DNA from: a virus
Reading direction: 5' to 3' (one strand)
Length of the DNA stretch: 43,286 bases
IMG/VR virus record: IMGVR_UViG_3300036861_000975
Span: 1-43,286 of that record
In this document: piece after piece, positions 1-43,286 of the stretch
How the letters are laid out: each line of letters opens with the position of its first letter
How positions within the stretch are numbered: position 1 is the stretch's first letter
Translations under genes and position numbers: made by a program
Notes under the pieces: model-generated
Told to the model about the DNA's origin: nothing
What the model saw: the letters and a program-made list of their open reading frames with translations, nothing else
The model's database searches: none

Positions 1-127
1 CTTCTTCGGCAGGGGGTGAAGGTCCATGCGATGCCCCGTTCCGCTGCTAAGATGCTGAGCCGGTGGTGCGTCCCGAGGCCGCTTTTAAGCAGGGTGTCGT
101 GGGTTCGATCCCCACACGGCCTACCAT
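1..127. repeat. 127-bp terminal direct repeat, left copy
   Basis: Positions 1-127 are identical to 43160-43286. A perfect repeat at both ends of a contig normally means a circular molecule, and 127 is the largest k-mer commonly used by short-read assemblers, so this is most likely assembly overlap rather than a biological terminal repeat. Removing one copy gives a 43,159-bp circle. It also means the genome was assembled as the excised or replicating form and not as an integrated prophage. Confidence 0.95.
82..126 (+). other. attP: attP core: 3' half of a tRNA-Lys(TTT) gene
   Basis: The stretch reads as a tRNA 3' half: anticodon loop CTTTTAA (82-88, anticodon TTT), 3' anticodon strand GCAGG, variable loop GTGTC, T-arm GTGGG-TTCGATC-CCCAC, acceptor strand ACGGCCT, discriminator A and CCA. 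The upstream bases do not complete a cloverleaf: the five bases before the loop do not pair with GCAGG. An incomplete tRNA next to a tyrosine integrase is the usual form of a phage attachment core, which restores the host tRNA after integration. Predicted attB is a host tRNA-Lys(TTT) gene. Confidence 0.85.
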
Positions 128-310
128 TCCACAGCGACCCGCAGCGATCCCCCGCGAACACGTAACCGACTGAGCCAGCGGGCTTCGGAGCGCTCCGACT
201 TCAGCGCGCCGGCCAGAGGCACGTTCGCAAGGGGTCCATAAGGGCCGTTGCCGTTCGGTCCAAGAAGGGTCCATGGCAGCCCCGTAGTACGGGGCGTATC
301 ATCCGCTCCC
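128..310. promoter_or_regulatory. attP arm and integrase leader
   Basis: No gene is seen in these 183 bases. They lie between the attP core and the integrase and probably hold one integrase arm region and the int promoter. CCAAGAAGGGTC at 260-271 has an exact inverted copy just after the integrase gene (1739-1750), and a related half-site (AAGGGGTCCAT) lies near 228. No convincing sigma70 promoter stands out. Confidence 0.45.
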
Positions 311-1735
311 ATGACGAACCTGCTGCCCTATCAGCGGCCGCGGCTGAAGCGATGGACGCCGGCGGCGATCGCGGCGCTGCCGGCGCCGCCGGCGGGGAAG
401 ACCGCCGAGTATCCCGACCCCGAGATGCGGCGGCTCTACGTGCGCGTCGGCCACGGCGGCGCCCGCTCCTTCGAGATCCGCTACTCGTTCCACAGCCGGC
501 GCCGGCGCCTCGCGCTGGGACCGACGCCGCCGCTCACGCTGGCGGCCGCGCGGGCGGAGGCGCGCCGGCTCCTCGAGGGCCTCGACCTCCGAGGCGAGGA
601 TCCGGGCGTGAGCCGCCGTCGCGCGGCCCAGAACGCGCTCACCCTGGCCGAGCTGGTGGGGAAGTACGTGGAGGCCGGCGGCTCGAGGCGCGGAGCGCGG
701 CGCGAGCCGATTGCGCTCTCGACGTCGAAGGAGTACCTCCGCCTCGCGAAGCGGCACCTGAAGCGGCCGCCGTTCTCGGGACCGGCCAGCGGGGTGACGC
801 TCGAGGAGATCGAGGACCTGCTCGAGGAGGTGGCCAAGAAGAGCGGCGACTCCGAGGCCAACCGGCTCTTCCAGCTGGTGCGCGCGACCTACCGCTGGGC
901 GCGCCGGATCCTGCGATGCAACCCGGCCGACGGTCTGCAGAAGCCCCGCGGCGAGAGGTCACGAGATCGCGTGCTGTCGGACCAGGAGATCGTCGCGCTC
1001 TGGAAGGCGACGGCGCCGGAGACGCTCGACGAGGCGGCCGCCGTGTCGCTCTCGAAGTGGCCACGCGACAAGAACCGCGAGAAGAAAGCGGAGAGGGCCC
1101 GCGAGATGAGGCTCCAGGCCAACGCGTGTGTGCGGCTGCAGCTGCTCCTCGGCCAGCGGCCGAACGAGACCGCCGCCATGCGGTGGCTCGACGTCGACGC
1201 CTTCGTCGGCCATGGCCGCTGGATGAACCCGTCGTCCGTGCGGAAGGACCGAAAGGTGAACGTGGTGCCGCTGGGCCCGCTCGCGACGCGGATCCTCGAA
1301 GACCTGCGGCCACTCACCGGGCTCGGCGAGCGGGTCTTTCGGGACCTGTCGCTGCGCAACGAGGTCCGCTGGTGGCGGCCCATCCTCGGGCACGCGATGA
1401 CAGAAGGCGCCGCCCACTTTACGCGGCTGGACCTGCGGAGGACCTGCGCGACCGGGTGCGCCGCGGCGGGGGCCCAGCCCTACACCGTGAGCCGGATCCT
1501 CGGGCACGCGATCCCGCACGGACAGGTGGCGATCACCATGATCTACGACCGTTTCAGTCGACTGCCGGAGACAGCCGCGGCGCTGAACGCCTGGGCCGCG
1601 CACGTGGGCGGCCTCGTCACCTGCTCGGCTTGCGGCGGCGCGATGAGGAACGAGGGCCGCACCTTGCGCTGCTCGGCCTGCGGGAGGGAACGCGAGCAGC
1701 CGAGGGCCGACGTCGTGCCGATCGCCAGGGTCTAA
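311..1735 (+). CDS. int: Tyrosine site-specific integrase (P4-like) with C-terminal zinc ribbon
   Basis: 474 residues from the ATG at 311; the reading frame is open from 248, but 311 begins where family similarity begins. The N-terminus resembles the P4-type arm-binding domain (short strands, then the AAARAEA helix), followed by a core-binding SAM-like domain and a catalytic domain. Visible catalytic residues are Arg283 (GQRPNE), Lys312, Arg376 (LDLRRT), His399 (LGH) and Tyr412 (IYDRF). The usual His of the HxxR box is Leu373. The C-terminus adds a zinc ribbon, Cys438/441/454/457, not usual for this family. It lies beside the tRNA-Lys attP, so its role is integration and, with an excisionase, excision. 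Confidence 0.93.
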   Translation: MTNLLPYQRPRLKRWTPAAIAALPAPPAGKTAEYPDPEMRRLYVRVGHGGARSFEIRYSFHSRRRRLALGPTPPLTLAAARAEARRLLEGLDLRGEDPGVSRRRAAQNALTLAELVGKYVEAGGSRRGARREPIALSTSKEYLRLAKRHLKRPPFSGPASGVTLEEIEDLLEEVAKKSGDSEANRLFQLVRATYRWARRILRCNPADGLQKPRGERSRDRVLSDQEIVALWKATAPETLDEAAAVSLSKWPRDKNREKKAERAREMRLQANACVRLQLLLGQRPNETAAMRWLDVDAFVGHGRWMNPSSVRKDRKVNVVPLGPLATRILEDLRPLTGLGERVFRDLSLRNEVRWWRPILGHAMTEGAAHFTRLDLRRTCATGCAAAGAQPYTVSRILGHAIPHGQVAITMIYDRFSRLPETAAALNAWAAHVGGLVTCSACGGAMRNEGRTLRCSACGREREQPRADVVPIARV

Positions 1736-1744
1736 TTAGACCCT
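1727..1744. terminator. Perfect 18-bp palindrome over the int stop codon
   Basis: AGGGTCTAATTAGACCCT reads the same on both strands and contains the integrase TAA. It lies between two convergent genes. It could be a weak bidirectional terminator (7-bp stem, AATT loop, only a short T-rich tail) or a protein-binding site. Its right half is part of the inverted copy of the 260-271 motif, which also fits integrase binding. Confidence 0.45.
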
Positions 1745-1759
1745 TCTTGGCCCCCCCGT

Positions 1760-2293
1760 TCAGGGCTTCGGGGCCATGGGCCCACCGCCGCCTTGGCGAT
1801 CCACGGCAAGCGATGTCGTCGATGAGCGGGTTAGCTCGCCGCGGACCTCCGATGGGTCGCAGCCGCTGCCCCTGCCGCTGGACGTGAACTTCGTAGTGAG
1901 GTTCATCGCGTTCCCGATGAAATAGCCGCTCATGTTCGTGTTGATCGTCCCGCAGCCCGACGACTGGTAGCTATCCGTTCCGGCGAAGGTGTTGCCGGTG
2001 ATCGTCGTCCGGCCGAGGCCGTACGTCACGGTGCTTCCGAGCGTGGGGACGGTCAGGGTCAGGCTGCCGAGGATGAGCACGTTCCCTTCGTGCGTAACCG
2101 TCGTGCGGCCGGTGCCGCGGACCTCGGCCAGTCCTGCAACGTTGAGAAGGACCGGACCCGAATACGTTCCCGAGAAGGTCGGCACGGGTGTGGGCGTCGG
2201 AGCCGGGGTCGCCGCCGGCGCTGCCGGGGCCTTGCTGCCACCGCCGCAAGCCAAGAGCGACACGGCCAGCGCTGCCGCGAGGATTCGCCGCAT
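1760..2293 (-). CDS. Predicted lipoprotein, probable lysogenic-conversion cargo gene
   Basis: 177 residues. The N-terminus is a type II signal peptide: MRR, a hydrophobic run, then lipobox LLAC with Cys16 as the predicted lipidated residue. A Pro/Ala/Thr linker follows (about 24-38), then a Ser/Thr/Gly-rich, probably beta-stranded domain with two cysteines (CGT and GCD). A strong ribosome site, AGGAGGTG, precedes the ATG. It lies on the minus strand between integrase and repressor, the classic place for a gene expressed from the prophage. It may alter the host envelope or block superinfection; this is inference from position and export signal. Confidence 0.75.
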   Translation of the reverse strand: MRRILAAALAVSLLACGGGSKAPAAPAATPAPTPTPVPTFSGTYSGPVLLNVAGLAEVRGTGRTTVTHEGNVLILGSLTLTVPTLGSTVTYGLGRTTITGNTFAGTDSYQSSGCGTINTNMSGYFIGNAMNLTTKFTSSGRGSGCDPSEVRGELTRSSTTSLAVDRQGGGGPMAPKP

Positions 2294-2368
2294 AGAACAC
2301 CTCCTGTGTGGAGAGAGGCCGGGAGGCTACGCCCGCCGGCGCCTATACGTCAAGCGGTTGGCTATTGA

Positions 2369-2408
2369 CCAGGGACAGACCGGGCGCAAGCACGATCACT
2401 GTCCCTGG
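2369..2408. promoter_or_regulatory. 10-bp inverted repeat upstream of the lipoprotein gene
   Basis: CCAGGGACAG (2369-2378) and CTGTCCCTGG (2399-2408) are perfect inverted copies with a 20-base spacer, in the 235-base gap between the lipoprotein and HTH genes. There is no U-tract on the minus strand, so a terminator is less likely than an operator for the lipoprotein gene. A possible minus-strand -35 (TTGACG, complement of 2348-2353) lies just downstream. Nothing else is seen in the gap. Confidence 0.5.
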
Positions 2409-2528
2409 AATCGAAGTCTGGATAGGATGTTGCCGCTTCAGGGCTCCATCTCTGTGACACGCCTCACGTAGGGGGTTCCAGGCCCGGGCAGAAAGGCCGT
2501 CGTGCGGGTCCGCGTCCGTCCAGCGCGG

Positions 2529-2852
2529 TCAGGCGCCGCGCTTTCGCGGGCGCGGCCGCGGGTGCGTCTCCTCGACCCCCCTCTCCCTCACCCAGCACCG
2601 TATCAGCTCAAGCGCCGCGTATTGGCACGGATCGCCCTTCTCCCATCGGTGATACGTCTGGGGCGACACGTCGACAAGGCGGGCCATCTCGACCTGGGTG
2701 AGGCCGAGAACCGCTCGCATCCTGCGGAGCTCAACGGCCTCCGCATTGTGGTCGCGTTGGGGATTCAGCCGGTCCTTCGGGAGCGGCATGACGGCGGTCA
2801 TATCACCACGCCGTATAGGCCCCCGACAATGCTTGCGAGCGCTACGTCCCAT
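2529..2852 (-). CDS. HTH (XRE-type) transcriptional regulator, candidate lysogeny repressor
   Basis: 107 residues, or 90 if the internal ATG at 2801 is used. Residues about 43-73 form an XRE-type helix-turn-helix, with GLTQVEMARLV and VSPQTYHRWEKGD. The Arg/Pro-rich C-terminus has no recognisable oligomerisation or RecA-cleavage domain. It is transcribed away from the early operon across a shared control region, as expected of a phage repressor. Its HTH also resembles that of MqsA-type antitoxins, but no toxin gene is adjacent. The family call is firm; the repressor role is inferred from position. Confidence 0.75.
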   Translation of the reverse strand: MGRSARKHCRGPIRRGDMTAVMPLPKDRLNPQRDHNAEAVELRRMRAVLGLTQVEMARLVDVSPQTYHRWEKGDPCQYAALELIRCWVRERGVEETHPRPRPRKRGA

Positions 2853-2866
2853 CAGCTAGCCGCAGC

Positions 2867-2932
2867 AGTACACCATAACAGCTACACACAGTCAACTATG
2901 CTATTGACTAGTCGAAATGTTAGGAGTAGTGT
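2867..2932. promoter_or_regulatory. Divergent promoter pair whose -35 boxes form an inverted repeat
   Basis: Plus strand: TTGACT (2904-2909), 17 bases, TAGTGT (2927-2932), driving the early operon at 2951. Minus strand: TTGACT (complement of 2890-2895), 17 bases, TGTACT (complement of 2867-2872), driving the HTH gene. The two TTGACT boxes are the arms of an inverted repeat, AGTCAA-8 bases-TTGACT, at 2890-2909. A regulator dimer bound there would cover both -35 elements. The region is clearly richer in A+T than its surroundings. Confidence 0.6.
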
Positions 2933-2950
2933 CCCGAAGATAGGCGAGAC

Positions 2951-3610
2951 ATGCCGGCGCTGAAGCGGGTCCCCGACGATGCGGTTGCGGCTGCGCTACT
3001 GAAGTGGCGAAAGCTGCAGCCAGCTGCCGAGTCCGTCGGGATGGACCGCAAGAACTTCCGAGAGCGTGTCTTTCGCCTACCTCCCTCCATGCGTGATGAG
3101 TTACGGCGGGCTGGGGTGTACCCAGCGGAGCGCGGTGTCGTGGAGCGCGGTGTCGTGGAGGGAGGCGAGGTGGGACCTATGGGGTCTAGTGGGACAGCTG
3201 GGGCTAGTGGGGTGGGGCGTATCAAAAGCACAAGGCCTGGTGGGGAAAATATTCGAACTGGGGTCTATCCCGGTCGGGACGACACATCTACCTTCCCGCC
3301 CGTGCAGATGACGGAAGCAGAGCCGGGCGGCCGACAGGTTCCGATTCGCACCGTCCCGGCGAAGCCCAAGCCGGCCAAGATCGACCCCGACAATCAGGAG
3401 CGTCTCGACGCGACCACCCGTCGCCTGTCGAGCCATTGGAATGTCGAGACCGATGCGACGACACTCGCGAATCAGCTGATCGAAGAGGTCCTTCCTCTAT
3501 GGGAGCGGGTGAAGCTCGATCCTTCCCTTGAGGTCGTCGTCCGAAAGAAGGGCGAGCCGTCGGCCTCCGTCAAGCGCAAGAAGGACGAGAAAGGCGGCGG
3601 CGAGCGATGA
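2951..3610 (+). CDS. First early-operon gene, putative DNA-binding protein
   Basis: 219 residues, unrecognised. Residues about 8-42 look helix-turn-helix-like (AAALLKWRKLQPAAESVGM, then DRKNFRERVFRL). A low-complexity Gly/Val/Glu stretch follows, encoded by a short tandem DNA repeat (around 3123-3160, protein ERGVVERGVVEG), and then a basic Lys-rich C-terminus. It lies 20-odd bases downstream of the early promoter, where many phages place a Cro-like or early regulator. That role is inferred from position. The next gene starts at ATGA on its stop. Confidence 0.55.
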   Translation: MPALKRVPDDAVAAALLKWRKLQPAAESVGMDRKNFRERVFRLPPSMRDELRRAGVYPAERGVVERGVVEGGEVGPMGSSGTAGASGVGRIKSTRPGGENIRTGVYPGRDDTSTFPPVQMTEAEPGGRQVPIRTVPAKPKPAKIDPDNQERLDATTRRLSSHWNVETDATTLANQLIEEVLPLWERVKLDPSLEVVVRKKGEPSASVKRKKDEKGGGER

Positions 3611-4086
3611 GCGAGCCTGCCGCGGCGGAAGTGATCGCGGCCGCGCACGCTCTGCTGGCGCGGGTCTTCGAGATCTACCGCCACGAAGACGTCGAGCGTG
3701 TATCGAAGAGCGAGCCCGAAAGCCTTCTCGGCCGAGCGAAGCAGCTCGAGGCCGCGCTCGCCGGCGTCCAGCCAAAAGGAATCGTCTGGAACAAGCCCCG
3801 CGGCGCCGCGTGGCCTGACGCGCCTTGGACAGTGGACCGCGGGAATCACCTCTCGCGCATCTGGTCGGCCACGGGCTTCGTCGGAGCGATCGACGAGCCC
3901 TACGTGGACCTCGTCCATGCGTCACCGCGCATGCTGGCGTCTCTGAAGGAATGGTTCGACGGAGAGAGCGCCGGACTCTTCGCTGATCTCGCGACCGCAC
4001 GGGGCGCTGAGGATCGGGCGCGCGCAGCGATCGCCGCGGCCGAGATCCGCCGAGCAGCTCGATCGCGCCCTCAGGCGCGGCGATGA
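3607..4086 (+). CDS. Hypothetical early protein
   Basis: 159 residues, no family recognised. It is predicted mainly helical at both ends (Ala/Glu-rich) with a Trp/Pro-rich middle (WNKPRGAAWPDAPW). The start ATG overlaps the upstream stop as ATGA, and its own stop overlaps the next gene the same way, so it is translationally coupled in the early operon. No signal peptide or membrane segment is seen. Confidence 0.6.
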   Translation: MSEPAAAEVIAAAHALLARVFEIYRHEDVERVSKSEPESLLGRAKQLEAALAGVQPKGIVWNKPRGAAWPDAPWTVDRGNHLSRIWSATGFVGAIDEPYVDLVHASPRMLASLKEWFDGESAGLFADLATARGAEDRARAAIAAAEIRRAARSRPQARR

Positions 4087-4271
4087 CGCGCGACCTATTC
4101 CGCGTGTGGATCGACGACGACGACGTCCTGCAGGCGTCGATCGAGGTGCCGGAGCGCTTCGACGGCAAATTCGCCGACCGGGAGCAGATGACCAAGGTCC
4201 ACGAGGTCATCGCCTACGGCCGTGAGTTCTTGGACGCACTGCTCGAGGGGATGGGGAAGGTGGCGAGCTGA
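4083..4271 (+). CDS. Small acidic hypothetical protein
   Basis: 62 residues, not recognised. It has an acidic N-terminus (WIDDDDVLQ) and a helical C-terminal half. ATGA overlap with the upstream gene and TGATG overlap with the downstream gene support expression within the operon. A small acidic early phage protein could be an inhibitor of a host protein, but nothing in the sequence shows this. Confidence 0.55.
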   Translation: MTRDLFRVWIDDDDVLQASIEVPERFDGKFADREQMTKVHEVIAYGREFLDALLEGMGKVAS

Positions 4272-4510
4272 TGCGGCCCGTCCGCCCCGTGGCGCCGCCC
4301 CGTGGCGCGCAATTCGCGACCTTCGCGGAGCACCAGCCGGAATACGACCCGCTGCCGGCTTCGGTGAGCGCCGACGGCCTAGTCATGACGGAATGGGAGC
4401 CTACGGCCGAGGAACTGGCGGCGCTCGTAGCCGGCGGCCGCGTCCGGATCTGGCTGCACACCTACGGGCGGCCGCTCCAGCCATTGAACGTCGAGGTGGC
4501 CGCTCCGTGA
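4271..4510 (+). CDS. Small hypothetical protein
   Basis: 79 residues. A Pro/Arg-rich N-terminus leads to a compact C-terminal segment (WEPTAEELAALVAGG, then LHTYGRPLQPLNVEV). Proteins of this shape occur in early regions of other high-GC phages, but no function is known to me. The ATG overlaps the upstream stop (TGATG), and the next gene begins at GTGA on its stop. Confidence 0.55.
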   Translation: MRPVRPVAPPRGAQFATFAEHQPEYDPLPASVSADGLVMTEWEPTAEELAALVAGGRVRIWLHTYGRPLQPLNVEVAAP

Positions 4511-4758
4511 GCGGGACCAAGCACCTCCAGCTTGTCGCGAACGGCCGCCCGCGGCCGCTCGCCCGCGCCGAGCTCGAGGCGCTGACGGCCCCGTTCCGCC
4601 GCGAGCGTGAAGCACGCCGGCAGCGGCGCGCGGCCTTGGCGAGCACCTGGCGCTTCCTCGAGCGCCACGGTTTCGGGTGGCTGATCGGCGCCGGGATCCT
4701 GACCGCGGCCGTCACGTTCGCGGCGCTGGCTCTCTTCGCGGCGGGGGCCTGGCGGTGA
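4507..4758 (+). CDS. Small single-pass membrane protein
   Basis: 83 residues from a GTG that overlaps the upstream stop as GTGA. The reading frame is open further upstream, but that part runs through the preceding genes. A basic, helical N-terminal region (FRREREARRQRRAALAST) is followed by one strong transmembrane helix near residues 57-81. Positive residues before the helix suggest the N-terminus stays inside the cell. Role unknown. Confidence 0.6.
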   Translation: MSGTKHLQLVANGRPRPLARAELEALTAPFRREREARRQRRAALASTWRFLERHGFGWLIGAGILTAAVTFAALALFAAGAWR

Positions 4759-4812
4759 GCCGGCGCTACGCCGGCGGCGGCACGTGGACCTCCTCAGACA
4801 TCGGCGAACCCG

Positions 4813-5265
4813 TCAATGGCCGCCGTATTTCGACTTCGTTCTCGGCTCCGCCTTCAGCGTCACGACCGCGCCGATCTCGGTCAGCGTCCGCCCGCCGACG
4901 GAGAAAACGATCCGGTGGAGGCCGGAGCAGTCGAGGACGAGCTCGCAGGGTTTCATGACGAAATCCTGCCCTCTACGCTTCTCCGTGAACACGATCTCGA
5001 TTGCGTTCCACTGCCGCTTCGTTCCGTTGGGCGCGACATGCGCGACGTCGACGACGACCTTGCCGATAGGCGGTGCCGTCAGACGGACGAAAAGGCAACA
5101 AGTGAAGCTCGCCCCGATTACCGCCCCTGGCGGAGCGTCGAACAGGGTGATGCCGATGTCGTTGAGGATGTCGGTGATCGAGTACTGGCCCGCGGGCCCC
5201 TTCGACGCGTCGCGACACAACAGCGCGGCGTTCACGAAGGGAAGCGGGCGATCTGGACTGCTCAT
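4813..5265 (-). CDS. DUF6941-like protein, antisense cargo gene in the early operon
   Basis: 150 residues on the minus strand, inserted in an otherwise plus-strand operon. Its pattern (FVNAALLCRDA, then YSITDILNDIGI, two beta-rich halves, LHRIVF near the end) resembles the DUF6941 family, proteins of unknown function about this size. AGGAGG lies 11 bases before the ATG. Having its own orientation suggests a separately expressed cargo gene, possibly active in the lysogen. Family assignment is from memory of the pattern and only moderately sure. Confidence 0.55.
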   Translation of the reverse strand: MSSPDRPLPFVNAALLCRDASKGPAGQYSITDILNDIGITLFDAPPGAVIGASFTCCLFVRLTAPPIGKVVVDVAHVAPNGTKRQWNAIEIVFTEKRRGQDFVMKPCELVLDCSGLHRIVFSVGGRTLTEIGAVVTLKAEPRTKSKYGGH

Positions 5266-5376
5266 GGGAGATCAAGCCTCCTTTGGGCACAGGTCGCGCT
5301 CGGGGGCCCCCGCCCCCGGCGCGGCCGATTTCCACCAGCCTGACTCTCAGCCGCGTCAGGCCGGGACCGTGTGGCA

Positions 5377-5643
5377 ATGACCACGCCGGCGCCACCCCCG
5401 CCTCGTCACCAGCTGCTGCAGCAGCTCTCGCCCAAGAGCCGCGCGCTCCGGGTGCGCGACGTGCGCGATCTGCTGAGCGTGTCGCGGACCACTCTCTACG
5501 AGATCCGCAGGACCGATCCCACTTTCCCCCTGCCGGTACAGGTGGCGCCGGGCACCTTCCGCTTCCTCGAGCACGAGGTCCTCGCCTGGCTACAGAGCCG
5601 CCAGCGCGTGGCCACGGTCGCGGCCGATGGGGACCAGTCATGA
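5377..5643 (+). CDS. AlpA/excisionase-like DNA-binding protein
   Basis: 88 residues from the ATG; a GTG two codons upstream is equally possible. It has the winged-helix pattern of AlpA and Xis-type proteins: RVRDVRDLLSVSRTTLYEI, then a turn, FPLPVQVAPGTFRFLEHEV and LAWLQSR. Members regulate transcription or direct integrase toward excision. It is the best excisionase candidate here, although it lies 3.6 kb from int. Its stop overlaps the next ATG as ATGA. Confidence 0.65.
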   Translation: MTTPAPPPPRHQLLQQLSPKSRALRVRDVRDLLSVSRTTLYEIRRTDPTFPLPVQVAPGTFRFLEHEVLAWLQSRQRVATVAADGDQS

Positions 5644-5987
5644 GCGCCCACCGTTACACCCCGATCGTCTCCCTCGACTGCGGCTGCGGCTGCGGGGAGT
5701 GCACCGACTTCTGCGAGTGTGCCTGCCCGCTGTGCGTCACGCTCCGCCGCGCGCGCCGGTCGGGCGAGTGGCCCGACTCGAGCACGAAGCTCCTCCGGGC
5801 CTGCACCAGCGCTCAGGTCATGCGCCGGCAGCACCGCCTCGAAGCCGCGGTGGTCGTCACCGCCGCGATCGTCTTCCTGAGCGCCGTCCTGACCGTGGCG
5901 ACCCTCGGACTCGCGCCGGTCTCGGGTCCTTGTCCCCCTGCCCCGATTGACGGCGCCCTGCCGCCGCCCATGGAGGTTTCGAGATGA
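5640..5987 (+). CDS. Cysteine-rich membrane protein
   Basis: 115 residues, unrecognised. Residues about 14-34 hold nine cysteines (CGCGCGEC, CECACPLC), a probable metal-binding knot. A transmembrane helix follows near residues 74-97 (VVVTAAIVFLSAVLTVATLG), then a Pro-rich tail. ATGA overlaps on both sides place it in the early operon. With few basic residues before the helix, topology is uncertain. Function unknown. Confidence 0.6.
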   Translation: MSAHRYTPIVSLDCGCGCGECTDFCECACPLCVTLRRARRSGEWPDSSTKLLRACTSAQVMRRQHRLEAAVVVTAAIVFLSAVLTVATLGLAPVSGPCPPAPIDGALPPPMEVSR

Positions 5988-6910
5988 CCACGCCGACCCC
6001 TCTCAACCTGCAGCGGCTCACCGAGGCGGACCTCGAGAAGATCGAGCTGCTCGTCGGCAGCCACCCCGCCCGTGAGGACGGCGTGTGCGTCATGGAAGCC
6101 GTGGCCTGGTTCGCGGGGGAGCCGCACACCGACGAGCCGAAGTGCGCGTCCCCCGTCCTGGGCGCCTTCCTGCGCGCGTGGAACGACCGGACCGACGCCG
6201 CGGGCCGGCAGCTGTTGAAGCCGTTCGTGCCGCGGCTGGTCGGAACGGCCGGCAAGGCGGCCGTGGAGCGCCGCCGCGCCTTCATGCTCGTCGACTGGTC
6301 GGTGAGGACCTGCGGGCCCACCTGGCTCCGCGCCGTCGGCCTGAACGACGACGCCGACGTCGTCGCGGCGCTGCCGGAGATCGTCGACAAGGCGACAGCG
6401 AGGAGCGCGGCCAAGGTGCTCGAGCCGATCAGCGAGAGAGCCTGGAAGGTCTACACCGACGCGTGGGCGGAGTTCCGCGAGAAGGCCGACCTCGCCGACC
6501 TCGCCGACCTCGCCGACCTCGCCGACCTCGCCGCCCTCGCCGCCCTCGCCGACCTCGCCGACCTCGCCGACCGCGCCGCCCTCGCCGCCCTCGCCGACCT
6601 CGCCGCCCTCGCCGACCTCGCCGCCCTCGCCGACCTCGCCGCCCTCGCCGCCCTCGCCGACCTCGCCGCCCTCGCCGACCTCGCCGCCCTCGCCGACCTC
6701 GCCGACCTCGCCGACCGCGCCGCCCGCGCCGCCCTCGCCGCCCGCGCCGCCCTCGCCGCCCTCGCCGACCTCTCTCCGGCGGAACGCCAAGCGCTCTACG
6801 ACGAGTTCTACAACGCGGTGCTCGAGAAGCTGCGTCCTGTCGTCGAGCAGCTGCAGGGCTCCGCCCTCCAGCTGCTCGACAGGATGATCGCGGCCGACGC
6901 GGCCGCGTAG
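5984..6910 (+). CDS. Conserved phage protein with a 96-residue A-(D/A)-(L/R) repeat tract
   Basis: 308 residues. Residues about 10-165 match a conserved phage and actinobacterial protein of unknown function (MEAVAWFAGEPHTDEP, ASPVLGAFLRAWND, RRRAFMLVDWSVR). Residues 168-263 are 32 tandem tripeptides of type Ala-(Asp/Ala)-(Leu/Arg), with 17 Asp and 4 Arg variants; a short helical C-terminus follows. The tract should form one long helix with leucines in a stripe. It is not a classical pentapeptide repeat, whose period is five. Function unknown. Confidence 0.75.
   Translation: MTTPTPLNLQRLTEADLEKIELLVGSHPAREDGVCVMEAVAWFAGEPHTDEPKCASPVLGAFLRAWNDRTDAAGRQLLKPFVPRLVGTAGKAAVERRRAFMLVDWSVRTCGPTWLRAVGLNDDADVVAALPEIVDKATARSAAKVLEPISERAWKVYTDAWAEFREKADLADLADLADLADLAALAALADLADLADRAALAALADLAALADLAALADLAALAALADLAALADLAALADLADLADRAARAALAARAALAALADLSPAERQALYDEFYNAVLEKLRPVVEQLQGSALQLLDRMIAADAAA
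6485..6772 (+). repeat. 32 tandem copies of a 9-bp unit, GCC-G(A/C)C-C(T/G)C
   Basis: 288 bases of in-frame tandem repeat. Seven of nine positions are identical in every copy. Only the middle bases of codons two and three vary, so every difference changes the amino acid and there is not one synonymous change. Copies could be gained or lost by slippage without breaking the frame. On the other strand and in other frames it creates long artefactual Gly/Glu- and Arg/Pro-rich reading frames. Confidence 0.95.
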
Positions 6911-6919
6911 GCGCCGGCG

Positions 6920-7171
6920 ATGCTAAACCCCGGCGCGCCGTGCTACGTCGCCTTCGGGCGCTGCGGCTGCCCGATCGCGGCGATCATCGACAACCGCTTC
7001 CGCCACCGCGCGATCGCCGCCGAAGTCGCGAAGTGGATCCGCGCGGGCTTCAAGGTCGAGCGTCGCAGCGTCCGCTTCGCCCGCGAGAACCTCGGCCGCT
7101 GCCGGCATCGTGAGAGCCCGCGGCCCACAGCGCCGCCGGCCCGCCAGCGGCCTCTGGGACTCGAGCCGTGA
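6920..7171 (+). CDS. Conserved small phage protein
   Basis: 83 residues. The core (CGCPIAAIIDN, then AAEVAKWIRAGFKVERRSV and LGRCRH) resembles small proteins common in early regions of high-GC phages; cysteines at both ends of the core may bind a metal. Function unknown. It starts 9 bases after the repeat-bearing gene and its stop overlaps the next start as GTGA. Confidence 0.6.
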   Translation: MLNPGAPCYVAFGRCGCPIAAIIDNRFRHRAIAAEVAKWIRAGFKVERRSVRFARENLGRCRHRESPRPTAPPARQRPLGLEP

Positions 7172-7398
7172 GCCGCCGCCGACGCCGGGTGCAGACGTCT
7201 GGAATCCGCGCGCGGGCCCCGCGCTGCAAGGTCTGCCGGCGGATCGTGGGCAAGCGGGGCGAGTTCCTCTACTTCACGCCTGACGGCGGCGAGGTCTGGC
7301 TGTGCGGGCGCGGCCTCTGCCAGGACGTGTTCAACGACGCCGGCGAAGCGCCGTCCGTCGCCGGCGACCACGGCTGCGCTGGAGGAGACCCGGCATGA
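7168..7398 (+). CDS. Small zinc-finger-like protein
   Basis: 76 residues from a GTG in a GTGA overlap. A basic N-terminus (SRRRRRV) is followed by a likely treble-clef or zinc-ribbon site, CKVC about 20 residues before CGRGLC. Such fingers usually bind nucleic acid, but no partner is evident. The stop overlaps the next ATG (ATGA). Confidence 0.55.
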   Translation: MSRRRRRVQTSGIRARAPRCKVCRRIVGKRGEFLYFTPDGGEVWLCGRGLCQDVFNDAGEAPSVAGDHGCAGGDPA

Positions 7399-7646
7399 AG
7401 CTGACGCTCGAGAGCACCACCAAGATCGTGCACCTGCGCCCCGCCGAGCTGGACGCGTCAGAGGCGACCGTTGAAGCCCGGATCTGGGAGGGCTTCACCG
7501 AGCGAGGCGTCCGGGTCGTCGCCTTCGTCGCCCTGGTCGCCGTCCGCGACACGGACGACTCCTCGCAGTTCGAGGAGGAGCTGCAGCACCGGCGGCCGCC
7601 GTCTCCCGACGTCGACCTCCTGATCCCGCACCGGCTGGTGCTGTAG
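7395..7646 (+). CDS. Conserved small phage protein (KLTLESTTKIVHL family)
   Basis: 83 residues. The pattern LESTTKIVHL, ARIWEGFTERGV and VAFVALVAV is a recurrent small beta-rich phage protein of unknown function. The ATG lies in an ATGA overlap. The reading frame is open upstream but that part is antisense-like shadow of the previous gene. No membrane or export signals. Confidence 0.6.
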   Translation: MKLTLESTTKIVHLRPAELDASEATVEARIWEGFTERGVRVVAFVALVAVRDTDDSSQFEEELQHRRPPSPDVDLLIPHRLVL

Positions 7647-7650
7647 GCGA

Positions 7651-7983
7651 GTGGTCGTCGACCGCTTCGACTATTCGCGGATCCCGCCTTACATCCGGGA
7701 GTCCCTCGACCTCTACGCCCGTGACGGCCGCCCGCTCGGGCACTTCCTGACCGCCGTCCTCACGAACGACCTGTTCGAGGCGTGCGGCCGCGCGGACGAT
7801 AACAACGTGTGGGTGCTGCCAGTCATCACGGCCTACGTCTTCAACCACCTGCCGGGCGGCTGCTGGGGATCTCCCGAGAAGGTCGCCGCCTGGCGCGAGC
7901 ACCGCGGCCTCGAGGGCCTCGGCCACGACAAGGACGCGCCCCTCCCCGATGCGCCACGGGGAGACGAAGGCTTGAAGGCATGA
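7651..7983 (+). CDS. Conserved phage hypothetical protein
   Basis: 110 residues from a GTG four bases after the upstream stop. The sequence FDYSRIPPYIRESLDL, GHFLTAVLTNDLFEA, then VFNHLPGGCWGSPEKVAAW is a widely distributed phage protein of unknown role, common near replication genes. The C-terminal 20 residues look disordered. The stop overlaps the next ATG (ATGA). Confidence 0.65.
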   Translation: MVVDRFDYSRIPPYIRESLDLYARDGRPLGHFLTAVLTNDLFEACGRADDNNVWVLPVITAYVFNHLPGGCWGSPEKVAAWREHRGLEGLGHDKDAPLPDAPRGDEGLKA

Positions 7984-8231
7984 CCGTTGATCCCGCCGAT
8001 GCGATCCGCGAGGGCAAGACGCGGCTCACGTTCCGGACGGAGGGCGAGCGCCTGAACGCCTACCTCGCGCCGCTCGACTCCATGGACGGCGCGCTGCTCG
8101 TCGGCAGCATGCTCGTCGCCGCCGTCCGCTCCGACGCCGACAACCAGCTCTTCAACGACTGGCGCCAGGCCCTCGACCTCTGGCTGGACCGGACCACGGA
8201 GCGGATCCGTCTGCGCGAGGCAGAGTCTTGA
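7980..8231 (+). CDS. Small hypothetical protein
   Basis: 83 residues, mostly helical, with no family recognised. The middle (LDSMDGALLVGSMLVAAV) is moderately hydrophobic but interrupted by charged neighbours, so a membrane helix is doubtful. ATGA start overlap and TTGA overlap with the next gene. Confidence 0.5.
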   Translation: MTVDPADAIREGKTRLTFRTEGERLNAYLAPLDSMDGALLVGSMLVAAVRSDADNQLFNDWRQALDLWLDRTTERIRLREAES

Positions 8232-8779
8232 GCGAGCGCTTCGCGCGGCTGTGCCTCGTCCATTCCGCCGAGCTGAAGGTCGTCGGCGACTCGCTCCACT
8301 GCCCGCGCGGGCCCCACGTCGTCACTGAGTGGGCGACGGTCGACCGCGAGAAGCGGAAGGTCATCTCGAAGGCGAATCGACACGCTCTGTCGATCGTCGA
8401 GCCCGAAGGAGGTCCCATGAGGAAGAACAGCGTGAAGTCCGGGGGGGGGGCTTCGAAAGCCACCCGTCTCGAGCTCTCGCGCTTCACGGACGGCGCCGCC
8501 GAGGAGCTGCGGCTGCGCCTGGTGAACGGGCCGTGGCCCGCTGCGCCCTACCGCCTGCTCGTCCAGCACAAGGTCGAGGGCGGCCGCAGCAAGAGCGGGA
8601 TGCTCTCCGCCTGCCTGTCGGAGGAGGAAGCCCGGAACAGGTTCCAGGCCGCCTGCAACGAGGCGCGCTCCATGGGCTGGAAGGATGCGCTCTCCCGCCG
8701 CTCGAGCCTGACCACGATCCCCGCCCCGGGCGGGGCCTCGCTGCGTCCGGCCAGGGCCTCCCGCGCGGCGGCCAGGTGA
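8228..8779 (+). CDS. Hypothetical protein, apparently two small genes in one frame, with a G10 tract
   Basis: 183 residues from a TTG in a TTGA overlap. Residues 1-45 resemble a short zinc-ribbon-type phage protein (CLVHSAELKV, then LHCPRGPHVV, TEW). A second unit starts at Met64 (ATG 8417), preceded by a perfect AGGAGG at 8407-8412, so it can probably be translated separately. That second unit contains ten consecutive Gs (8441-8450), read Ser-Gly-Gly-Gly-Ala, then a beta-rich segment (LRLRLVNGPWPAAPYRLLV). Slippage in the G tract would change the frame of everything after it. Confidence 0.55.
   Translation: MSERFARLCLVHSAELKVVGDSLHCPRGPHVVTEWATVDREKRKVISKANRHALSIVEPEGGPMRKNSVKSGGGASKATRLELSRFTDGAAEELRLRLVNGPWPAAPYRLLVQHKVEGGRSKSGMLSACLSEEEARNRFQAACNEARSMGWKDALSRRSSLTTIPAPGGASLRPARASRAAAR
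8441..8450. repeat. G10 homopolymer inside a coding sequence
   Basis: Ten Gs in a row. Tracts of this length are prone to replication slippage and are a known basis of phase variation, but are also a common sequencing or assembly error. The displayed length keeps the gene open to its stop at 8777-8779. Confidence 0.8.
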
Positions 8780-8798
8780 GCGCGCGCAGCTGAGCGGC

Positions 8799-9056
8799 GT
8801 GAGCGCGTCTGTGGGCCGGTCGAAGCTGATGCGGCGTGTCCAGCGGGCCTTCTCGCCCTGGCCGGAGTCGATCGCCGGCGTGGGCGAGAAGACGATGGGC
8901 CCGCTCGCCCGCTGCGTGCGCTGCCGCTCGCGGACGTTCGTGCGGTACGGCGGCGGCACGGTCCTCTGCCTCCGCCACGCCCTCGAGGCGGCCGCTCCCG
9001 GCGCCGGCGAGGCCGCGCCGGCTGAACCTCGTCCTGCGCGGGCGGCGGTCCCATGA
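8799..9056 (+). CDS. Small zinc-binding hypothetical protein
   Basis: 85 residues from a GTG. The centre holds CVRCRSRTFVRYGGGTVLCLRH, a probable C-x2-C...C-x2-H zinc site, flanked by a basic N-terminus and an Ala/Pro-rich tail. Zinc-ribbon proteins of this size are frequent in phage early operons. The stop overlaps the next ATG (ATGA). Confidence 0.55.
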   Translation: MSASVGRSKLMRRVQRAFSPWPESIAGVGEKTMGPLARCVRCRSRTFVRYGGGTVLCLRHALEAAAPGAGEAAPAEPRPARAAVP

Positions 9057-9352
9057 CGAACCTCGGGAAGTGTCGCTGGTGCAACAAGACCATCCGGTGG
9101 GTGACGACCAGGAAGCTGAAGCTCATGCCGATCGATCCCGACCCGGTGCCGGACGGCAACGTCCTCCTCGACGGCGAGGAGTTCGCCTACGTGCTCGGCC
9201 GGTCCACGCAGATCGAGCTCGAGGGCATGAGCCTCGGCGCGCGCTACCGGCCGCACTTCGCGAGCTGCCAGGGCGCGCAGCGAGCGTCCAGGGGGCATCT
9301 CAGGGCGGCGCTGCGGCGGACGCTCGACAAGGTCCGCAGGAGCCTCACCTGA
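9053..9352 (+). CDS. Conserved phage zinc-ribbon protein
   Basis: 99 residues. CRWCNKTIRW near the N-terminus, LMPIDPDPVPDGN in the middle, and RYRPHFASC toward the end match a very common phage protein family in which C-x2-C and H-x3-C bind zinc. Function unknown; usually found among replication or recombination genes. An ATGA start overlap is present, and its stop overlaps the next gene as CTGA. Confidence 0.7.
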   Translation: MTNLGKCRWCNKTIRWVTTRKLKLMPIDPDPVPDGNVLLDGEEFAYVLGRSTQIELEGMSLGARYRPHFASCQGAQRASRGHLRAALRRTLDKVRRSLT

Positions 9353-11070
9353 GCCAGATCCACCTCGGGTTCGAGGTCGGCAGCGGCAAGCCGGTGGCGA
9401 TCCCGCTGCGGCACCTGGCGGTCACCGGCCAGACGCAGGAGAGCGGCAAGACGACGACGCTCGAGGCCCTGGCCACGCGCGCCGGCGTCGCCGTGCTGGC
9501 CTTCGTCACGAAGCGCGGCGAGAAGGCCTTCAGCCTCGGCGCACGCGTCGCCCCCTACTTCCGCGACCGGGCCGACTGGCAGTTCGTCGACCAGCTCATC
9601 TCGGCCCAGCTCTCGGAAAAGAACAAGTGGCTGCGCCAGTGGTTCATCCCGATCTGCCGGACCACGCGCACGCTGGCCGATGTGCAGCGCGCCGTGAGGA
9701 AGGGGATGGAGAAGGCCACCGGCCAGCGCGCCGGCGCCTACGTCCAGCTGGACGCCTACCTCGACCTGATCGTCCCCGAGATCCAGAGCGCGAAGCTGGC
9801 CAGCTCGCTCGAGCTCGGGCCCGGCCTGAACGTCATGGACATCTCGGGCTCGTCGACGCCGATGCAGATGCTCTTCGTGCAGTCGGCGATCGACTGGGTG
9901 AACGCCCAAGCCCGGAACACCGTGGTGGTGGTCCCCGAGGCCTGGGAGTTCGTGCCGGAGGGGAAGGGCTCGCCGGCGAAGGCCTCGGCGATCGCCCTAG
10001 TGAGGAAGGGCGGCGGCATCGGCAACCACATCTGGGTCGACAGCCAGGACATGGCGGGGGTGGACAAGACGATCCTCCGGGGCTGTGCCGTCTGGCTGAT
10101 CGGGGTCCAGCGCGAGGCCAACGAGATCAAGCGCAACCTCGCCAACATCCCCGCCGGCATCAAGCGGCCCTCGGCGGCCGATGTCGCCACCCTCGCCCGC
10201 GGCCAGTTCTATGCGTGCTGGGGACAGCACGCCCTGAAGGTCTACGTCCAGCCGGCATGGCTGGCCACCGAGCAGGCGCGGGCGTTCGCGAGGAGCGAGC
10301 CACCGCCGACACCGCCTTCGAGCGACCAGGTGGGCAGGTTCATGGAGCGCGGCCTGGCCGCGCAGCACGCCGTCGACCGCGAGATCGCAGCGGCACGGCG
10401 GAAGGAGGACCCCTCGATGTGTGAAGAGCACCAGCGGCTCAGCCGCGAGATGGAGGCCCTCACCGGCTCCCTGAAGGAGGCCCAGCGCGCGCTCGTGGCC
10501 GCCGGCGCCGAGGCGGGGCGGCTGCGCATCCGCGCCCAGGCCGCCGACGAGCTGGCGGCCGCCATCGCGAAGCTGCTGCCGACGGGCGAAGGCCTCACGG
10601 CCGCCGCGGCGTCGGTTGACGAGGACGCGATCGTCCGCAAGGTCCTCGCGCGGATCCCGGCCGGGCCCGCTGGGCCTCTCCAGGTCACCCCGCCCGCGAA
10701 GCTGCGGGCCGACTTCCAGCGGGAGGAGGTCGCCCGCATCCTCTCCGCGATCCGTGACCTGTCGCCCCTCCAGAAGCGGATCCTGAAGCTCCTCGAGGGC
10801 CTCGAGGGGCAGCGCTGCTTCCAGAAGAACATCGCGCAACGCCTCGGCCGGCCCACGGGCGGCGACAGCTGGATCCACATGACGACGGCGGTGAAGGGTC
10901 TGGCGTCGGCTGGCTTCGTCGACGTCGACGAGAAGCGCGGCGTCAGGACCAGCGTGCGCGACAAGATCGCCGGCGGCCTCCAGACCTATCAGGCCGCCGA
11001 CGCAGACGTCGAGGCCGTCTACCAGAACGTCCTGTTCGAGATCGCCAATGAGAACGGAGGCCAAGCATGA
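9349..11070 (+). CDS. HerA/FtsK-superfamily ATPase with C-terminal winged helix
   Basis: 573 residues. The N-terminus IHLGFEVGSGKPVAIPL is a typical HerA-like strand, then Walker A GQTQESGKT (residues 27-35) and a Walker-B-like VVVVPEAWEF with Glu197. Residues about 345-400 are coiled coil (EMEALTGSLKEAQRAL), and about 465-540 look like a winged helix (LQKRILKLLEGLEG, IAQRLGRPTGG, LASAGFVDVDE). There is no ATG, GTG or TTG at a usable place: the conserved sequence begins at CTG 9349, in a CTGA overlap with AGGAG six bases upstream. Probable DNA-tracking motor; its partner is likely the adjacent ParB. Confidence 0.75.
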   Translation: MSQIHLGFEVGSGKPVAIPLRHLAVTGQTQESGKTTTLEALATRAGVAVLAFVTKRGEKAFSLGARVAPYFRDRADWQFVDQLISAQLSEKNKWLRQWFIPICRTTRTLADVQRAVRKGMEKATGQRAGAYVQLDAYLDLIVPEIQSAKLASSLELGPGLNVMDISGSSTPMQMLFVQSAIDWVNAQARNTVVVVPEAWEFVPEGKGSPAKASAIALVRKGGGIGNHIWVDSQDMAGVDKTILRGCAVWLIGVQREANEIKRNLANIPAGIKRPSAADVATLARGQFYACWGQHALKVYVQPAWLATEQARAFARSEPPPTPPSSDQVGRFMERGLAAQHAVDREIAAARRKEDPSMCEEHQRLSREMEALTGSLKEAQRALVAAGAEAGRLRIRAQAADELAAAIAKLLPTGEGLTAAAASVDEDAIVRKVLARIPAGPAGPLQVTPPAKLRADFQREEVARILSAIRDLSPLQKRILKLLEGLEGQRCFQKNIAQRLGRPTGGDSWIHMTTAVKGLASAGFVDVDEKRGVRTSVRDKIAGGLQTYQAADADVEAVYQNVLFEIANENGGQA

Positions 11071-12710
11071 GCAGTCAACCTCACGCGCCGGGCGCACCGT
11101 CCGGCTCGTCCGGCGCGTTCCAGTACCTACCGCTCGCGGACCTCCGCGAGTCGCCCCTCAATCCCAGGAAGCACTTCGACCCGGCGAAGCTCGCCGAGCT
11201 GGCCGCGAGCATCAAGGCGAAGGGCGTGCTCACGCCGCTGCTCGTGAGGCCGGTGGCGAAGGGCGCGGCCTACGAGATCGGCGCCGGCCACCGACGGTAC
11301 CGCGCGGCGAACATCGCCGAGATCGACCAGGTGCCAGCCGTCGTCCGGGAGATGAGCGACACGGAGTTCCTCGAGCTGCTCGTGACGGAGAACGACCAGC
11401 GCGAGGACGTCCATCCCCTCGAGGAGGCGGCCGGCTACCAGGCGCTGATGACGAAGGCGGGGTACCCCGTGGAGCGGATCGCCGAGCGCGTCGGCCGATC
11501 GGTCAAGTACGTCTATGACCGCGTTAAGCTGCTGCAGCTCACCAAGGAGGCCCAGAAGCTCTTCCTCGCCGGTCACATGACAGCCGGCCACGCGATCCTG
11601 CTGGCGCGCCTGTCCCCGGCGGACCAGGAGCGGGCGATCGAGGAGCACGGCGCCTTGTTCACCGACGAGCACCTGCTCTTCACTCCGGAGGAGGAGGAGA
11701 AGCTCGAGGTCGACGACGAGCCGCGGAAGCCCCGGAGCGTTCGGGAGTTCGCGGGCTGGATCGACGAGCACGTGAAGCTCGACGCGACCCAGGCCGATCC
11801 CATGCTCTTCCCCGAGATGGTGCAGACCGTCCAGGCGGCCGCCGAGGAGGCCGAGAAGATCGTTCGCATCACCCACGAAATCATGACCCCCGAGGATGCG
11901 AAGGACGGGCAGAAGCTCATCCTCGGCCGGTCGTGGAAGAGGGCCGACGGCATGCACGGCTCGAAGCGCTGCGACCATTCGGTCACCGGCGTCATCGTGA
12001 TCGGTCCCGGCCGAGGGCAGGCTTTCAAGGTCTGCGTGAACAAGGACAAGTGCGCGGTCCACTGGGGCGCCGAGATGCGCGAGCGGCAGAAGCGCGCGAA
12101 GCAGACGGCGACCACCGGCGCCAAGGCCGCCCAGGACCGCTGGAAGCGGGAAGAAGAGCAGCGCGAGCGTGAGCGGGCGCGTGAGGAGGCCGCGCGCCAG
12201 CGTTGGCAAAAGGCCGCCCCGACCGTCCTGAAGGCGGTCGCGGAGAAGGTGAAGAAGGCGGCGGCCGGTCCCAGCGGACCCCTCGCCCGGATCATCTTGG
12301 GCGCCATCAGGAACGAGGGTGCCGGCGCCGCAGCCGCGGCGGCGTTCGTCCCTCGCGGCACGAAGCCCGAGGACCTCGTGCGCCACGTCGCCTTCCTCAT
12401 CCTCCACGGAGAGGCTCTCGACCGCTGGTACGGCCCTCAGCACTTTCCGAAGCGCGCGAAGGAGCTCGGCGTCGACGTTCAGAAGATCCTCGATGAGGTC
12501 GCTCCGACCGAGAAGGCGGCGGCCGTCGTCGCGCGCTGTAAGGAGTGTGGCTGCACCGAGGACAAGGCCTGCCCGGGCGGGTGCAGCTGGGCCGAGGAGC
12601 CGAACAAGAAGACCGGCCTCGGGCTGTGCACCGCGTGCCGGGCGAAGCGGAAGGCGAAGAACCCGCGGGTGAAGGGCGCGCCGCGCCGCGCCGCCCACGC
12701 GTCGGCCTGA
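11067..12710 (+). CDS. parB: ParB/Spo0J-like nuclease-fold and HTH protein
   Basis: 547 residues, larger than typical chromosomal ParB (about 300). Order: ParB N-terminal domain (LADLRESPLNPRKHF, then AASIKAKGVLTPLLVRP, GAGHRRYRAA), the ENDQREDVHPLEEAAGY segment, an HTH (ERIAERVGRSVKYVYDRVKLL), a middle segment with possible metal ligands (RCDHS, CVNKDKC), a Lys/Arg/Glu coiled coil (about 330-395), and a C-terminal cysteine cluster starting at Cys491 (CKECGC, CPGGC, CTAC). ParB proteins bind a centromere-like site and spread using CTP. No ParA is present; the HerA-like ATPase directly upstream (ATGA overlap) may replace it. Confidence 0.85.
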   Translation: MSSQPHAPGAPSGSSGAFQYLPLADLRESPLNPRKHFDPAKLAELAASIKAKGVLTPLLVRPVAKGAAYEIGAGHRRYRAANIAEIDQVPAVVREMSDTEFLELLVTENDQREDVHPLEEAAGYQALMTKAGYPVERIAERVGRSVKYVYDRVKLLQLTKEAQKLFLAGHMTAGHAILLARLSPADQERAIEEHGALFTDEHLLFTPEEEEKLEVDDEPRKPRSVREFAGWIDEHVKLDATQADPMLFPEMVQTVQAAAEEAEKIVRITHEIMTPEDAKDGQKLILGRSWKRADGMHGSKRCDHSVTGVIVIGPGRGQAFKVCVNKDKCAVHWGAEMRERQKRAKQTATTGAKAAQDRWKREEEQRERERAREEAARQRWQKAAPTVLKAVAEKVKKAAAGPSGPLARIILGAIRNEGAGAAAAAAFVPRGTKPEDLVRHVAFLILHGEALDRWYGPQHFPKRAKELGVDVQKILDEVAPTEKAAAVVARCKECGCTEDKACPGGCSWAEEPNKKTGLGLCTACRAKRKAKNPRVKGAPRRAAHASA

Positions 12711-12720
12711 ACCCTCGCCC

Positions 12721-13005
12721 ATGTGCCAGCGCTGCGACCGCACGCGCGCCGGAGCGCGCGACCACTTCAAGACCCAGACCGGCCGTGAGCCGAACGAGGA
12801 CGACGCCTCGCTCGGCGACATCCAGATCTACATCGCGATCGTGCGCGAGCGCCTGGACGTCCTTCACATCCTCTTCCCGGGCGGGCCCGGCGCCATTCCG
12901 CCGTGCGTGCTCGAGGATATCGAGAGCCACATGCTCTCCGCCGCCGAGGCCGCCGCCACTCTCCGGCGGCGGACGATGGAGCGGCAAGCGGCGGCACGGG
13001 CATGA
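12721..13005 (+). CDS. Small hypothetical protein
   Basis: 94 residues. It begins MCQRCDRTRAGAR, a single C-x2-C, followed by two helices (IQIYIAIVRERLDVLHILF and IESHMLSAAEAAATLRR). No family recognised. The start is 10 bases after ParB, and its stop overlaps the next gene as ATGA. Confidence 0.55.
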   Translation: MCQRCDRTRAGARDHFKTQTGREPNEDDASLGDIQIYIAIVRERLDVLHILFPGGPGAIPPCVLEDIESHMLSAAEAAATLRRRTMERQAAARA

Positions 13006-13490
13006 AAGCCCTCACGCTGTGGCAGCCGTGGGCCACGCTGGTGGCGATCGGCGCGAAGTCGATCGAGACGAGGTCCTGGTCGACGAGACACCGGGGGCCC
13101 CTCGCCATCCACGCGGCGAAGCGCTTCCCGCCAGGTGCGCAGAGCCTGGCCATGGAGCGCGAGTTCCGGACCGTCTTGCTCGAGGCCGGCTACGGCGACC
13201 CCGAGACGCTCCCGCGCGGCGCGGTGGTGGCCGTCGCGCAGCTCGTCGACGTGCGGACCACCGACGAAGTCCGCGGCGTCCTGCAGGCGACGCCGCGCGA
13301 GACGATCTACGGCGACTTCTCGCGCGGCCGGTGGGCCTGGGTCCTGCGCGACGTCGTGCGGCTGCCGCAGCCCATCCAGGCCTACGGCGGCCGCGGCCTC
13401 TGGACGTGGCCGGTGCCGGTCGACGCAGCGCGCTTCCTCGAGGAGGCGAACAGCTCCTACGTGATCGGGCGGCTGGAGGTGCCCAGCTGA
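13002..13490 (+). CDS. ASCH-domain protein
   Basis: 162 residues. The opening MKALTLWQPWATLVAIGAK and the following IETRSW are diagnostic of phage ASCH-domain proteins, with RGPLAIHAAKRF and GRWAWVLRDVVRL completing the beta-barrel. ASCH is a PUA-like fold that binds RNA or modified nucleic acids; one characterised member is an N4-acetylcytidine amidohydrolase, but this protein's substrate is unknown. ATGA start overlap; the stop overlaps the next gene as CTGA. Confidence 0.85.
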   Translation: MKALTLWQPWATLVAIGAKSIETRSWSTRHRGPLAIHAAKRFPPGAQSLAMEREFRTVLLEAGYGDPETLPRGAVVAVAQLVDVRTTDEVRGVLQATPRETIYGDFSRGRWAWVLRDVVRLPQPIQAYGGRGLWTWPVPVDAARFLEEANSSYVIGRLEVPS

Positions 13491-14314
13491 GCCGCACGAA
13501 GCTCCCGAAGGTCTACCTTCGGATCCACCCCGACCTCGACCAGCACCCCGATTACGCCGGGATGCTGCTTCTCATCTGTGCCGCGAATCGCCAGCCGGCG
13601 CGTGGCCGCTTCCGCACCCGCGAGATCCTCGACCGTATCCTCGGCCGCCGGCGAGCCGAGGCCTTTCTTTCCCCACGCCACGAGGGCGCCCGCCCGGACG
13701 TCATCGCCTGCCCGGACGGCACCTACTACCTCGACGGCTGGGACGAGTGGAACGAGGGCGACCACACCGTCGGCGAGCGCGTCCAGCGGATCAGGAATAA
13801 GCGTTACAGAGTAACGCCGAAAGGAGGCGATTCGCCGTTACATGGCCGTGACGCCGCCGTTTCCCAGGAGTTACCCAATCGTAACTCTCCGTCTGAGGCG
13901 TTAGGCGTTAGGCGTAGTGCGGAGCTCGCTACGCTCGCTCCTGATACCCCCCCCTCATCCCCCCCCGCTGGCGCGGGTGGGGAGCGGCGGCGGCGGCGCA
14001 AACCGCCGGCGGATCACGAGTTGTCGCTGCCGGCAGCCAGCGGAAAACCTGTGGAAGCGCGAGAGGAGGCCGCAGCATGGATCGCCGATCACGGCGGCCC
14101 GGAAGGCCTCGCCCGCTCGGCGGTTAGCTGGCTGGAGGGCAACCAGCGCGATAGCGAGGCCGACAGCGAAGCCCTCGAACGGTGGGCCGCGAGTGAGCGC
14201 GCGCCGGATCGAGTCCGCGCCATGATCGCCGGCGTGGTCGACCAACTGCTCTTCGAGCGCCGTGAGGCGGCGCGCGGCAACCCTGTCCCGACCGCGCCGG
14301 CCAAGCCGCGATAA
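13487..14314 (+). CDS. Putative phage replication protein with internal iterons
   Basis: 275 residues. The N-terminal 100 residues (KVYLRIHPDLDQHPDYAGM, GRFRTREILDRILG, YYLDGWDEWNEGD, TVGERVQRIRNKR) resemble the N-terminal domain of phage replisome-organiser-type proteins. A low-complexity Pro/Ser/Arg linker and a helical C-terminus follow. The conserved part starts at CTG 13487 in a CTGA overlap, with GGAGGT six bases upstream; no standard start codon fits. Its linker DNA contains repeated GTTAC/GTAAC motifs. A replication role is inferred from domain shape, position and iterons. Confidence 0.55.
   Translation: MSRTKLPKVYLRIHPDLDQHPDYAGMLLLICAANRQPARGRFRTREILDRILGRRRAEAFLSPRHEGARPDVIACPDGTYYLDGWDEWNEGDHTVGERVQRIRNKRYRVTPKGGDSPLHGRDAAVSQELPNRNSPSEALGVRRSAELATLAPDTPPSSPPAGAGGERRRRRKPPADHELSLPAASGKPVEAREEAAAWIADHGGPEGLARSAVSWLEGNQRDSEADSEALERWAASERAPDRVRAMIAGVVDQLLFERREAARGNPVPTAPAKPR
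13801..13911. repeat. GTTAC/GTAAC iteron cluster, candidate replication origin or parS
   Basis: Within the replication gene: GCGTTAC-AGA-GTAACGC (13801-13817), GGCGA-T-TCGCC (13826-13836), a lone GTTAC (13838-13842), GAGTTAC-6 bases-GTAACTC (13868-13887) and tandem GGCGTTA GGCGTTA (13897-13910). Both seven-base inverted repeats are perfect. Just downstream are two C8 tracts separated by TCAT. Iterons inside an initiator gene recall lambda ori within gene O. A ParB centromere is an alternative. Confidence 0.5.
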
Positions 14315-14324
14315 TGCGCGCGCG

Positions 14325-14642
14325 TTGAGCGCCAACCCACGACCGGAGTTCCAGACGTCTGCACCGTCACCGCCGCCCGATCGGACGAGGCCGGAGGACG
14401 TCGAGCTCGGCCACAAGGTACCCGTCGCCCGCCCGATCGACCTGCTGAGCTACTGCGCGCCCGAAGGCGCGATCGAGCTACTGCTGGCGCTGGTCAGGGC
14501 TCAGCGCGGGTCCACCGGCCACAAGGAGCGGGCGGTAACGTTCGTCTTCGACGACGGCGAATGGACGGGGCTGGGCGCCATGGTGCGCAAGCCGCGACGA
14601 CAGACCTTGACGCGGCGGAGGAGAGGCGTATCATCCCGGTGA
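14325..14642 (+). CDS. Hypothetical protein, uncertain start
   Basis: 105 residues if the TTG at 14325 is the start; no clear ribosome site is visible. A Pro-rich N-terminus leads to a more ordered part (LLSYCAPEGAIELLLALV, then AVTFVFDDGEWTGLG) and a basic tail. No family recognised. It is the last gene before the terminator region. Confidence 0.4.
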   Translation: MSANPRPEFQTSAPSPPPDRTRPEDVELGHKVPVARPIDLLSYCAPEGAIELLLALVRAQRGSTGHKERAVTFVFDDGEWTGLGAMVRKPRRQTLTRRRRGVSSR

Positions 14643-14671
14643 CGTTGGCGAAGACGTAGCAGCCGCCCGAG

Positions 14672-14695
14672 GGCCGCGGGTATTCACCCACGGCC
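14672..14695 (+). promoter_or_regulatory. Upstream ATTC-loop hairpin
   Basis: GGCCG-C-GGGT-ATTC-ACCC-A-CGGCC folds into a 5-bp plus 4-bp stem with one mismatch and an ATTC tetraloop. The same GGT-ATTC-ACC tip recurs in the terminator hairpin downstream. There is no U-tract here, so this copy is not itself a terminator. Confidence 0.55.
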
Positions 14696-14733
14696 GGAGA
14701 CGGACGGGCGAGTAAGCCGAAGCCGCTGAATCA

Positions 14734-14787
14734 GAGGCTCGGCGCCTTGCGGTATTCACCGCGGGGCGGCCGGGCCTCTCGCTTTTT
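14734..14787 (+). terminator. Strong intrinsic terminator before the lysis region
   Basis: GAGGC, CGGC, GCC and GCGGT pair with ACCGC, GGC, GCCG and GCCTC around an ATTC loop, with small internal loops and one bulge, followed by TCGC and TTTTT (14783-14787). About 17 GC-rich pairs plus a U-run make this one of the clearest terminators in the window. It should end early-operon transcription unless antitermination occurs. Confidence 0.75.
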
Positions 14788-15045
14788 ATGGGGCTACCGC
14801 AGGCCGCCTCGAGCGTCGCACCCGAAGCGCGACACCGCCGCGCGGTGGATTTCCCCGTTCCCCCGACTCTCCTCGAGGTCCTCGGCGACGGCGACCAGGC
14901 GCACGGGGCGAGCGTCCTGCGCCAGCTGCACGCCGAGCTCGCCGCGCGGAAGAGCGCGATGCCGCAGGCCACCCACATCCTCCGGCTGTCGCCCGAGGGC
15001 CGCGTCTCCGTCGTCACGGAGATCTCCGAGAGGCGGATCGCGTGA
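14788..15045 (+). CDS. Hypothetical protein preceding the endolysin
   Basis: 85 residues from the ATG directly after the terminator U-run; that start has no ribosome site, and a downstream GTG (before DFPVPPTLLEV) may be the true one. The C-terminal half is helical, then beta (HILRLSPEGRVSVVTEI). The stop overlaps the endolysin GTG as GTGA, which supports translation of this frame. Function unknown. Confidence 0.5.
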   Translation: MGLPQAASSVAPEARHRRAVDFPVPPTLLEVLGDGDQAHGASVLRQLHAELAARKSAMPQATHILRLSPEGRVSVVTEISERRIA

Positions 15046-15539
15046 AGGTCCCCGTCGGTCTTCCCGCAATCGTCGACACGTACGGCGACCCGTGGCAGGT
15101 GATGGGCGCCGACGGCCACCTGAGCGGCAGCGAGGCGCTCGAGTGGGAAAAGCGGCTGGTGTTCGTCCCGCTGCCGCGGCCGCTGCAGCTCGCCTGGGGG
15201 AAGGTCGGCCAGCTCGTGACGCGAATCCGTGTCCACCAGCTGGCGGCGCCGGCGTTCGAGGCTGCGTTCCGGACCCTGCACTCCGACGACGAGCTGTGGG
15301 GCCACCTGAAGACCTTCGGCGGCACGTACGCGTTCCGCCCGAAGCGCGATGACATGGAGGTCCTGAGCACGCACAGCTGGGGCGTCGCGATCGACCTCAA
15401 CCCCAAGGGCAACGAGCTCGGCGTGACGCCCTCGATGCATCCCGCCGTGGTGCAGGCCTTCGAGGCGGCCGGCTTCGTGTGGGGCGGCCGCTGGCGCCGT
15501 CCGGACGGCATGCACTTCCAGCTTTGTGGCGGTTATTGA
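15042..15539 (+). CDS. Endolysin: M15-family L,D/D,D-peptidase
   Basis: 165 residues, one catalytic domain and no cell-wall-binding domain. The M15 zinc site is visible: His111 and Asp118 in STHSWGVAIDLN, and His158 in RPDGMHFQL. M15 phage enzymes cleave peptide bonds of peptidoglycan at lysis. There is no signal peptide, so release needs a holin. Downstream lipoproteins suit a spanin function. The start is a GTG in a GTGA overlap. Confidence 0.88.
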   Translation: MKVPVGLPAIVDTYGDPWQVMGADGHLSGSEALEWEKRLVFVPLPRPLQLAWGKVGQLVTRIRVHQLAAPAFEAAFRTLHSDDELWGHLKTFGGTYAFRPKRDDMEVLSTHSWGVAIDLNPKGNELGVTPSMHPAVVQAFEAAGFVWGGRWRRPDGMHFQLCGGY

Positions 15540-15562
15540 AGGGCCCGAAAGGAGTCGTCTCG

Positions 15563-15823
15563 ATGAAGCTCGGTCGCATCCTGCTGCTCGCGGCCCTCTT
15601 GCCGCTGCCGACGCACCTCGCCGCGTGCGCCATCCAGGTCCAGGGCAAGGCGTCGCTGTTCCGGGGCGACGCTCCCAAGGTCGACCAGAAGACGGTCGAG
15701 TCGTTCATCCGCGCGGGGAACGAGGCCGGCGCGCGGGAGTACCTGATGAGGCTCGGCCTCTCGGAGAGCGAGACCGCCGCGCGGCTGCAGGAAGCGCGCG
15801 AGGTCGTCGCCAAGGAGAAGTGA
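15563..15823 (+). CDS. Small lipoprotein, candidate outer spanin
   Basis: 86 residues, with AAGGAG upstream of the ATG. A type II signal peptide ends in LAAC (Cys21-22 region). The mature part is short and helical with many charged residues. A small lipoprotein directly after an endolysin is often the outer-membrane spanin, but no proline-rich stretch and no nested inner spanin were found, so the role is inferred. The stop overlaps the next ATG. Confidence 0.6.
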   Translation: MKLGRILLLAALLPLPTHLAACAIQVQGKASLFRGDAPKVDQKTVESFIRAGNEAGAREYLMRLGLSESETAARLQEAREVVAKEK

Positions 15824-16398
15824 TGCGAGAGCTGTTCCGATCCGTGCGGGAGGACCGCGCCGTCTTCTGGGCCGCGCTGTTGCTGGTGGCCGCCGTGGCC
15901 GTGCTGGGCACGGCCTGCCTCGACTTCGGCGGGGGGCCCTCGACAACGGTCGTGGTGACCCAGGACCAGAACCACGACAACGGGCCGTCGCCGTCGCCGA
16001 GCGCTTCGCCCAGCGTGCCGGGTCCCGTGTCCGGCGTAAGCGACGTCGCCTCCATGGCGATCTTCGTGTTCGGCTACTCGTGCGCGACCGGCGTACCGCA
16101 GCCCCAGCACTCGCCGGGGATCATCGAGCCCGGCTGTGATGAGGCGGCGCTGACCGCCACGCCCAAGCAGGCGGACGGCAAGACCGACGCCGTGAACCAC
16201 GGCAACAACATCACCTGGTCGGTCGTGGGCGACGAAAACGCGCTCCGGGTCTTCCCCGATCCGGCGAACGTCCTGTTCAACCGCAAGGTGGCGGTGATCG
16301 CGCCGCGGCGGCCTGGAGCGTCCGTCACCCTGACGGCCGTGCTGCTGGCGCCGGACGGGAAGCGCTTCGAGGCGAGCAAGACGATCTCGATTCGCTGA
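15823..16398 (+). CDS. Exported protein with Ig-like fold, lipoprotein or membrane-anchored
   Basis: 191 residues. An N-terminal hydrophobic helix (FWAALLLVAAVAVLG) ends in GTAC, which could be a lipobox or the end of a membrane anchor. A Ser/Pro linker (PSPSPSASPS) follows, then a beta-rich domain resembling bacterial Ig-like folds (NITWSVVGDENALRVFPD, then ASVTLTAVLLAPDGKRF). Probably displayed on the cell envelope. Part of the lysis-region operon. Confidence 0.6.
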   Translation: MRELFRSVREDRAVFWAALLLVAAVAVLGTACLDFGGGPSTTVVVTQDQNHDNGPSPSPSASPSVPGPVSGVSDVASMAIFVFGYSCATGVPQPQHSPGIIEPGCDEAALTATPKQADGKTDAVNHGNNITWSVVGDENALRVFPDPANVLFNRKVAVIAPRRPGASVTLTAVLLAPDGKRFEASKTISIR

Positions 16399-16811
16399 TG
16401 CGCCGCGTCCTGCTACTCGTAGCGCTGCTGACGGCGCCGGGCTGCGCCGCACACCGCGCCAGCCCGGCGGTGGCGCCGCGGCCGCAGGTGGAGCTGCGCG
16501 CTTGGCCGGCGATCTCGTTCGCGCCGGCGACGGTGCGCGCGCGCATCAGCATCAACGACCTCACCGAGGCCCTCTACTGCGCCGACATCGCCTGGCTCTG
16601 GGGTGACGGCGAGGCCTCGACGCACGGCGAAGACTGCGCGCCGTGGGACGCGAGCCTCACGGAGGACCGCTACAACGGCGAGCACGTCTACCGGTTCCCA
16701 GGGCGGTACATCCTGCAGGCCGCGCTGTCGAAGGCTGGGCGGGTGCTGTGGCGCGACGTCGCGCCCGTCGTCGTGGCCGGTCGGGACGGCGTGCCCGGAG
16801 GCGGGCGGTGA
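16398..16811 (+). CDS. Lipoprotein with PKD-like domain
   Basis: 137 residues. The signal peptide ends in TAPGC (Cys16), a lipobox variant. The mature part has a PKD-type pattern: WLWGDGEAS, then HVYRFPGRYILQAAL. PKD domains are extracellular beta-sandwiches often involved in adhesion or complex formation. It follows two other exported proteins, and the three may act together at the envelope. The stop overlaps the next GTG. Confidence 0.65.
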   Translation: MRRVLLLVALLTAPGCAAHRASPAVAPRPQVELRAWPAISFAPATVRARISINDLTEALYCADIAWLWGDGEASTHGEDCAPWDASLTEDRYNGEHVYRFPGRYILQAALSKAGRVLWRDVAPVVVAGRDGVPGGGR

Positions 16812-16939
16812 CGACGTTCACCCAGGACGTCCTCTACGGCCTGGTGATGCTCACGGTCGGCGTCGTCATCGGCGTGTGCGGCGCACTGCTCGTCATTGAC
16901 GCCGATATCCGCCGCGCCAGCCGCGTGGTGCCTCGGTGA
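16808..16939 (+). CDS. 43-residue single-pass membrane protein
   Basis: A GTG start in a GTGA overlap. Residues 9-31 (LYGLVMLTVGVVIGVCGALLVI) form one transmembrane helix, followed by a short basic tail. It is of the right size for a small holin partner, antiholin or inner spanin anchor, but lacks the coiled coil expected of a spanin. The stop overlaps the next gene (GTGA). Confidence 0.55.
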   Translation: MTTFTQDVLYGLVMLTVGVVIGVCGALLVIDADIRRASRVVPR

Positions 16940-17154
16940 TCCTCCCGTTCGGCGGCGAGAGCGATCCCGACCTGGTCGACGTGTTCACGCAGATGCCCGT
17001 CCAGGTATTCGCGATCCCGAAGCCGGAGCCGCGCGCGCCGTGGCTCCCGGATCTCGCGTGCGAGTCGCGCGCCAGAGTTCGGCGGCCGAAGCACGCCCCT
17101 GACAAGGACGGCCGGTGCGTCTTCTGCGACCGGCGCGTCCGCTGGAGGAATTGA
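16936..17154 (+). CDS. Small hypothetical protein with C-x2-C
   Basis: 72 residues from a GTG in a GTGA overlap. A Pro-rich middle is followed by CVFCDRRVRW at the C-terminus, half of a zinc site. No family recognised. GGAGGAA near its end serves the next gene, whose ATG overlaps its stop (TGATG). Confidence 0.5.
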   Translation: MILPFGGESDPDLVDVFTQMPVQVFAIPKPEPRAPWLPDLACESRARVRRPKHAPDKDGRCVFCDRRVRWRN

Positions 17155-18101
17155 TGGGCGATTACAGGATCACCGTGGAAGCCACGGGCGGCCACGGATG
17201 CAGCCGCAAGACGAAGAGTGGCGAGAAGGTCGAGCCGTGCGGGTGGGACGGCTGCCCCGACTGCCGCGCTCGCGCCTTCGTCGAGAAGCTCCGCACCAGC
17301 GGCAACGACGTGCGCGTGGCGAAGCTCGAGCACTGGCCGGTGCCCGGAGCGGCCGGGACCACGCGCACCGAGAACCCGGGTCCGGTCGACGACCTCCTGA
17401 CGGGCGTCCGCCAGGGCGAGTTCGAGGATGCCAAGTCGGCGGGCTTCGGCCGCATCGGAGCGCTGGTGGCCGCGGCGGTGCTCGCCCTGGCCGGACTGCT
17501 GGCCGCTCCCGCGGCCGCGCGCGCCGCGGATCGTCCCGCAGACACGCCGCCGCCACCGCGGCCCGCCTTCGCGTGGTCCAGCTACTCGTTCGCCGAGACG
17601 GCCTTCACCCAGGGCGGTAACAAGCGAGCGATCGTCGGAGCCCGGGCCACGGCCGCTGTCGCGCTGCCCTACGGCCTCCAGCTCTCGGCGCGCGCGGATG
17701 CCTCGGCACTCCAGGACGGCGGCGCCGTCCAGGTCGACATAGAGGACCCGCAGACCTACTCCACGCTCGAGCTGTACGGCGCTCTGAGCCGGCCGCTACC
17801 GGTGGTGAAGGGTCTCTCGGCCGAGGTGATCTACGGCATCGCGCTACCGATCGAGTTCGGGCGGCTGGTCCTGCTCGAGCGCTATCCGAAGACGTTTGCC
17901 GCCGGCGTCCGGTACACGCTGGGCAAGTCGACCGTCCATCTTGACGTCGGAACCCACGATCCCGCCGGTGACGGAGTCCGCGTGCTCGCCTCCGCGCAGC
18001 TCCATCTCGCTGCAATCGACGAGCGGACCTACCTCTTCGCGGATGGGGCATTCGGGCGAGGGAGCTACTACCGCGGCGGGGTGGCGCTCCGGCTGAAGTG
18101 A
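17154..18101 (+). CDS. Fusion of a Cys-rich phage domain to an outer-membrane-barrel-like domain
   Basis: 315 residues. Residues 1-50 match a small conserved phage protein (ITVEATGGHGCSR, EPCGWDGCPDCRARAF). After a linker, residues about 98-125 form a signal-peptide-like hydrophobic run ending in AAPAAARAAD, then alternating strands ending in an aromatic-rich C-terminus (YYRGGVALRLK), as in outer-membrane barrels. No in-frame ATG was found between the parts. Either an internal start makes an exported barrel, or a recent fusion joined two genes. The barrel implies a Gram-negative host. Confidence 0.6.
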   Translation: MGDYRITVEATGGHGCSRKTKSGEKVEPCGWDGCPDCRARAFVEKLRTSGNDVRVAKLEHWPVPGAAGTTRTENPGPVDDLLTGVRQGEFEDAKSAGFGRIGALVAAAVLALAGLLAAPAAARAADRPADTPPPPRPAFAWSSYSFAETAFTQGGNKRAIVGARATAAVALPYGLQLSARADASALQDGGAVQVDIEDPQTYSTLELYGALSRPLPVVKGLSAEVIYGIALPIEFGRLVLLERYPKTFAAGVRYTLGKSTVHLDVGTHDPAGDGVRVLASAQLHLAAIDERTYLFADGAFGRGSYYRGGVALRLK

Positions 18102-18298
18102 CGGCTCAGCCTCCCGAACCGGGTCCGGCCGTCGACCCCGCTGCGGTCGAGATCGCCGCGCGTGAACTTCTCGACTCCTGGCCGTGGCTGAAGAACTGCT
18201 GGGAGCGTGACAACGGCTTGCTCGACGCCGGCGGCCGCGAGCTGCCCACACGTCCCTTCGAGCGGGCGATCCGCGCGTACCTCGAGCACTCCTGGTGA
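18098..18298 (+). CDS. Small hypothetical protein
   Basis: 66 residues from a GTG in a GTGA overlap, helical, with a Trp-rich centre (LLDSWPWLKNCWERDNGLL). No family recognised. The stop overlaps the next GTG. Confidence 0.5.
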   Translation: MTAQPPEPGPAVDPAAVEIAARELLDSWPWLKNCWERDNGLLDAGGRELPTRPFERAIRAYLEHSW

Positions 18299-18765
18299 GG
18301 AGGATCCTCGGCCCGGCGCTTTCGCACCTGGTGCGCGAGCGGGAGCGCCTCCGGCAGGCGCTGTCCGAGGCGACGCCGGAGGAGCGCGCGAAGGAGCGGT
18401 CCGAGCACGCGGCGTGTCACGAGGACGCGGGCACCATCCTCCACTCCCGCACCGGCAAGACGTACGAGGTCCAGGAGGACGGATCATGGCGCCGCGCCGC
18501 GCGCCTCAGCGAAGCGAGGGAATCGGCCTTTCCCGATCCTGAGCCGCGGCCGCCGAGCTACCGCGAGCAGATCGCGGCGGCGCCGTCAATGGAGGCCGTA
18601 ACCGAACTCCTGCTGCACGCGGCCGCCCGTCTTCCCCGGGACAGCCGCTCCATGCGTCAGATCCGGCGTGCGGCGAACGCTCGCATCGACGAGCTGGCAG
18701 CAGCACGAGTCATCCGCAGCGCTCCGGCGTCGCTGCTGGTCCTGCCGAAGGAGGCGAGATGTTGA
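18295..18765 (+). CDS. Hypothetical helical protein
   Basis: 156 residues from a GTG (GTGA overlap). Mainly charged helices, with a short beta hairpin in the centre (GKTYEVQEDGSWRR). No export signal. Its last codons overlap the start of the next gene by seven bases. Function unknown. Confidence 0.5.
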   Translation: MRRILGPALSHLVRERERLRQALSEATPEERAKERSEHAACHEDAGTILHSRTGKTYEVQEDGSWRRAARLSEARESAFPDPEPRPPSYREQIAAAPSMEAVTELLLHAAARLPRDSRSMRQIRRAANARIDELAAARVIRSAPASLLVLPKEARC

Positions 18766-19286
18766 ACCGCTTGTTCCGACGCCTTGCCGTGAAGATGGGC
18801 CTCGACTACTTCGGCGATCAGATCCGCGCAGCCGCCGAAGGGCGGCTCGGGGCCGAGTGGAAAGCTCGGTACTGGGCTGTGGCCGGCAAGAAGACGTGGA
18901 GCGGCTGCGGCTTGGCGCTGCTCGCGGCCACGCTCGTCGCGCTGGGCTACAACGAGGCCGCGACGGCGGTGGGCGTAGCCGCGGGCCTGTTGATCCAGTG
19001 GGGTCTGGTCGACAAGGCGTGGCGCAGCGAGGTCCCAGCGTTCGTGAAGGACAGCGGCGTCTACCGCTTCCTCGCCTCGCACTCCGCCGACGTCGCCGTT
19101 ATCCTCGGCCTCATCTACGCCGACCTGCAGAAGGCGGCCTGTGGCCACCAGTGCGACGTGGCGTCCCAGGTGGTACTGGTCGTCGGCGCCGCCTTCGTGC
19201 AGCTCGCCATCCTCGACCCGGCGTGGCGCGCGCATCCGCCGCGGCTCGAGTCGCTGTGGCCGAGCGAGCGCGGTGGCGAGCGATAG
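18759..19286 (+). CDS. Multi-spanning membrane protein, candidate holin
   Basis: 175 residues with three to four hydrophobic helices (about 48-66, 68-86, 109-127 and 137-155), separated by short charged segments, and a basic N-terminus (MLNRLFRRLAVK). It is the last gene of the lysis region, directly before the packaging genes. Its size is at the upper end for a holin; the assignment rests on topology and position only. Confidence 0.5.
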   Translation: MLNRLFRRLAVKMGLDYFGDQIRAAAEGRLGAEWKARYWAVAGKKTWSGCGLALLAATLVALGYNEAATAVGVAAGLLIQWGLVDKAWRSEVPAFVKDSGVYRFLASHSADVAVILGLIYADLQKAACGHQCDVASQVVLVVGAAFVQLAILDPAWRAHPPRLESLWPSERGGER

Positions 19287-19423
19287 CGGGGGGGGCGGTT
19301 CGTTCCCGGGAGGGGGGGGAGGGGTACACCCGAGGGAGGGTGCCCTCCTCTCTCGCGAGGGCAGCAAAATCCCCCCCGCCGGCGGCCCCGAACCGCGCTT
19401 TCGCCCTGATTTGACGCGGTGAT
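19287..19423. promoter_or_regulatory. G-rich structured gap upstream of terS, candidate cos/pac or terminator
   Basis: No gene. G8 (19288-19295) and G8 (19312-19319) face C7 (19371-19377). GCGGTTCG (19295-19302) and CGAACCGC (19389-19396) are perfect inverted copies 86 bases apart. Inside is hairpin TGCCCTC-9 bases-GAGGGCA (19331-19353). Packaging sites often lie just before terS, so this is the best cos/pac candidate. Four G-runs close together could also form a quadruplex. There is no U-tract. Confidence 0.5.
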
Positions 19424-19930
19424 GTGGGCCATCGGCGAAATCAAACGGGCGGCCGCGGGAAATCAAAGGGCGGCCGTGTCGTCGAGTTCCCCCGCAAGGG
19501 CCCGCGCGGCGGCCCGCGCGGCCGCGGCGGCCACCGCCCTGGCGCTGGTCGGCCTCGCGATCGCGGGCCCTCCGGCATCAGCTGGGCTCGCATCCGCCAC
19601 TACGCACGCCGCGGCGCCGAGCGCGACACGATCATCGCCGCCTTCGGTATCACGGCCGCCCAGCTCGGCGACCCCGACGTCGTCGCGCGCCTCCAGGAAG
19701 AGATGGTCCGCGGCGCCGCCCTGTACCAGCTCGACCTCCTCGACGACGTCCATCGCCTCCGGAAGGGCACCAGCGACGGCAGCGTCAACGCGACCCTGGC
19801 CAGTCTCAAGGAAGCGCACGGCTGGGGCCGTCCGGACTCAGGAAAGGGCCGAAAGGACAAGCGTCCCGACGCCGAGGCCGCCGTCGCCGAGCTCGAGCGT
19901 CTCCTACGGAGAGTCCGTGCGCCTGGGTAG
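19424..19930 (+). CDS. terS: Terminase small subunit
   Basis: 168 residues from a GTG. A basic, Gly/Arg-rich N-terminus is followed by an HTH (ARIRHYARRGAERDTIIAAFG, then ITAAQLGD), a central helical oligomerisation region (YQLDLLDDVHRLRKG) and a phage TerS-like ending (LKEAHGWGRPDSG). It recognises the packaging site and passes DNA to TerL. Directly upstream of terL, overlapping it by 14 bases. Confidence 0.75.
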   Translation: MGHRRNQTGGRGKSKGGRVVEFPRKGPRGGPRGRGGHRPGAGRPRDRGPSGISWARIRHYARRGAERDTIIAAFGITAAQLGDPDVVARLQEEMVRGAALYQLDLLDDVHRLRKGTSDGSVNATLASLKEAHGWGRPDSGKGRKDKRPDAEAAVAELERLLRRVRAPG

Positions 19931-21398
19931 GTTCGGCTTCAAGCCGGAGGTCACCCGGGTGCTCGTCGACCTCTGCAAGGAGCTGCACGAGCTGCCGCTC
20001 GCGCAGCGCCGCGAGGCACTCCTCACGCTCAGCGTCGACACCCAGGCGGCGATCAAGGCCCTCGACTACGAGTGGATCCTGTTCGCGCGGCCCGAGCAGC
20101 TCGCGCCGGCGCCGCCCTGGCGCTGGTGGGTGATGCCCGGCGGCCGCGGCGGCGGCAAGACCCGTTCCGCCGGCGAGCAGGTCACCGAGTGGGCCTGGGA
20201 CAACCCCGGCATCCGCATCGCTCTCATCGGGAAGGACTCGGGCAGCCGCAACCGGATCATGGTCACGGGGAAGTCGGGTCTGCTGCGCATCTCGCCGCCG
20301 TGGTTCCGGCCGCGGTGGTGGAAGACGGACAAGATGCTCGAGTGGCCCAACGACACCATCGCCGACCTCCATTCCTCCGAGGAGCCGCAGACGCTGCGCG
20401 GGCCCGAATACCACAAGGCCTGGACCACCGAGCTCTTTCACTGGCAGATCCCGAAAGGCGAGAAAGAGCCCGTCGCGTGGCGCGAGGGCATCAAGCTTTC
20501 GCTGCGTCTGGGCGAGGACCCCCAAGGCATCATCGACTCGACGCCGCGGCCGACGGAGTTCTGCAACCACTTCCTGCTGGGGCCGAAGAACGCGCGCGGC
20601 GATCGCCTGATTTCGCAGGAGCAGGTGGAATCCGGCGACTGGCGGATCGAGCACGAGCTCGAGGACCAGGACGGCCGCAAGCACCGCTACGTCGTCGTCG
20701 TCCGCCGGTGGTCGTCCGAGCGCAACGCCGCCAACATGTCGCCCGGCGTCATCGCCGAGTGGCGCCACGACCTCCGCGGCTCGCGCCTCGAGGCCCAGGA
20801 GCTCGACGGCATCATCAATGCCAAGGTCGAGGGCGCCCTCTGGTCGACGGAGCTGCTCGATCAGAACCGGGTAGACGGGATCCCCCGCATCGTCAAGACG
20901 CTCGTGGCGATCGACCCCACCAGGTCGAACACGCCGCGGGACGAGGCCGGAATCATGGTCGGCGGGCTCGGCGAGGACGGCCACGCCTACGTGTGGGACG
21001 ACTGCTCGCTGCGCGGCAGCCCTGACCGCTGGGCCCGGGCGGCGATCGCCGCCAGGAACCAGTACGGCGCCTCCGCCATCGTGATCGAGAAGAACCGCCT
21101 CGAGGCGAAGGCGCGCGAGACGATCCGGACCATCGACCGCAGCGTGCGGTGGGTGGAGGTCTCAGCCCTCGACGGCAAGCGCACGCGCGCGGAGCCGGTG
21201 GCGGCGCTGTACGAGCAGGGGCGAGTCCACCACGTGCGCGACGTGCGGTACCCCGAGCGCTTCGCCCTCCTCGAGGACGAGATGATCAGCTGGGACCCCC
21301 GCGATGCGAAGGCCATCAGCCCGAACCGGCTCGACGCGCTGGTCTGGCTCGTACACGCGCTGCTGATCGGCGAGCACAAGGTGCCGATCTCGCTGTAG
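19917..21398 (+). CDS. terL: Terminase large subunit
   Basis: 493 residues from GTG 19917; the frame is open for another 500 bases upstream, but that part is the shadow of terS. Walker A is MPGGRGGGKTRS with Lys81. The ATPase continues through SSEEPQTLRGPEY and STPRPTEF. The nuclease domain follows, with LVAIDPTRS (first acidic residue), then AIVIEKN and a final Asp in SPNRLDALVW. This is the ATP-driven packaging motor and endonuclease, similar to the COG5323-type TerL found in HK97-like phages and gene transfer agents. Confidence 0.93.
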   Translation: MRLGRFGFKPEVTRVLVDLCKELHELPLAQRREALLTLSVDTQAAIKALDYEWILFARPEQLAPAPPWRWWVMPGGRGGGKTRSAGEQVTEWAWDNPGIRIALIGKDSGSRNRIMVTGKSGLLRISPPWFRPRWWKTDKMLEWPNDTIADLHSSEEPQTLRGPEYHKAWTTELFHWQIPKGEKEPVAWREGIKLSLRLGEDPQGIIDSTPRPTEFCNHFLLGPKNARGDRLISQEQVESGDWRIEHELEDQDGRKHRYVVVVRRWSSERNAANMSPGVIAEWRHDLRGSRLEAQELDGIINAKVEGALWSTELLDQNRVDGIPRIVKTLVAIDPTRSNTPRDEAGIMVGGLGEDGHAYVWDDCSLRGSPDRWARAAIAARNQYGASAIVIEKNRLEAKARETIRTIDRSVRWVEVSALDGKRTRAEPVAALYEQGRVHHVRDVRYPERFALLEDEMISWDPRDAKAISPNRLDALVWLVHALLIGEHKVPISL

Positions 21399-21408
21399 GA
21401 GGACCGCG

Positions 21409-22746
21409 ATGAAGGGATTCCGACAGTGGATCGCCCGCGCGGCACGCGCGACCTCGCGCCTGCTGACCTCTCCCTTCGAGCTGCTGCGCGGCATCTTCCC
21501 GGTCGCGATGGGCGAGCCGCCGCCGCTGAACACCGACAAGCTCCTCGAGGGCTACGACTCGATGCCCTGGCTCCGCGCGGTCGCGGAGAAAGTCGGGTTC
21601 GCCGTCGCGGCCGCAGAATGGCAGCTCTTCGCCATCAAGCGCGGCGGCAGGACGGTGCGCGATCCGTTCGTGCAGCACGCCACCGTCGACGCGCGCACGA
21701 AGGTGCTCGCCGCGCTGCGGAATTCGGGCAACCTGCGCGAGATCACGGATCACCCCTTCTTCGACGCCCTCAATGACCCCAACCCCTTCATGGGCCTCAT
21801 CGGCCTTCTCAAGCTCACCGCCATCCACATCGACCTGGTGGGCGATGCGTACTGGGTGAAGGAGCGAAACAAGCTGGGCGTCGTGGCCGGCTTCTGGCCG
21901 ATCCCGCCGCACTGGGTGATGTGGCACCCGACGCCTGGGCGGCCGACCTACAAGATCGGCTACCGCGCTTGGCAGGCCGAGATCCCCGAGAGGGAGATCG
22001 TATGGTTCCACGAGCCGTCGCCCGCGAACCCCTTCACGCGCGGCAGCGGCATCGGCTGGTGCTTGGGCGACGAGCTGGAGGTCGACGAATACGCCGCCAA
22101 GTTCGCGAAGGCGCTGTTCCACAACCAGGCGCGGCCGGACTTCGTCGTCTACGGCTTCGACAACCCGACCGAGAAGCGGCGCGTCGAGCGCGACTGGGTG
22201 AACCGCCTGCAGGGCTTCTTCCGGGCCCACCAGCCCTACTTCATGACGGGCGAGCCGAAGTTCCACGAGTTCCAGCGGCCGACCATGGACCAGCTCGTCT
22301 ATCCGAGCCTCCGCAAGGCGCAGCGCGACATCGTGCTGCAGACGTGGGGCGTGGCGCCGGAGTGGTTCGGGATCGTCGAGAGCTCAAACCGCGCGACGAT
22401 CGACGCGGCGGAGTACCTGGTCGCGCGCTGGGTGGTGACGCCGCGCGTCGAGCGGATCCGCACCGTGCTGCAGAAGCTCTTCCAGGACGAGTACGACGAG
22501 CGCGGGGTGCTGCACTTCAAGTCGCCAGTGCCGCAGGACAAGCAATTCATCCTGCAGGTGGCGAAGGCGGCGCCGCATTCCCGCAAGGTCGACGAGTGGC
22601 GCGCGATGCAGGAGCTGCCGCCGGTCGGCGGCGCGGAGGGCGACGCTTTCCTCGTGCCACTGAACAGCCGCATCACCGACGACCTCCTCGAGCAGCTGCA
22701 GCCGCCGGCGCTCCCGCCGGCGCCGAAGAAGGGAAGCGCCGCCTGA
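21409..22746 (+). CDS. Portal protein, HK97 family
   Basis: 445 residues, the normal size. The family pattern is clear: MPWLRAVAEKVGFAVAAAEW, HPFFDALNDPNPFM, HIDLVGDAYW, then GLGY-like stem residues and SNRATIDAAEYLVARW near the crown. Twelve copies would form the DNA gate at the capsid vertex and bind TerL during packaging. AGGACC and a short gap follow terL. Confidence 0.93.
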   Translation: MKGFRQWIARAARATSRLLTSPFELLRGIFPVAMGEPPPLNTDKLLEGYDSMPWLRAVAEKVGFAVAAAEWQLFAIKRGGRTVRDPFVQHATVDARTKVLAALRNSGNLREITDHPFFDALNDPNPFMGLIGLLKLTAIHIDLVGDAYWVKERNKLGVVAGFWPIPPHWVMWHPTPGRPTYKIGYRAWQAEIPEREIVWFHEPSPANPFTRGSGIGWCLGDELEVDEYAAKFAKALFHNQARPDFVVYGFDNPTEKRRVERDWVNRLQGFFRAHQPYFMTGEPKFHEFQRPTMDQLVYPSLRKAQRDIVLQTWGVAPEWFGIVESSNRATIDAAEYLVARWVVTPRVERIRTVLQKLFQDEYDERGVLHFKSPVPQDKQFILQVAKAAPHSRKVDEWRAMQELPPVGGAEGDAFLVPLNSRITDDLLEQLQPPALPPAPKKGSAA

Positions 22747-22937
22747 TGGATCACCCGATTCGTCGGCCGGACGTCCACGCCGACGTCGAGGCCTTCACCG
22801 TCCAGTCGCTCAGCCCGGCCGGCGGCACAGGAAAGGTCCTCGTCGAGTTCGATTTCAAGGACTGGCGGGCGGTGAGCTATCGGCCGATTGCCGAGGGCGT
22901 TCGGCGGCCGCTCTCGACCAGCACCGGCAGAGGCTGA
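22746..22937 (+). CDS. Small hypothetical protein between portal and protease
   Basis: 63 residues, ATG overlapping the portal stop (TGATG). Beta-rich (KVLVEFDFKDWRAVSYRPI). No family recognised. The 120 bases after it contain the promoter and terminator of the protease leader. Confidence 0.5.
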   Translation: MDHPIRRPDVHADVEAFTVQSLSPAGGTGKVLVEFDFKDWRAVSYRPIAEGVRRPLSTSTGRG

Positions 22938-22958
22938 CGGGCCACGAAGGTGGGGGAC

Positions 22959-22986
22959 TTGACAGGGCCGCAAACCGTCGTACCAT
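22959..22986 (+). promoter_or_regulatory. Sigma70-type promoter for the capsid genes or a short RNA
   Basis: Perfect -35 TTGACA (22959-22964), 16-base spacer, -10 TACCAT (22981-22986). Predicted start is near 22993. It is the best promoter match in the plus-strand late region. Confidence 0.65.
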
Positions 22987-23022
22987 AGCCGGCAAGCCGT
23001 ACCCGCTGCAGAGACCCGGAGG

Positions 23023-23059
23023 AGCCTGCGGCGCTTCGAAAGGAGCGCGCAGGCTTTTT
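23023..23059 (+). terminator. Intrinsic terminator overlapping the protease ribosome site and start
   Basis: AGCCTGC-G-GCGC pairs with GCGC-GCAGGCT (11 pairs, one bulged G) around loop TTCGAAAGGA, then TTTTT (23055-23059). The ribosome site AAGGAG (23040-23045) sits in and beside the loop, and the TTG start (23058) is in the U-run. RNA from the promoter at 22959 would be about 65 bases if it stopped here. Confidence 0.8.
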
Positions 23060-23963
23060 GGCTTCCAGGGCTCTCGACGTACCTGCCAACCTGCTGAGCC
23101 TCGACGACTGGAAGGCGAAGGCCCGCGCCGGCGCGGCGCCCACGGGCGTCGTGCTGCGCAAGCAGTACATCGCCCAGGTCCTGAAGGCTGACGGGGAGAG
23201 CGGCAGCCGCAAGCGCTCCTTCACCATCAGCACCGGCGTCCGCGACCGCGACCGCGACACGCTCGCGGTGGCGGGCTGGGAGCTCGGCAACTACCTCAAG
23301 AACCCCGTCGTGCTCTGGGCCCACATGTACCGCGAGCTGCCGATCGCGCGCGCCTCCGACGTCGCCGTCGTGGGCGACGAGCTGAGGGCCTCGGCGGAGT
23401 TCGCGGGCGCGGACCTCTACCCGTTCGCGGAGACCGTGCTGCGGATGCTCGACGGCGGCTTCCTGCGCGCGGTGTCGGTCGGGTTCAACCCCCTCTCTCA
23501 TTCCTGGAACGACGAGCAGCGCGGGGTCGACTTCCTGAAGCAGGAGCTGATGGAGTACTCCGTCGTTCCCGTACCTGCAAACCCCGAGGCCTTGATGGAC
23601 GCGAAGGCCGCGGGGATCGACGTCGCCCCGCTGCGCGCGTGGGCCGAGCGCGTCCTCGACGAGACGTCAGAAGAGCCCGGGCTGTGGCTCCCCAAGAGCC
23701 GCGTGGAGGAGGCCTTCAAGGCCCTCGCCCCCCGGGCCGTCGCTGTTCCCGGTGCGGGCGCTTCGGAAGCGGCTGGGGCCCATAACCCCGGCGCTCCCGG
23801 TTCGACTCCGGGGCCCGCTACCAACCCCGAGAAGGCGGGCGGCGAGATCGCCGCGGCCGCGCCCTTCGTCCCCGACCTGGCCAGGCTCGAGGCGGTCGTC
23901 CGCTCGAGCGTTTCCGAGGTGGCGCAAGCGCAGGTGAACCGTGCGCTCGGCCGCCTCGACTGA
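23058..23963 (+). CDS. HK97-type prohead protease
   Basis: 301 residues from TTG 23058, chosen because the N-terminal NLLSLDDWKAKA segment belongs to the family and AAGGAG lies 12 bases upstream. Catalytic His89 (WAHMYRELPIA) and Ser140 (FLRAVSVGFNP) are visible, and EYSVVPVPANPEA is the usual family strand. It digests the scaffold and capsid delta domain during head maturation. Residues 239-256 of the linker are encoded by a tRNA-fMet-like 3' half. The C-terminal segment may be scaffold-like. Confidence 0.9.
   Translation: MASRALDVPANLLSLDDWKAKARAGAAPTGVVLRKQYIAQVLKADGESGSRKRSFTISTGVRDRDRDTLAVAGWELGNYLKNPVVLWAHMYRELPIARASDVAVVGDELRASAEFAGADLYPFAETVLRMLDGGFLRAVSVGFNPLSHSWNDEQRGVDFLKQELMEYSVVPVPANPEALMDAKAAGIDVAPLRAWAERVLDETSEEPGLWLPKSRVEEAFKALAPRAVAVPGAGASEAAGAHNPGAPGSTPGPATNPEKAGGEIAAAAPFVPDLARLEAVVRSSVSEVAQAQVNRALGRLD
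23753..23823 (+). other. tRNA-fMet-like sequence embedded in the protease gene
   Basis: Anticodon stem TGGGG/CCCCG around loop CCCATAA (anticodon CAT, 23781-23783), variable loop GCGCT, T-arm CCCGG-TTCGACT-CCGGG, acceptor GCCCGCT, A and CCA (ending 23823) form a full tRNA 3' half. An upstream TGCGGGC (23753-23759) pairs with the acceptor except at the 1:72 position, and GCTT-CGG-AAGC gives a shortened D-arm. Position 33 is C instead of the near-universal U. It resembles initiator tRNA more than a working tRNA gene. Confidence 0.6.
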
Positions 23964-23974
23964 GGAGTAGAGCG

Positions 23975-25297
23975 ATGTCCACGCAGCCCGCTGCCGGCGC
24001 CGGAGCAGGACAGCCCGGCTTCTTCAAGGATCAGGCCGAGCTCGAGGCCTTCCTGAAGCGCGTCGTCGTCGAAGAGGCGGGGCCGGCCGTGGCCAAGGCC
24101 ATGGCTCCCTACACCGAGAAGCACGCCTCGATCATGCGCGACATGCTCGAGGAGGCCTCGCGCGACAAGGAGGCCACGAAGGTGGGGCCCGGCCTGATGT
24201 TCGCGCGGATGGTCCGCGCGCTGGCCCTCGCGCATATCGAGACGGGCCGCAAGGGCCCCGAGCTCCTCGAAGCGTCGAAGGGCGCCGTCGAGAAGCACTG
24301 GGGCAAGGACGACCCCGTCCTGAAGGGCATCGAGGGATCCCTGAAGCTGGCCAAGGCGACGGCCAGCCAGGTGGGCGACGCGACCTCGCTCGGGAACTTC
24401 ATCATCCCGCAGTGGTCGCGGGAGTTCATCCAGCTCCTGCGCAACCAGCCCGTGGTGCGCAGCCTCGCCCGCGTCATCCCGAACCCCACGGGCAGCCTCA
24501 CCCTCCGCCGCCAGACGTCAGGCGGCATCGCGTACTGGGTGGGGGAGGGCGGCGTCGTCACCGCGTCGAAGCCGGGCGTCGGGCTCATGAGCTTCCTGCG
24601 CAAGAAGCTCGCCGCGCTCAGCGTGATGAGCAACGACATGATCCGCTTCGGCGGGCCCGAGGCCGATCAGTTCGTGCTCGACGACCTGCTCCTGGTGAGC
24701 GCGATCGCCGAGGACCTCGCCTTCATCCGCAGCCTGGGCACGGAGTTCTCGCCCAAGGGCATCCGCTACCTGACCGCTGCGGCGAACGTCTTCGCGCAGT
24801 CGGGCACCACCCTGGCCGCGATCGACACCGACTTCGCCCAGGCGAAGCGGCTGGTGGAGGAGGCGAACGTCTTCATCCAGCCGGACACCGCCGCGTGGCT
24901 GATGATCCCGCGCACGTACTACGCGCTCTGGAACGCGAAGCCGGCGACCGACGCCGGCGCGCGGCCCTACCGCGAGGAGCTGAAGATGCGCGAGGGCGTC
25001 GCCCCCCAGGGCCGCGTCCTCGGGGATCCGGTCCGCAAGACGAACCAGATCCCGAAGAACCTCGGCGGCGGCTCGAACGAGTCGGAGACGTACTACGTGC
25101 ACGGCCCCTCACTGCTCATCGCCGACACCCTGAACACCCAGGTCGACGTCTTCCCCGGCGGCGCCTACGAGGACGGCGGCGTCGCGGTGTCGGGGATCTC
25201 GCGCGACGAGACGGTGCTCCGGGTGCTGCGCGAGACCGACTTCAACATGCGGTACGCCGAGGCGGCCGCGGTGATCACCGGGGTGACGATCTCGTAA
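23975..25297 (+). CDS. Major capsid protein, HK97 fold
   Basis: 440 residues. Residues about 1-125 are helical and charged, as in the cleaved delta/scaffold domain. The rest carries HK97-fold landmarks: GNFIIPQWSREFIQLLRN (N-arm to E-loop), YWVGEGGVVTASKPGVG, LAALSVMSNDMIRF, a long spine helix, and a C-terminal DFNMRYAEAAAVITGV strand. It follows the protease as in HK97. Protomers form the icosahedral shell. Confidence 0.92.
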   Translation: MSTQPAAGAGAGQPGFFKDQAELEAFLKRVVVEEAGPAVAKAMAPYTEKHASIMRDMLEEASRDKEATKVGPGLMFARMVRALALAHIETGRKGPELLEASKGAVEKHWGKDDPVLKGIEGSLKLAKATASQVGDATSLGNFIIPQWSREFIQLLRNQPVVRSLARVIPNPTGSLTLRRQTSGGIAYWVGEGGVVTASKPGVGLMSFLRKKLAALSVMSNDMIRFGGPEADQFVLDDLLLVSAIAEDLAFIRSLGTEFSPKGIRYLTAAANVFAQSGTTLAAIDTDFAQAKRLVEEANVFIQPDTAAWLMIPRTYYALWNAKPATDAGARPYREELKMREGVAPQGRVLGDPVRKTNQIPKNLGGGSNESETYYVHGPSLLIADTLNTQVDVFPGGAYEDGGVAVSGISRDETVLRVLRETDFNMRYAEAAAVITGVTIS

Positions 25298-25318
25298 CGA
25301 GACGGGAGACCTGAATCG

Positions 25319-25342
25319 GGGGGGCGGGGAGGACCGCCCCCC
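25319..25342 (+). promoter_or_regulatory. Perfect 9-bp GC hairpin after the capsid gene
   Basis: GGGGGGCGG-GGAGGA-CCGCCCCCC. No U-run follows, so it is more likely an RNA-stabilising or partial-termination element that sets capsid expression relative to downstream genes. Confidence 0.6.
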
Positions 25343-25363
25343 AGACGAGGAGAAGAGAGAAGC

Positions 25364-25879
25364 ATGAATCCGGCATTGCTCGCGAACATCGGGCACTTCG
25401 TGCACGGCGTCGCGGCCTCGCGCCTGGCCACCCAGATCAGCATGGGCAGCCTCTCGGCCGGCGCGGGCCTGGTCGTCACGACCACCGGGGACGTGATCGA
25501 CCTGAACGGCCTGCCGAGGAAGTACCGCTCGTGCAAGGTCATCGTCCCCGTCCGCTATGGGCTGGCCAGCGGCCACTCGTGGACGATCGGCGGCGTCTTC
25601 AAGCACTCGAGCGCATCGGGCTCCGGCTTCAACGCCCTGCTCACGCCCTCGAGCGTCGCGGTGACGAAGGTCGGCGCGACGTCGACCGTCGCCTTCGGCT
25701 CCCGGCTCGTCCACCAGTACAGCGTGGACCTGCAGGGGGCGAAGCGCTTCATCCGGCTCAACATCACGAAGGCCGGCAACGTGACCGCCTCGGGCGCCTC
25801 GCCGGGCTCGCTCGTCGAGGTCGGCGCCGCGGTGATCGTGTTCGGCGGCGCGGACAAGACGCCGGCGTCGAGCTCGTAG
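25364..25879 (+). CDS. Probable capsid decoration protein
   Basis: 171 residues with GAGGAG before the ATG. Beta-rich with many Ser, Gly and Val (LSAGAGLVVTTTGDVIDL, HSWTIGGVFKHSS, KRFIRLNITKAGNVTASG). Position directly after the capsid gene is typical of cement or decoration proteins. No specific family recognised. It may be the acceptor for the two sugar genes that follow, which is inference. Confidence 0.55.
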   Translation: MNPALLANIGHFVHGVAASRLATQISMGSLSAGAGLVVTTTGDVIDLNGLPRKYRSCKVIVPVRYGLASGHSWTIGGVFKHSSASGSGFNALLTPSSVAVTKVGATSTVAFGSRLVHQYSVDLQGAKRFIRLNITKAGNVTASGASPGSLVEVGAAVIVFGGADKTPASSS

Positions 25880-25901
25880 GCCCGCGCGGCACGGCGACCG
25901 C

Positions 25902-26600
25902 GTGAAGCGCGTCGCAATCGTCGGCTTCTGGGAGGGGACGAGGGACCAGGCTCCGTACGCGGACCGGTCGTTCGAGGTCTGGTCCCTCAACCACGCCCAC
26001 CCGTACGTCGCCCGCTGGGACCGATGGTTCGACTTCCACCCTCCCGAGTGGTCGGCGAAGAACCTGGTGCCGTCCGTCTGGCAGGACCAGGACCGCTTCC
26101 TGCGGGAGAAGCACGGCAAGCCCATCTACATGCTGCAGGCCCACCCGGACTACCCCGACGTCCTGGCCTATCCGCTCGAGGCCGTCCTGCAGGAGTTCCC
26201 GCGGCGGTATCTGACGAGCGGCATCGCCTACATGCTCGCGCTCGCCCTGCACGAGCGCTTCGAAGAGATCCACCTCTACGGCGTCGACATGCGCCACGAC
26301 ACCGAGTACGCGCTGCAGCGGCCCTGCTGCGAGTACTACCTGGGCGTGGCCGAGGGCCGGGGCGTGAAGGTCTACGTCCCGCCGCCGGCGGCGATCCTCA
26401 CCTTCGACTGCCTCTACGGCTACGAGGAGGAGTCGAGCGCGTGGATCGAGATGCGCCGCGCGCACGAGGAGGTGCTGAAGACCGCCATCGAGGGCAAGAA
26501 CAAGGCCCTGGCCGAGGCCCAGACCTACGACGGCGTCATCCAGACCGAGCGCGAGTGGCTCCGCCGCATCGACGAGCGCCGGCGCGGGGGCGTGCTGTGA
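25902..26600 (+). CDS. Sialyltransferase-like (GT42/Maf-like) Rossmann protein
   Basis: 232 residues from a GTG. The N-terminus RVAIVGFWEGTRDQAPY...FEVWSLN recalls the GT42 sialyltransferase opening (nucleotide-binding loop, then an Asn after strand two). TSGIAYMLALALHERFEEIHLYGVDM recalls the second landmark of GT42 and of Maf/DUF115 proteins. Both families use CMP-nonulosonic acids. The C-terminus (about 185-232) is a charged helix. Its stop overlaps a CMP-nonulosonate synthetase gene, which supports the idea. Assignment is by remote pattern only; related phage proteins are usually left hypothetical. Confidence 0.45.
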   Translation: MKRVAIVGFWEGTRDQAPYADRSFEVWSLNHAHPYVARWDRWFDFHPPEWSAKNLVPSVWQDQDRFLREKHGKPIYMLQAHPDYPDVLAYPLEAVLQEFPRRYLTSGIAYMLALALHERFEEIHLYGVDMRHDTEYALQRPCCEYYLGVAEGRGVKVYVPPPAAILTFDCLYGYEEESSAWIEMRRAHEEVLKTAIEGKNKALAEAQTYDGVIQTEREWLRRIDERRRGGVL

Positions 26601-27391
26601 ACGTTCTTGCGATCGTGCCGGCCCGCGGGGGCTCGAAGGGCGTCCCGAACAAGAACATCCGCCGCCTGGCCGGAAAGCCGCTGCTCGCCTGGTCGATTGA
26701 GGCTGCGCTCGCCGCCGAGTTGGTCGACCGCGTGGTGGTCTCGACGGACTCGCCGCGGATCGCCGAGGTCGCCTTCGTCGCCGGCGCCGAGATCGTGATG
26801 CGGCCGGCGGAGCTGGCCACGGACCAGGCCCTCACCGACCCGGTGCTCGTCCACGCGATCGACCGGCTGCGCGAGGCTTCGGGCCCGACCGTGTACACGC
26901 GCCACCTGGCGCACTACCGGCCCGACCTGGTGGTGCTCCTGCAGCCGACGGTGCCCTTCCGCCGCGAAGGCCTCATCGACGACTGCATCCGGCGCCTGCT
27001 GGCGACCGGCGCCGACAGCCTGCTCACCGGGATCCCGCTGCACTTCGTCTGGTGGCGCGAGAGCGCGAACCCAGACCGCGCCGCCGACGGTGAGGCGCGG
27101 TGGCGCAGCCAGTGCCCGCGGCGGCCGCGGCGGCAGGACATGGTCGCGCGCGAGCTCATGTACCACGAGGACGGCAGCGTCTACGTGACGCGCACCGAGC
27201 TGCTCGAGAACGCCGGCCGGCGGCTGGGCGGCCGGGTCGAGCTCTTCGAGAACGAGCCGAGCGTGGACATCGACACCGAGCGTGACTTCCTGGTCGCCGA
27301 GGCCCTCTTTGCGGCGAAGGCGGCGGATCTGCATTCGTCTGCACTGGCGTCGCGGCTGCCGGCGCCGGCCCCCGCGGGAGCGCCGGCGTGA
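26597..27391 (+). CDS. neuA: CMP-N-acylneuraminate (nonulosonate) cytidylyltransferase
   Basis: 264 residues from a GTG in a GTGA overlap. Motif order is intact: IVPARGGSKGVPNKNI (residues 6-21, nucleotide binding), GKPLLAWSIEAAL, VVVSTDSPRIAEVA, LLQPTVPFR, then RQDMVARELMYHEDGSVYVT and VDIDTERDFLVAE near the end. It activates a nine-carbon sugar (sialic, legionaminic or pseudaminic acid; sequence does not say which) with CTP. It stands inside the head module, beside a possible transferase. A Pro/Ala-rich tail is not part of the family. Confidence 0.88.
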   Translation: MNVLAIVPARGGSKGVPNKNIRRLAGKPLLAWSIEAALAAELVDRVVVSTDSPRIAEVAFVAGAEIVMRPAELATDQALTDPVLVHAIDRLREASGPTVYTRHLAHYRPDLVVLLQPTVPFRREGLIDDCIRRLLATGADSLLTGIPLHFVWWRESANPDRAADGEARWRSQCPRRPRRQDMVARELMYHEDGSVYVTRTELLENAGRRLGGRVELFENEPSVDIDTERDFLVAEALFAAKAADLHSSALASRLPAPAPAGAPA

Positions 27392-27711
27392 GGAGCGTCC
27401 GCCTCCTGCAGCGCTACGGCCCCGTGAACCCGGGAGAGGTGGCCGGCTACGACGACGCCGAGGCCCAGGACCTCATCCGCCGCGGCGCCGCCGAACCGCT
27501 CGAGGGCCGCGCGCCCGCGCCGGAGCGCTTGGTCCAGGAGATCGACCCCGACCTCGAGGTCCTGGGCGCCACCGACCGCGACCCGGAGTGGATGGAGCGC
27601 CACCAGGAGGCCTTCGAGGTCCAGCACGGCCGCAAGGCGCTCGAGGGCCCGCCGGCCGACAAGATGGTGACGGAAACGCAGGCGGAGCGGAAAACCGGGC
27701 GGAGGCGGTGA
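27388..27711 (+). CDS. Small head-module protein, paralogue of the 30435 gene product
   Basis: 107 residues from a GTG in a GTGA overlap. The N-terminal 35 residues (VRLLQRYGPVNPGEVAGYD, then LIRRGAAEPL) match a small phage module that binds neighbours in head-tail regions; the same module recurs at 30435. The C-terminus is charged and probably disordered. Function unknown. Confidence 0.55.
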   Translation: MRSVRLLQRYGPVNPGEVAGYDDAEAQDLIRRGAAEPLEGRAPAPERLVQEIDPDLEVLGATDRDPEWMERHQEAFEVQHGRKALEGPPADKMVTETQAERKTGRRR

Positions 27712-27714
27712 GCG

Positions 27715-28653
27715 ATGGGCCTCTCCGTCGTCACCATCGCCCGCAGCCGCCGCCTCACCCACCGGGAATACGTCAAGCGCCAGCTCGGGCTCAGCGGTAG
27801 CACCGAGGATCTGCTCCTCGACGACCTGATCCACGAGTACTCCGCGGCGATCGAGAGCCACTGCCGGCGGATCTTCGCGCGCGAGGTGGTGACGGAGACC
27901 CTCGCCGGCTACGACGACCTCTACCTGCAGCTCTCGCGCACGCCGCTGGTTTCGGTGCCCGCCGTGAACTTCGACGGCAGCCCCGTCACCGACTTCGAGG
28001 TCGCCGACCGCGACGAGGGGACGCTCTACCGCCGCGACGGCTGGGGGTGGACCGCTCAGTCCGAGGCCGGCCTCACGGGCTGGCAGCGCTGGCCGCGCGG
28101 CGGGCAGCCGCTCGTGCGTCGGGTGGAGCCGCTCTACAGCGTGCCCTCGTACGTGGGCGGCTACGTGCTTCCCTCGCTCGACGTCGTGGCCCAGACGACG
28201 ATCTCGGCGGCCGCGGGAGACTCGAGCTTCAACGACTCCGCGAACGGCTTCCCGGGCGGCGCCGCCGGGATCCTCGCGGGCGACGTCGTCGACGTGAGCG
28301 GATTCGCGACCGCCGCGAACAACGGCCGCTTCGCGATCACGGGCAACCCGGCGGCCGGGAAGATCACGGTGGCCGGCACCCTCGCGGATGCGGCGGCCGG
28401 CGCCACCGTCACCATCCGGTTCCGCGGCCGCGCGGACGTGCGCCCTCTCGACGACGTCGAGAAGGCCTGCATCGAAGCGGTGAAGTCGGGCTACCTGCAG
28501 CGGAAGGACGACCCGCAAGTCGTCGAGAAGCAGGTCGGGCAGCTCCGGATCCGCCGCGGCGAGGCACAGACCGGCGGCTCGATCTTCAGCGACTACCCGG
28601 GGTTGCCCGCGGTATGCGTGGGCCTGCTGCGGCCCTGGGTGAGGGAGGCGTGA
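27715..28653 (+). CDS. Head-tail connector (gp6-like) with an inserted beta domain
   Basis: 312 residues; typical gp6-like adaptors have about 100-200. The helical adaptor core is at both ends (DDLIHEYSAAIESHCRRIF, and DVEKACIEAVKSGYLQRKDDPQV). In between, residues about 160-240 form an inserted beta domain (DSSFNDSANGF, GDVVDVSGFATAANNGRFAI, KITVAGTLADAAAGATV). It should form a ring below the portal. The insertion would face outward. Confidence 0.75.
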   Translation: MGLSVVTIARSRRLTHREYVKRQLGLSGSTEDLLLDDLIHEYSAAIESHCRRIFAREVVTETLAGYDDLYLQLSRTPLVSVPAVNFDGSPVTDFEVADRDEGTLYRRDGWGWTAQSEAGLTGWQRWPRGGQPLVRRVEPLYSVPSYVGGYVLPSLDVVAQTTISAAAGDSSFNDSANGFPGGAAGILAGDVVDVSGFATAANNGRFAITGNPAAGKITVAGTLADAAAGATVTIRFRGRADVRPLDDVEKACIEAVKSGYLQRKDDPQVVEKQVGQLRIRRGEAQTGGSIFSDYPGLPAVCVGLLRPWVREA

Positions 28654-29043
28654 ATGACCGGCCTCGAGCTCGCGGCGGCGATCGGCACGTACGTGGGCAC
28701 GGCCGCGGCCGCGGCGTGGGCGGCCACCAGCCGCGAGCGCAAGCGGAGCGCCCGGGAATCGGGCACCGGCGGCGGCGGCACGGTCGTCACCGCGGGCTGG
28801 GTGCGGCGCATCGAGGAGCGGATGAGGGAGGAGCACCAGGAGATGCGTGAGGCCATCCAGCTCCACGGCTACCGAATCGAGGCCCTCGAGCGCGACACCG
28901 CCGGGATCCGCGACGCGATGGACGCCGGCCTCGGCGAACTGAAAGAGACGCTGAAGGGGGTCGTCGAGCAGATCGTCGACATCCGGATCGCCCTCGGGGT
29001 GGCCGAGCGCCGCAGCGGCGCCGACAGGCGGGGAGGAGGCTAG
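28654..29043 (+). CDS. Membrane-anchored coiled-coil protein
   Basis: 129 residues. A weak Ala-rich membrane helix (about 4-24) leads to a Gly linker and a long coiled coil (about 49-110, ERMREEHQEMREAIQLHGY...). It ends in a basic tail. Inside a connector cluster, this could be an unrecognised holin or spanin component, or a scaffold-like assembly factor. Uncertain. Confidence 0.5.
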   Translation: MTGLELAAAIGTYVGTAAAAAWAATSRERKRSARESGTGGGGTVVTAGWVRRIEERMREEHQEMREAIQLHGYRIEALERDTAGIRDAMDAGLGELKETLKGVVEQIVDIRIALGVAERRSGADRRGGG

Positions 29044-29387
29044 TGAGCTTCGACGCCGCCCTCGAGGAGTTCTTCACGGAGACGGTGACCCTCGCACCGC
29101 TCTCGGGCCAGACGCTCTCCCAGGCGCGGAGCTACGGCGCCGCCAAGAGCATCCACGCGCGCATCGAGCAGGGCTCGCGGCTGGTGCGTGCGGCGGATGG
29201 CCGCGAGGTGGTGTCCCAGACCCGCGCGTTCCTGAAGCCGGTGGCCACCGACGGCAGCTCGTTCACGCCGAAGATCGACGACCAGCTCACGCTGCCCGCC
29301 GGCTACACGCCGCAGCAGCCGCCGCTGATCGCAATGGAGCGGCACAACGACCTGGACGGGCTGCACCACTGGGTGCTCCACACGTGA
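29043..29387 (+). CDS. Head-tail joining or head completion protein
   Basis: 114 residues from a GTG overlapping the upstream stop. Beta-rich (KSIHARIEQGSRLVRAADG, DDQLTLPAGYTPQQPPLIAM). Its size, fold and place before a gp10-like gene fit a head-closure or stopper protein of the SPP1 gp16/HK97 gp9 kind. The stop overlaps the next GTG. Confidence 0.65.
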   Translation: MSFDAALEEFFTETVTLAPLSGQTLSQARSYGAAKSIHARIEQGSRLVRAADGREVVSQTRAFLKPVATDGSSFTPKIDDQLTLPAGYTPQQPPLIAMERHNDLDGLHHWVLHT

Positions 29388-29833
29388 GGGTCCGGGTGCA
29401 GGTCGTCGGCGCCGAAGATGTCGTGCGGAGCCTGCGCGCCATGGGCCGCGCGGGGCGCAAGGTGACCAAGCGCGTCTTCGGCGAGGTGGCGAGCGAGACC
29501 GTCACCGCGGCGGGCCCGCTCACGCCGGTGGAGCCGGAGGACGGCGGATACCTCCGGAAGTCGCTCCGGAAGTCCGGGCCCACCGAGACGAAGACGGCCG
29601 GCGTCTTCGTGGCGGTCGTCGCCGGCGGCGCGCCCCTCGAGGCGCACCTCCGTGCCACCGGCCACAAGAAGAACGTCTACGCGGTCGTCCAGCACGAGGA
29701 CTCGACGCTGCGCCACAAGACCGGCCAGGCGAAGTTCCTGGCCACGCCGTTCTTCCGGAAGGTTGCGGAGGTGCCCGACCGGCTGATCGACGGGCTCGAC
29801 CAGGAGAGGGACCGTGTCGTCGGCGGCAGCTGA
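29384..29833 (+). CDS. HK97 gp10-like neck protein
   Basis: 149 residues. GAEDVVRSLRAMGRAGRK at the start, AAGPLTPVEPEDGGYLRKSL, YAVVQHED and a C-terminal FLATPFFRKV are characteristic of the gp10-like family. It connects the closed head to the tail tube. The start is a GTG in a GTGA overlap. Confidence 0.8.
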   Translation: MRVRVQVVGAEDVVRSLRAMGRAGRKVTKRVFGEVASETVTAAGPLTPVEPEDGGYLRKSLRKSGPTETKTAGVFVAVVAGGAPLEAHLRATGHKKNVYAVVQHEDSTLRHKTGQAKFLATPFFRKVAEVPDRLIDGLDQERDRVVGGS

Positions 29834-30227
29834 TCTCGCGCAGTACCTGATCGACCAGGGCCTCGGGTCTGGAGGCGTCGACATGTTCGAAGGCCCGCCT
29901 CCCGACGAGGTGGACAACGCCGTCGGCGTCGTCCACTTCGGCGGCGAGCCGGCCGACTACGTCATGGGTCCGAGCCTGAGCGTCTCGAGCGAGGAGGTCG
30001 CCCACGTGACCGTCCTGGTCCGGAACACCAGCCTCGCCGCCGCGCGGGCGAAGGCGGCCGCGATCCACGCGAAGCTCGAGAACCTGCAGGCCTTCACCGG
30101 CTCGAGCGGCGCGCGCTACCTGGCGGCGGCCAGCCTCGACGGCGAGCCGCACCTCATCCCGGCCCGGGACGAAGGCGACCGCTTCCGCTACTCCTGCGAC
30201 TACCGGGTGGAGAAGACGCGCGGATGA
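29814..30227 (+). CDS. Tail-terminator-like minor capsid/tail completion protein
   Basis: 137 residues from a GTG, overlapping gp10 by 20 bases. The sequence (LAQYLIDQGLG, MFEGPPPDEVDN, VTVLVRNTSLAAARAKAAAI, FRYSCDYRVEK) fits the family annotated as minor capsid protein or tail terminator, with the expected alpha/beta order. Confidence 0.75.
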   Translation: MSSAAADLAQYLIDQGLGSGGVDMFEGPPPDEVDNAVGVVHFGGEPADYVMGPSLSVSSEEVAHVTVLVRNTSLAAARAKAAAIHAKLENLQAFTGSSGARYLAAASLDGEPHLIPARDEGDRFRYSCDYRVEKTRG

Positions 30228-30466
30228 CGCTCGAGCAGCAGGTCGTGATCGGGATGCTCGAGGAGGTCCTCGCAAAGATCGAGCAGCTGCAGAAGGGCCA
30301 GGACGAGCTGCGCGCGGCGGTGATCGGCGATGAGCCGGGCCGCTGCCCGTACTGCGGCTCCGAGGAGGTCGCGGACACGACGTGCATGGGTGAGCCGCAG
30401 CGGCTCACCTGCAGCGACTGCGGGAGGTCATGGAATGGCGAAGGACAAGAGCAGCCGACGGCGTGA
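30224..30466 (+). CDS. Small coiled-coil zinc-ribbon protein
   Basis: 80 residues. A coiled coil (VVIGMLEEVLAKIEQLQKGQ) precedes a complete zinc ribbon, CPYCGS...LTCSDCGRSW. Such ribbons are rare among tail genes and may be a regulator or a small assembly factor. It overlaps the next gene's start by 32 bases. Confidence 0.6.
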   Translation: MTLEQQVVIGMLEEVLAKIEQLQKGQDELRAAVIGDEPGRCPYCGSEEVADTTCMGEPQRLTCSDCGRSWNGEGQEQPTA

Positions 30467-30596
30467 CGACCTGGTGCGGGTGCGCTTTCTGAAGCGCGAC
30501 GCCCCCTGGAACCAGGGCGACGTCGAGGCCTTCCCGCAGGCCACCGCCGAGAAGTTCGTGCGGCAGGGCGTCGCCGAGCTGGTGAAGGAGGAGTAG
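30435..30596 (+). CDS. 53-residue tail-region protein, paralogue of the 27388 N-terminus
   Basis: Starts at ATG 30435 inside the preceding gene, with GGGAGG upstream. VRVRFLKRDAPWNQGDVEAF, then FVRQGVAELV, parallels the first 35 residues encoded at 27388. Function unknown. The stop is three bases before the next ATG. Confidence 0.6.
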   Translation: MAKDKSSRRRDDLVRVRFLKRDAPWNQGDVEAFPQATAEKFVRQGVAELVKEE

Positions 30597-30599
30597 GCC

Positions 30600-31349
30600 A
30601 TGGCCGACCCCGTCGTCCTCAGCACCCCGGCGATCTACTACGGCGGCTTCGACGTCACCCGCGACCACAACATGGTCGAGGTGGCGGCCGCCTTCGAGGA
30701 CCTCGACGACGCGCGCTTCGGCGATCTCGCCAAGGTCTTCTATCCGGGCACCATGCAGCCCTCGGCCAGCGGCGGCGGCTTCTTCGCGGCCGGCTCGGGG
30801 CTGATCGACACGATCGTCGGCACGCGCCTCGGCCAGGGCGTCTCGTGGCCCTTCTCGGTGGCCCCGATCGGCGACGTCGACGGAAACGTCGTCTACGAGC
30901 TGCCGGTGGCGCTCTCCGCGTACCGCTTCGGCGCCGAGCACGGCCGCTCCCTGCCGTTCACGCTGAAGCACATGCCGCAGCGCTCCGCGGCCACCCAGGG
31001 CGGCGAGCTCGTCCGCTCGACGGTCATGCTGCCCAAGGCGCTGCGCACCGTCACCGCCACCGGCACGGCGCGCCAGCTCGGCGCGCTCTCGGCCACGCAG
31101 AAGCTCGTCGCCGTCCTCCACGTCTTCGCCATGACCGGCGGCTCGCTCACGGTGACCGTGCAGAGCGACGACGCGGGCGGCTTCCCGAGCCAGGCGACGC
31201 GGCTCACGTTCAACGCCGCCACCGGGATCACGAGGCAGATCCTCGAGCTCGTGGGCCCGGTGACGGACGACTGGTGGCGGATCCTCGCCACCTACACCCC
31301 AGGCACGAACTACACGGCGTACGTGAGCCTGGGAATCACGAACTTGTAA
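30600..31349 (+). CDS. Tail-tube-like protein A
   Basis: 249 residues. The opening MADPVVLSTPAIYYGGFDVT and EDLDDARFGDLAKVFYPG parallel the next gene product, so the two are paralogues. The longer C-terminal half is Thr/Gly-rich and probably an additional beta domain. One of the pair should be the major tail tube protein; this longer one could be a second tube subunit or a decoration variant. Confidence 0.65.
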   Translation: MADPVVLSTPAIYYGGFDVTRDHNMVEVAAAFEDLDDARFGDLAKVFYPGTMQPSASGGGFFAAGSGLIDTIVGTRLGQGVSWPFSVAPIGDVDGNVVYELPVALSAYRFGAEHGRSLPFTLKHMPQRSAATQGGELVRSTVMLPKALRTVTATGTARQLGALSATQKLVAVLHVFAMTGGSLTVTVQSDDAGGFPSQATRLTFNAATGITRQILELVGPVTDDWWRILATYTPGTNYTAYVSLGITNL

Positions 31350-31359
31350 GGAGAGAGAC

Positions 31360-31797
31360 ATGGCTGATCCTGTCGTCTTCCGAAACGGCTTCTTCGCGCT
31401 GAGCACGGGGGCCGCCAACGCCCACTTCGGCGACGTGAAGGAAGTCGAGCTCCCGATCGCCTACGAGGAGATCGACGACGCCGTCATGGGCGACCTCGCG
31501 AAGGTGAAGTTCCCCGGCGTGCAGACGGGCGACGCCGTGCGCGTCCGCCTGCGCCAGGACTTCACCGGCGGCGGCACGGACTCGAAGCTCTGGGCCTTCT
31601 TCAACGGCAAGAAGAAGGTCAACTTCAAGGCCCGCCCCGTGAACAGCGGCGTCACCACCGCCAACCCGAGCTACCTCGGCCAGGGCTACGTGATGAGCTA
31701 TCCGCCCATCCGCGGCTCGCACGGCCAGGGCCTCGAGACCGAGATCCTGATCAAGCTCGCCTCGGGCAGCTCCATCACCCGGTCGACCTCGACGTAG
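31360..31797 (+). CDS. Tail-tube-like protein B, candidate major tail protein
   Basis: 145 residues with GGAGAG before the ATG. MADPVVFRNGFF and YEEIDDAVMGDLAKVKFPG align with the preceding gene product. Its compact beta-sandwich size and place directly before the chaperone genes favour the main tube subunit. Hexamer rings would stack along the tape measure. Confidence 0.7.
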   Translation: MADPVVFRNGFFALSTGAANAHFGDVKEVELPIAYEEIDDAVMGDLAKVKFPGVQTGDAVRVRLRQDFTGGGTDSKLWAFFNGKKKVNFKARPVNSGVTTANPSYLGQGYVMSYPPIRGSHGQGLETEILIKLASGSSITRSTST

Positions 31798-31812
31798 GGA
31801 AGGGGAGACACC

Positions 31813-32211
31813 GTGAAGGAACACGTCATCACGCTCGGGGGCAAGGAGCGGAAGCTCCGCTTCGAGCTGAAGGCCGACCGACCCGACATCGAGCGGCTCT
31901 TCCAGTCGCGCGTCGGCCGGCCGGTCGGGATCCGGGAGGCGATGGACGACGAGACGCTCGAGGGCCTCGCCGTGCTGCTGCACATCGGGCTGCGGCACGA
32001 CGAGGACCGGAAGTTCACGCCGTCGCACGTCGTCGACTGGCTGAGCGACCACGTGAGCCAGGGCGGCGAGCTCACGGAGATCATCCTCGAGCTCAAGCGC
32101 GCGATCGCGGAGTCGGGCATCTGCGGCTTCCGCTTCACCTACGACGACATGGGCCGGATCGCGCGCCTGGGAAAAGACGGCGAGGTGGGAGAAAGGGTCC
32201 AGACGAGCTGA
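31813..32211 (+). CDS. Tail assembly chaperone, short form (G)
   Basis: 132 residues from a GTG. ITLGGKERKLRFELKADRPD, then VGIREAMDDETLEGLAVLLHIGLRH matches phage tail chaperones. A GGGAAAA slippery site lies at 32169-32175, in the correct register (CTG-GGA-AAA). Ribosomes that do not slip make this form and stop at 32209-32211. Confidence 0.82.
   Translation: MKEHVITLGGKERKLRFELKADRPDIERLFQSRVGRPVGIREAMDDETLEGLAVLLHIGLRHDEDRKFTPSHVVDWLSDHVSQGGELTEIILELKRAIAESGICGFRFTYDDMGRIARLGKDGEVGERVQTS
32169..32175 (+). promoter_or_regulatory. -1 programmed frameshift site GGGAAAA
   Basis: G-GGA-AAA fits the X-XXY-YYZ rule in the zero frame of the chaperone gene. A -1 slip reads on without a stop through 32208 into the downstream frame ending at 32519. 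This is the lambda G/GT arrangement. Confidence 0.82.
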
Positions 32212-32519
32212 CCGCGGCCTTCCAGGCCGAGGCGGCGTCGACCGGCGCCTTCCTTGGACTGCGGCCGTGGGAGACGGGCCGGCTCACGCCGGTGGAGCTC
32301 GGCGAGCTGGCCCACGGGGACCAGCAGCGCTGGAACCGCATCGTCCACCTCGTCGCCTGGGCGCTGGAGATCCTGCCCCTCCAGCTCGCTCAGGGCGTCC
32401 GGGCAGGGATCGCGGCGGCGTTCAACAACCAGGCGCTGCCCAACGAGGAGTGGGAGTGGCTGCTCTCGAAGGCGCCCGGCTATGACCCGAAGCGCCGGGA
32501 CGACGACGAGGAGGACTGA
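32208..32519 (+). CDS. Tail assembly chaperone, frameshifted T domain
   Basis: The -1 frame after the slippery site. A full frameshift product would have 235 residues (121 before the slip, 114 after). The T part begins LTAAFQAEAASTGAFLGLRPW and continues GRLTPVELGELAHGDQQRW, a known tail chaperone pattern. There is no ATG or GTG at its beginning, and a CTG in a CTGA overlap is the only start-like codon, so translation by frameshift is the better explanation. An ATG at 32292 is inside the conserved part. Confidence 0.78.
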   Translation: MTAAFQAEAASTGAFLGLRPWETGRLTPVELGELAHGDQQRWNRIVHLVAWALEILPLQLAQGVRAGIAAAFNNQALPNEEWEWLLSKAPGYDPKRRDDDEED

Positions 32520-32526
32520 AGGGTAG

Positions 32527-35500
32527 ATGTCGCGCGGGGAGGTCCGGTATCGGCTGGTCGCGGACGACTCGCAGTTCGCCCCGACCTTCGAGAAGGCCGA
32601 GAAGATGGTCGGCCGCTTCGCGCAGAGCGCGCAGGCGCTCGGCTCGAAGCTCTCCGCCGCCGTCACCGTTCCCCTCACCGCGGCCGCGGTCACCGCCATC
32701 AAGTTCGCCGCGGACTTCGACAAGGCCATGAACCAGAGCGTGGCCATCATCGGGAACCTCGACTCGGCCATGCGGCAGAAGATGGAGAAGACCGCGCGCG
32801 AGGTCGCTCTCACCACCGTGCACAGTGCGACCGACGCGGCCAAGAGCTACTACTACCTGGCCAGCGCGGGGATGACGGCCGTCCAGGCCGTCTCCGCCAT
32901 GCCGCGGGTGGCCGCCTTCGCCCAGGCCGGGATGATGGACATGGCCAGGGCCACCGAATACCTCAACGACTCCCAGAAGGCGCTGGGGCTCTCGAGCCAG
33001 GACGCGGCGAAGAACACCCAGAACCTGGCCATGGTGAGCGACGTGCTCGTGAAGGCCTCCGTGCAGAGCAACGCCACCATCGAGCAGCTCGCCCAGTCCC
33101 TCACCAACAAGGCCGGGCCGGCGATGCGGATGCACAACATCTCGGTGCAGGAGGGCGTGGCCGTCCTCGCCGCCTACGCGGACCAGGGCGTCAAGGGGGA
33201 GGTCGCCGGCGAGCGGTTCGACATCCTGATCCGCGAGCTCACCGAGGACGCCTACAAGCACAGCAAGGCCTTCAAGGACGCGGGGATCTCGATCTACGAC
33301 CACGCCGGCCACCTCCGGAACCTGGCCGACATCGTCAAGGACTTCGAGAAGCGGCTGGGCGGGATGAGCGACGCCCAGAAGACGGCGCAGCTCTCAATGC
33401 TCGGGATCGACGCGCGTGCGCAGTCCGCGATCGTGGCGCTGCTCGGCATGTCGGAGAAGGTCCGCCAGTACCAGAAGGACCTCGAGGCGGCGGGCGGCAC
33501 CACCCAGGAGATCGCCGACAAGCAGATGCAGTCCTTCTCCGCCCAGCTCGAGCAGACGGGCAAGAACGTGAAGGACCTGTCGATCACGCTCGGCCAGGGG
33601 CTCATGAAGGACCTGAAGAGCCTGAACGACGACCTCCTGAAGCCGGGCGTGGCGCGAGCGAAGGAGTGGGCGGAGGCCTTCGCGGGCGCGCCCGCCGGCG
33701 TCCGGCACACGGCGGAGGCGGTGGGGATCTTCATGATCGCCGCGGGCCCGATGCTGTACCTCCTCGGAGGCCTGGCCGGCGGGCTCAAGAACAGCCTCGA
33801 CCTCCTGAAGCTCTACGGGCCGACGACGCTGCTCGCGGCGGCGAGCCTCGGGCGGTTCGCCATCGGGCTGGCGGGCATCGCCGCCGCCGGCGGCGTGGGG
33901 TGGGCGTTCGGGACGCTGCTGCGGAACCTGATCGAGGAGCGCTTCCCGCAGGCCTTCGCCTGGCTCGATCGGCTCGCCGAGAAGGTCTACGACCTGGCCT
34001 TCGGCTTCGACCGCCTGGCCGCGTCACAGGGCAAGGCCGCGCGCCTGCCGAACGGCATGGAGGTCCTGCCCGGCGATCGCGGCCGCTTCGCAGGCCGCCT
34101 CGGGCCCAGCCCGCGCGTGGTGAGCCCGTTCGGCGGCCGCTTCTCTCCGCTGATCCGCGAAGAGGACATCCTCCTGGGCGGGCCCGGCGCGGGGCGAGGC
34201 GCCGGCGGCCTCCTCGGCGATCCCGAAGAGGCGAAGCGGCGCGCGAAGAAGCTCCAGGAGGCGATCGACAGCCTCACCGGCAAGAAGGCTCAGCAGGAGA
34301 TGAACGATCTCGCGATCGCCGTCGGCCGCGCTGGGATGGCGTCGATCATCGCGGCGAACCAGCTGCAGCCGCTGAAGGAGCAGATCCTCCAGCTGATCGC
34401 CGCCGGCGCGCACCTGCCGGCCGCGCTGCAGGGGATCCCCACGCTGCCGTCGCTCACGGGCGCGGCGCGAGATCGGTTCCAGGCGCTTGCCCCTTCGAAT
34501 CTCGCCTTCTATCCGGGCGCCCGCCAGAACCTGAATGCGATGGTCTCCGCCGGCTTCGAGATGGACCGGCTGGGTGGCACCTACAGCAAGACGGCCTACA
34601 ACTGGGACGCCAACATCGCCACCGCGACCAAGCACACCTACGACTGGTCGAAGGCGCTCCAGGACGTCGCGCACGCGTTCCAGGTCCTCGGCGTGAACGC
34701 GGAGTCCGTGCTTGGCCGCATCGTCGGCGGCATCAGCGCGGCGCTCGCGGGTGGCCATCGGATCATCGAGATCTTCACCGGCGCGCGGAAGAACAACGTC
34801 GGCGGCAAGCTGAGCCTGCAGGACAAGCTCGGCATGGGCCTGGCCGGCCTCGAGACGGCCGCGGGGATCCTGGCAGGTCCCGGCGGCCTGAAGGGCGCGG
34901 GCATGGGCGTCATGTCCGGCGCCGCCTTCGGCGCGAGCGTCGGCAGCATCATCCCCGGCGTCGGCACCGCGATCGGCGCCGGCGTCGGCGCCGTTGCCGG
35001 CGGGATCCTCGGCCTCTTCGGCCACAAGAAGGACCCCAAGCCCGAGATCAAGAGCGTCGAGACGGCCTTCAGCGACCTGCAGCGCGCCGCGGAGCGCGCG
35101 GGCTCAGCGGGATCGTTCGCGATGGGCCGGATGATCGAGCAGGCCGAGAAGCTCGGGAAGATGACGCCCGAGATGAAGGCCTTCCAGAAGTCGGCGATCG
35201 AAGAGATGGCCGGCACGGCGAGCGGCGTCTTCGGCGGCCTGAAGGACGGAAAGGCGGTCGGCGGGCTCAACATCAGCAGCGAGAAGAGCGCCGAGGCCCA
35301 GGGCACGATCTTCGCCCTCAACTTCTGGGCCGCGGTCGACAAGCTCGGCCGCGTCCAGGCCGTCGACGCGCTCGCGGCGCCGTTCGAGGCGCTCAAGCAG
35401 AAGCTGCAGGCGGGCGGCTTCGACGTCGACAAGATCCTCGGGCCCATCTCGCAGCAGTTCGAGAGGATGAACAACCCCGAGGTCCGCTCCGCCCTCGAGG

Positions 35501-36555
35501 TCGTCGACGCCCTGCGGATGAACCTCGACGCCATGGGGAAGTCGGGCCTGCCGATGAACATCGAGCAGCTGCACGCCTACGAGACGGCCGCCCAGGACGC
35601 CTTCACCCAGTCGCTCGCGGGCCAGGAGGCGAGCAAGGAGAACTACCAGGACATCGCGCCGCTGCTGCAGTCGCTGATCTACGCGAGCCAGCGCTACGGG
35701 ATCGTCCTCGACGACAACACCCAGAACCTCATCGACCAAGCCAAAGAGGCGGGGGTCGCGTTCAACACGGATCCCCAGCTCGAGCAGCTCGACGTCATGA
35801 AGCAGCTGCTGAAGACGATGCAGGACTTCGTCTCGGCTATCACCGGGATCCCGGCCCGGCGGGACGTTGAGATCCATACCACGTACACGAATTCCGGCTC
35901 GCCGCCGGATCCCCCAGGGCAGTACGGATACAACTGGGACGGGACCCCGGACAACGACGGCGACAAGTCGAACTCCTACGCCACCGGCTTCGGCCAGAGC
36001 GGCGACTGGCGCAAGGGCTTCGGTCGCGTGCACGGCAATCCCATCGTCCAGGTCCACGACCAGGAGCTGATGTGGATCATCCCGAAGGGCCAGAAGCCGC
36101 CCTTCATCACTGCCGCCGCCGGGTTCGGTGGCAAAGGCATGGACGAGGCCGAATGGGAGCCGCGCACGCGGTGGACGGGCGGCGGCGACGTCTCGACGAC
36201 CAGCGGCGGCTCGACCGGCGGCGACGTCCTCGACACCGGCGACGGCACGGCGCTTGGCGCGCTCCAGAGCTTCAGCGACGATCTCGGCGCGCTCGAGGAG
36301 CAGCTCGGCTCGGTCGTCGGGCAGCTCGCCGGCATAGCCGCGGCCGTCTCGGATCGACCCTCCGTAGCCGTCCAGATCGACGCCCGGCACACGACCAACG
36401 TCGCCGACAACTCCATCGTGCGCACGGTCGAGAGCCAGGCCGCCTTCGAGCGGATGACGCGCGAGTCGATCCTCAAGGACCTGAAGGGCCGCGACCGGCG
36501 GCTGGTGAACGCGATCGACGAAAGGATCCGCGACGTGGTGAGGAGCCTGAAGTAG
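32527..36555 (+). CDS. Tail tape measure protein
   Basis: 1342 residues. The N-terminus has the TP901-type tape measure core (YYYLASAGMTAVQAVSAM, ATEYLNDSQKALGLSSQD). A membrane-like Gly/Ala segment (about 395-465), a second Gly-rich hydrophobic stretch (about 795-840), a Gly/Ser-rich linker, and a C-terminal coiled region follow. It sets tail length; at roughly 0.15 nm per residue, about 200 nm, which fits a siphovirus. The hydrophobic parts may help DNA cross the inner membrane. Confidence 0.92.
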   Translation: MSRGEVRYRLVADDSQFAPTFEKAEKMVGRFAQSAQALGSKLSAAVTVPLTAAAVTAIKFAADFDKAMNQSVAIIGNLDSAMRQKMEKTAREVALTTVHSATDAAKSYYYLASAGMTAVQAVSAMPRVAAFAQAGMMDMARATEYLNDSQKALGLSSQDAAKNTQNLAMVSDVLVKASVQSNATIEQLAQSLTNKAGPAMRMHNISVQEGVAVLAAYADQGVKGEVAGERFDILIRELTEDAYKHSKAFKDAGISIYDHAGHLRNLADIVKDFEKRLGGMSDAQKTAQLSMLGIDARAQSAIVALLGMSEKVRQYQKDLEAAGGTTQEIADKQMQSFSAQLEQTGKNVKDLSITLGQGLMKDLKSLNDDLLKPGVARAKEWAEAFAGAPAGVRHTAEAVGIFMIAAGPMLYLLGGLAGGLKNSLDLLKLYGPTTLLAAASLGRFAIGLAGIAAAGGVGWAFGTLLRNLIEERFPQAFAWLDRLAEKVYDLAFGFDRLAASQGKAARLPNGMEVLPGDRGRFAGRLGPSPRVVSPFGGRFSPLIREEDILLGGPGAGRGAGGLLGDPEEAKRRAKKLQEAIDSLTGKKAQQEMNDLAIAVGRAGMASIIAANQLQPLKEQILQLIAAGAHLPAALQGIPTLPSLTGAARDRFQALAPSNLAFYPGARQNLNAMVSAGFEMDRLGGTYSKTAYNWDANIATATKHTYDWSKALQDVAHAFQVLGVNAESVLGRIVGGISAALAGGHRIIEIFTGARKNNVGGKLSLQDKLGMGLAGLETAAGILAGPGGLKGAGMGVMSGAAFGASVGSIIPGVGTAIGAGVGAVAGGILGLFGHKKDPKPEIKSVETAFSDLQRAAERAGSAGSFAMGRMIEQAEKLGKMTPEMKAFQKSAIEEMAGTASGVFGGLKDGKAVGGLNISSEKSAEAQGTIFALNFWAAVDKLGRVQAVDALAAPFEALKQKLQAGGFDVDKILGPISQQFERMNNPEVRSALEVVDALRMNLDAMGKSGLPMNIEQLHAYETAAQDAFTQSLAGQEASKENYQDIAPLLQSLIYASQRYGIVLDDNTQNLIDQAKEAGVAFNTDPQLEQLDVMKQLLKTMQDFVSAITGIPARRDVEIHTTYTNSGSPPDPPGQYGYNWDGTPDNDGDKSNSYATGFGQSGDWRKGFGRVHGNPIVQVHDQELMWIIPKGQKPPFITAAAGFGGKGMDEAEWEPRTRWTGGGDVSTTSGGSTGGDVLDTGDGTALGALQSFSDDLGALEEQLGSVVGQLAGIAAAVSDRPSVAVQIDARHTTNVADNSIVRTVESQAAFERMTRESILKDLKGRDRRLVNAIDERIRDVVRSLK

Positions 36556-37179
36556 ATGACAGACACCTACATCGTCACGCCTGACGGCTCGAAGCTCGAC
36601 GCGGACCAGCGCACGGTCAGCGGCCAGATCGTCAAAGTCCAGTTCGTGATGGCCGGGCCGAACAGCTACATCCTGGAGGCCAGCTTCACCCGGCCGGCGG
36701 ACGCCATCGCCTATGCGGCCGATGACGCGGTGACCAACTCGACGTCGGCGCCGGTGGCGCTGACCTTTCCGAACGCCGCCCGCGGGGCCGGCCTGGGCGG
36801 CGAGATCCGCTGGGCGCAGATGGTGTGCTCGGTCAACCCGGGGACCAAGGGCAACTTCGAGCTGTACATCTTCAACGGCCCGTCGGCGCCGGCGCCCGAC
36901 AACGACAACGCGGCCTTTACCCCGACGGACGCGGAGCTGCTCAAGGTAGTCCCGAAGATCATCTTCCACAGCAACAACGCCTTCGCCGGCGACGCGGCAT
37001 CGAACTGCCTCTACGACGGCACGATGTCGAACGGCGCCGACGCCCAGCGGGCTCTCTCGATCCCCTATGTCTGCGACCCGGCGACGACCAGCCTCTTCGG
37101 GCTGCTCAAGGTGAAGGGCGCGTATACCCCGTCGAGCGCGGAGACGTTCAGCTTCCGGCTCGGCGTCTGGAGGAACTGA
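36556..37179 (+). CDS. Tail-tip or virion surface protein
   Basis: 207 residues; the ATG directly follows the tape measure stop. A beta-rich domain (APVALTFPNAARGAGLGGEI, NFELYIFNGPSAPAPDNDN, AAFTPTDAELLKVVPKIIF) resembles a domain found in several phage virion proteins. It probably forms part of the distal tail. The stop overlaps the next ATG (TGATG). Confidence 0.6.
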   Translation: MTDTYIVTPDGSKLDADQRTVSGQIVKVQFVMAGPNSYILEASFTRPADAIAYAADDAVTNSTSAPVALTFPNAARGAGLGGEIRWAQMVCSVNPGTKGNFELYIFNGPSAPAPDNDNAAFTPTDAELLKVVPKIIFHSNNAFAGDAASNCLYDGTMSNGADAQRALSIPYVCDPATTSLFGLLKVKGAYTPSSAETFSFRLGVWRN

Positions 37180-37526
37180 TGGCCGACGACCCGCGCGCCG
37201 GTCTGCAGGAGGAACGGCTGCACCCGGAAGACCCGACGAACCTGCGGCTGAAGGACTGGGTCACGCCGAAGGGCCCGGGCGAGTACTCCCATCGTGCGGA
37301 CCGCGACGGCGGCTGGGTCTTCATGTCGCCGGACGGGCACTACGGATTCATCCCGGAGGGCGACGCCGAGGTCGACGCGGACGGGCGCGTCACCGTCGCG
37401 CGAGAGCTGGTCATCGCTCGCGAGAGCGCCGACCCGGAGGACCCGAAGGCGAAGGTCGTCACCACGGTCTGGCGGGGACGCCTGGAGCGCGGCGTGTTCA
37501 CGTCGACCCCGAAGCCTTGGGACTGA
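37179..37526 (+). CDS. Small tail-region hypothetical protein
   Basis: 115 residues. Beta-hairpin-rich, with aromatic residues (WVFMSPDGHYGFIPEGDAEV, TTVWRGRLERG). No family recognised. It lies between two tail-tip proteins and so is likely a tip component. Confidence 0.5.
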   Translation: MADDPRAGLQEERLHPEDPTNLRLKDWVTPKGPGEYSHRADRDGGWVFMSPDGHYGFIPEGDAEVDADGRVTVARELVIARESADPEDPKAKVVTTVWRGRLERGVFTSTPKPWD

Positions 37527-37529
37527 CCC

Positions 37530-38933
37530 GTGCCCTGCGGAGTGATCCAGCTCCACTGGCCGAGCCACCGCATGTCCTGGGACCTCCTCCAGGACGAGCG
37601 GCTCGCCGAAGGGGGCGCGCGGGTCACCGTCGTTGAGATCGCGCTGCCGGGGGGCACGAAGAAGTACGCGTTCGGCCCCGGCGTAACGGATCTCAGCGGC
37701 GGCCTCGGCCAGTACCTCGGGACGATCGTCTCCGGCGGGCTGACGCCGACCAGCCGCTCCATCCTCGATCCGAAAGGCGCCCTGGCCGACGTCGAGATCA
37801 CCGTGACCGTGGACGACTCCGACGGCGCGCTTGCGGCGCTCGCGGAGGGCTCCCAGGCGCTCGACATCGTCGGCTCCGCCGTCGTGAAGCGGCAGGGATC
37901 GCTCCGCGTGAAGTCCAAGCGCGACTACGCCGACCTCTGGATGGAGACGTTCCGCGGCGTGGTCGCGAGCCACGGCCCGGCGGGACTGAAGAAGTGGCGT
38001 TTCACCTGCCGGCAGGACGACGTCAAGCTGCGCTCGCGCGAGTTTCCCTTCCCCGTCATCGACGGCGCGGACTTTCCCAACGCACCCGCGACGAGCCTCG
38101 CCCAGTACGGCCCGCTGGTGTGGGGCAAGCACAGCTCCGACGGAACCAGCCAGAAGGGCGCGATCCCACTCGTGAAGGTCTGCGGCAGCGCGTCGCCCTT
38201 CGACTATCTCGCCGCCTGGGGGCGGCTACTCGCTGTCGATGCGGTCTACGCGGATGGCGTGAAGCAGTCGACGGGCTGGAGCGTGTCATATCAGGTGAAG
38301 AACAGCGGCCGCCTGGCCACGATCATCACCTTCACATCCGACCAGGGCTCCAAGGCGATCACGGCCGACGTGCGCGGCTACGACTCGAACGCCGACGGCT
38401 CGGGGTCGCTGATCGAGAACCCCATCGACTTCTGCAAGCACCTGGTCGTCAACTGGATCGTCAACGACTACAAGAGCGGCAGCTGGTACGCGGAATCGAC
38501 CGCCCCCCTCGATCTGCCAATGCTCTCGCGCTGGGCCAGCTACTACACGCGGACGAACGCGAGGGCCTCCCGCCGGATCTTCGCCAGCACCCGGAGCGCC
38601 GGCAAGGACTTGATGAACGAGATCGCGAAGGACTGGGGCTTCCGGCTGTTCTGGACCAACTCCGGGAAGATCGCGGCGACGGTGATCGACCCCTCGGTGA
38701 TGGACCTCGGGAACGACGAGATGTGGTTTCGCTCCGAGGGCGAGGGTAAGGGGTTCGAGGCGACTCCGCAGGACCCGGACGTCGACAGCCAACTGAACAA
38801 GGTCACGGTCGAGGCGCTCTACGGGGAGGCCGACGGGAAGTTCTTCCGCTCGCTCGAGGTCTTCGATCCCAAGGCGCGGCGCAAGGCGACGGACACGCTC
38901 CAGCTCCCGTCCTCAGCCGCCTATTACTACTAG
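37530..38933 (+). CDS. Minor tail protein (tail tip/baseplate)
   Basis: 467 residues from a GTG. Early strands (VTVVEIALPGGTKKYAFGPG, ADVEITVTVDDSD) are followed by a central RQDDVKLRSREFPF and a long mixed region (LMNEIAKDWGFRLFWTNSG). The overall pattern is that of hub-type minor tail proteins of siphoviruses. No enzymatic motif is seen. Confidence 0.65.
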   Translation: MPCGVIQLHWPSHRMSWDLLQDERLAEGGARVTVVEIALPGGTKKYAFGPGVTDLSGGLGQYLGTIVSGGLTPTSRSILDPKGALADVEITVTVDDSDGALAALAEGSQALDIVGSAVVKRQGSLRVKSKRDYADLWMETFRGVVASHGPAGLKKWRFTCRQDDVKLRSREFPFPVIDGADFPNAPATSLAQYGPLVWGKHSSDGTSQKGAIPLVKVCGSASPFDYLAAWGRLLAVDAVYADGVKQSTGWSVSYQVKNSGRLATIITFTSDQGSKAITADVRGYDSNADGSGSLIENPIDFCKHLVVNWIVNDYKSGSWYAESTAPLDLPMLSRWASYYTRTNARASRRIFASTRSAGKDLMNEIAKDWGFRLFWTNSGKIAATVIDPSVMDLGNDEMWFRSEGEGKGFEATPQDPDVDSQLNKVTVEALYGEADGKFFRSLEVFDPKARRKATDTLQLPSSAAYYY

Positions 38934-40991
38934 ATGTCGATCATCAACATCCGGCCCGGCTCGGTAGCGGTCAACGCCTGGAACACGCAGGGCGGCGGCG
39001 GGAACCCTGTTGTGGCTGCCGACCCCGGGGAGAACCTCGTCCACGACGACGCCTCGAGTTACGTCTGGGCGGCGGCTGCCGGCGCCCCGGAGATCCGTTT
39101 CTTCATTCTTGCCGCGTCGGTCCCGGGAGGGATTGTCTCGATCAGCAGCGTCAAGAGTTGCGGGCGGGCTCAGTTGTCGGCCGCTGGAACTACGAAGCTC
39201 CAGTTCAGCATCCGGCGATCCGGTCAGGCGTCCGGCAGCACAGATCAGACCATCACCTCGAGCTGGTCCGATTTCAAGGTCACGATGTCCCGCCCAGGCG
39301 GTGGCGGATGGTTGCCGAGCGACCTTACCGATGGCTTGACCGAATTCGGCGGTCTCGTAGGGACCTGGGACGGCTCGACGCAGCTGCAGGTGACGTCCTT
39401 CTGGCTGGAGGTCGACTGCGTCCTCAACGCGGCCGCGATCGAGGGCTTCCGCCGGCGCGGCTCGCTCGAGCTGCGGCGCCGGCGGATCGCCAGCTATCCC
39501 TACGAGCTGCGCCTGCCGACCCTCGCCTACCTCGACAAGGAGCTGGGCGAGGTGATGCTCCTCTCGCACCCCGACCTGCCCAGCCGAGACGGGAAGGGCG
39601 CCCACGTGACCGCCGGCCGGCCCTGGCCGGTGGTGAAGCTCAGCTCGGAGCTGAATGAGGAACTGGGCTACGAGCGCGTCATCGTGGAGGACCTGCGCCC
39701 CTACCTCTGCACGTTCTGGGATACCGGCAAGCCGACGCGGAGTAGCGCGGAGACGGCCGACGGCGTCGCCCGGCTCGATCCGGGCTCCACGCGAAGCTGG
39801 ACACGGACGACGAAGAAGTGGGTGCGGTCCCCGGGCGACATCCTCGTGCCGGTGGAGCCGGGGATCGACGCGATCGACAAGGACGGGATGATCTTCGAGT
39901 CCGCGGCTACGAACGAGCTGACGGAGAGCGCCTTCAAGAACGGCGCGACGGACACCTTCACGGACTGGTCGAAGAACGGCACGGGCGTCAACGGAAGCGA
40001 CATCAGGGAAGACACCAACGAGCTGTTCTGGGATCCGGTGCGGACCAACGTCAAGCGCTCGGTGAAGTTCATAGTCGGCAACCCGCCGACAGATACCTAC
40101 CTGAACAAAGTCACGGCGACGGCCAGCGTCCCGGCCAACGAGGTGCGCCGCGTCTCGGTCCTGCACAAGGACGATCCCTCGAGCGCGAACGCGCGGCTCG
40201 CGATCGCCGTGCGCCGCAACTTCGACAACCAGTGGTGGCGCGACAGCGACAGCACGTGGCAGGCCGCGCAGACCTGGAACCTGCTCCCGTACAGCCAGAC
40301 CCGGGCGCGCCATTCCCTGAAGCAGATGAACGTCGGCGCGAACGCGACGACGCTCACCGTGTGGGTCGGGGTGCCGTCCGCGAGCGCGGTGGCCGGGACT
40401 TCCCTCTGGTGCGGCGGGATCCAGATCGAGAACAAGAAGTTCGCCACGAGCCAGATCCTCACCGAGACGGCGGCGGTGACTCGGGCGATCGACCGGCTGC
40501 TCGTCGGCTGCCCGATCAACGCGCCGACGTGGCCGCGCGACCGATTCGTCCTGCGGAGCGTGTTCAAGCCGCTCTGGGAAGTCGGCGAGGTCTCCGGAGA
40601 GCTGAAGACGCTCGCCTATCGCGAGTTCGACTCCAACAACTACGACTGGCTCTACTACGACGTGGCCAACGGGCGGATCGCGGGCGAGCGCAAGGCGCAG
40701 GGAGTCGTCTATCGCGCCGTGAAGGCGCTGACGCCCGTGGCCGGCACCGAATACGAGGTCGGCTACCGAGTGGTGTCTGCGGAGGGGGAACTGGGCCTCA
40801 CCCCCTACACGCTGTCGGTGTGGGTCGACAAGGCGAAGGGGACCGACGCCGTCGCGGCGGTCCTCGCGGTCGCGAACAGCTCCTATCTCGAGCTCGGCAG
40901 CAGAAACGCCGGGGACGTCCTCGACGGGTATCTCAGCTCGATCGAGATCACCCAGCAGGCGCTCGCCGACGCCGAGGTGCAGAGGTACTGA
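38934..40991 (+). CDS. Large minor tail protein with lectin-like C-terminus
   Basis: 685 residues; the ATG directly follows the previous stop. Beta-rich throughout. Residues about 555-685 (RFVLRSVFKPLWEVGEVSGE, NYDWLYYDVANGRIAGERK, LSVWVDKAKG, DGYLSSIEITQQAL) look like a concanavalin/LamG-type jelly roll, likely to bind a cell-surface sugar. This and the protein at 41491 are the best receptor-binding candidates. Confidence 0.65.
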   Translation: MSIINIRPGSVAVNAWNTQGGGGNPVVAADPGENLVHDDASSYVWAAAAGAPEIRFFILAASVPGGIVSISSVKSCGRAQLSAAGTTKLQFSIRRSGQASGSTDQTITSSWSDFKVTMSRPGGGGWLPSDLTDGLTEFGGLVGTWDGSTQLQVTSFWLEVDCVLNAAAIEGFRRRGSLELRRRRIASYPYELRLPTLAYLDKELGEVMLLSHPDLPSRDGKGAHVTAGRPWPVVKLSSELNEELGYERVIVEDLRPYLCTFWDTGKPTRSSAETADGVARLDPGSTRSWTRTTKKWVRSPGDILVPVEPGIDAIDKDGMIFESAATNELTESAFKNGATDTFTDWSKNGTGVNGSDIREDTNELFWDPVRTNVKRSVKFIVGNPPTDTYLNKVTATASVPANEVRRVSVLHKDDPSSANARLAIAVRRNFDNQWWRDSDSTWQAAQTWNLLPYSQTRARHSLKQMNVGANATTLTVWVGVPSASAVAGTSLWCGGIQIENKKFATSQILTETAAVTRAIDRLLVGCPINAPTWPRDRFVLRSVFKPLWEVGEVSGELKTLAYREFDSNNYDWLYYDVANGRIAGERKAQGVVYRAVKALTPVAGTEYEVGYRVVSAEGELGLTPYTLSVWVDKAKGTDAVAAVLAVANSSYLELGSRNAGDVLDGYLSSIEITQQALADAEVQRY

Positions 40992-40994
40992 AGC

Positions 40995-41168
40995 GTGGCC
41001 ACCACCGACGACGCTGCGAGGGTCCGGCTCATCGCCGCCGACACGATCCGCGCGCTCGAGGAAGCGACCGCCGTCGCCGACGCAAGGATCGCGGAGCTGA
41101 AGGTGAGGACGAGGAAGCCGCACGCGTGCCATGTCTGCGGCACGGTTACAAAGGAGGACGGGCAGTGA
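40995..41168 (+). CDS. 57-residue coiled-coil protein with C-x2-C
   Basis: GTG start three bases after the previous stop, weak AGG upstream. Residues 8-37 are a helix (RVRLIAADTIRALEEATAVA), followed by basic residues and CHVCG. The stop overlaps the next GTG as GTGA, which supports translation. Easily missed because of its size. Confidence 0.6.
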   Translation: MATTDDAARVRLIAADTIRALEEATAVADARIAELKVRTRKPHACHVCGTVTKEDGQ

Positions 41169-41482
41169 CCTACGTGAAAGACAAGACCTGGGCGGAACTG
41201 GCCAGCGAGGCGACTGCCGCGGGCACCACGGCACGCGAAGCCCTGATCCACGCGAAGGAGGCATACGAGGAGTTCATCCGGTTCCGCGACGGCAGGTCGG
41301 ACGCGACGATCGCCGCCGACCTGACGGCGCTGCAGCCGACCGGCGCGCCTACGATCACAGCAGCCATGGTCGCGGACCTATCGGCGTCTCACCAGTCGTC
41401 TCTTGAGGCCTACAACTTCGTGACCAACGTCGCCAACCCGGTCCAGGGCGACCGGATGTTCGGCTGGCGCAAGTTCTCCTGA
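41165..41482 (+). CDS. Small tail-region protein
   Basis: 105 residues from a GTG in a GTGA overlap, with AAAGGAGG before it. Helical (WAELASEATAAGTTAREALI, YEEFIRFRDGRSDATIAAD), ending in an aromatic GWRKFS. The long open frame upstream is a shadow. It may be a chaperone or cap for the neighbouring adhesins; function unknown. Confidence 0.6.
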   Translation: MTYVKDKTWAELASEATAAGTTAREALIHAKEAYEEFIRFRDGRSDATIAADLTALQPTGAPTITAAMVADLSASHQSSLEAYNFVTNVANPVQGDRMFGWRKFS

Positions 41483-41490
41483 GGTAACGA

Positions 41491-42795
41491 GTGGCCCTTC
41501 CTCTCCTGCTCTATAACTCCGGCCGCCTCGTGAACTGGCTCACGAAGGCCAGGCTGATCACGCCAAGCCCAGCGGCGCACGCCGACACGCCGCTCGCGGC
41601 GCTCTCGGACGGGATCGTCGACGCCGCCTTCGCCTTCGGGTCGAATCCGGCCGGGCCGTCCATCACCGGCGACCTGGCCATGAAGAACAAGGACGACGTC
41701 GACAACGGCGCGATCGACACCTGGCAGGCGGGCGCGCCGGTGGGCTGGGTCGTGGCGGTCACGGTCGACGGCACCGTCACCGAGGCTACCGGGGCCGAGG
41801 CTCGCAGCGGCAGCGCGCTGAAGGTCAAGAAGGGGACCGGCTCGGCGCGGGCGACCTACGTCTACGAGGTCCGTGCCGGCCAGCGCCTCACCTACGAGGC
41901 CTACCTCCGCAACAACGGGGCGGGACAGTGCCAGCTGCAGATCTACAACCCGATGACGGGGATGTATCTCGCGCCGGGTCTCACCTGGCAGGCCTCGCAG
42001 ATCTACGTGGCCACGGCCAGCACGACGTCGTACGTCCAGAAGACAGGCGCTTTCCAGGTCGAGAGCTTCCTCGCGTGCCAGGGACCGACGGCGTTCCTCG
42101 AATGCTCGATCCACGACACGGGCGGGACCGGCGCCTCCGACTATGCGCTCGCCGACGACCTGCAGCTGTGGCCGACGTGGAATGCCGTCGTCGTCTCCGG
42201 CCACAACTGGGAGCCCGTGAGCGCCCCGGAGATCCGCTCGAGCAACGACGCCTTCGCGGGCAACAACGTCCTCGAGGGCACGATGGCCGTCCGTCAGCCG
42301 GCCTTCTTCAAGTACCTGGCCACCCCGGTCGCGAAGCGCTGGGTCCGCGTGGCACTCATCGGCACCCACAGCGGCTACGACGGCCGCGCGTACCGCTTCA
42401 TGGGCGAGCTGGCGGTCACCTACCTGGAGAGCGCGCTGAAGGGCCCCAAGCTGAGCGACGGCTACACGGTGCGCTACCTGCCCGACAACGTGGTGAACAC
42501 GATGCCTGCAGGCAAGGTGGTGGCGGCGCGGACCACGCAGCAGCGACGTCGGGTCCTGGCGCTGCACTTCCGGAGGACTGGCGGCACGGACGCGGCGATG
42601 CGGGAGGTGAGGGACGAGATCCACGGGCGCTGCTACGGCAGCCTGCTGCCCGTGATCGTGGTCCCGATCGACTCGGAGGACGTCGTCCTGCACGGGCGGC
42701 TCGACGACGCCTTCGAGGCTCTCCGCGCCGGCATCGACGTCTGGGACGACGACCTCGTGATCACCGAGAACGCGTTCCCGCGCGTGACCCCGTAG
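41491..42795 (+). CDS. Tail protein with carbohydrate-binding-like domain
   Basis: 434 residues from a GTG with GAGG upstream. Residues about 65-225 form a beta-sandwich like a carbohydrate-binding module (NGAIDTWQAGAPVGWVV, GQRLTYEAYLRNNGAGQCQL, ALADDLQLWPTW). The C-terminal half (RWVRVALIGTHSGYDG, VIVVPIDSEDVVLHGRLDD) resembles phage tip proteins. It probably binds the host surface. Its last codons (ENAFPRVTP) are echoed just downstream. Confidence 0.65.
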   Translation: MALPLLLYNSGRLVNWLTKARLITPSPAAHADTPLAALSDGIVDAAFAFGSNPAGPSITGDLAMKNKDDVDNGAIDTWQAGAPVGWVVAVTVDGTVTEATGAEARSGSALKVKKGTGSARATYVYEVRAGQRLTYEAYLRNNGAGQCQLQIYNPMTGMYLAPGLTWQASQIYVATASTTSYVQKTGAFQVESFLACQGPTAFLECSIHDTGGTGASDYALADDLQLWPTWNAVVVSGHNWEPVSAPEIRSSNDAFAGNNVLEGTMAVRQPAFFKYLATPVAKRWVRVALIGTHSGYDGRAYRFMGELAVTYLESALKGPKLSDGYTVRYLPDNVVNTMPAGKVVAARTTQQRRRVLALHFRRTGGTDAAMREVRDEIHGRCYGSLLPVIVVPIDSEDVVLHGRLDDAFEALRAGIDVWDDDLVITENAFPRVTP

Positions 42796-42802
42796 CGAAC
42801 CC

Positions 42803-42847
42803 GTGACCACCGACAACCCGTTCCCGAGCGTGACGCCGGCGGTCTAG
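42803..42847 (+). CDS. 14-codon minigene, duplicate of the preceding C-terminus
   Basis: GTG to TAG encodes MTTDNPFPSVTPAV, close to the ENAFPRVTP end of the upstream gene; the DNA of the two stretches is also alike. No ribosome site is seen, so it may be a duplication remnant rather than a gene. Confidence 0.25.
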   Translation: MTTDNPFPSVTPAV

Positions 42848-43155
42848 AGCGGGCGGAGGTAGGTCGCCAGCAACTCGGGCTCGGCGCCGCACTGGCGGTC
42901 GCCGTGGTCGAAGGAGCCGATCTCCGGGCCGTGCGGACCGTATCCGATCGTGACGAGGCGGGCGGGCCTCCCGCAGACGGGGCAGACCATCGAGAGCGGA
43001 AAGAGCGAGCCGTCCGGCAGGCGCCACTGCCGAGGCTCGCCGGCGTGGACGTAGACGCCGTCCCCGACCATCGACGGCTTCAGGATGTACGTGGCGTCGT
43101 CGTCCTGCACTCGCGCGGATGTTACACCCGCGCGCAAACCCGCAGGCTCTGACAC
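42844..43155 (-). CDS. Small zinc-ribbon hypothetical protein next to attP
   Basis: 103 residues from a GTG at 43155; a second GTG before QDDDATYIL is possible. C-terminal features are CPVCGRPARLVTIGYG and DRQCGAEPE, a possible zinc site. It faces the tail genes and ends in a CTAG shared with the minigene stop. Position at the prophage edge and minus strand suggest cargo expressed in the lysogen. Not recognised. Confidence 0.55.
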   Translation of the reverse strand: MSEPAGLRAGVTSARVQDDDATYILKPSMVGDGVYVHAGEPRQWRLPDGSLFPLSMVCPVCGRPARLVTIGYGPHGPEIGSFDHGDRQCGAEPELLATYLRPL

Positions 43156-43173
43156 CCTGCTTCTTCGGCAGGG
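43151..43173. repeat. Inverted partial copy of the attP core and a small hairpin
   Basis: GACACCCTGCTT (43151-43162) is the exact reverse complement of AAGCAGGGTGTC in the attP core (87-98, repeated at 43246-43257). CCCTGC-TTCTTCG-GCAGGG (43155-43173) also forms a small hairpin. It may be an integrase-binding arm site. Confidence 0.5.
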
Positions 43174-43286
43174 GGTGAAGGTCCATGCGATGCCCCGTTC
43201 CGCTGCTAAGATGCTGAGCCGGTGGTGCGTCCCGAGGCCGCTTTTAAGCAGGGTGTCGTGGGTTCGATCCCCACACGGCCTACCAT
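43160..43286. repeat. 127-bp terminal direct repeat, right copy
   Basis: Identical to 1-127, including a second copy of the tRNA-Lys 3' half (43241-43285). Counted once in the circular genome. Confidence 0.95.

Follow-up and report, generated by a model that had tools for sequence, protein, structure and literature searches.

A coding minisatellite in a virus record belongs to a class of phage gene arrays whose uniform silent bases and mixed side chains point to selection for side-chain variety

Results

The repeat tract and the gene that carries it

The window, the entire 43,286-bp stretch of DNA analyzed here, contains a gene with an internal tract of 9-bp units (Table 1). Re-examination of the tract revealed 32 tandem in-frame units spanning 288 bp (TRF score 443), a copy number that comes from a metagenomic virus record (IMG/VR) and was possibly collapsed in assembly; the coordinates, unit, and count given in the original prediction were all exact. 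Four unit types are present: GCCGACCTC (GCC GAC CTC, encoding ADL) in 15 copies, GCCGCCCTC (GCC GCC CTC, AAL) in 13 copies, and GCCGACCGC (GCC GAC CGC, ADR) and GCCGCCCGC (GCC GCC CGC, AAR) in 2 copies each. Seven of the nine columns are invariant, both variable columns are middle codon bases, and silent variants number zero, exactly as had been claimed for the 96 codons. TRF analysis of the 43,286 bp found no second copy of the repeat elsewhere in the window, and the tract contains an exact tandem duplication of seven units (63 bp).

The Ala codons of the tract are GCC in 47 of 47 cases, as compared to 15 GCC and 19 GCG in the rest of the gene (chance ∼10^-16.7). Codon bias is thereby ruled out as the source of the silent uniformity. 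Since GCG is slightly preferred over GCC elsewhere in the gene, the uniformity can be attributed to copying and the units are recent copies. Within the window alone, all of the variation goes back to only two sites. If two single-site changes were drawn at random, the probability that neither would be silent is P = 0.55, so the absence of silent change there is by itself weak evidence. This probability, together with the recent copying evident from the silent uniformity and the segmental duplication, is compatible with a neutral expansion in which a few founder units that differed by replacement changes were amplified and nothing was selected.

Table 1. Features of the repeat gene and its upstream neighbor in the window
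Feature	Position	Strand	Basis
AlpA/HTH_17-like regulator upstream, early-region context	5371..5643	+	Pfam PF05930 E=2.1e-5, PF12728
ORF of 308 aa bearing the repeat, stop included	5984..6910	+	ORF list; relatives in same frame
Conserved N-terminal domain, residues 1-140	5984..6403	+	phrog_13065 match, alignments, AlphaFold
Connecting helix, part of H136-167	6404..6484	+	AlphaFold
Coding minisatellite of 32 x 9 bp, A-[D/A]-[L/R] repeats	6485..6772	+	TRF and ORF frame
Internal 63-bp (7-unit) duplication, copy 1	6579..6641	+	Exact match
Internal 63-bp (7-unit) duplication, copy 2	6642..6704	+	Exact match
C-terminal helix, family motif LQxSAxxLLDRMI, window version LQGSALQLLDRMI	6773..6907	+	Relatives' alignment, AlphaFold

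The N-terminal domain (N-domain) matches phrog_13065 over residues 31-111 in a profile search (E=1.3e-6). AlphaFold models this domain as mostly helical with pLDDT ∼95. The long Ala/Leu helix proposed for the tract is compatible with the model, which draws it mostly as helix, albeit with low confidence (pLDDT 33-58). The protein has no match among Pfam and NCBIfam families, and in the Pfam search it matched neither Imm5_like (PF21805) nor DUF7666 (PF24703). A pentapeptide repeat protein was rejected on the basis of the period, which is 3 in the window and not that of period-5 A(D/N)LXX units, and of the lack of a Pfam hit. Comparison with PDB folds gave no significant match, and a second comparison returned helical proteins only, with Z of 5.4 or less; such weak matches do not allow a function to be assigned from the fold. 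Significant matches in a viral model library were uncharacterized phage proteins only. Further along the window, a 744-aa ORF at 8836-11070 weakly matches a family of terminase large subunits (phrog_2666, E=5e-6), although a terminase match at 19419-21398 is stronger. A 547-aa ParB-like protein (ParB_N and HTH_ParB) is encoded at 11067-12710, downstream of the repeat gene.

Similar tracts occur on several unrelated N-domains

Relatives of the N-domain (phrog_13065-type, referred to as family 1) were found using the degenerate pattern C[FV]M[EN][MVA][VI]A[WY] and tblastn. They are encoded at 131 IMG/VR loci, of which 80 were retrieved for analysis, and the claim that the repeat is attached to a conserved phage protein is thereby borne out. 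Nearly all family 1 loci carry an Ala-rich 3- or 4-residue repeat at the same location, and most complete members end in a helix with LxxSAxxLLxRM (the strict pattern matches 40 of 51 complete members). The window protein shares these features: a significant profile match, an Ala-rich tract, and then a C-terminal LxxSAxxLxxRM helix. Across 71 members, C35, M37, E38, V40, A41, D50, D68, R75, and R98 of the N-domain are invariant. No phage closely related to that of the window was detected in a search that used the N-domain alone.

The repeats themselves are less uniform. Most family 1 tracts have period 4 with AA[W/R/G][D/A] units; the window and one other locus (L001) have period 3, A[D/A][L/R], and another tract (L011) mixes AKS and AAEY units. 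The bases that vary among the relatives include T/A/G, T/C/G, A/C, A/C/T, and G/T, as well as two-base differences. Because of these many other combinations, the suggestion that the variation reflects A:T to C:G mutation fails.

Where the neighbors of family 1 genes can be identified, most of them function in recombination, replication, or DNA modification (ERF, YqaJ, SSB, methylases, and DNA polymerase III beta), and the gene context thus points to the early region. A relative without the tract is found in Gordonia phage OneUp, with RecE/RecT nearby. The N-domain is also present in 5 of 299 bacterial genomes, one of which is a Sphingomonas MAG; among the four other carriers, the two readable proteins (L305 and L308) are distant relatives that contain no array. 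One 54.6-kb contig, IMGVR_UViG_3300048589_001642, has two copies of the N-domain gene (L045 and L050) that are ∼90% identical, with arrays that are partly common and partly different. Eleven collagen-like or antisense hits (L002, L005, L007, L012-L015, L017-L019, and L021) were left out of the analysis, since they are either low-complexity matches or possibly Gly-X-Y genes read in antisense, with a putative coding strand.

A second family, with a GKGCAVGC N-domain, comprises 66 loci and has a primase as neighbor in Xanthomonas phages. Using hhalign, no homology between the family 1 and family 2 N-domains was detected (probability 0.2%), and membership of the window protein in family 2 was rejected on this profile-profile result. 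The DNA pattern of successive AA(NGG)G(A/C)C units occurs in at least 120 viral stretches. Among the matches listed, families 1 and 2 cover only 30 of the 125 ORFs with this pattern and the remaining ORFs include several other N-domains, such as DUF7666 and Imm5-like types; the 125 ORFs include a few wrong-frame hits, contig-end ORFs without an N-domain, and some loci that had been counted before. The AA[WRG][DA] tract is carried, for example, by some Imm5-like (PF21805) and DUF7666 (PF24703) phage proteins (L330, L382, L326, and L377). Three PHROG families (phrog_30808, phrog_8332, and phrog_18326) match many proteins via the tract region (L003, L016, L326, L344, and L410), and since the match is through the tract, these families unite proteins with unrelated N-domains.

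Replacement differences exceed silent differences within arrays

For each array, pN and pS were calculated by comparing codons one period apart within that array. In 74 family 1 arrays, pS was 0.024 and pN was 0.149, with 95 silent and 1576 replacement differences. After deduplication to 54 arrays, pN/pS was 6.2 (bootstrap 4.1-11.3) and pN exceeded pS in 53 of 54. Family 2 gave a nearly identical picture (40 arrays, pN/pS 6.3 (3.8-14.3), pN>pS in 39 of 40), so that across the 94 deduplicated arrays the replacement rate within an array is ∼6 times the silent rate. The arrays on further N-domains, among the matches listed, had a ratio of 4.3, with pN>pS in 106 of 113. As a control, 22 other coding arrays from viral contigs, mostly collagen-like, had a ratio of 0.33, with pN>pS in a single array. 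Collagen-like (Gly-X-Y) phage repeats share period-3 coding with the window but have this low ratio and lack the N-domain.

A stricter, column-based count considered only variants held by at least two units at equal phase. The 63 in-phase arrays contained 190 replacement variants and 4 silent variants (binomial P 3e-22), although the alphabets may be inherited and the 190 variants are therefore not 190 independent events. Both counts are the opposite of what would be seen if relatives carried synonymous variants as commonly, the outcome named in the original prediction as grounds for giving it up. Drift treats silent and replacement changes alike, and a neutral expansion is thus at odds with a family ratio of ∼6 or with 190 versus 4 variants.

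The distribution of variation among arrays provided further insight. In 37 AA[WRG][DA] arrays, silent bases are near-uniform inside arrays and different across arrays, with Fst of 0.95-1.00 at the variable silent columns (two Ala codons, Arg, Asp, and Ala4). The residues W/R/G and D/A, on the other hand, had Fst of 0.13 and 0.14, are mixed in nearly every array, and the W/R/G position is polymorphic in 37 of 37. The window array is silent-uniform, as in the relatives. If silent bases were under one constraint common to all arrays, they would be alike across arrays, and this was ruled out because they differ. Neutral turnover would sort silent and side-chain sites alike, yet the Fst values are opposite, which suggests that selection keeps the side chains mixed. 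Given that almost all arrays retain a mixture of residues whereas each has its own fixed silent bases, we consider neutral expansion very unlikely. Of the two processes originally put forward, recent expansion with gene conversion or selection on side chains, homogenization in combination with selection is retained; very recent expansion would account for the uniform silent bases but leaves the excess of replacements unexplained. Taken together, uniform silent bases and mixed side chains in many related phage genes point to selection for side-chain variety.

Arrays gain and lose whole units and break assemblies

Whole-unit, in-frame indels occur between phages with 99-99.9% identical flanks. 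In one pair (L075 and L079) the flanks are 99.1-99.75% identical while the arrays are 67 and 223 codons long, a difference of 156 codons; the arrays of a second pair (L100 and L105) also differ by whole in-frame units. Arrays of this kind explain the contig breaks in these genes. In 33 of 81 loci the contig ends within 500 bp downstream of the N-domain, as compared to 5 of 81 on the upstream side, which indicates that the tract breaks assemblies. Two isolate records of Xanthomonas phages described as "complete genomes," XapPhi1 (L299, PP391659.1) and XapPhi2 (L300, PP391660.1), end inside the array, and these record ends are probably assembly breaks and not physical ends. In two near-identical phages (L055 and L057), a second set of offset tandem repeats lies downstream of the gene at ∼4380-4800.

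The frequent contig breaks, the origin of the window as an IMG/VR virus record, and the +2 frame of the window tract, which reads as an Arg-Pro-Arg repeat in which the variants are silent, could suggest that the pattern is an artifact of a wrong reading frame or of assembly error. The +2 frame was rejected because conservation of the N-domain and C-terminal motif follows frame 0. Moreover, in each of the 82 complete genes from both families, every other sense frame is interrupted somewhere along the gene, while frame 0 is open in 94 of 94 arrays. In addition, assembly errors are blind to codon position, and isolate genomes carry such arrays too. An artifact is therefore an extremely improbable explanation.

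The order of units was analyzed in 448 units from 28 arrays that have no interruption. At lags 1-8, word order could not be distinguished from a random sequence of units, and residue 3 varied independently of residue 4, although IMG/VR arrays are largely short-read assemblies, which favor aperiodic arrays, and the randomness may be exaggerated. If real, random order would imply recombination between sites a few bases apart and that selection fixes no order. The isolates KPhi1, phiXaf18, and BsXeu269p/3 (Xanthomonas) have older arrays in which silent variants are present and the order is nearly conserved, which shows that turnover can be slow and that fast turnover is not universal.

Constant silent bases, variability at defined positions, random order, and independent positions are also what targeted mutagenesis would produce, in which random residues are introduced into an otherwise constant scaffold, either by a diversity-generating retroelement or by hypermutation at specific positions. 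The phage arrays resemble the targets of diversity-generating retroelements in having variable residues on a constant scaffold but differ in that neither a reverse transcriptase nor a template copy was found. A reverse transcriptase (PF00078, RVT_1) was detected in 0 of 32 phage records including the window, some of which may be fragments, in a search with positive controls, and the window has no second repeat copy that could act as a template. Moreover, AGG and CGG for Arg co-occur in just 2 of 32 arrays though that base varies otherwise. This argues against a hypermutable base at the NGG codon, which would mix the two, and indicates that the base is not randomized. Lastly, the variation in the window involves T/G and not A alone. 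Targeted mutagenesis is, in our estimation, highly improbable.

Discussion

The tract is probably a coding minisatellite that is homogenized by recombination while selection maintains a varied set of side chains along a rod-like helix. Among the relatives, whole units are gained and lost, silent bases are homogenized, replacements are in excess, and the arrangement recurs on unrelated N-domains. From these observations, a four-step model can be proposed. In the first step, whole in-frame units are gained or lost through unequal recombination or slippage, which leads to arrays that change in length while the flanks remain identical. In the second, this turnover homogenizes the silent bases of each array, with every lineage fixing its own. 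Both of these steps are seen in the relatives. In the third, for which the population-genetic pattern argues, selection would keep each unit mixed at one or two of its side chains, drawing on a small alphabet, e.g. W/R/G × D/A, or L/R × D/A in the window. In the fourth, the product would be a long Ala-rich rod of helix that varies in length and has a mixed surface, located between the conserved globular N-domain and the conserved C-terminal helix; the rod may act as an exposed interaction surface for which the mix of side chains matters and the exact order is free or fast-changing. Steps 1 through 3 concern the phage families as a whole, and we infer them for the window from its family membership and uniform silent bases.

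Two close readings could account for the mixed side chains, namely a recognition surface (in an arms race or in self/non-self discrimination) or heterogeneity that prevents self-association. The latter is a form of negative design, in which an Ala-rich helix of perfect periodicity would bind to itself or form aggregates, and selection would demand only an irregular side-chain mix, with the order uninformative and no specific partner. The evolutionary steps are identical to those above and the difference lies solely in the reason for step 3. The random word order and independent residues, the similar composition across arrays implied by the low residue Fst, and the diverse alphabets that serve one family (A[DA][LR], AA[WRG][DA], AK/ES/Y, and AGV) are in line with negative design. 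So is the net charge of the arrays, which spans -23 to +15, a range that also excludes net charge (DNA mimicry) as a generally selected property. Less easily reconciled with negative design are the short uniform arrays of L061 and L089 and the conserved order in KPhi1 and phiXaf18, which come from different continents, although this conservation may reflect shared descent. We regard negative design as a substantial possibility that falls short of being probable. As between the two readings, the order looks random, one alphabet can replace another, and charge is free to vary, all of which favors heterogeneity somewhat, while the number of different N-domains, some with Imm5-like modules, leaves room for recognition. 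A more specific proposal is that many unrelated phage proteins share a recombination-shuffled helical array whose side-chain order serves as a fast-changing recognition code, used against hosts or rival phages, as a phage counterpart of PRDM9 and HNWD with 3- to 4-residue units. We put this proposal forward tentatively and judge it rather unlikely.

Replacement-only variation on silent-uniform repeats is a mark of recombination together with diversifying selection and is known mainly from eukaryotic recognition genes. The repeat unit measures 84 bp in PRDM9 and 34 aa in TAL effectors. Persi et al. (PMC5120217) report rapid divergence among the repeats of a protein, under both relaxed and positive selection, and an inter-repeat dN/dS of 2.7 for PRDM9; the ratio of ∼6 for the phage arrays is higher, with the caveat that the estimators differ. 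Most of the variation in PRDM9 arrays consists of replacements in the three codons that contact DNA (PMC3890296). The phage arrays are like the PRDM9 minisatellite in their near-identical in-frame units, copy-number turnover, and replacements at few specificity codons, whereas PRDM9 consists of folded fingers with a known DNA target and the phage arrays consist of 9-12 bp units of simple helix. In the WD-repeats of Podospora HNWD (het-d/e/r), concerted evolution is combined with diversifying selection that acts on four surface codons of each unit, and repeats are frequently gained and lost (PMC2873952). These features are shared with the phage arrays; however, HNWD is a fungal STAND protein with β-propeller units and proven allorecognition, and there is no homology. 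The phage relatives combine silent uniformity within arrays, silent difference between arrays, replacement excess, and copy-number change, and would thus fit the PRDM9/HNWD kind, with units that are far smaller.

The pattern is now seen in well over 100 uncharacterized phage genes with several N-domain types and 3-4-residue units, and defines a large class of phage dark proteins by one testable property. No description of these phage arrays was found in the literature searched, with most subscription journals outside its coverage. It also raises the question of how a mixed surface on a helix would benefit a phage protein. TAL effectors have near-identical repeats with a variable di-residue (PMC4522561). 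Those repeats bind DNA bases, and the phage arrays share only the layout of variable-residue repeats. Imm5-like modules are predicted immunity proteins of polymorphic toxin systems (PMC3482391), and while some Imm5-like/DUF7666 phage proteins have the AA[WRG][DA] tract, the N-domain of the window protein belongs to a different family.

Follow-up and report, generated by a model that had tools for sequence, protein, structure and literature searches.

The Rickettsia palindromic elements are structured, RNA-like inserts that are tolerated in-frame inside protein genes; they are not tRNA genes. Among phage tRNAs, the closest described counterparts of the element reported here are the tRNA-Met or tRNA-fMet genes of Stenotrophomonas phage vB_Sm_QDWS359, Janthinobacterium phage Donnerlittchen, and Mycobacterium phages such as Erdmann, which are homologous to it by blastn and covariance model and share its CAT anticodon, its acceptor end of the initiator type, and the GGG:CCC pairs of its anticodon stem. 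These genes are free-standing and full-size, whereas the element is nested in-frame in a protein gene and has a miniature D-arm and a C at position 33. Surviving host anticodon nucleases has been proposed as a role of phage tRNAs (PMC10264068). Initiator tRNA is a known toxin target, being cleaved by VapC toxins between positions 38 and 39 (PMC4105405), and phages are reported generally not to encode tRNA-fMet where VapC-LT2 targets it (PMC10264068).

The element occupies positions 23753-23823 (+ strand) of the window, the whole 43,286-nucleotide stretch of viral DNA analyzed here (IMG/VR record IMGVR_UViG_3300036861_000975). An earlier note, made from the sequence alone, had placed an initiator-like tRNA 3' half at exactly these coordinates, and ARAGORN independently called a tRNA-Met(cat) there (score 100.9, threshold 100). 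The element is, however, full-length rather than a 3' half. From its 5' end it consists of the acceptor strand TGCGGGC (23753-23759), in which T1 is unpaired with T72 while positions 2-7 pair with 66-71; a miniature D-arm, GCTTCGGAAGC (GCTT-CGG-AAGC, 23760-23770), with a 4-bp stem and a triloop containing G18G19, position 8 being absent; the connector GGC; the anticodon arm TGGGG-CCCATAA-CCCCG (23774-23790), with CAT at 23781-23783 and C33 at 23780; GCGCT; the T-arm CCCGG-TTCGACT-CCGGG (23796-23812); and the 3' acceptor strand GCCCGCT followed by A73 and an encoded CCA (23813-23823). All 20 of the 20 pairs in the acceptor, D, anticodon, and T stems are canonical, and the anticodon and T loops have 7 nt each, with only 3 nt in the D-loop. 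As had been claimed, the CAT anticodon, canonical T-arm, A-CCA end, and 1:72 mismatch are present. The mismatch is T.T, as it also is in the tRNAs of three related viral loci (L255, L256, and L276), and a further initiator hallmark is found in the three G:C pairs at 29-31:39-41. The A11:U24 D-stem pair of initiators is absent, with the GCTT/AAGC mini-hairpin in its place. The element fits a phage mini-D tRNA-Met group, which is marked by a D stem of 4 bp with an NGG triloop, a connector of 3 nt, and a length of 71-72 nt. Because position 8 is missing and C33 replaces U33, canonical activity in elongation or initiation is doubtful; the C33 seen in the note is real. The shortened D-arm, which had also been held against a working tRNA, carries no such weight, since phage relatives share it with covarying stems.

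ARAGORN gave 0.055-0.06 false calls per shuffled window, and its call is weak evidence that would not by itself prove a tRNA. A second marginal call in the window, a tRNA-Ser(gga) at 32301-32391 (score 101.6) downstream of a tail-gene ORF, overlies a coding stretch and was judged false. The note had proposed a covariance-model scan as a check. The general Rfam model RF00005 (threshold 29 bits) did not report the element and gave only a tRNA-Sec at 15 bits; this model can miss truncated-D forms such as the present one. Targeted comparison settled the matter. Aligned without gaps to nine cellular initiator tRNAs, the element reached 40 of 59 identities; none of 4000 simulated windows exceeded 37, and a scan of 1.17 Mb of related loci turned up no stretch with at least 36 ungapped identities to cellular initiators. 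A covariance model built from nine cellular initiator tRNAs only (R1) scored the element at 43.1 bits (E 4.4e-10), the next match having 16 bits. In cellular genomes, R1 scores initiators at about 102-105 bits and many other tRNAs at 40-75 bits; it therefore proves a tRNA, not an initiator. A second model (R2), built from eight phage tRNA-Met genes with miniature D-arms and with the element left out, gave 81.5 bits (E 1.4e-16) without any non-standard pair, and only 45-62 bits for cellular initiators. The pattern that retrieved the R2 seeds has 20 bases in common with the element, so that identity there carries no independent weight; the D-arm, the 5' acceptor strand, the variable loop, and the pairing of the other stem bases are independent of the pattern. 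Membership of the element in the tRNA family is well supported.

Relatives were sought by scanning viral contigs. A first pattern, which fixed bases of the anticodon and T arms and part of the acceptor end, found the L255 and L256 tRNAs, which have T1, C7:G66, C33, the GACT T-loop, and the short D-arm in common with the element and are identical to it at 60/71 and 54/71 positions, respectively. A second pattern, in which 20 bases of the anticodon and T arms were fixed, found 28 viral contigs; C33 is present in all 28, yet they were selected by that pattern. Between the element and each relative, 2-8 stem pairs are changed on both sides, and the D stems of the miniature D-arm (4-bp stem, triloop) common to the phage tRNA-Met relatives covary. 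This intact pairing with compensatory divergence suggests that the tRNA was under selection until recently. Many members of the family are ordinary free-standing tRNA genes, some of them in tRNA clusters, and free-standing homologues in isolate phages are annotated as tRNA-Met or tRNA-fMet. When isolate phages were searched by blastn, the element and the L256 tRNA had no match; the L255 tRNA matched, over a shorter length, only the tRNA-Met of Aeromonas phage MQM1. This 72-nt gene (L299:1044-1115) also has a short D-arm and lies inside a tRNA cluster. An R2 scan of 299 genomes from another phylum found no match and is uninformative. An unannotated stretch of haloarchaeal plasmids (Natrinema, Halobaculum, Halorussus, and others; L263:1501-1543) is 82% identical to the element over 44 nt.

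The gene that contains the element (23058-23963, + strand) encodes an HK97-type prohead protease (Peptidase_S78, phrog_80), an assignment made from the Peptidase_S78 domain and the position of the gene between those for the portal protein (PF04860; 21409-22746, + strand) and the major capsid protein (PF05065; 23975-25297, + strand), the latter directly downstream. The element supplies protease codons about 232-256. Along the ORF, GC3 falls from 0.94 in the N-terminal part and 0.88 over the 53 nt that precede the tRNA to 0.62 in the tRNA, and is 0.91 beyond it; no in-frame start codon occurs from the tRNA end to 23919 (95 nt); and the C-terminal segment, a helix downstream of the element, is conserved in-frame in protease relatives. 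Ribosomes must therefore cross the tRNA, and its in-frame nesting in translated sequence is well supported. The peptide is predicted to be a disordered linker: in the AlphaFold model, residues 226-269 have pLDDT <50 and lie between a confident protease domain and the C-terminal helix (274-300). One of the frames through the tRNA always meets a stop, the UAA of CAUAA, and the frame in use gives a linker of Pro, Gly, Ala, Ser, and Thr. The claim that the prohead protease gene contains an initiator-like tRNA-Met, translated as a linker, is borne out. The note had added that unrelated linkers in relatives would make the match a product of chance. Protease relatives do have unrelated linkers without a tRNA, but this does not show chance, because the tRNA family is found elsewhere. 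A capsid-based search for closer relatives of the phage found none, and a protease search found only L002 (56% identity, without the tRNA). The window stands by itself, no close relative being available in which selection on the element could be traced.

The same arrangement recurs in a second, unrelated phage lineage. In L269, L271, and L277, which are identical over the compared part, and in L280, whose protein is 91% identical, the tRNA occupies the same frame within the gene for a 335-337-amino acid protein, directly upstream of that for the major head protein. In this group GC3 is 0.96 between the tRNA and the first possible alternative start, M121, and there is no start codon from the tRNA to M121. 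The L269 and L280 alleles differ at three positions inside the tRNA, all in loops, and by 8.9% outside it, although these numbers are small. Elsewhere, family tRNAs lie between the genes for protease and scaffolding protein in L285, ahead of a protease-capsid fusion in L279, and behind the capsid gene in L264, and at L268:3293-3364 a coding frame (ORF to 3326) terminates on the anticodon-loop UAA of a family tRNA. This placement beside head genes, together with the frame that ends on the UAA, suggests a route by which a tRNA at the protease/scaffold border could turn into a translated linker. At L278:1436-1510, a 127-amino acid ORF traverses, in the same frame, a family tRNA (QAHNLEIAGSTPAPATT) that is followed by no further start codon; this is a possible third nested case. 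L278, L283, L288, and L257, all with AHN...GSTP.PA-type peptides, are possible additional in-frame cases, but they show either a weak coding signal or alternative starts. A search of the open-access literature brought up no description of a phage tRNA nested in-frame.

Dual use is likely: the element is probably a tRNA-Met(CAU) gene of phage type within the region that encodes the disordered linker of the prohead protease, with the same bases used twice. The analysis shows the tRNA family membership, the intact structure, the in-frame nesting in translated sequence, and the recurrence in a second lineage, whereas excision, charging, use in initiation, and resistance to defenses are inferred. 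The element would be transcribed as part of the head-gene mRNA. In a fraction of transcripts it would fold and be excised by host tRNA maturation, with RNase P cutting at T1 and the CCA already at the 3' end. The remaining transcripts would be translated across it, giving the flexible peptide AHNPGAPGSTPGPATN, and the read-through protease would contain a peptide spanning GAHNPGAPGSTPGPATN. The freed tRNA would most likely supply Met/initiator tRNA late in infection and, given its C33 and altered D-arm, may be poorly recognized by host tRNA-cutting defenses. Evasion of such defenses is conjecture. The likeness to phage tRNAs proposed to evade anticodon nucleases (PMC10264068) lies in the changed anticodon loop; compared with the VapC target (PMC4105405), only C33 and the D-arm differ, and evasion would have to stem from one of these, because the A38-C39 site is unchanged. 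Against dual use count the absence of the tRNA from the protease relatives, the missing position 8 and the C33, the lack of an RF00005 report, and the cost of excision, since each tRNA set free would use up one protease mRNA.

The main rival of dual use, possible but on the unlikely side in our estimate, is that a phage tRNA-Met gene that lay, or was inserted, between the protease and scaffold/capsid genes is now a read-through linker with no tRNA activity. The gene order of related head operons, in which the tRNA separates the protease gene from the scaffold gene (L285) or adjoins that of the capsid protein, fits this reading, and the unrelated linkers of the protease relatives agree with it, as do the loss of position 8, the C33, and a length 1 nt below that of most relatives. 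Against such silence stand the 20 intact stem pairs, several of them changed in compensation, and the changes that avoid the stems in the nested L269/L280 case. We consider it quite improbable that the tRNA fold acts without use in translation, whether as an mRNA processing or regulatory element at which cleavage tunes the protease:capsid ratio or as a decoy for tRNA-cutting defenses. That in two lineages the nested copy immediately precedes the capsid gene, and that family copies cluster in head operons, would fit such a role; against it, much of the family consists of ordinary tRNA genes that stand free, in some cases within tRNA clusters.

The attachment site of the phage lies elsewhere. 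Positions 1-127 are repeated exactly at 43160-43286, and the record is therefore probably a complete circle. Each copy of this 127-bp terminal repeat contains a tRNA-Lys(TTT) 3' half (82-126 and 43241-43285, both + strand), the probable attP, which adjoins the gene for a tyrosine integrase (Arm-DNA-bind_3, phrog_1; 248-1735, + strand). The attP core is matched at 43/44 positions, at a contig edge, in the acidobacterial genome G675, and had no match in a search for an actinobacterial host; the host guess is weak for this reason. The phage also encodes a ParB-like protein (ParB_N + HTH_ParB; 11067-12710) and is temperate-looking, and a coding region at 6485-6772 holds about 32 copies of a 9-bp repeat (GCCGACCTC) of frame-preserving period. 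One possibility raised in the note was an old attachment site captured into a gene; here the 3' end of a host tRNA-fMet would have been captured through integrase activity. tRNA 3' halves are frequent attachment sites, and this phage has one beside its integrase; the element, however, is full-length, phage-type, and internal, has no adjoining integrase, and, far from being nearly identical to a host tRNA 3' end, is identical at only 32-35 of 50 positions to the initiators of G675 and related acidobacterial genomes. Since the true attP is the partial tRNA-Lys found at both ends of the window, the element does not represent an att core, and we regard a capture of this kind as highly improbable. 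Chance resemblance within GC-rich coding DNA, which an ARAGORN score at threshold, a second, false call in the window, and an uninformative blastn search of 16 genomes with the 3' half, whose top matches were not tRNAs, might suggest, is rejected by the simulations, by both covariance models, and by the 85% identity to a phage tRNA on another contig; its probability is negligible.

Although tRNA genes are frequent in phages, they are regarded as genes in their own right. In the present case one lies in-frame within an essential structural gene, an arrangement that another lineage repeats, so that tRNA and protein must share the same bases. The element is thus a directly testable case of dual-use tRNA/protein sequence, and it belongs to a phage tRNA class that the general Rfam model can miss. 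We tentatively put forward, as an unlikely but wider form of dual use, a dual-coding gene for a linker and a working initiator-type tRNA, in which excision cuts the protease message shortly before the capsid gene, thereby linking the supply of tRNA to the protease:capsid ratio late in infection, and which would have evolved at least twice in head operons. A suggested reason for siting such a tRNA in the head operon is that Met/initiator tRNA would be made along with the late messages; if excised, the element would be a simple device for trimming one gene of the operon.

Follow-up and report, generated by a model that had tools for sequence, protein, structure and literature searches.

A GT42-like transferase and a CMP-nonulosonate synthetase encoded beside the capsid gene of an uncultivated tailed phage: a candidate module for virion glycosylation

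Why does a tailed phage encode two putative sugar-handling enzymes in the middle of its head module? The window, that is, the whole stretch of DNA analysed here, is a 43-kb IMG/VR contig (IMGVR_UViG_3300036861_000975; 43,286 nucleotides), and the head genes described below all lie on its plus strand. The genes of the terminase large subunit (19419..21398; phrog_979, E = 6e-21; 53% identity to the terminase of a related contig, L002), the portal protein (21409..22746; phrog_2662, E = 3e-48), the head maturation protease (23058..23963; phrog_80, E = 4e-19), and the HK97-type major capsid protein (23975..25297; PF05065, E = 8e-20; phrog_617, E = 2e-37) are followed by that of a decoration-like protein (25364..25879; phrog_5707, a PHROG of unknown function, E = 1e-8). 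Then come the two enzyme genes, for a transferase of 232 residues (25902..26600) and a synthetase of 264 residues (26597..27391). They are succeeded by genes for a small protein of unknown function (27388..27711; phrog_2616, E = 5e-5), a head-tail adaptor (27715..28653; phrog_442, E = 2e-16), a head-tail connector (29043..29387; phrog_3881, E = 4e-10), a neck or tail completion protein (29384..29833; phrog_5, E = 7e-10), the major tail protein, and the tape measure. The Pfam and PHROG assignments of these neighbours confirmed the place that the initial annotation had given to the pair, between the capsid/decoration genes and the head-tail connectors. Both reading frames are open and start with GTG, and they overlap by four bases (GTGA), as had been noted. 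The decoration-like protein encoded directly 5' of the pair contains 19.9% Ser and Thr, and a syntenic ORF is found in two related contigs (L072 and L002).

The product of the downstream gene is, as judged from its sequence, a CMP-nonulosonate synthetase of the NeuA/PseF type. It should be mentioned that the gene was listed by the ORF program as 26024-27391, owing to an in-frame start further upstream. The protein matched PF02348 (CTP_transf_3) with E = 4e-24 and 86.1 bits, against a curated cut-off of 22.6, and it carries the PARGGSKG-P-KN signature of NeuA/PseF synthetases. Its nearest solved structures are CMP-sialate synthetases: NeuA chains of the PDB were matched with E values down to 5e-23, whereas KdsB reached 1e-8. 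The best NCBIfam model was PseF (TIGR03584, pseudaminic-acid cytidylyltransferase) with 123.8 bits, and KdsB-type models gave only 33-53 bits. The PseF score is under the equivalog cut-off of 205.7 bits, too low to assign one particular sugar. The product differs from the NeuA/PseF synthetases in this respect, and also in belonging to a phage clade marked by a QDM-ARELMYHEDGSVYVTR block. The initial annotation of a clear CMP-N-acylneuraminate cytidylyltransferase holds for the kind of enzyme, but the specific sugar is not assignable. In the isolate collection, the sole NeuA relative was a record named Moritella viscosa. A search across the 43-kb record gave no match to NeuB anywhere, in agreement with the earlier statement that a neuB-type gene is absent.

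The upstream gene is a complete ORF, the product of which gave no match in Pfam, PHROG, NCBIfam or PDB sequence searches; a scan for close relatives with this protein alone found none. With a three-sequence alignment as the query, 65 viral loci of a transferase family were found (designated here by L numbers). In the alignment of 54 family members, P18, D21, G127, E135, and Q139 are invariant. H46 is the only conserved histidine (48 of 54 members) and is located just after the third strand, N-terminal of the GVD (GID) motif; it may fall near Asn51 of CstII, which is a lead only. The glycosylation reading set out below proposes a function for proteins that are missed by the current Pfam, PHROG and NCBIfam libraries. 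Only one phage in the isolate collection, Microcystis phage Mvi-Yong1342-1, has a credible homologue (L004:7908-8711, XAN61349.1). This homologue is annotated as a "type 11 methyltransferase", which is probably a misannotation, and a separate gene of the same genome is annotated as "sugar O-methyltransferase".

The AlphaFold2 model of the transferase had a pLDDT of 92 and a pTM of 0.86. Upon comparison of this model with 350,542 PDB chains, nine chains were matched at E ≤ 1e-3, all of them from the GT42 sialyltransferase CstII (probability 1.00), with TM-scores of about 0.43 and sequence identities of 15-18%. A divergent relative, L050, shares 29% identity with the window protein, and its gene lies next to NeuA and NeuB. 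Its model, in which the N-terminus is of low confidence, matched in order 1ro8 (CstII, E = 6.5e-4), 2p56, 2x61 and 9c08, the fourth being a Pasteurella sialyltransferase. When the family profile was compared with PDB sequences, the top match, which was sub-threshold, was a bacterial sialyltransferase and CstII chains came next; these sub-threshold matches all align at the TSG-YM...GID segment. A structure search of BFVD matched the model to a viral DUF115 protein with E = 4e-4. These comparisons suggest that the product has a GT42-like single-Rossmann fold, and the structural check against CstII that had been proposed for it gave the same top match for both divergent members. No sequence family was matched; the resemblance to GT42 is visible only through comparison of structures and profiles. 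After the Rossmann domain, residues 179-227 of this protein and its relatives form C-terminal helices with a near-invariant glycine (G211), which are possibly an oligomerisation or acceptor-docking part.

The initial annotation had described the protein as resembling both GT42 and Maf/DUF115 transferases. This stood for the predicted fold, but not for membership of either family: profile searches reached neither. The window protein had no match to the Pfam CST-I family (PF06002), for which two of the 54 members were matched at E values of at least 0.048, below the cut-off. PF01973 (MptE-like, DUF115) was not significant, again with two of the 54 members and a best E of 0.13. In CstII, the catalytic base is His188 (His202 in CstI; PMC4202792). 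The position of His188 is C-terminal of the GID motif, and no conserved histidine is found at this place in the transferase family, where the best histidine column C-terminal of GVD is occupied in 9 of 54 members. On the basis of sequence and the catalytic histidine, the family is classed here as GT42-like and not as a member of GT42 or Maf/DUF115; it probably works like a GT42 enzyme. It shares with CstI and CstII of Campylobacter the predicted single-Rossmann GT-A-like fold, the TSG-x-YM-A-IA...GID segment and the link to CMP-nonulosonate (CMP-NulO) synthesis. In contrast, the invariant D21, E135 and Q139 and the near-invariant H46 are its own, as are the C-terminal helical extension and the location in phage head modules. 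With Maf/DUF115 it seems to share a related Rossmann fold, as indicated by the BFVD match, whereas no Maf structure was among the PDB matches listed. Transfer of NulO to proteins has been proposed for Maf proteins (PMC9298399). PF06002 matched nothing in the genomes searched, 399 from a single phylum, or in 50 NeuA-bearing viral contigs, the controls being likewise silent. Since no bona fide GT42 sequences were recovered in this way, the comparison with GT42 is one of structures and weak profile matches. It is the linkage to NeuA and NeuB genes that points to CMP-sialic acid as the putative donor.

This linkage was found across the family. PF02348 (NeuA/SpsF) is present in 19 and NeuB in 11 of 50 non-redundant family contigs; 20 of the 50 have at least one of these genes, and among the 12 contigs that reach 30 kb, 9 do. 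PF02348 was found in none of 50 random IMG/VR contigs, the total DNA of which was twice that of the family contigs (Fisher p = 2e-7, which is indicative only, as the family contigs are mutually related and a 15-base word was used to pick the random contigs). In the 29 distinct contigs with both genes, the two are always on the same strand, and 10 pairs are no more than 300 bp apart; the distance is about 3 kb in L002, L008, L020 and L043. In the reverse survey, the transferase was found in 14 of the 79 NeuA-bearing viral loci examined, within the DNA examined. The synthetases of the family contigs include NeuA-like and SpsF-like versions, and the SpsF-like variant, so named from its motifs, occurs together with NeuB in L045, L051, L053, L054 and L058. 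The best models for the NeuB proteins of the relatives were N-acetylneuraminate and pseudaminate synthases, and L051 has an additional dehydratase/epimerase and an aminotransferase-type gene. In L050, a methyltransferase gene (10390-11091) lies between NeuA and NeuB, beside the transferase, and the sugar may be further modified there.

Over half of the family contigs, including large ones of 81, 60 and 41 kb, show no synthetase, and the complete Microcystis phage Mvi-Yong1342-1 also has the transferase without a synthetase. Scans with the capsid and terminase proteins found few relatives. Apart from the L002 contig, the capsid relatives lacked both genes in the DNA examined, and no cytidylyltransferase was present in eight contigs with a related capsid or terminase. 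In two loci from Clostridia and Bacillota MAGs (L170 and L171), a transferase homologue lies beside NeuA outside an evident phage head module. There, NeuA is divergently oriented and longer (an ORF of 405-417 residues), and this pairing is possibly a bacterial NulO system. The general rule seems to be a transferase with nonulosonate genes in the head module, to which some relatives add NeuB or an SpsF-type synthetase, while others have the transferase alone. The survey of related phages bore out the expectation that the pair is conserved together in head modules (co-occurrence in 19/50 against 0/50 in the random set).

The position relative to the capsid gene also recurred. In all 24 contigs with a PF05065 match, the transferase gene follows the capsid gene on the same strand, a place among the phage structural genes that suits a virion glycosylation system; the median distance from the capsid domain is 780 bp, and 23 of the 24 are within 1.5 kb. 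The two genes are directly adjacent in L015, L016, L045 and L047. The order in L045 is terminase, SpsF-like, NeuB, portal, protease, capsid, transferase (terminase, portal and protease named from ORF reading), and the transferase starts 4 bases past the end of the capsid ORF. A second arrangement, portal-MuF-NeuA-GT-scaffold-capsid (gene names from ORF reading), is seen in L026, L027, L029 and L038. L072 repeats the order of the window: capsid, decoration-like, transferase, NeuA, adaptor. Both enzymes are 61-62% identical between L072 and the window, and the capsid proteins are 43% identical. The enzymes are more conserved than the capsid protein and their order is the same, which argues that the pairing is not due to chance.

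We consider it rather probable that the pair is a late-expressed, two-step NulO glycosylation module, which acts on a virion protein with a sugar supplied by the host. The synthetase would convert CTP and free NulO of the sialic, pseudaminic or legionaminic type to CMP-NulO. Since NeuB is absent from the record, the NulO would come from the host; in the NeuB-bearing relatives it would be made by the phage. The transferase would bind CMP-NulO and place the sugar on a virion protein expressed together with it, the best candidates being the major capsid protein and the decoration-like protein encoded just upstream. These two are the likeliest acceptors because of the recurrent place of the transferase beside the capsid gene, although this nearness could reflect late expression alone. 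The outcome would be an acidic sugar coat on the phage head. Phages with the transferase alone would need CMP-NulO from the host, or another donor. The idea of NulO glycosylation came through at two of the three points where the initial annotation had exposed it: the fold is predicted to be GT42-like, and the pair is conserved together.

The same chemistry might be directed to another target, namely a surface glycan of the host (LPS, capsule, S-layer or flagellin), modified late in infection so as to mask receptors or mark the infected cell. The glycans of glycolipids are the substrates of classical GT42 enzymes (PMC4202792), late expression would serve the release of progeny, and the two bacterial MAG loci have the same pair outside an evident head module. 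This target is nevertheless rather unlikely, as the transferase follows the capsid gene in 24 of 24 capsid-bearing contigs and lies between MuF-like and scaffold genes in a second lineage. Envelope-modifying cargo genes usually sit among accessory genes. Recurrence in the head module is unexpected for a gene of this kind.

It is also conceivable, and in our view distinctly unlikely, that the transferase-like protein belongs to the wider GT42/DUF115 superfamily as a Rossmann protein which binds nucleotides but does not transfer nonulosonates; it might then be an MptE-like pyrophosphokinase, for instance, or transfer a different sugar. The viral DUF115 match and the two members with MptE-like matches at E of at least 0.13 would fit such a protein, and so would the weak TM-score to CstII, the lack of a His188 equivalent and the members without any synthetase, which count against virion glycosylation as well. 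Against it stand the strong association with NeuA, SpsF-type and NeuB genes, and the CstII or other sialyltransferase chains that head the PDB structure matches of two divergent members. The CTP_transf_3 fold is common to NeuA and KdsB, and KdsB-type models gave some score, so that the synthetase might activate another ulosonic acid such as Kdo, with a Kdo transferase as its partner. This seems very improbable: the PseF and NeuA matches were far above those of KdsB, on which ground Kdo synthetase identity was rejected, and the relatives carry NeuB-family synthases. The least credible reading is that two unrelated cargo genes came to lie side by side by chance. The gaps of about 3 kb in several contigs mean that adjacency is not fixed, but the co-occurrence in the survey, the constant strand and the identity kept in L072 led us to reject chance adjacency.

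Virion glycosylation of tailed phages is known from a few actinobacteriophages. Mycobacteriophages encode glycosyltransferases (Che8 gp110, Corndog gp38) that put sugars on capsid and tail proteins (Freeman et al. 2023, as cited in PMC12363180). The window pair resembles this system in that the transferase is phage-encoded; in contrast, neither a CMP-NulO synthetase nor a GT42-like enzyme is mentioned in the passages of PMC12363180 examined. Bacillus subtilis SpsF is a putative CMP-legionaminate (CMP-Leg) cytidylyltransferase of the sps pathway (SpsE/SpsF; PMC7439481). Five phage relatives likewise have an SpsF-type cytidylyltransferase, there with NeuB, whereas the sps pathway decorates spores and no GT42 enzyme is reported in B. 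subtilis (PMC7439481). A literature search that covered neither bioRxiv nor most subscription papers gave no prior report of a NulO version of phage virion glycosylation or of this transferase family. For the wider proposal, that an undescribed phage transferase family with a GT42-like fold and its own catalytic residues puts NulO on capsids, its genes neighbouring that of the capsid protein in many uncultivated tailed phages, some of which would only activate the sugar (NeuA) and others make it themselves (NeuB and NeuA/SpsF), the evidence seems evenly balanced. If true, a sialic-type coat from a dedicated capsid-linked pair would introduce a sugar class and a transferase family new to virion glycosylation, and acidic phage surfaces would be predicted. 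As the arrangement recurs in many diverse phages, such phages may decorate their heads with sialic-type sugars.

Some further features of these genomes should be mentioned. L068 has two transferase paralogues (818-1810 and 9902-10789) on either side of a NeuA-NeuB cluster, and two paralogues per contig are also found in L055, L067 and L170. In L019, L026, L027, L029 and L038, the transferase has a long N-terminal extension, and a NeuA-like gene lies immediately upstream, which is the reverse of the window order. The early region of the window encodes a ParB-type protein (11067-12710; ParB_N, E = 2e-25; HTH_ParB, E = 2e-16), which may indicate a plasmid-like prophage or may be a ParB-like regulator.
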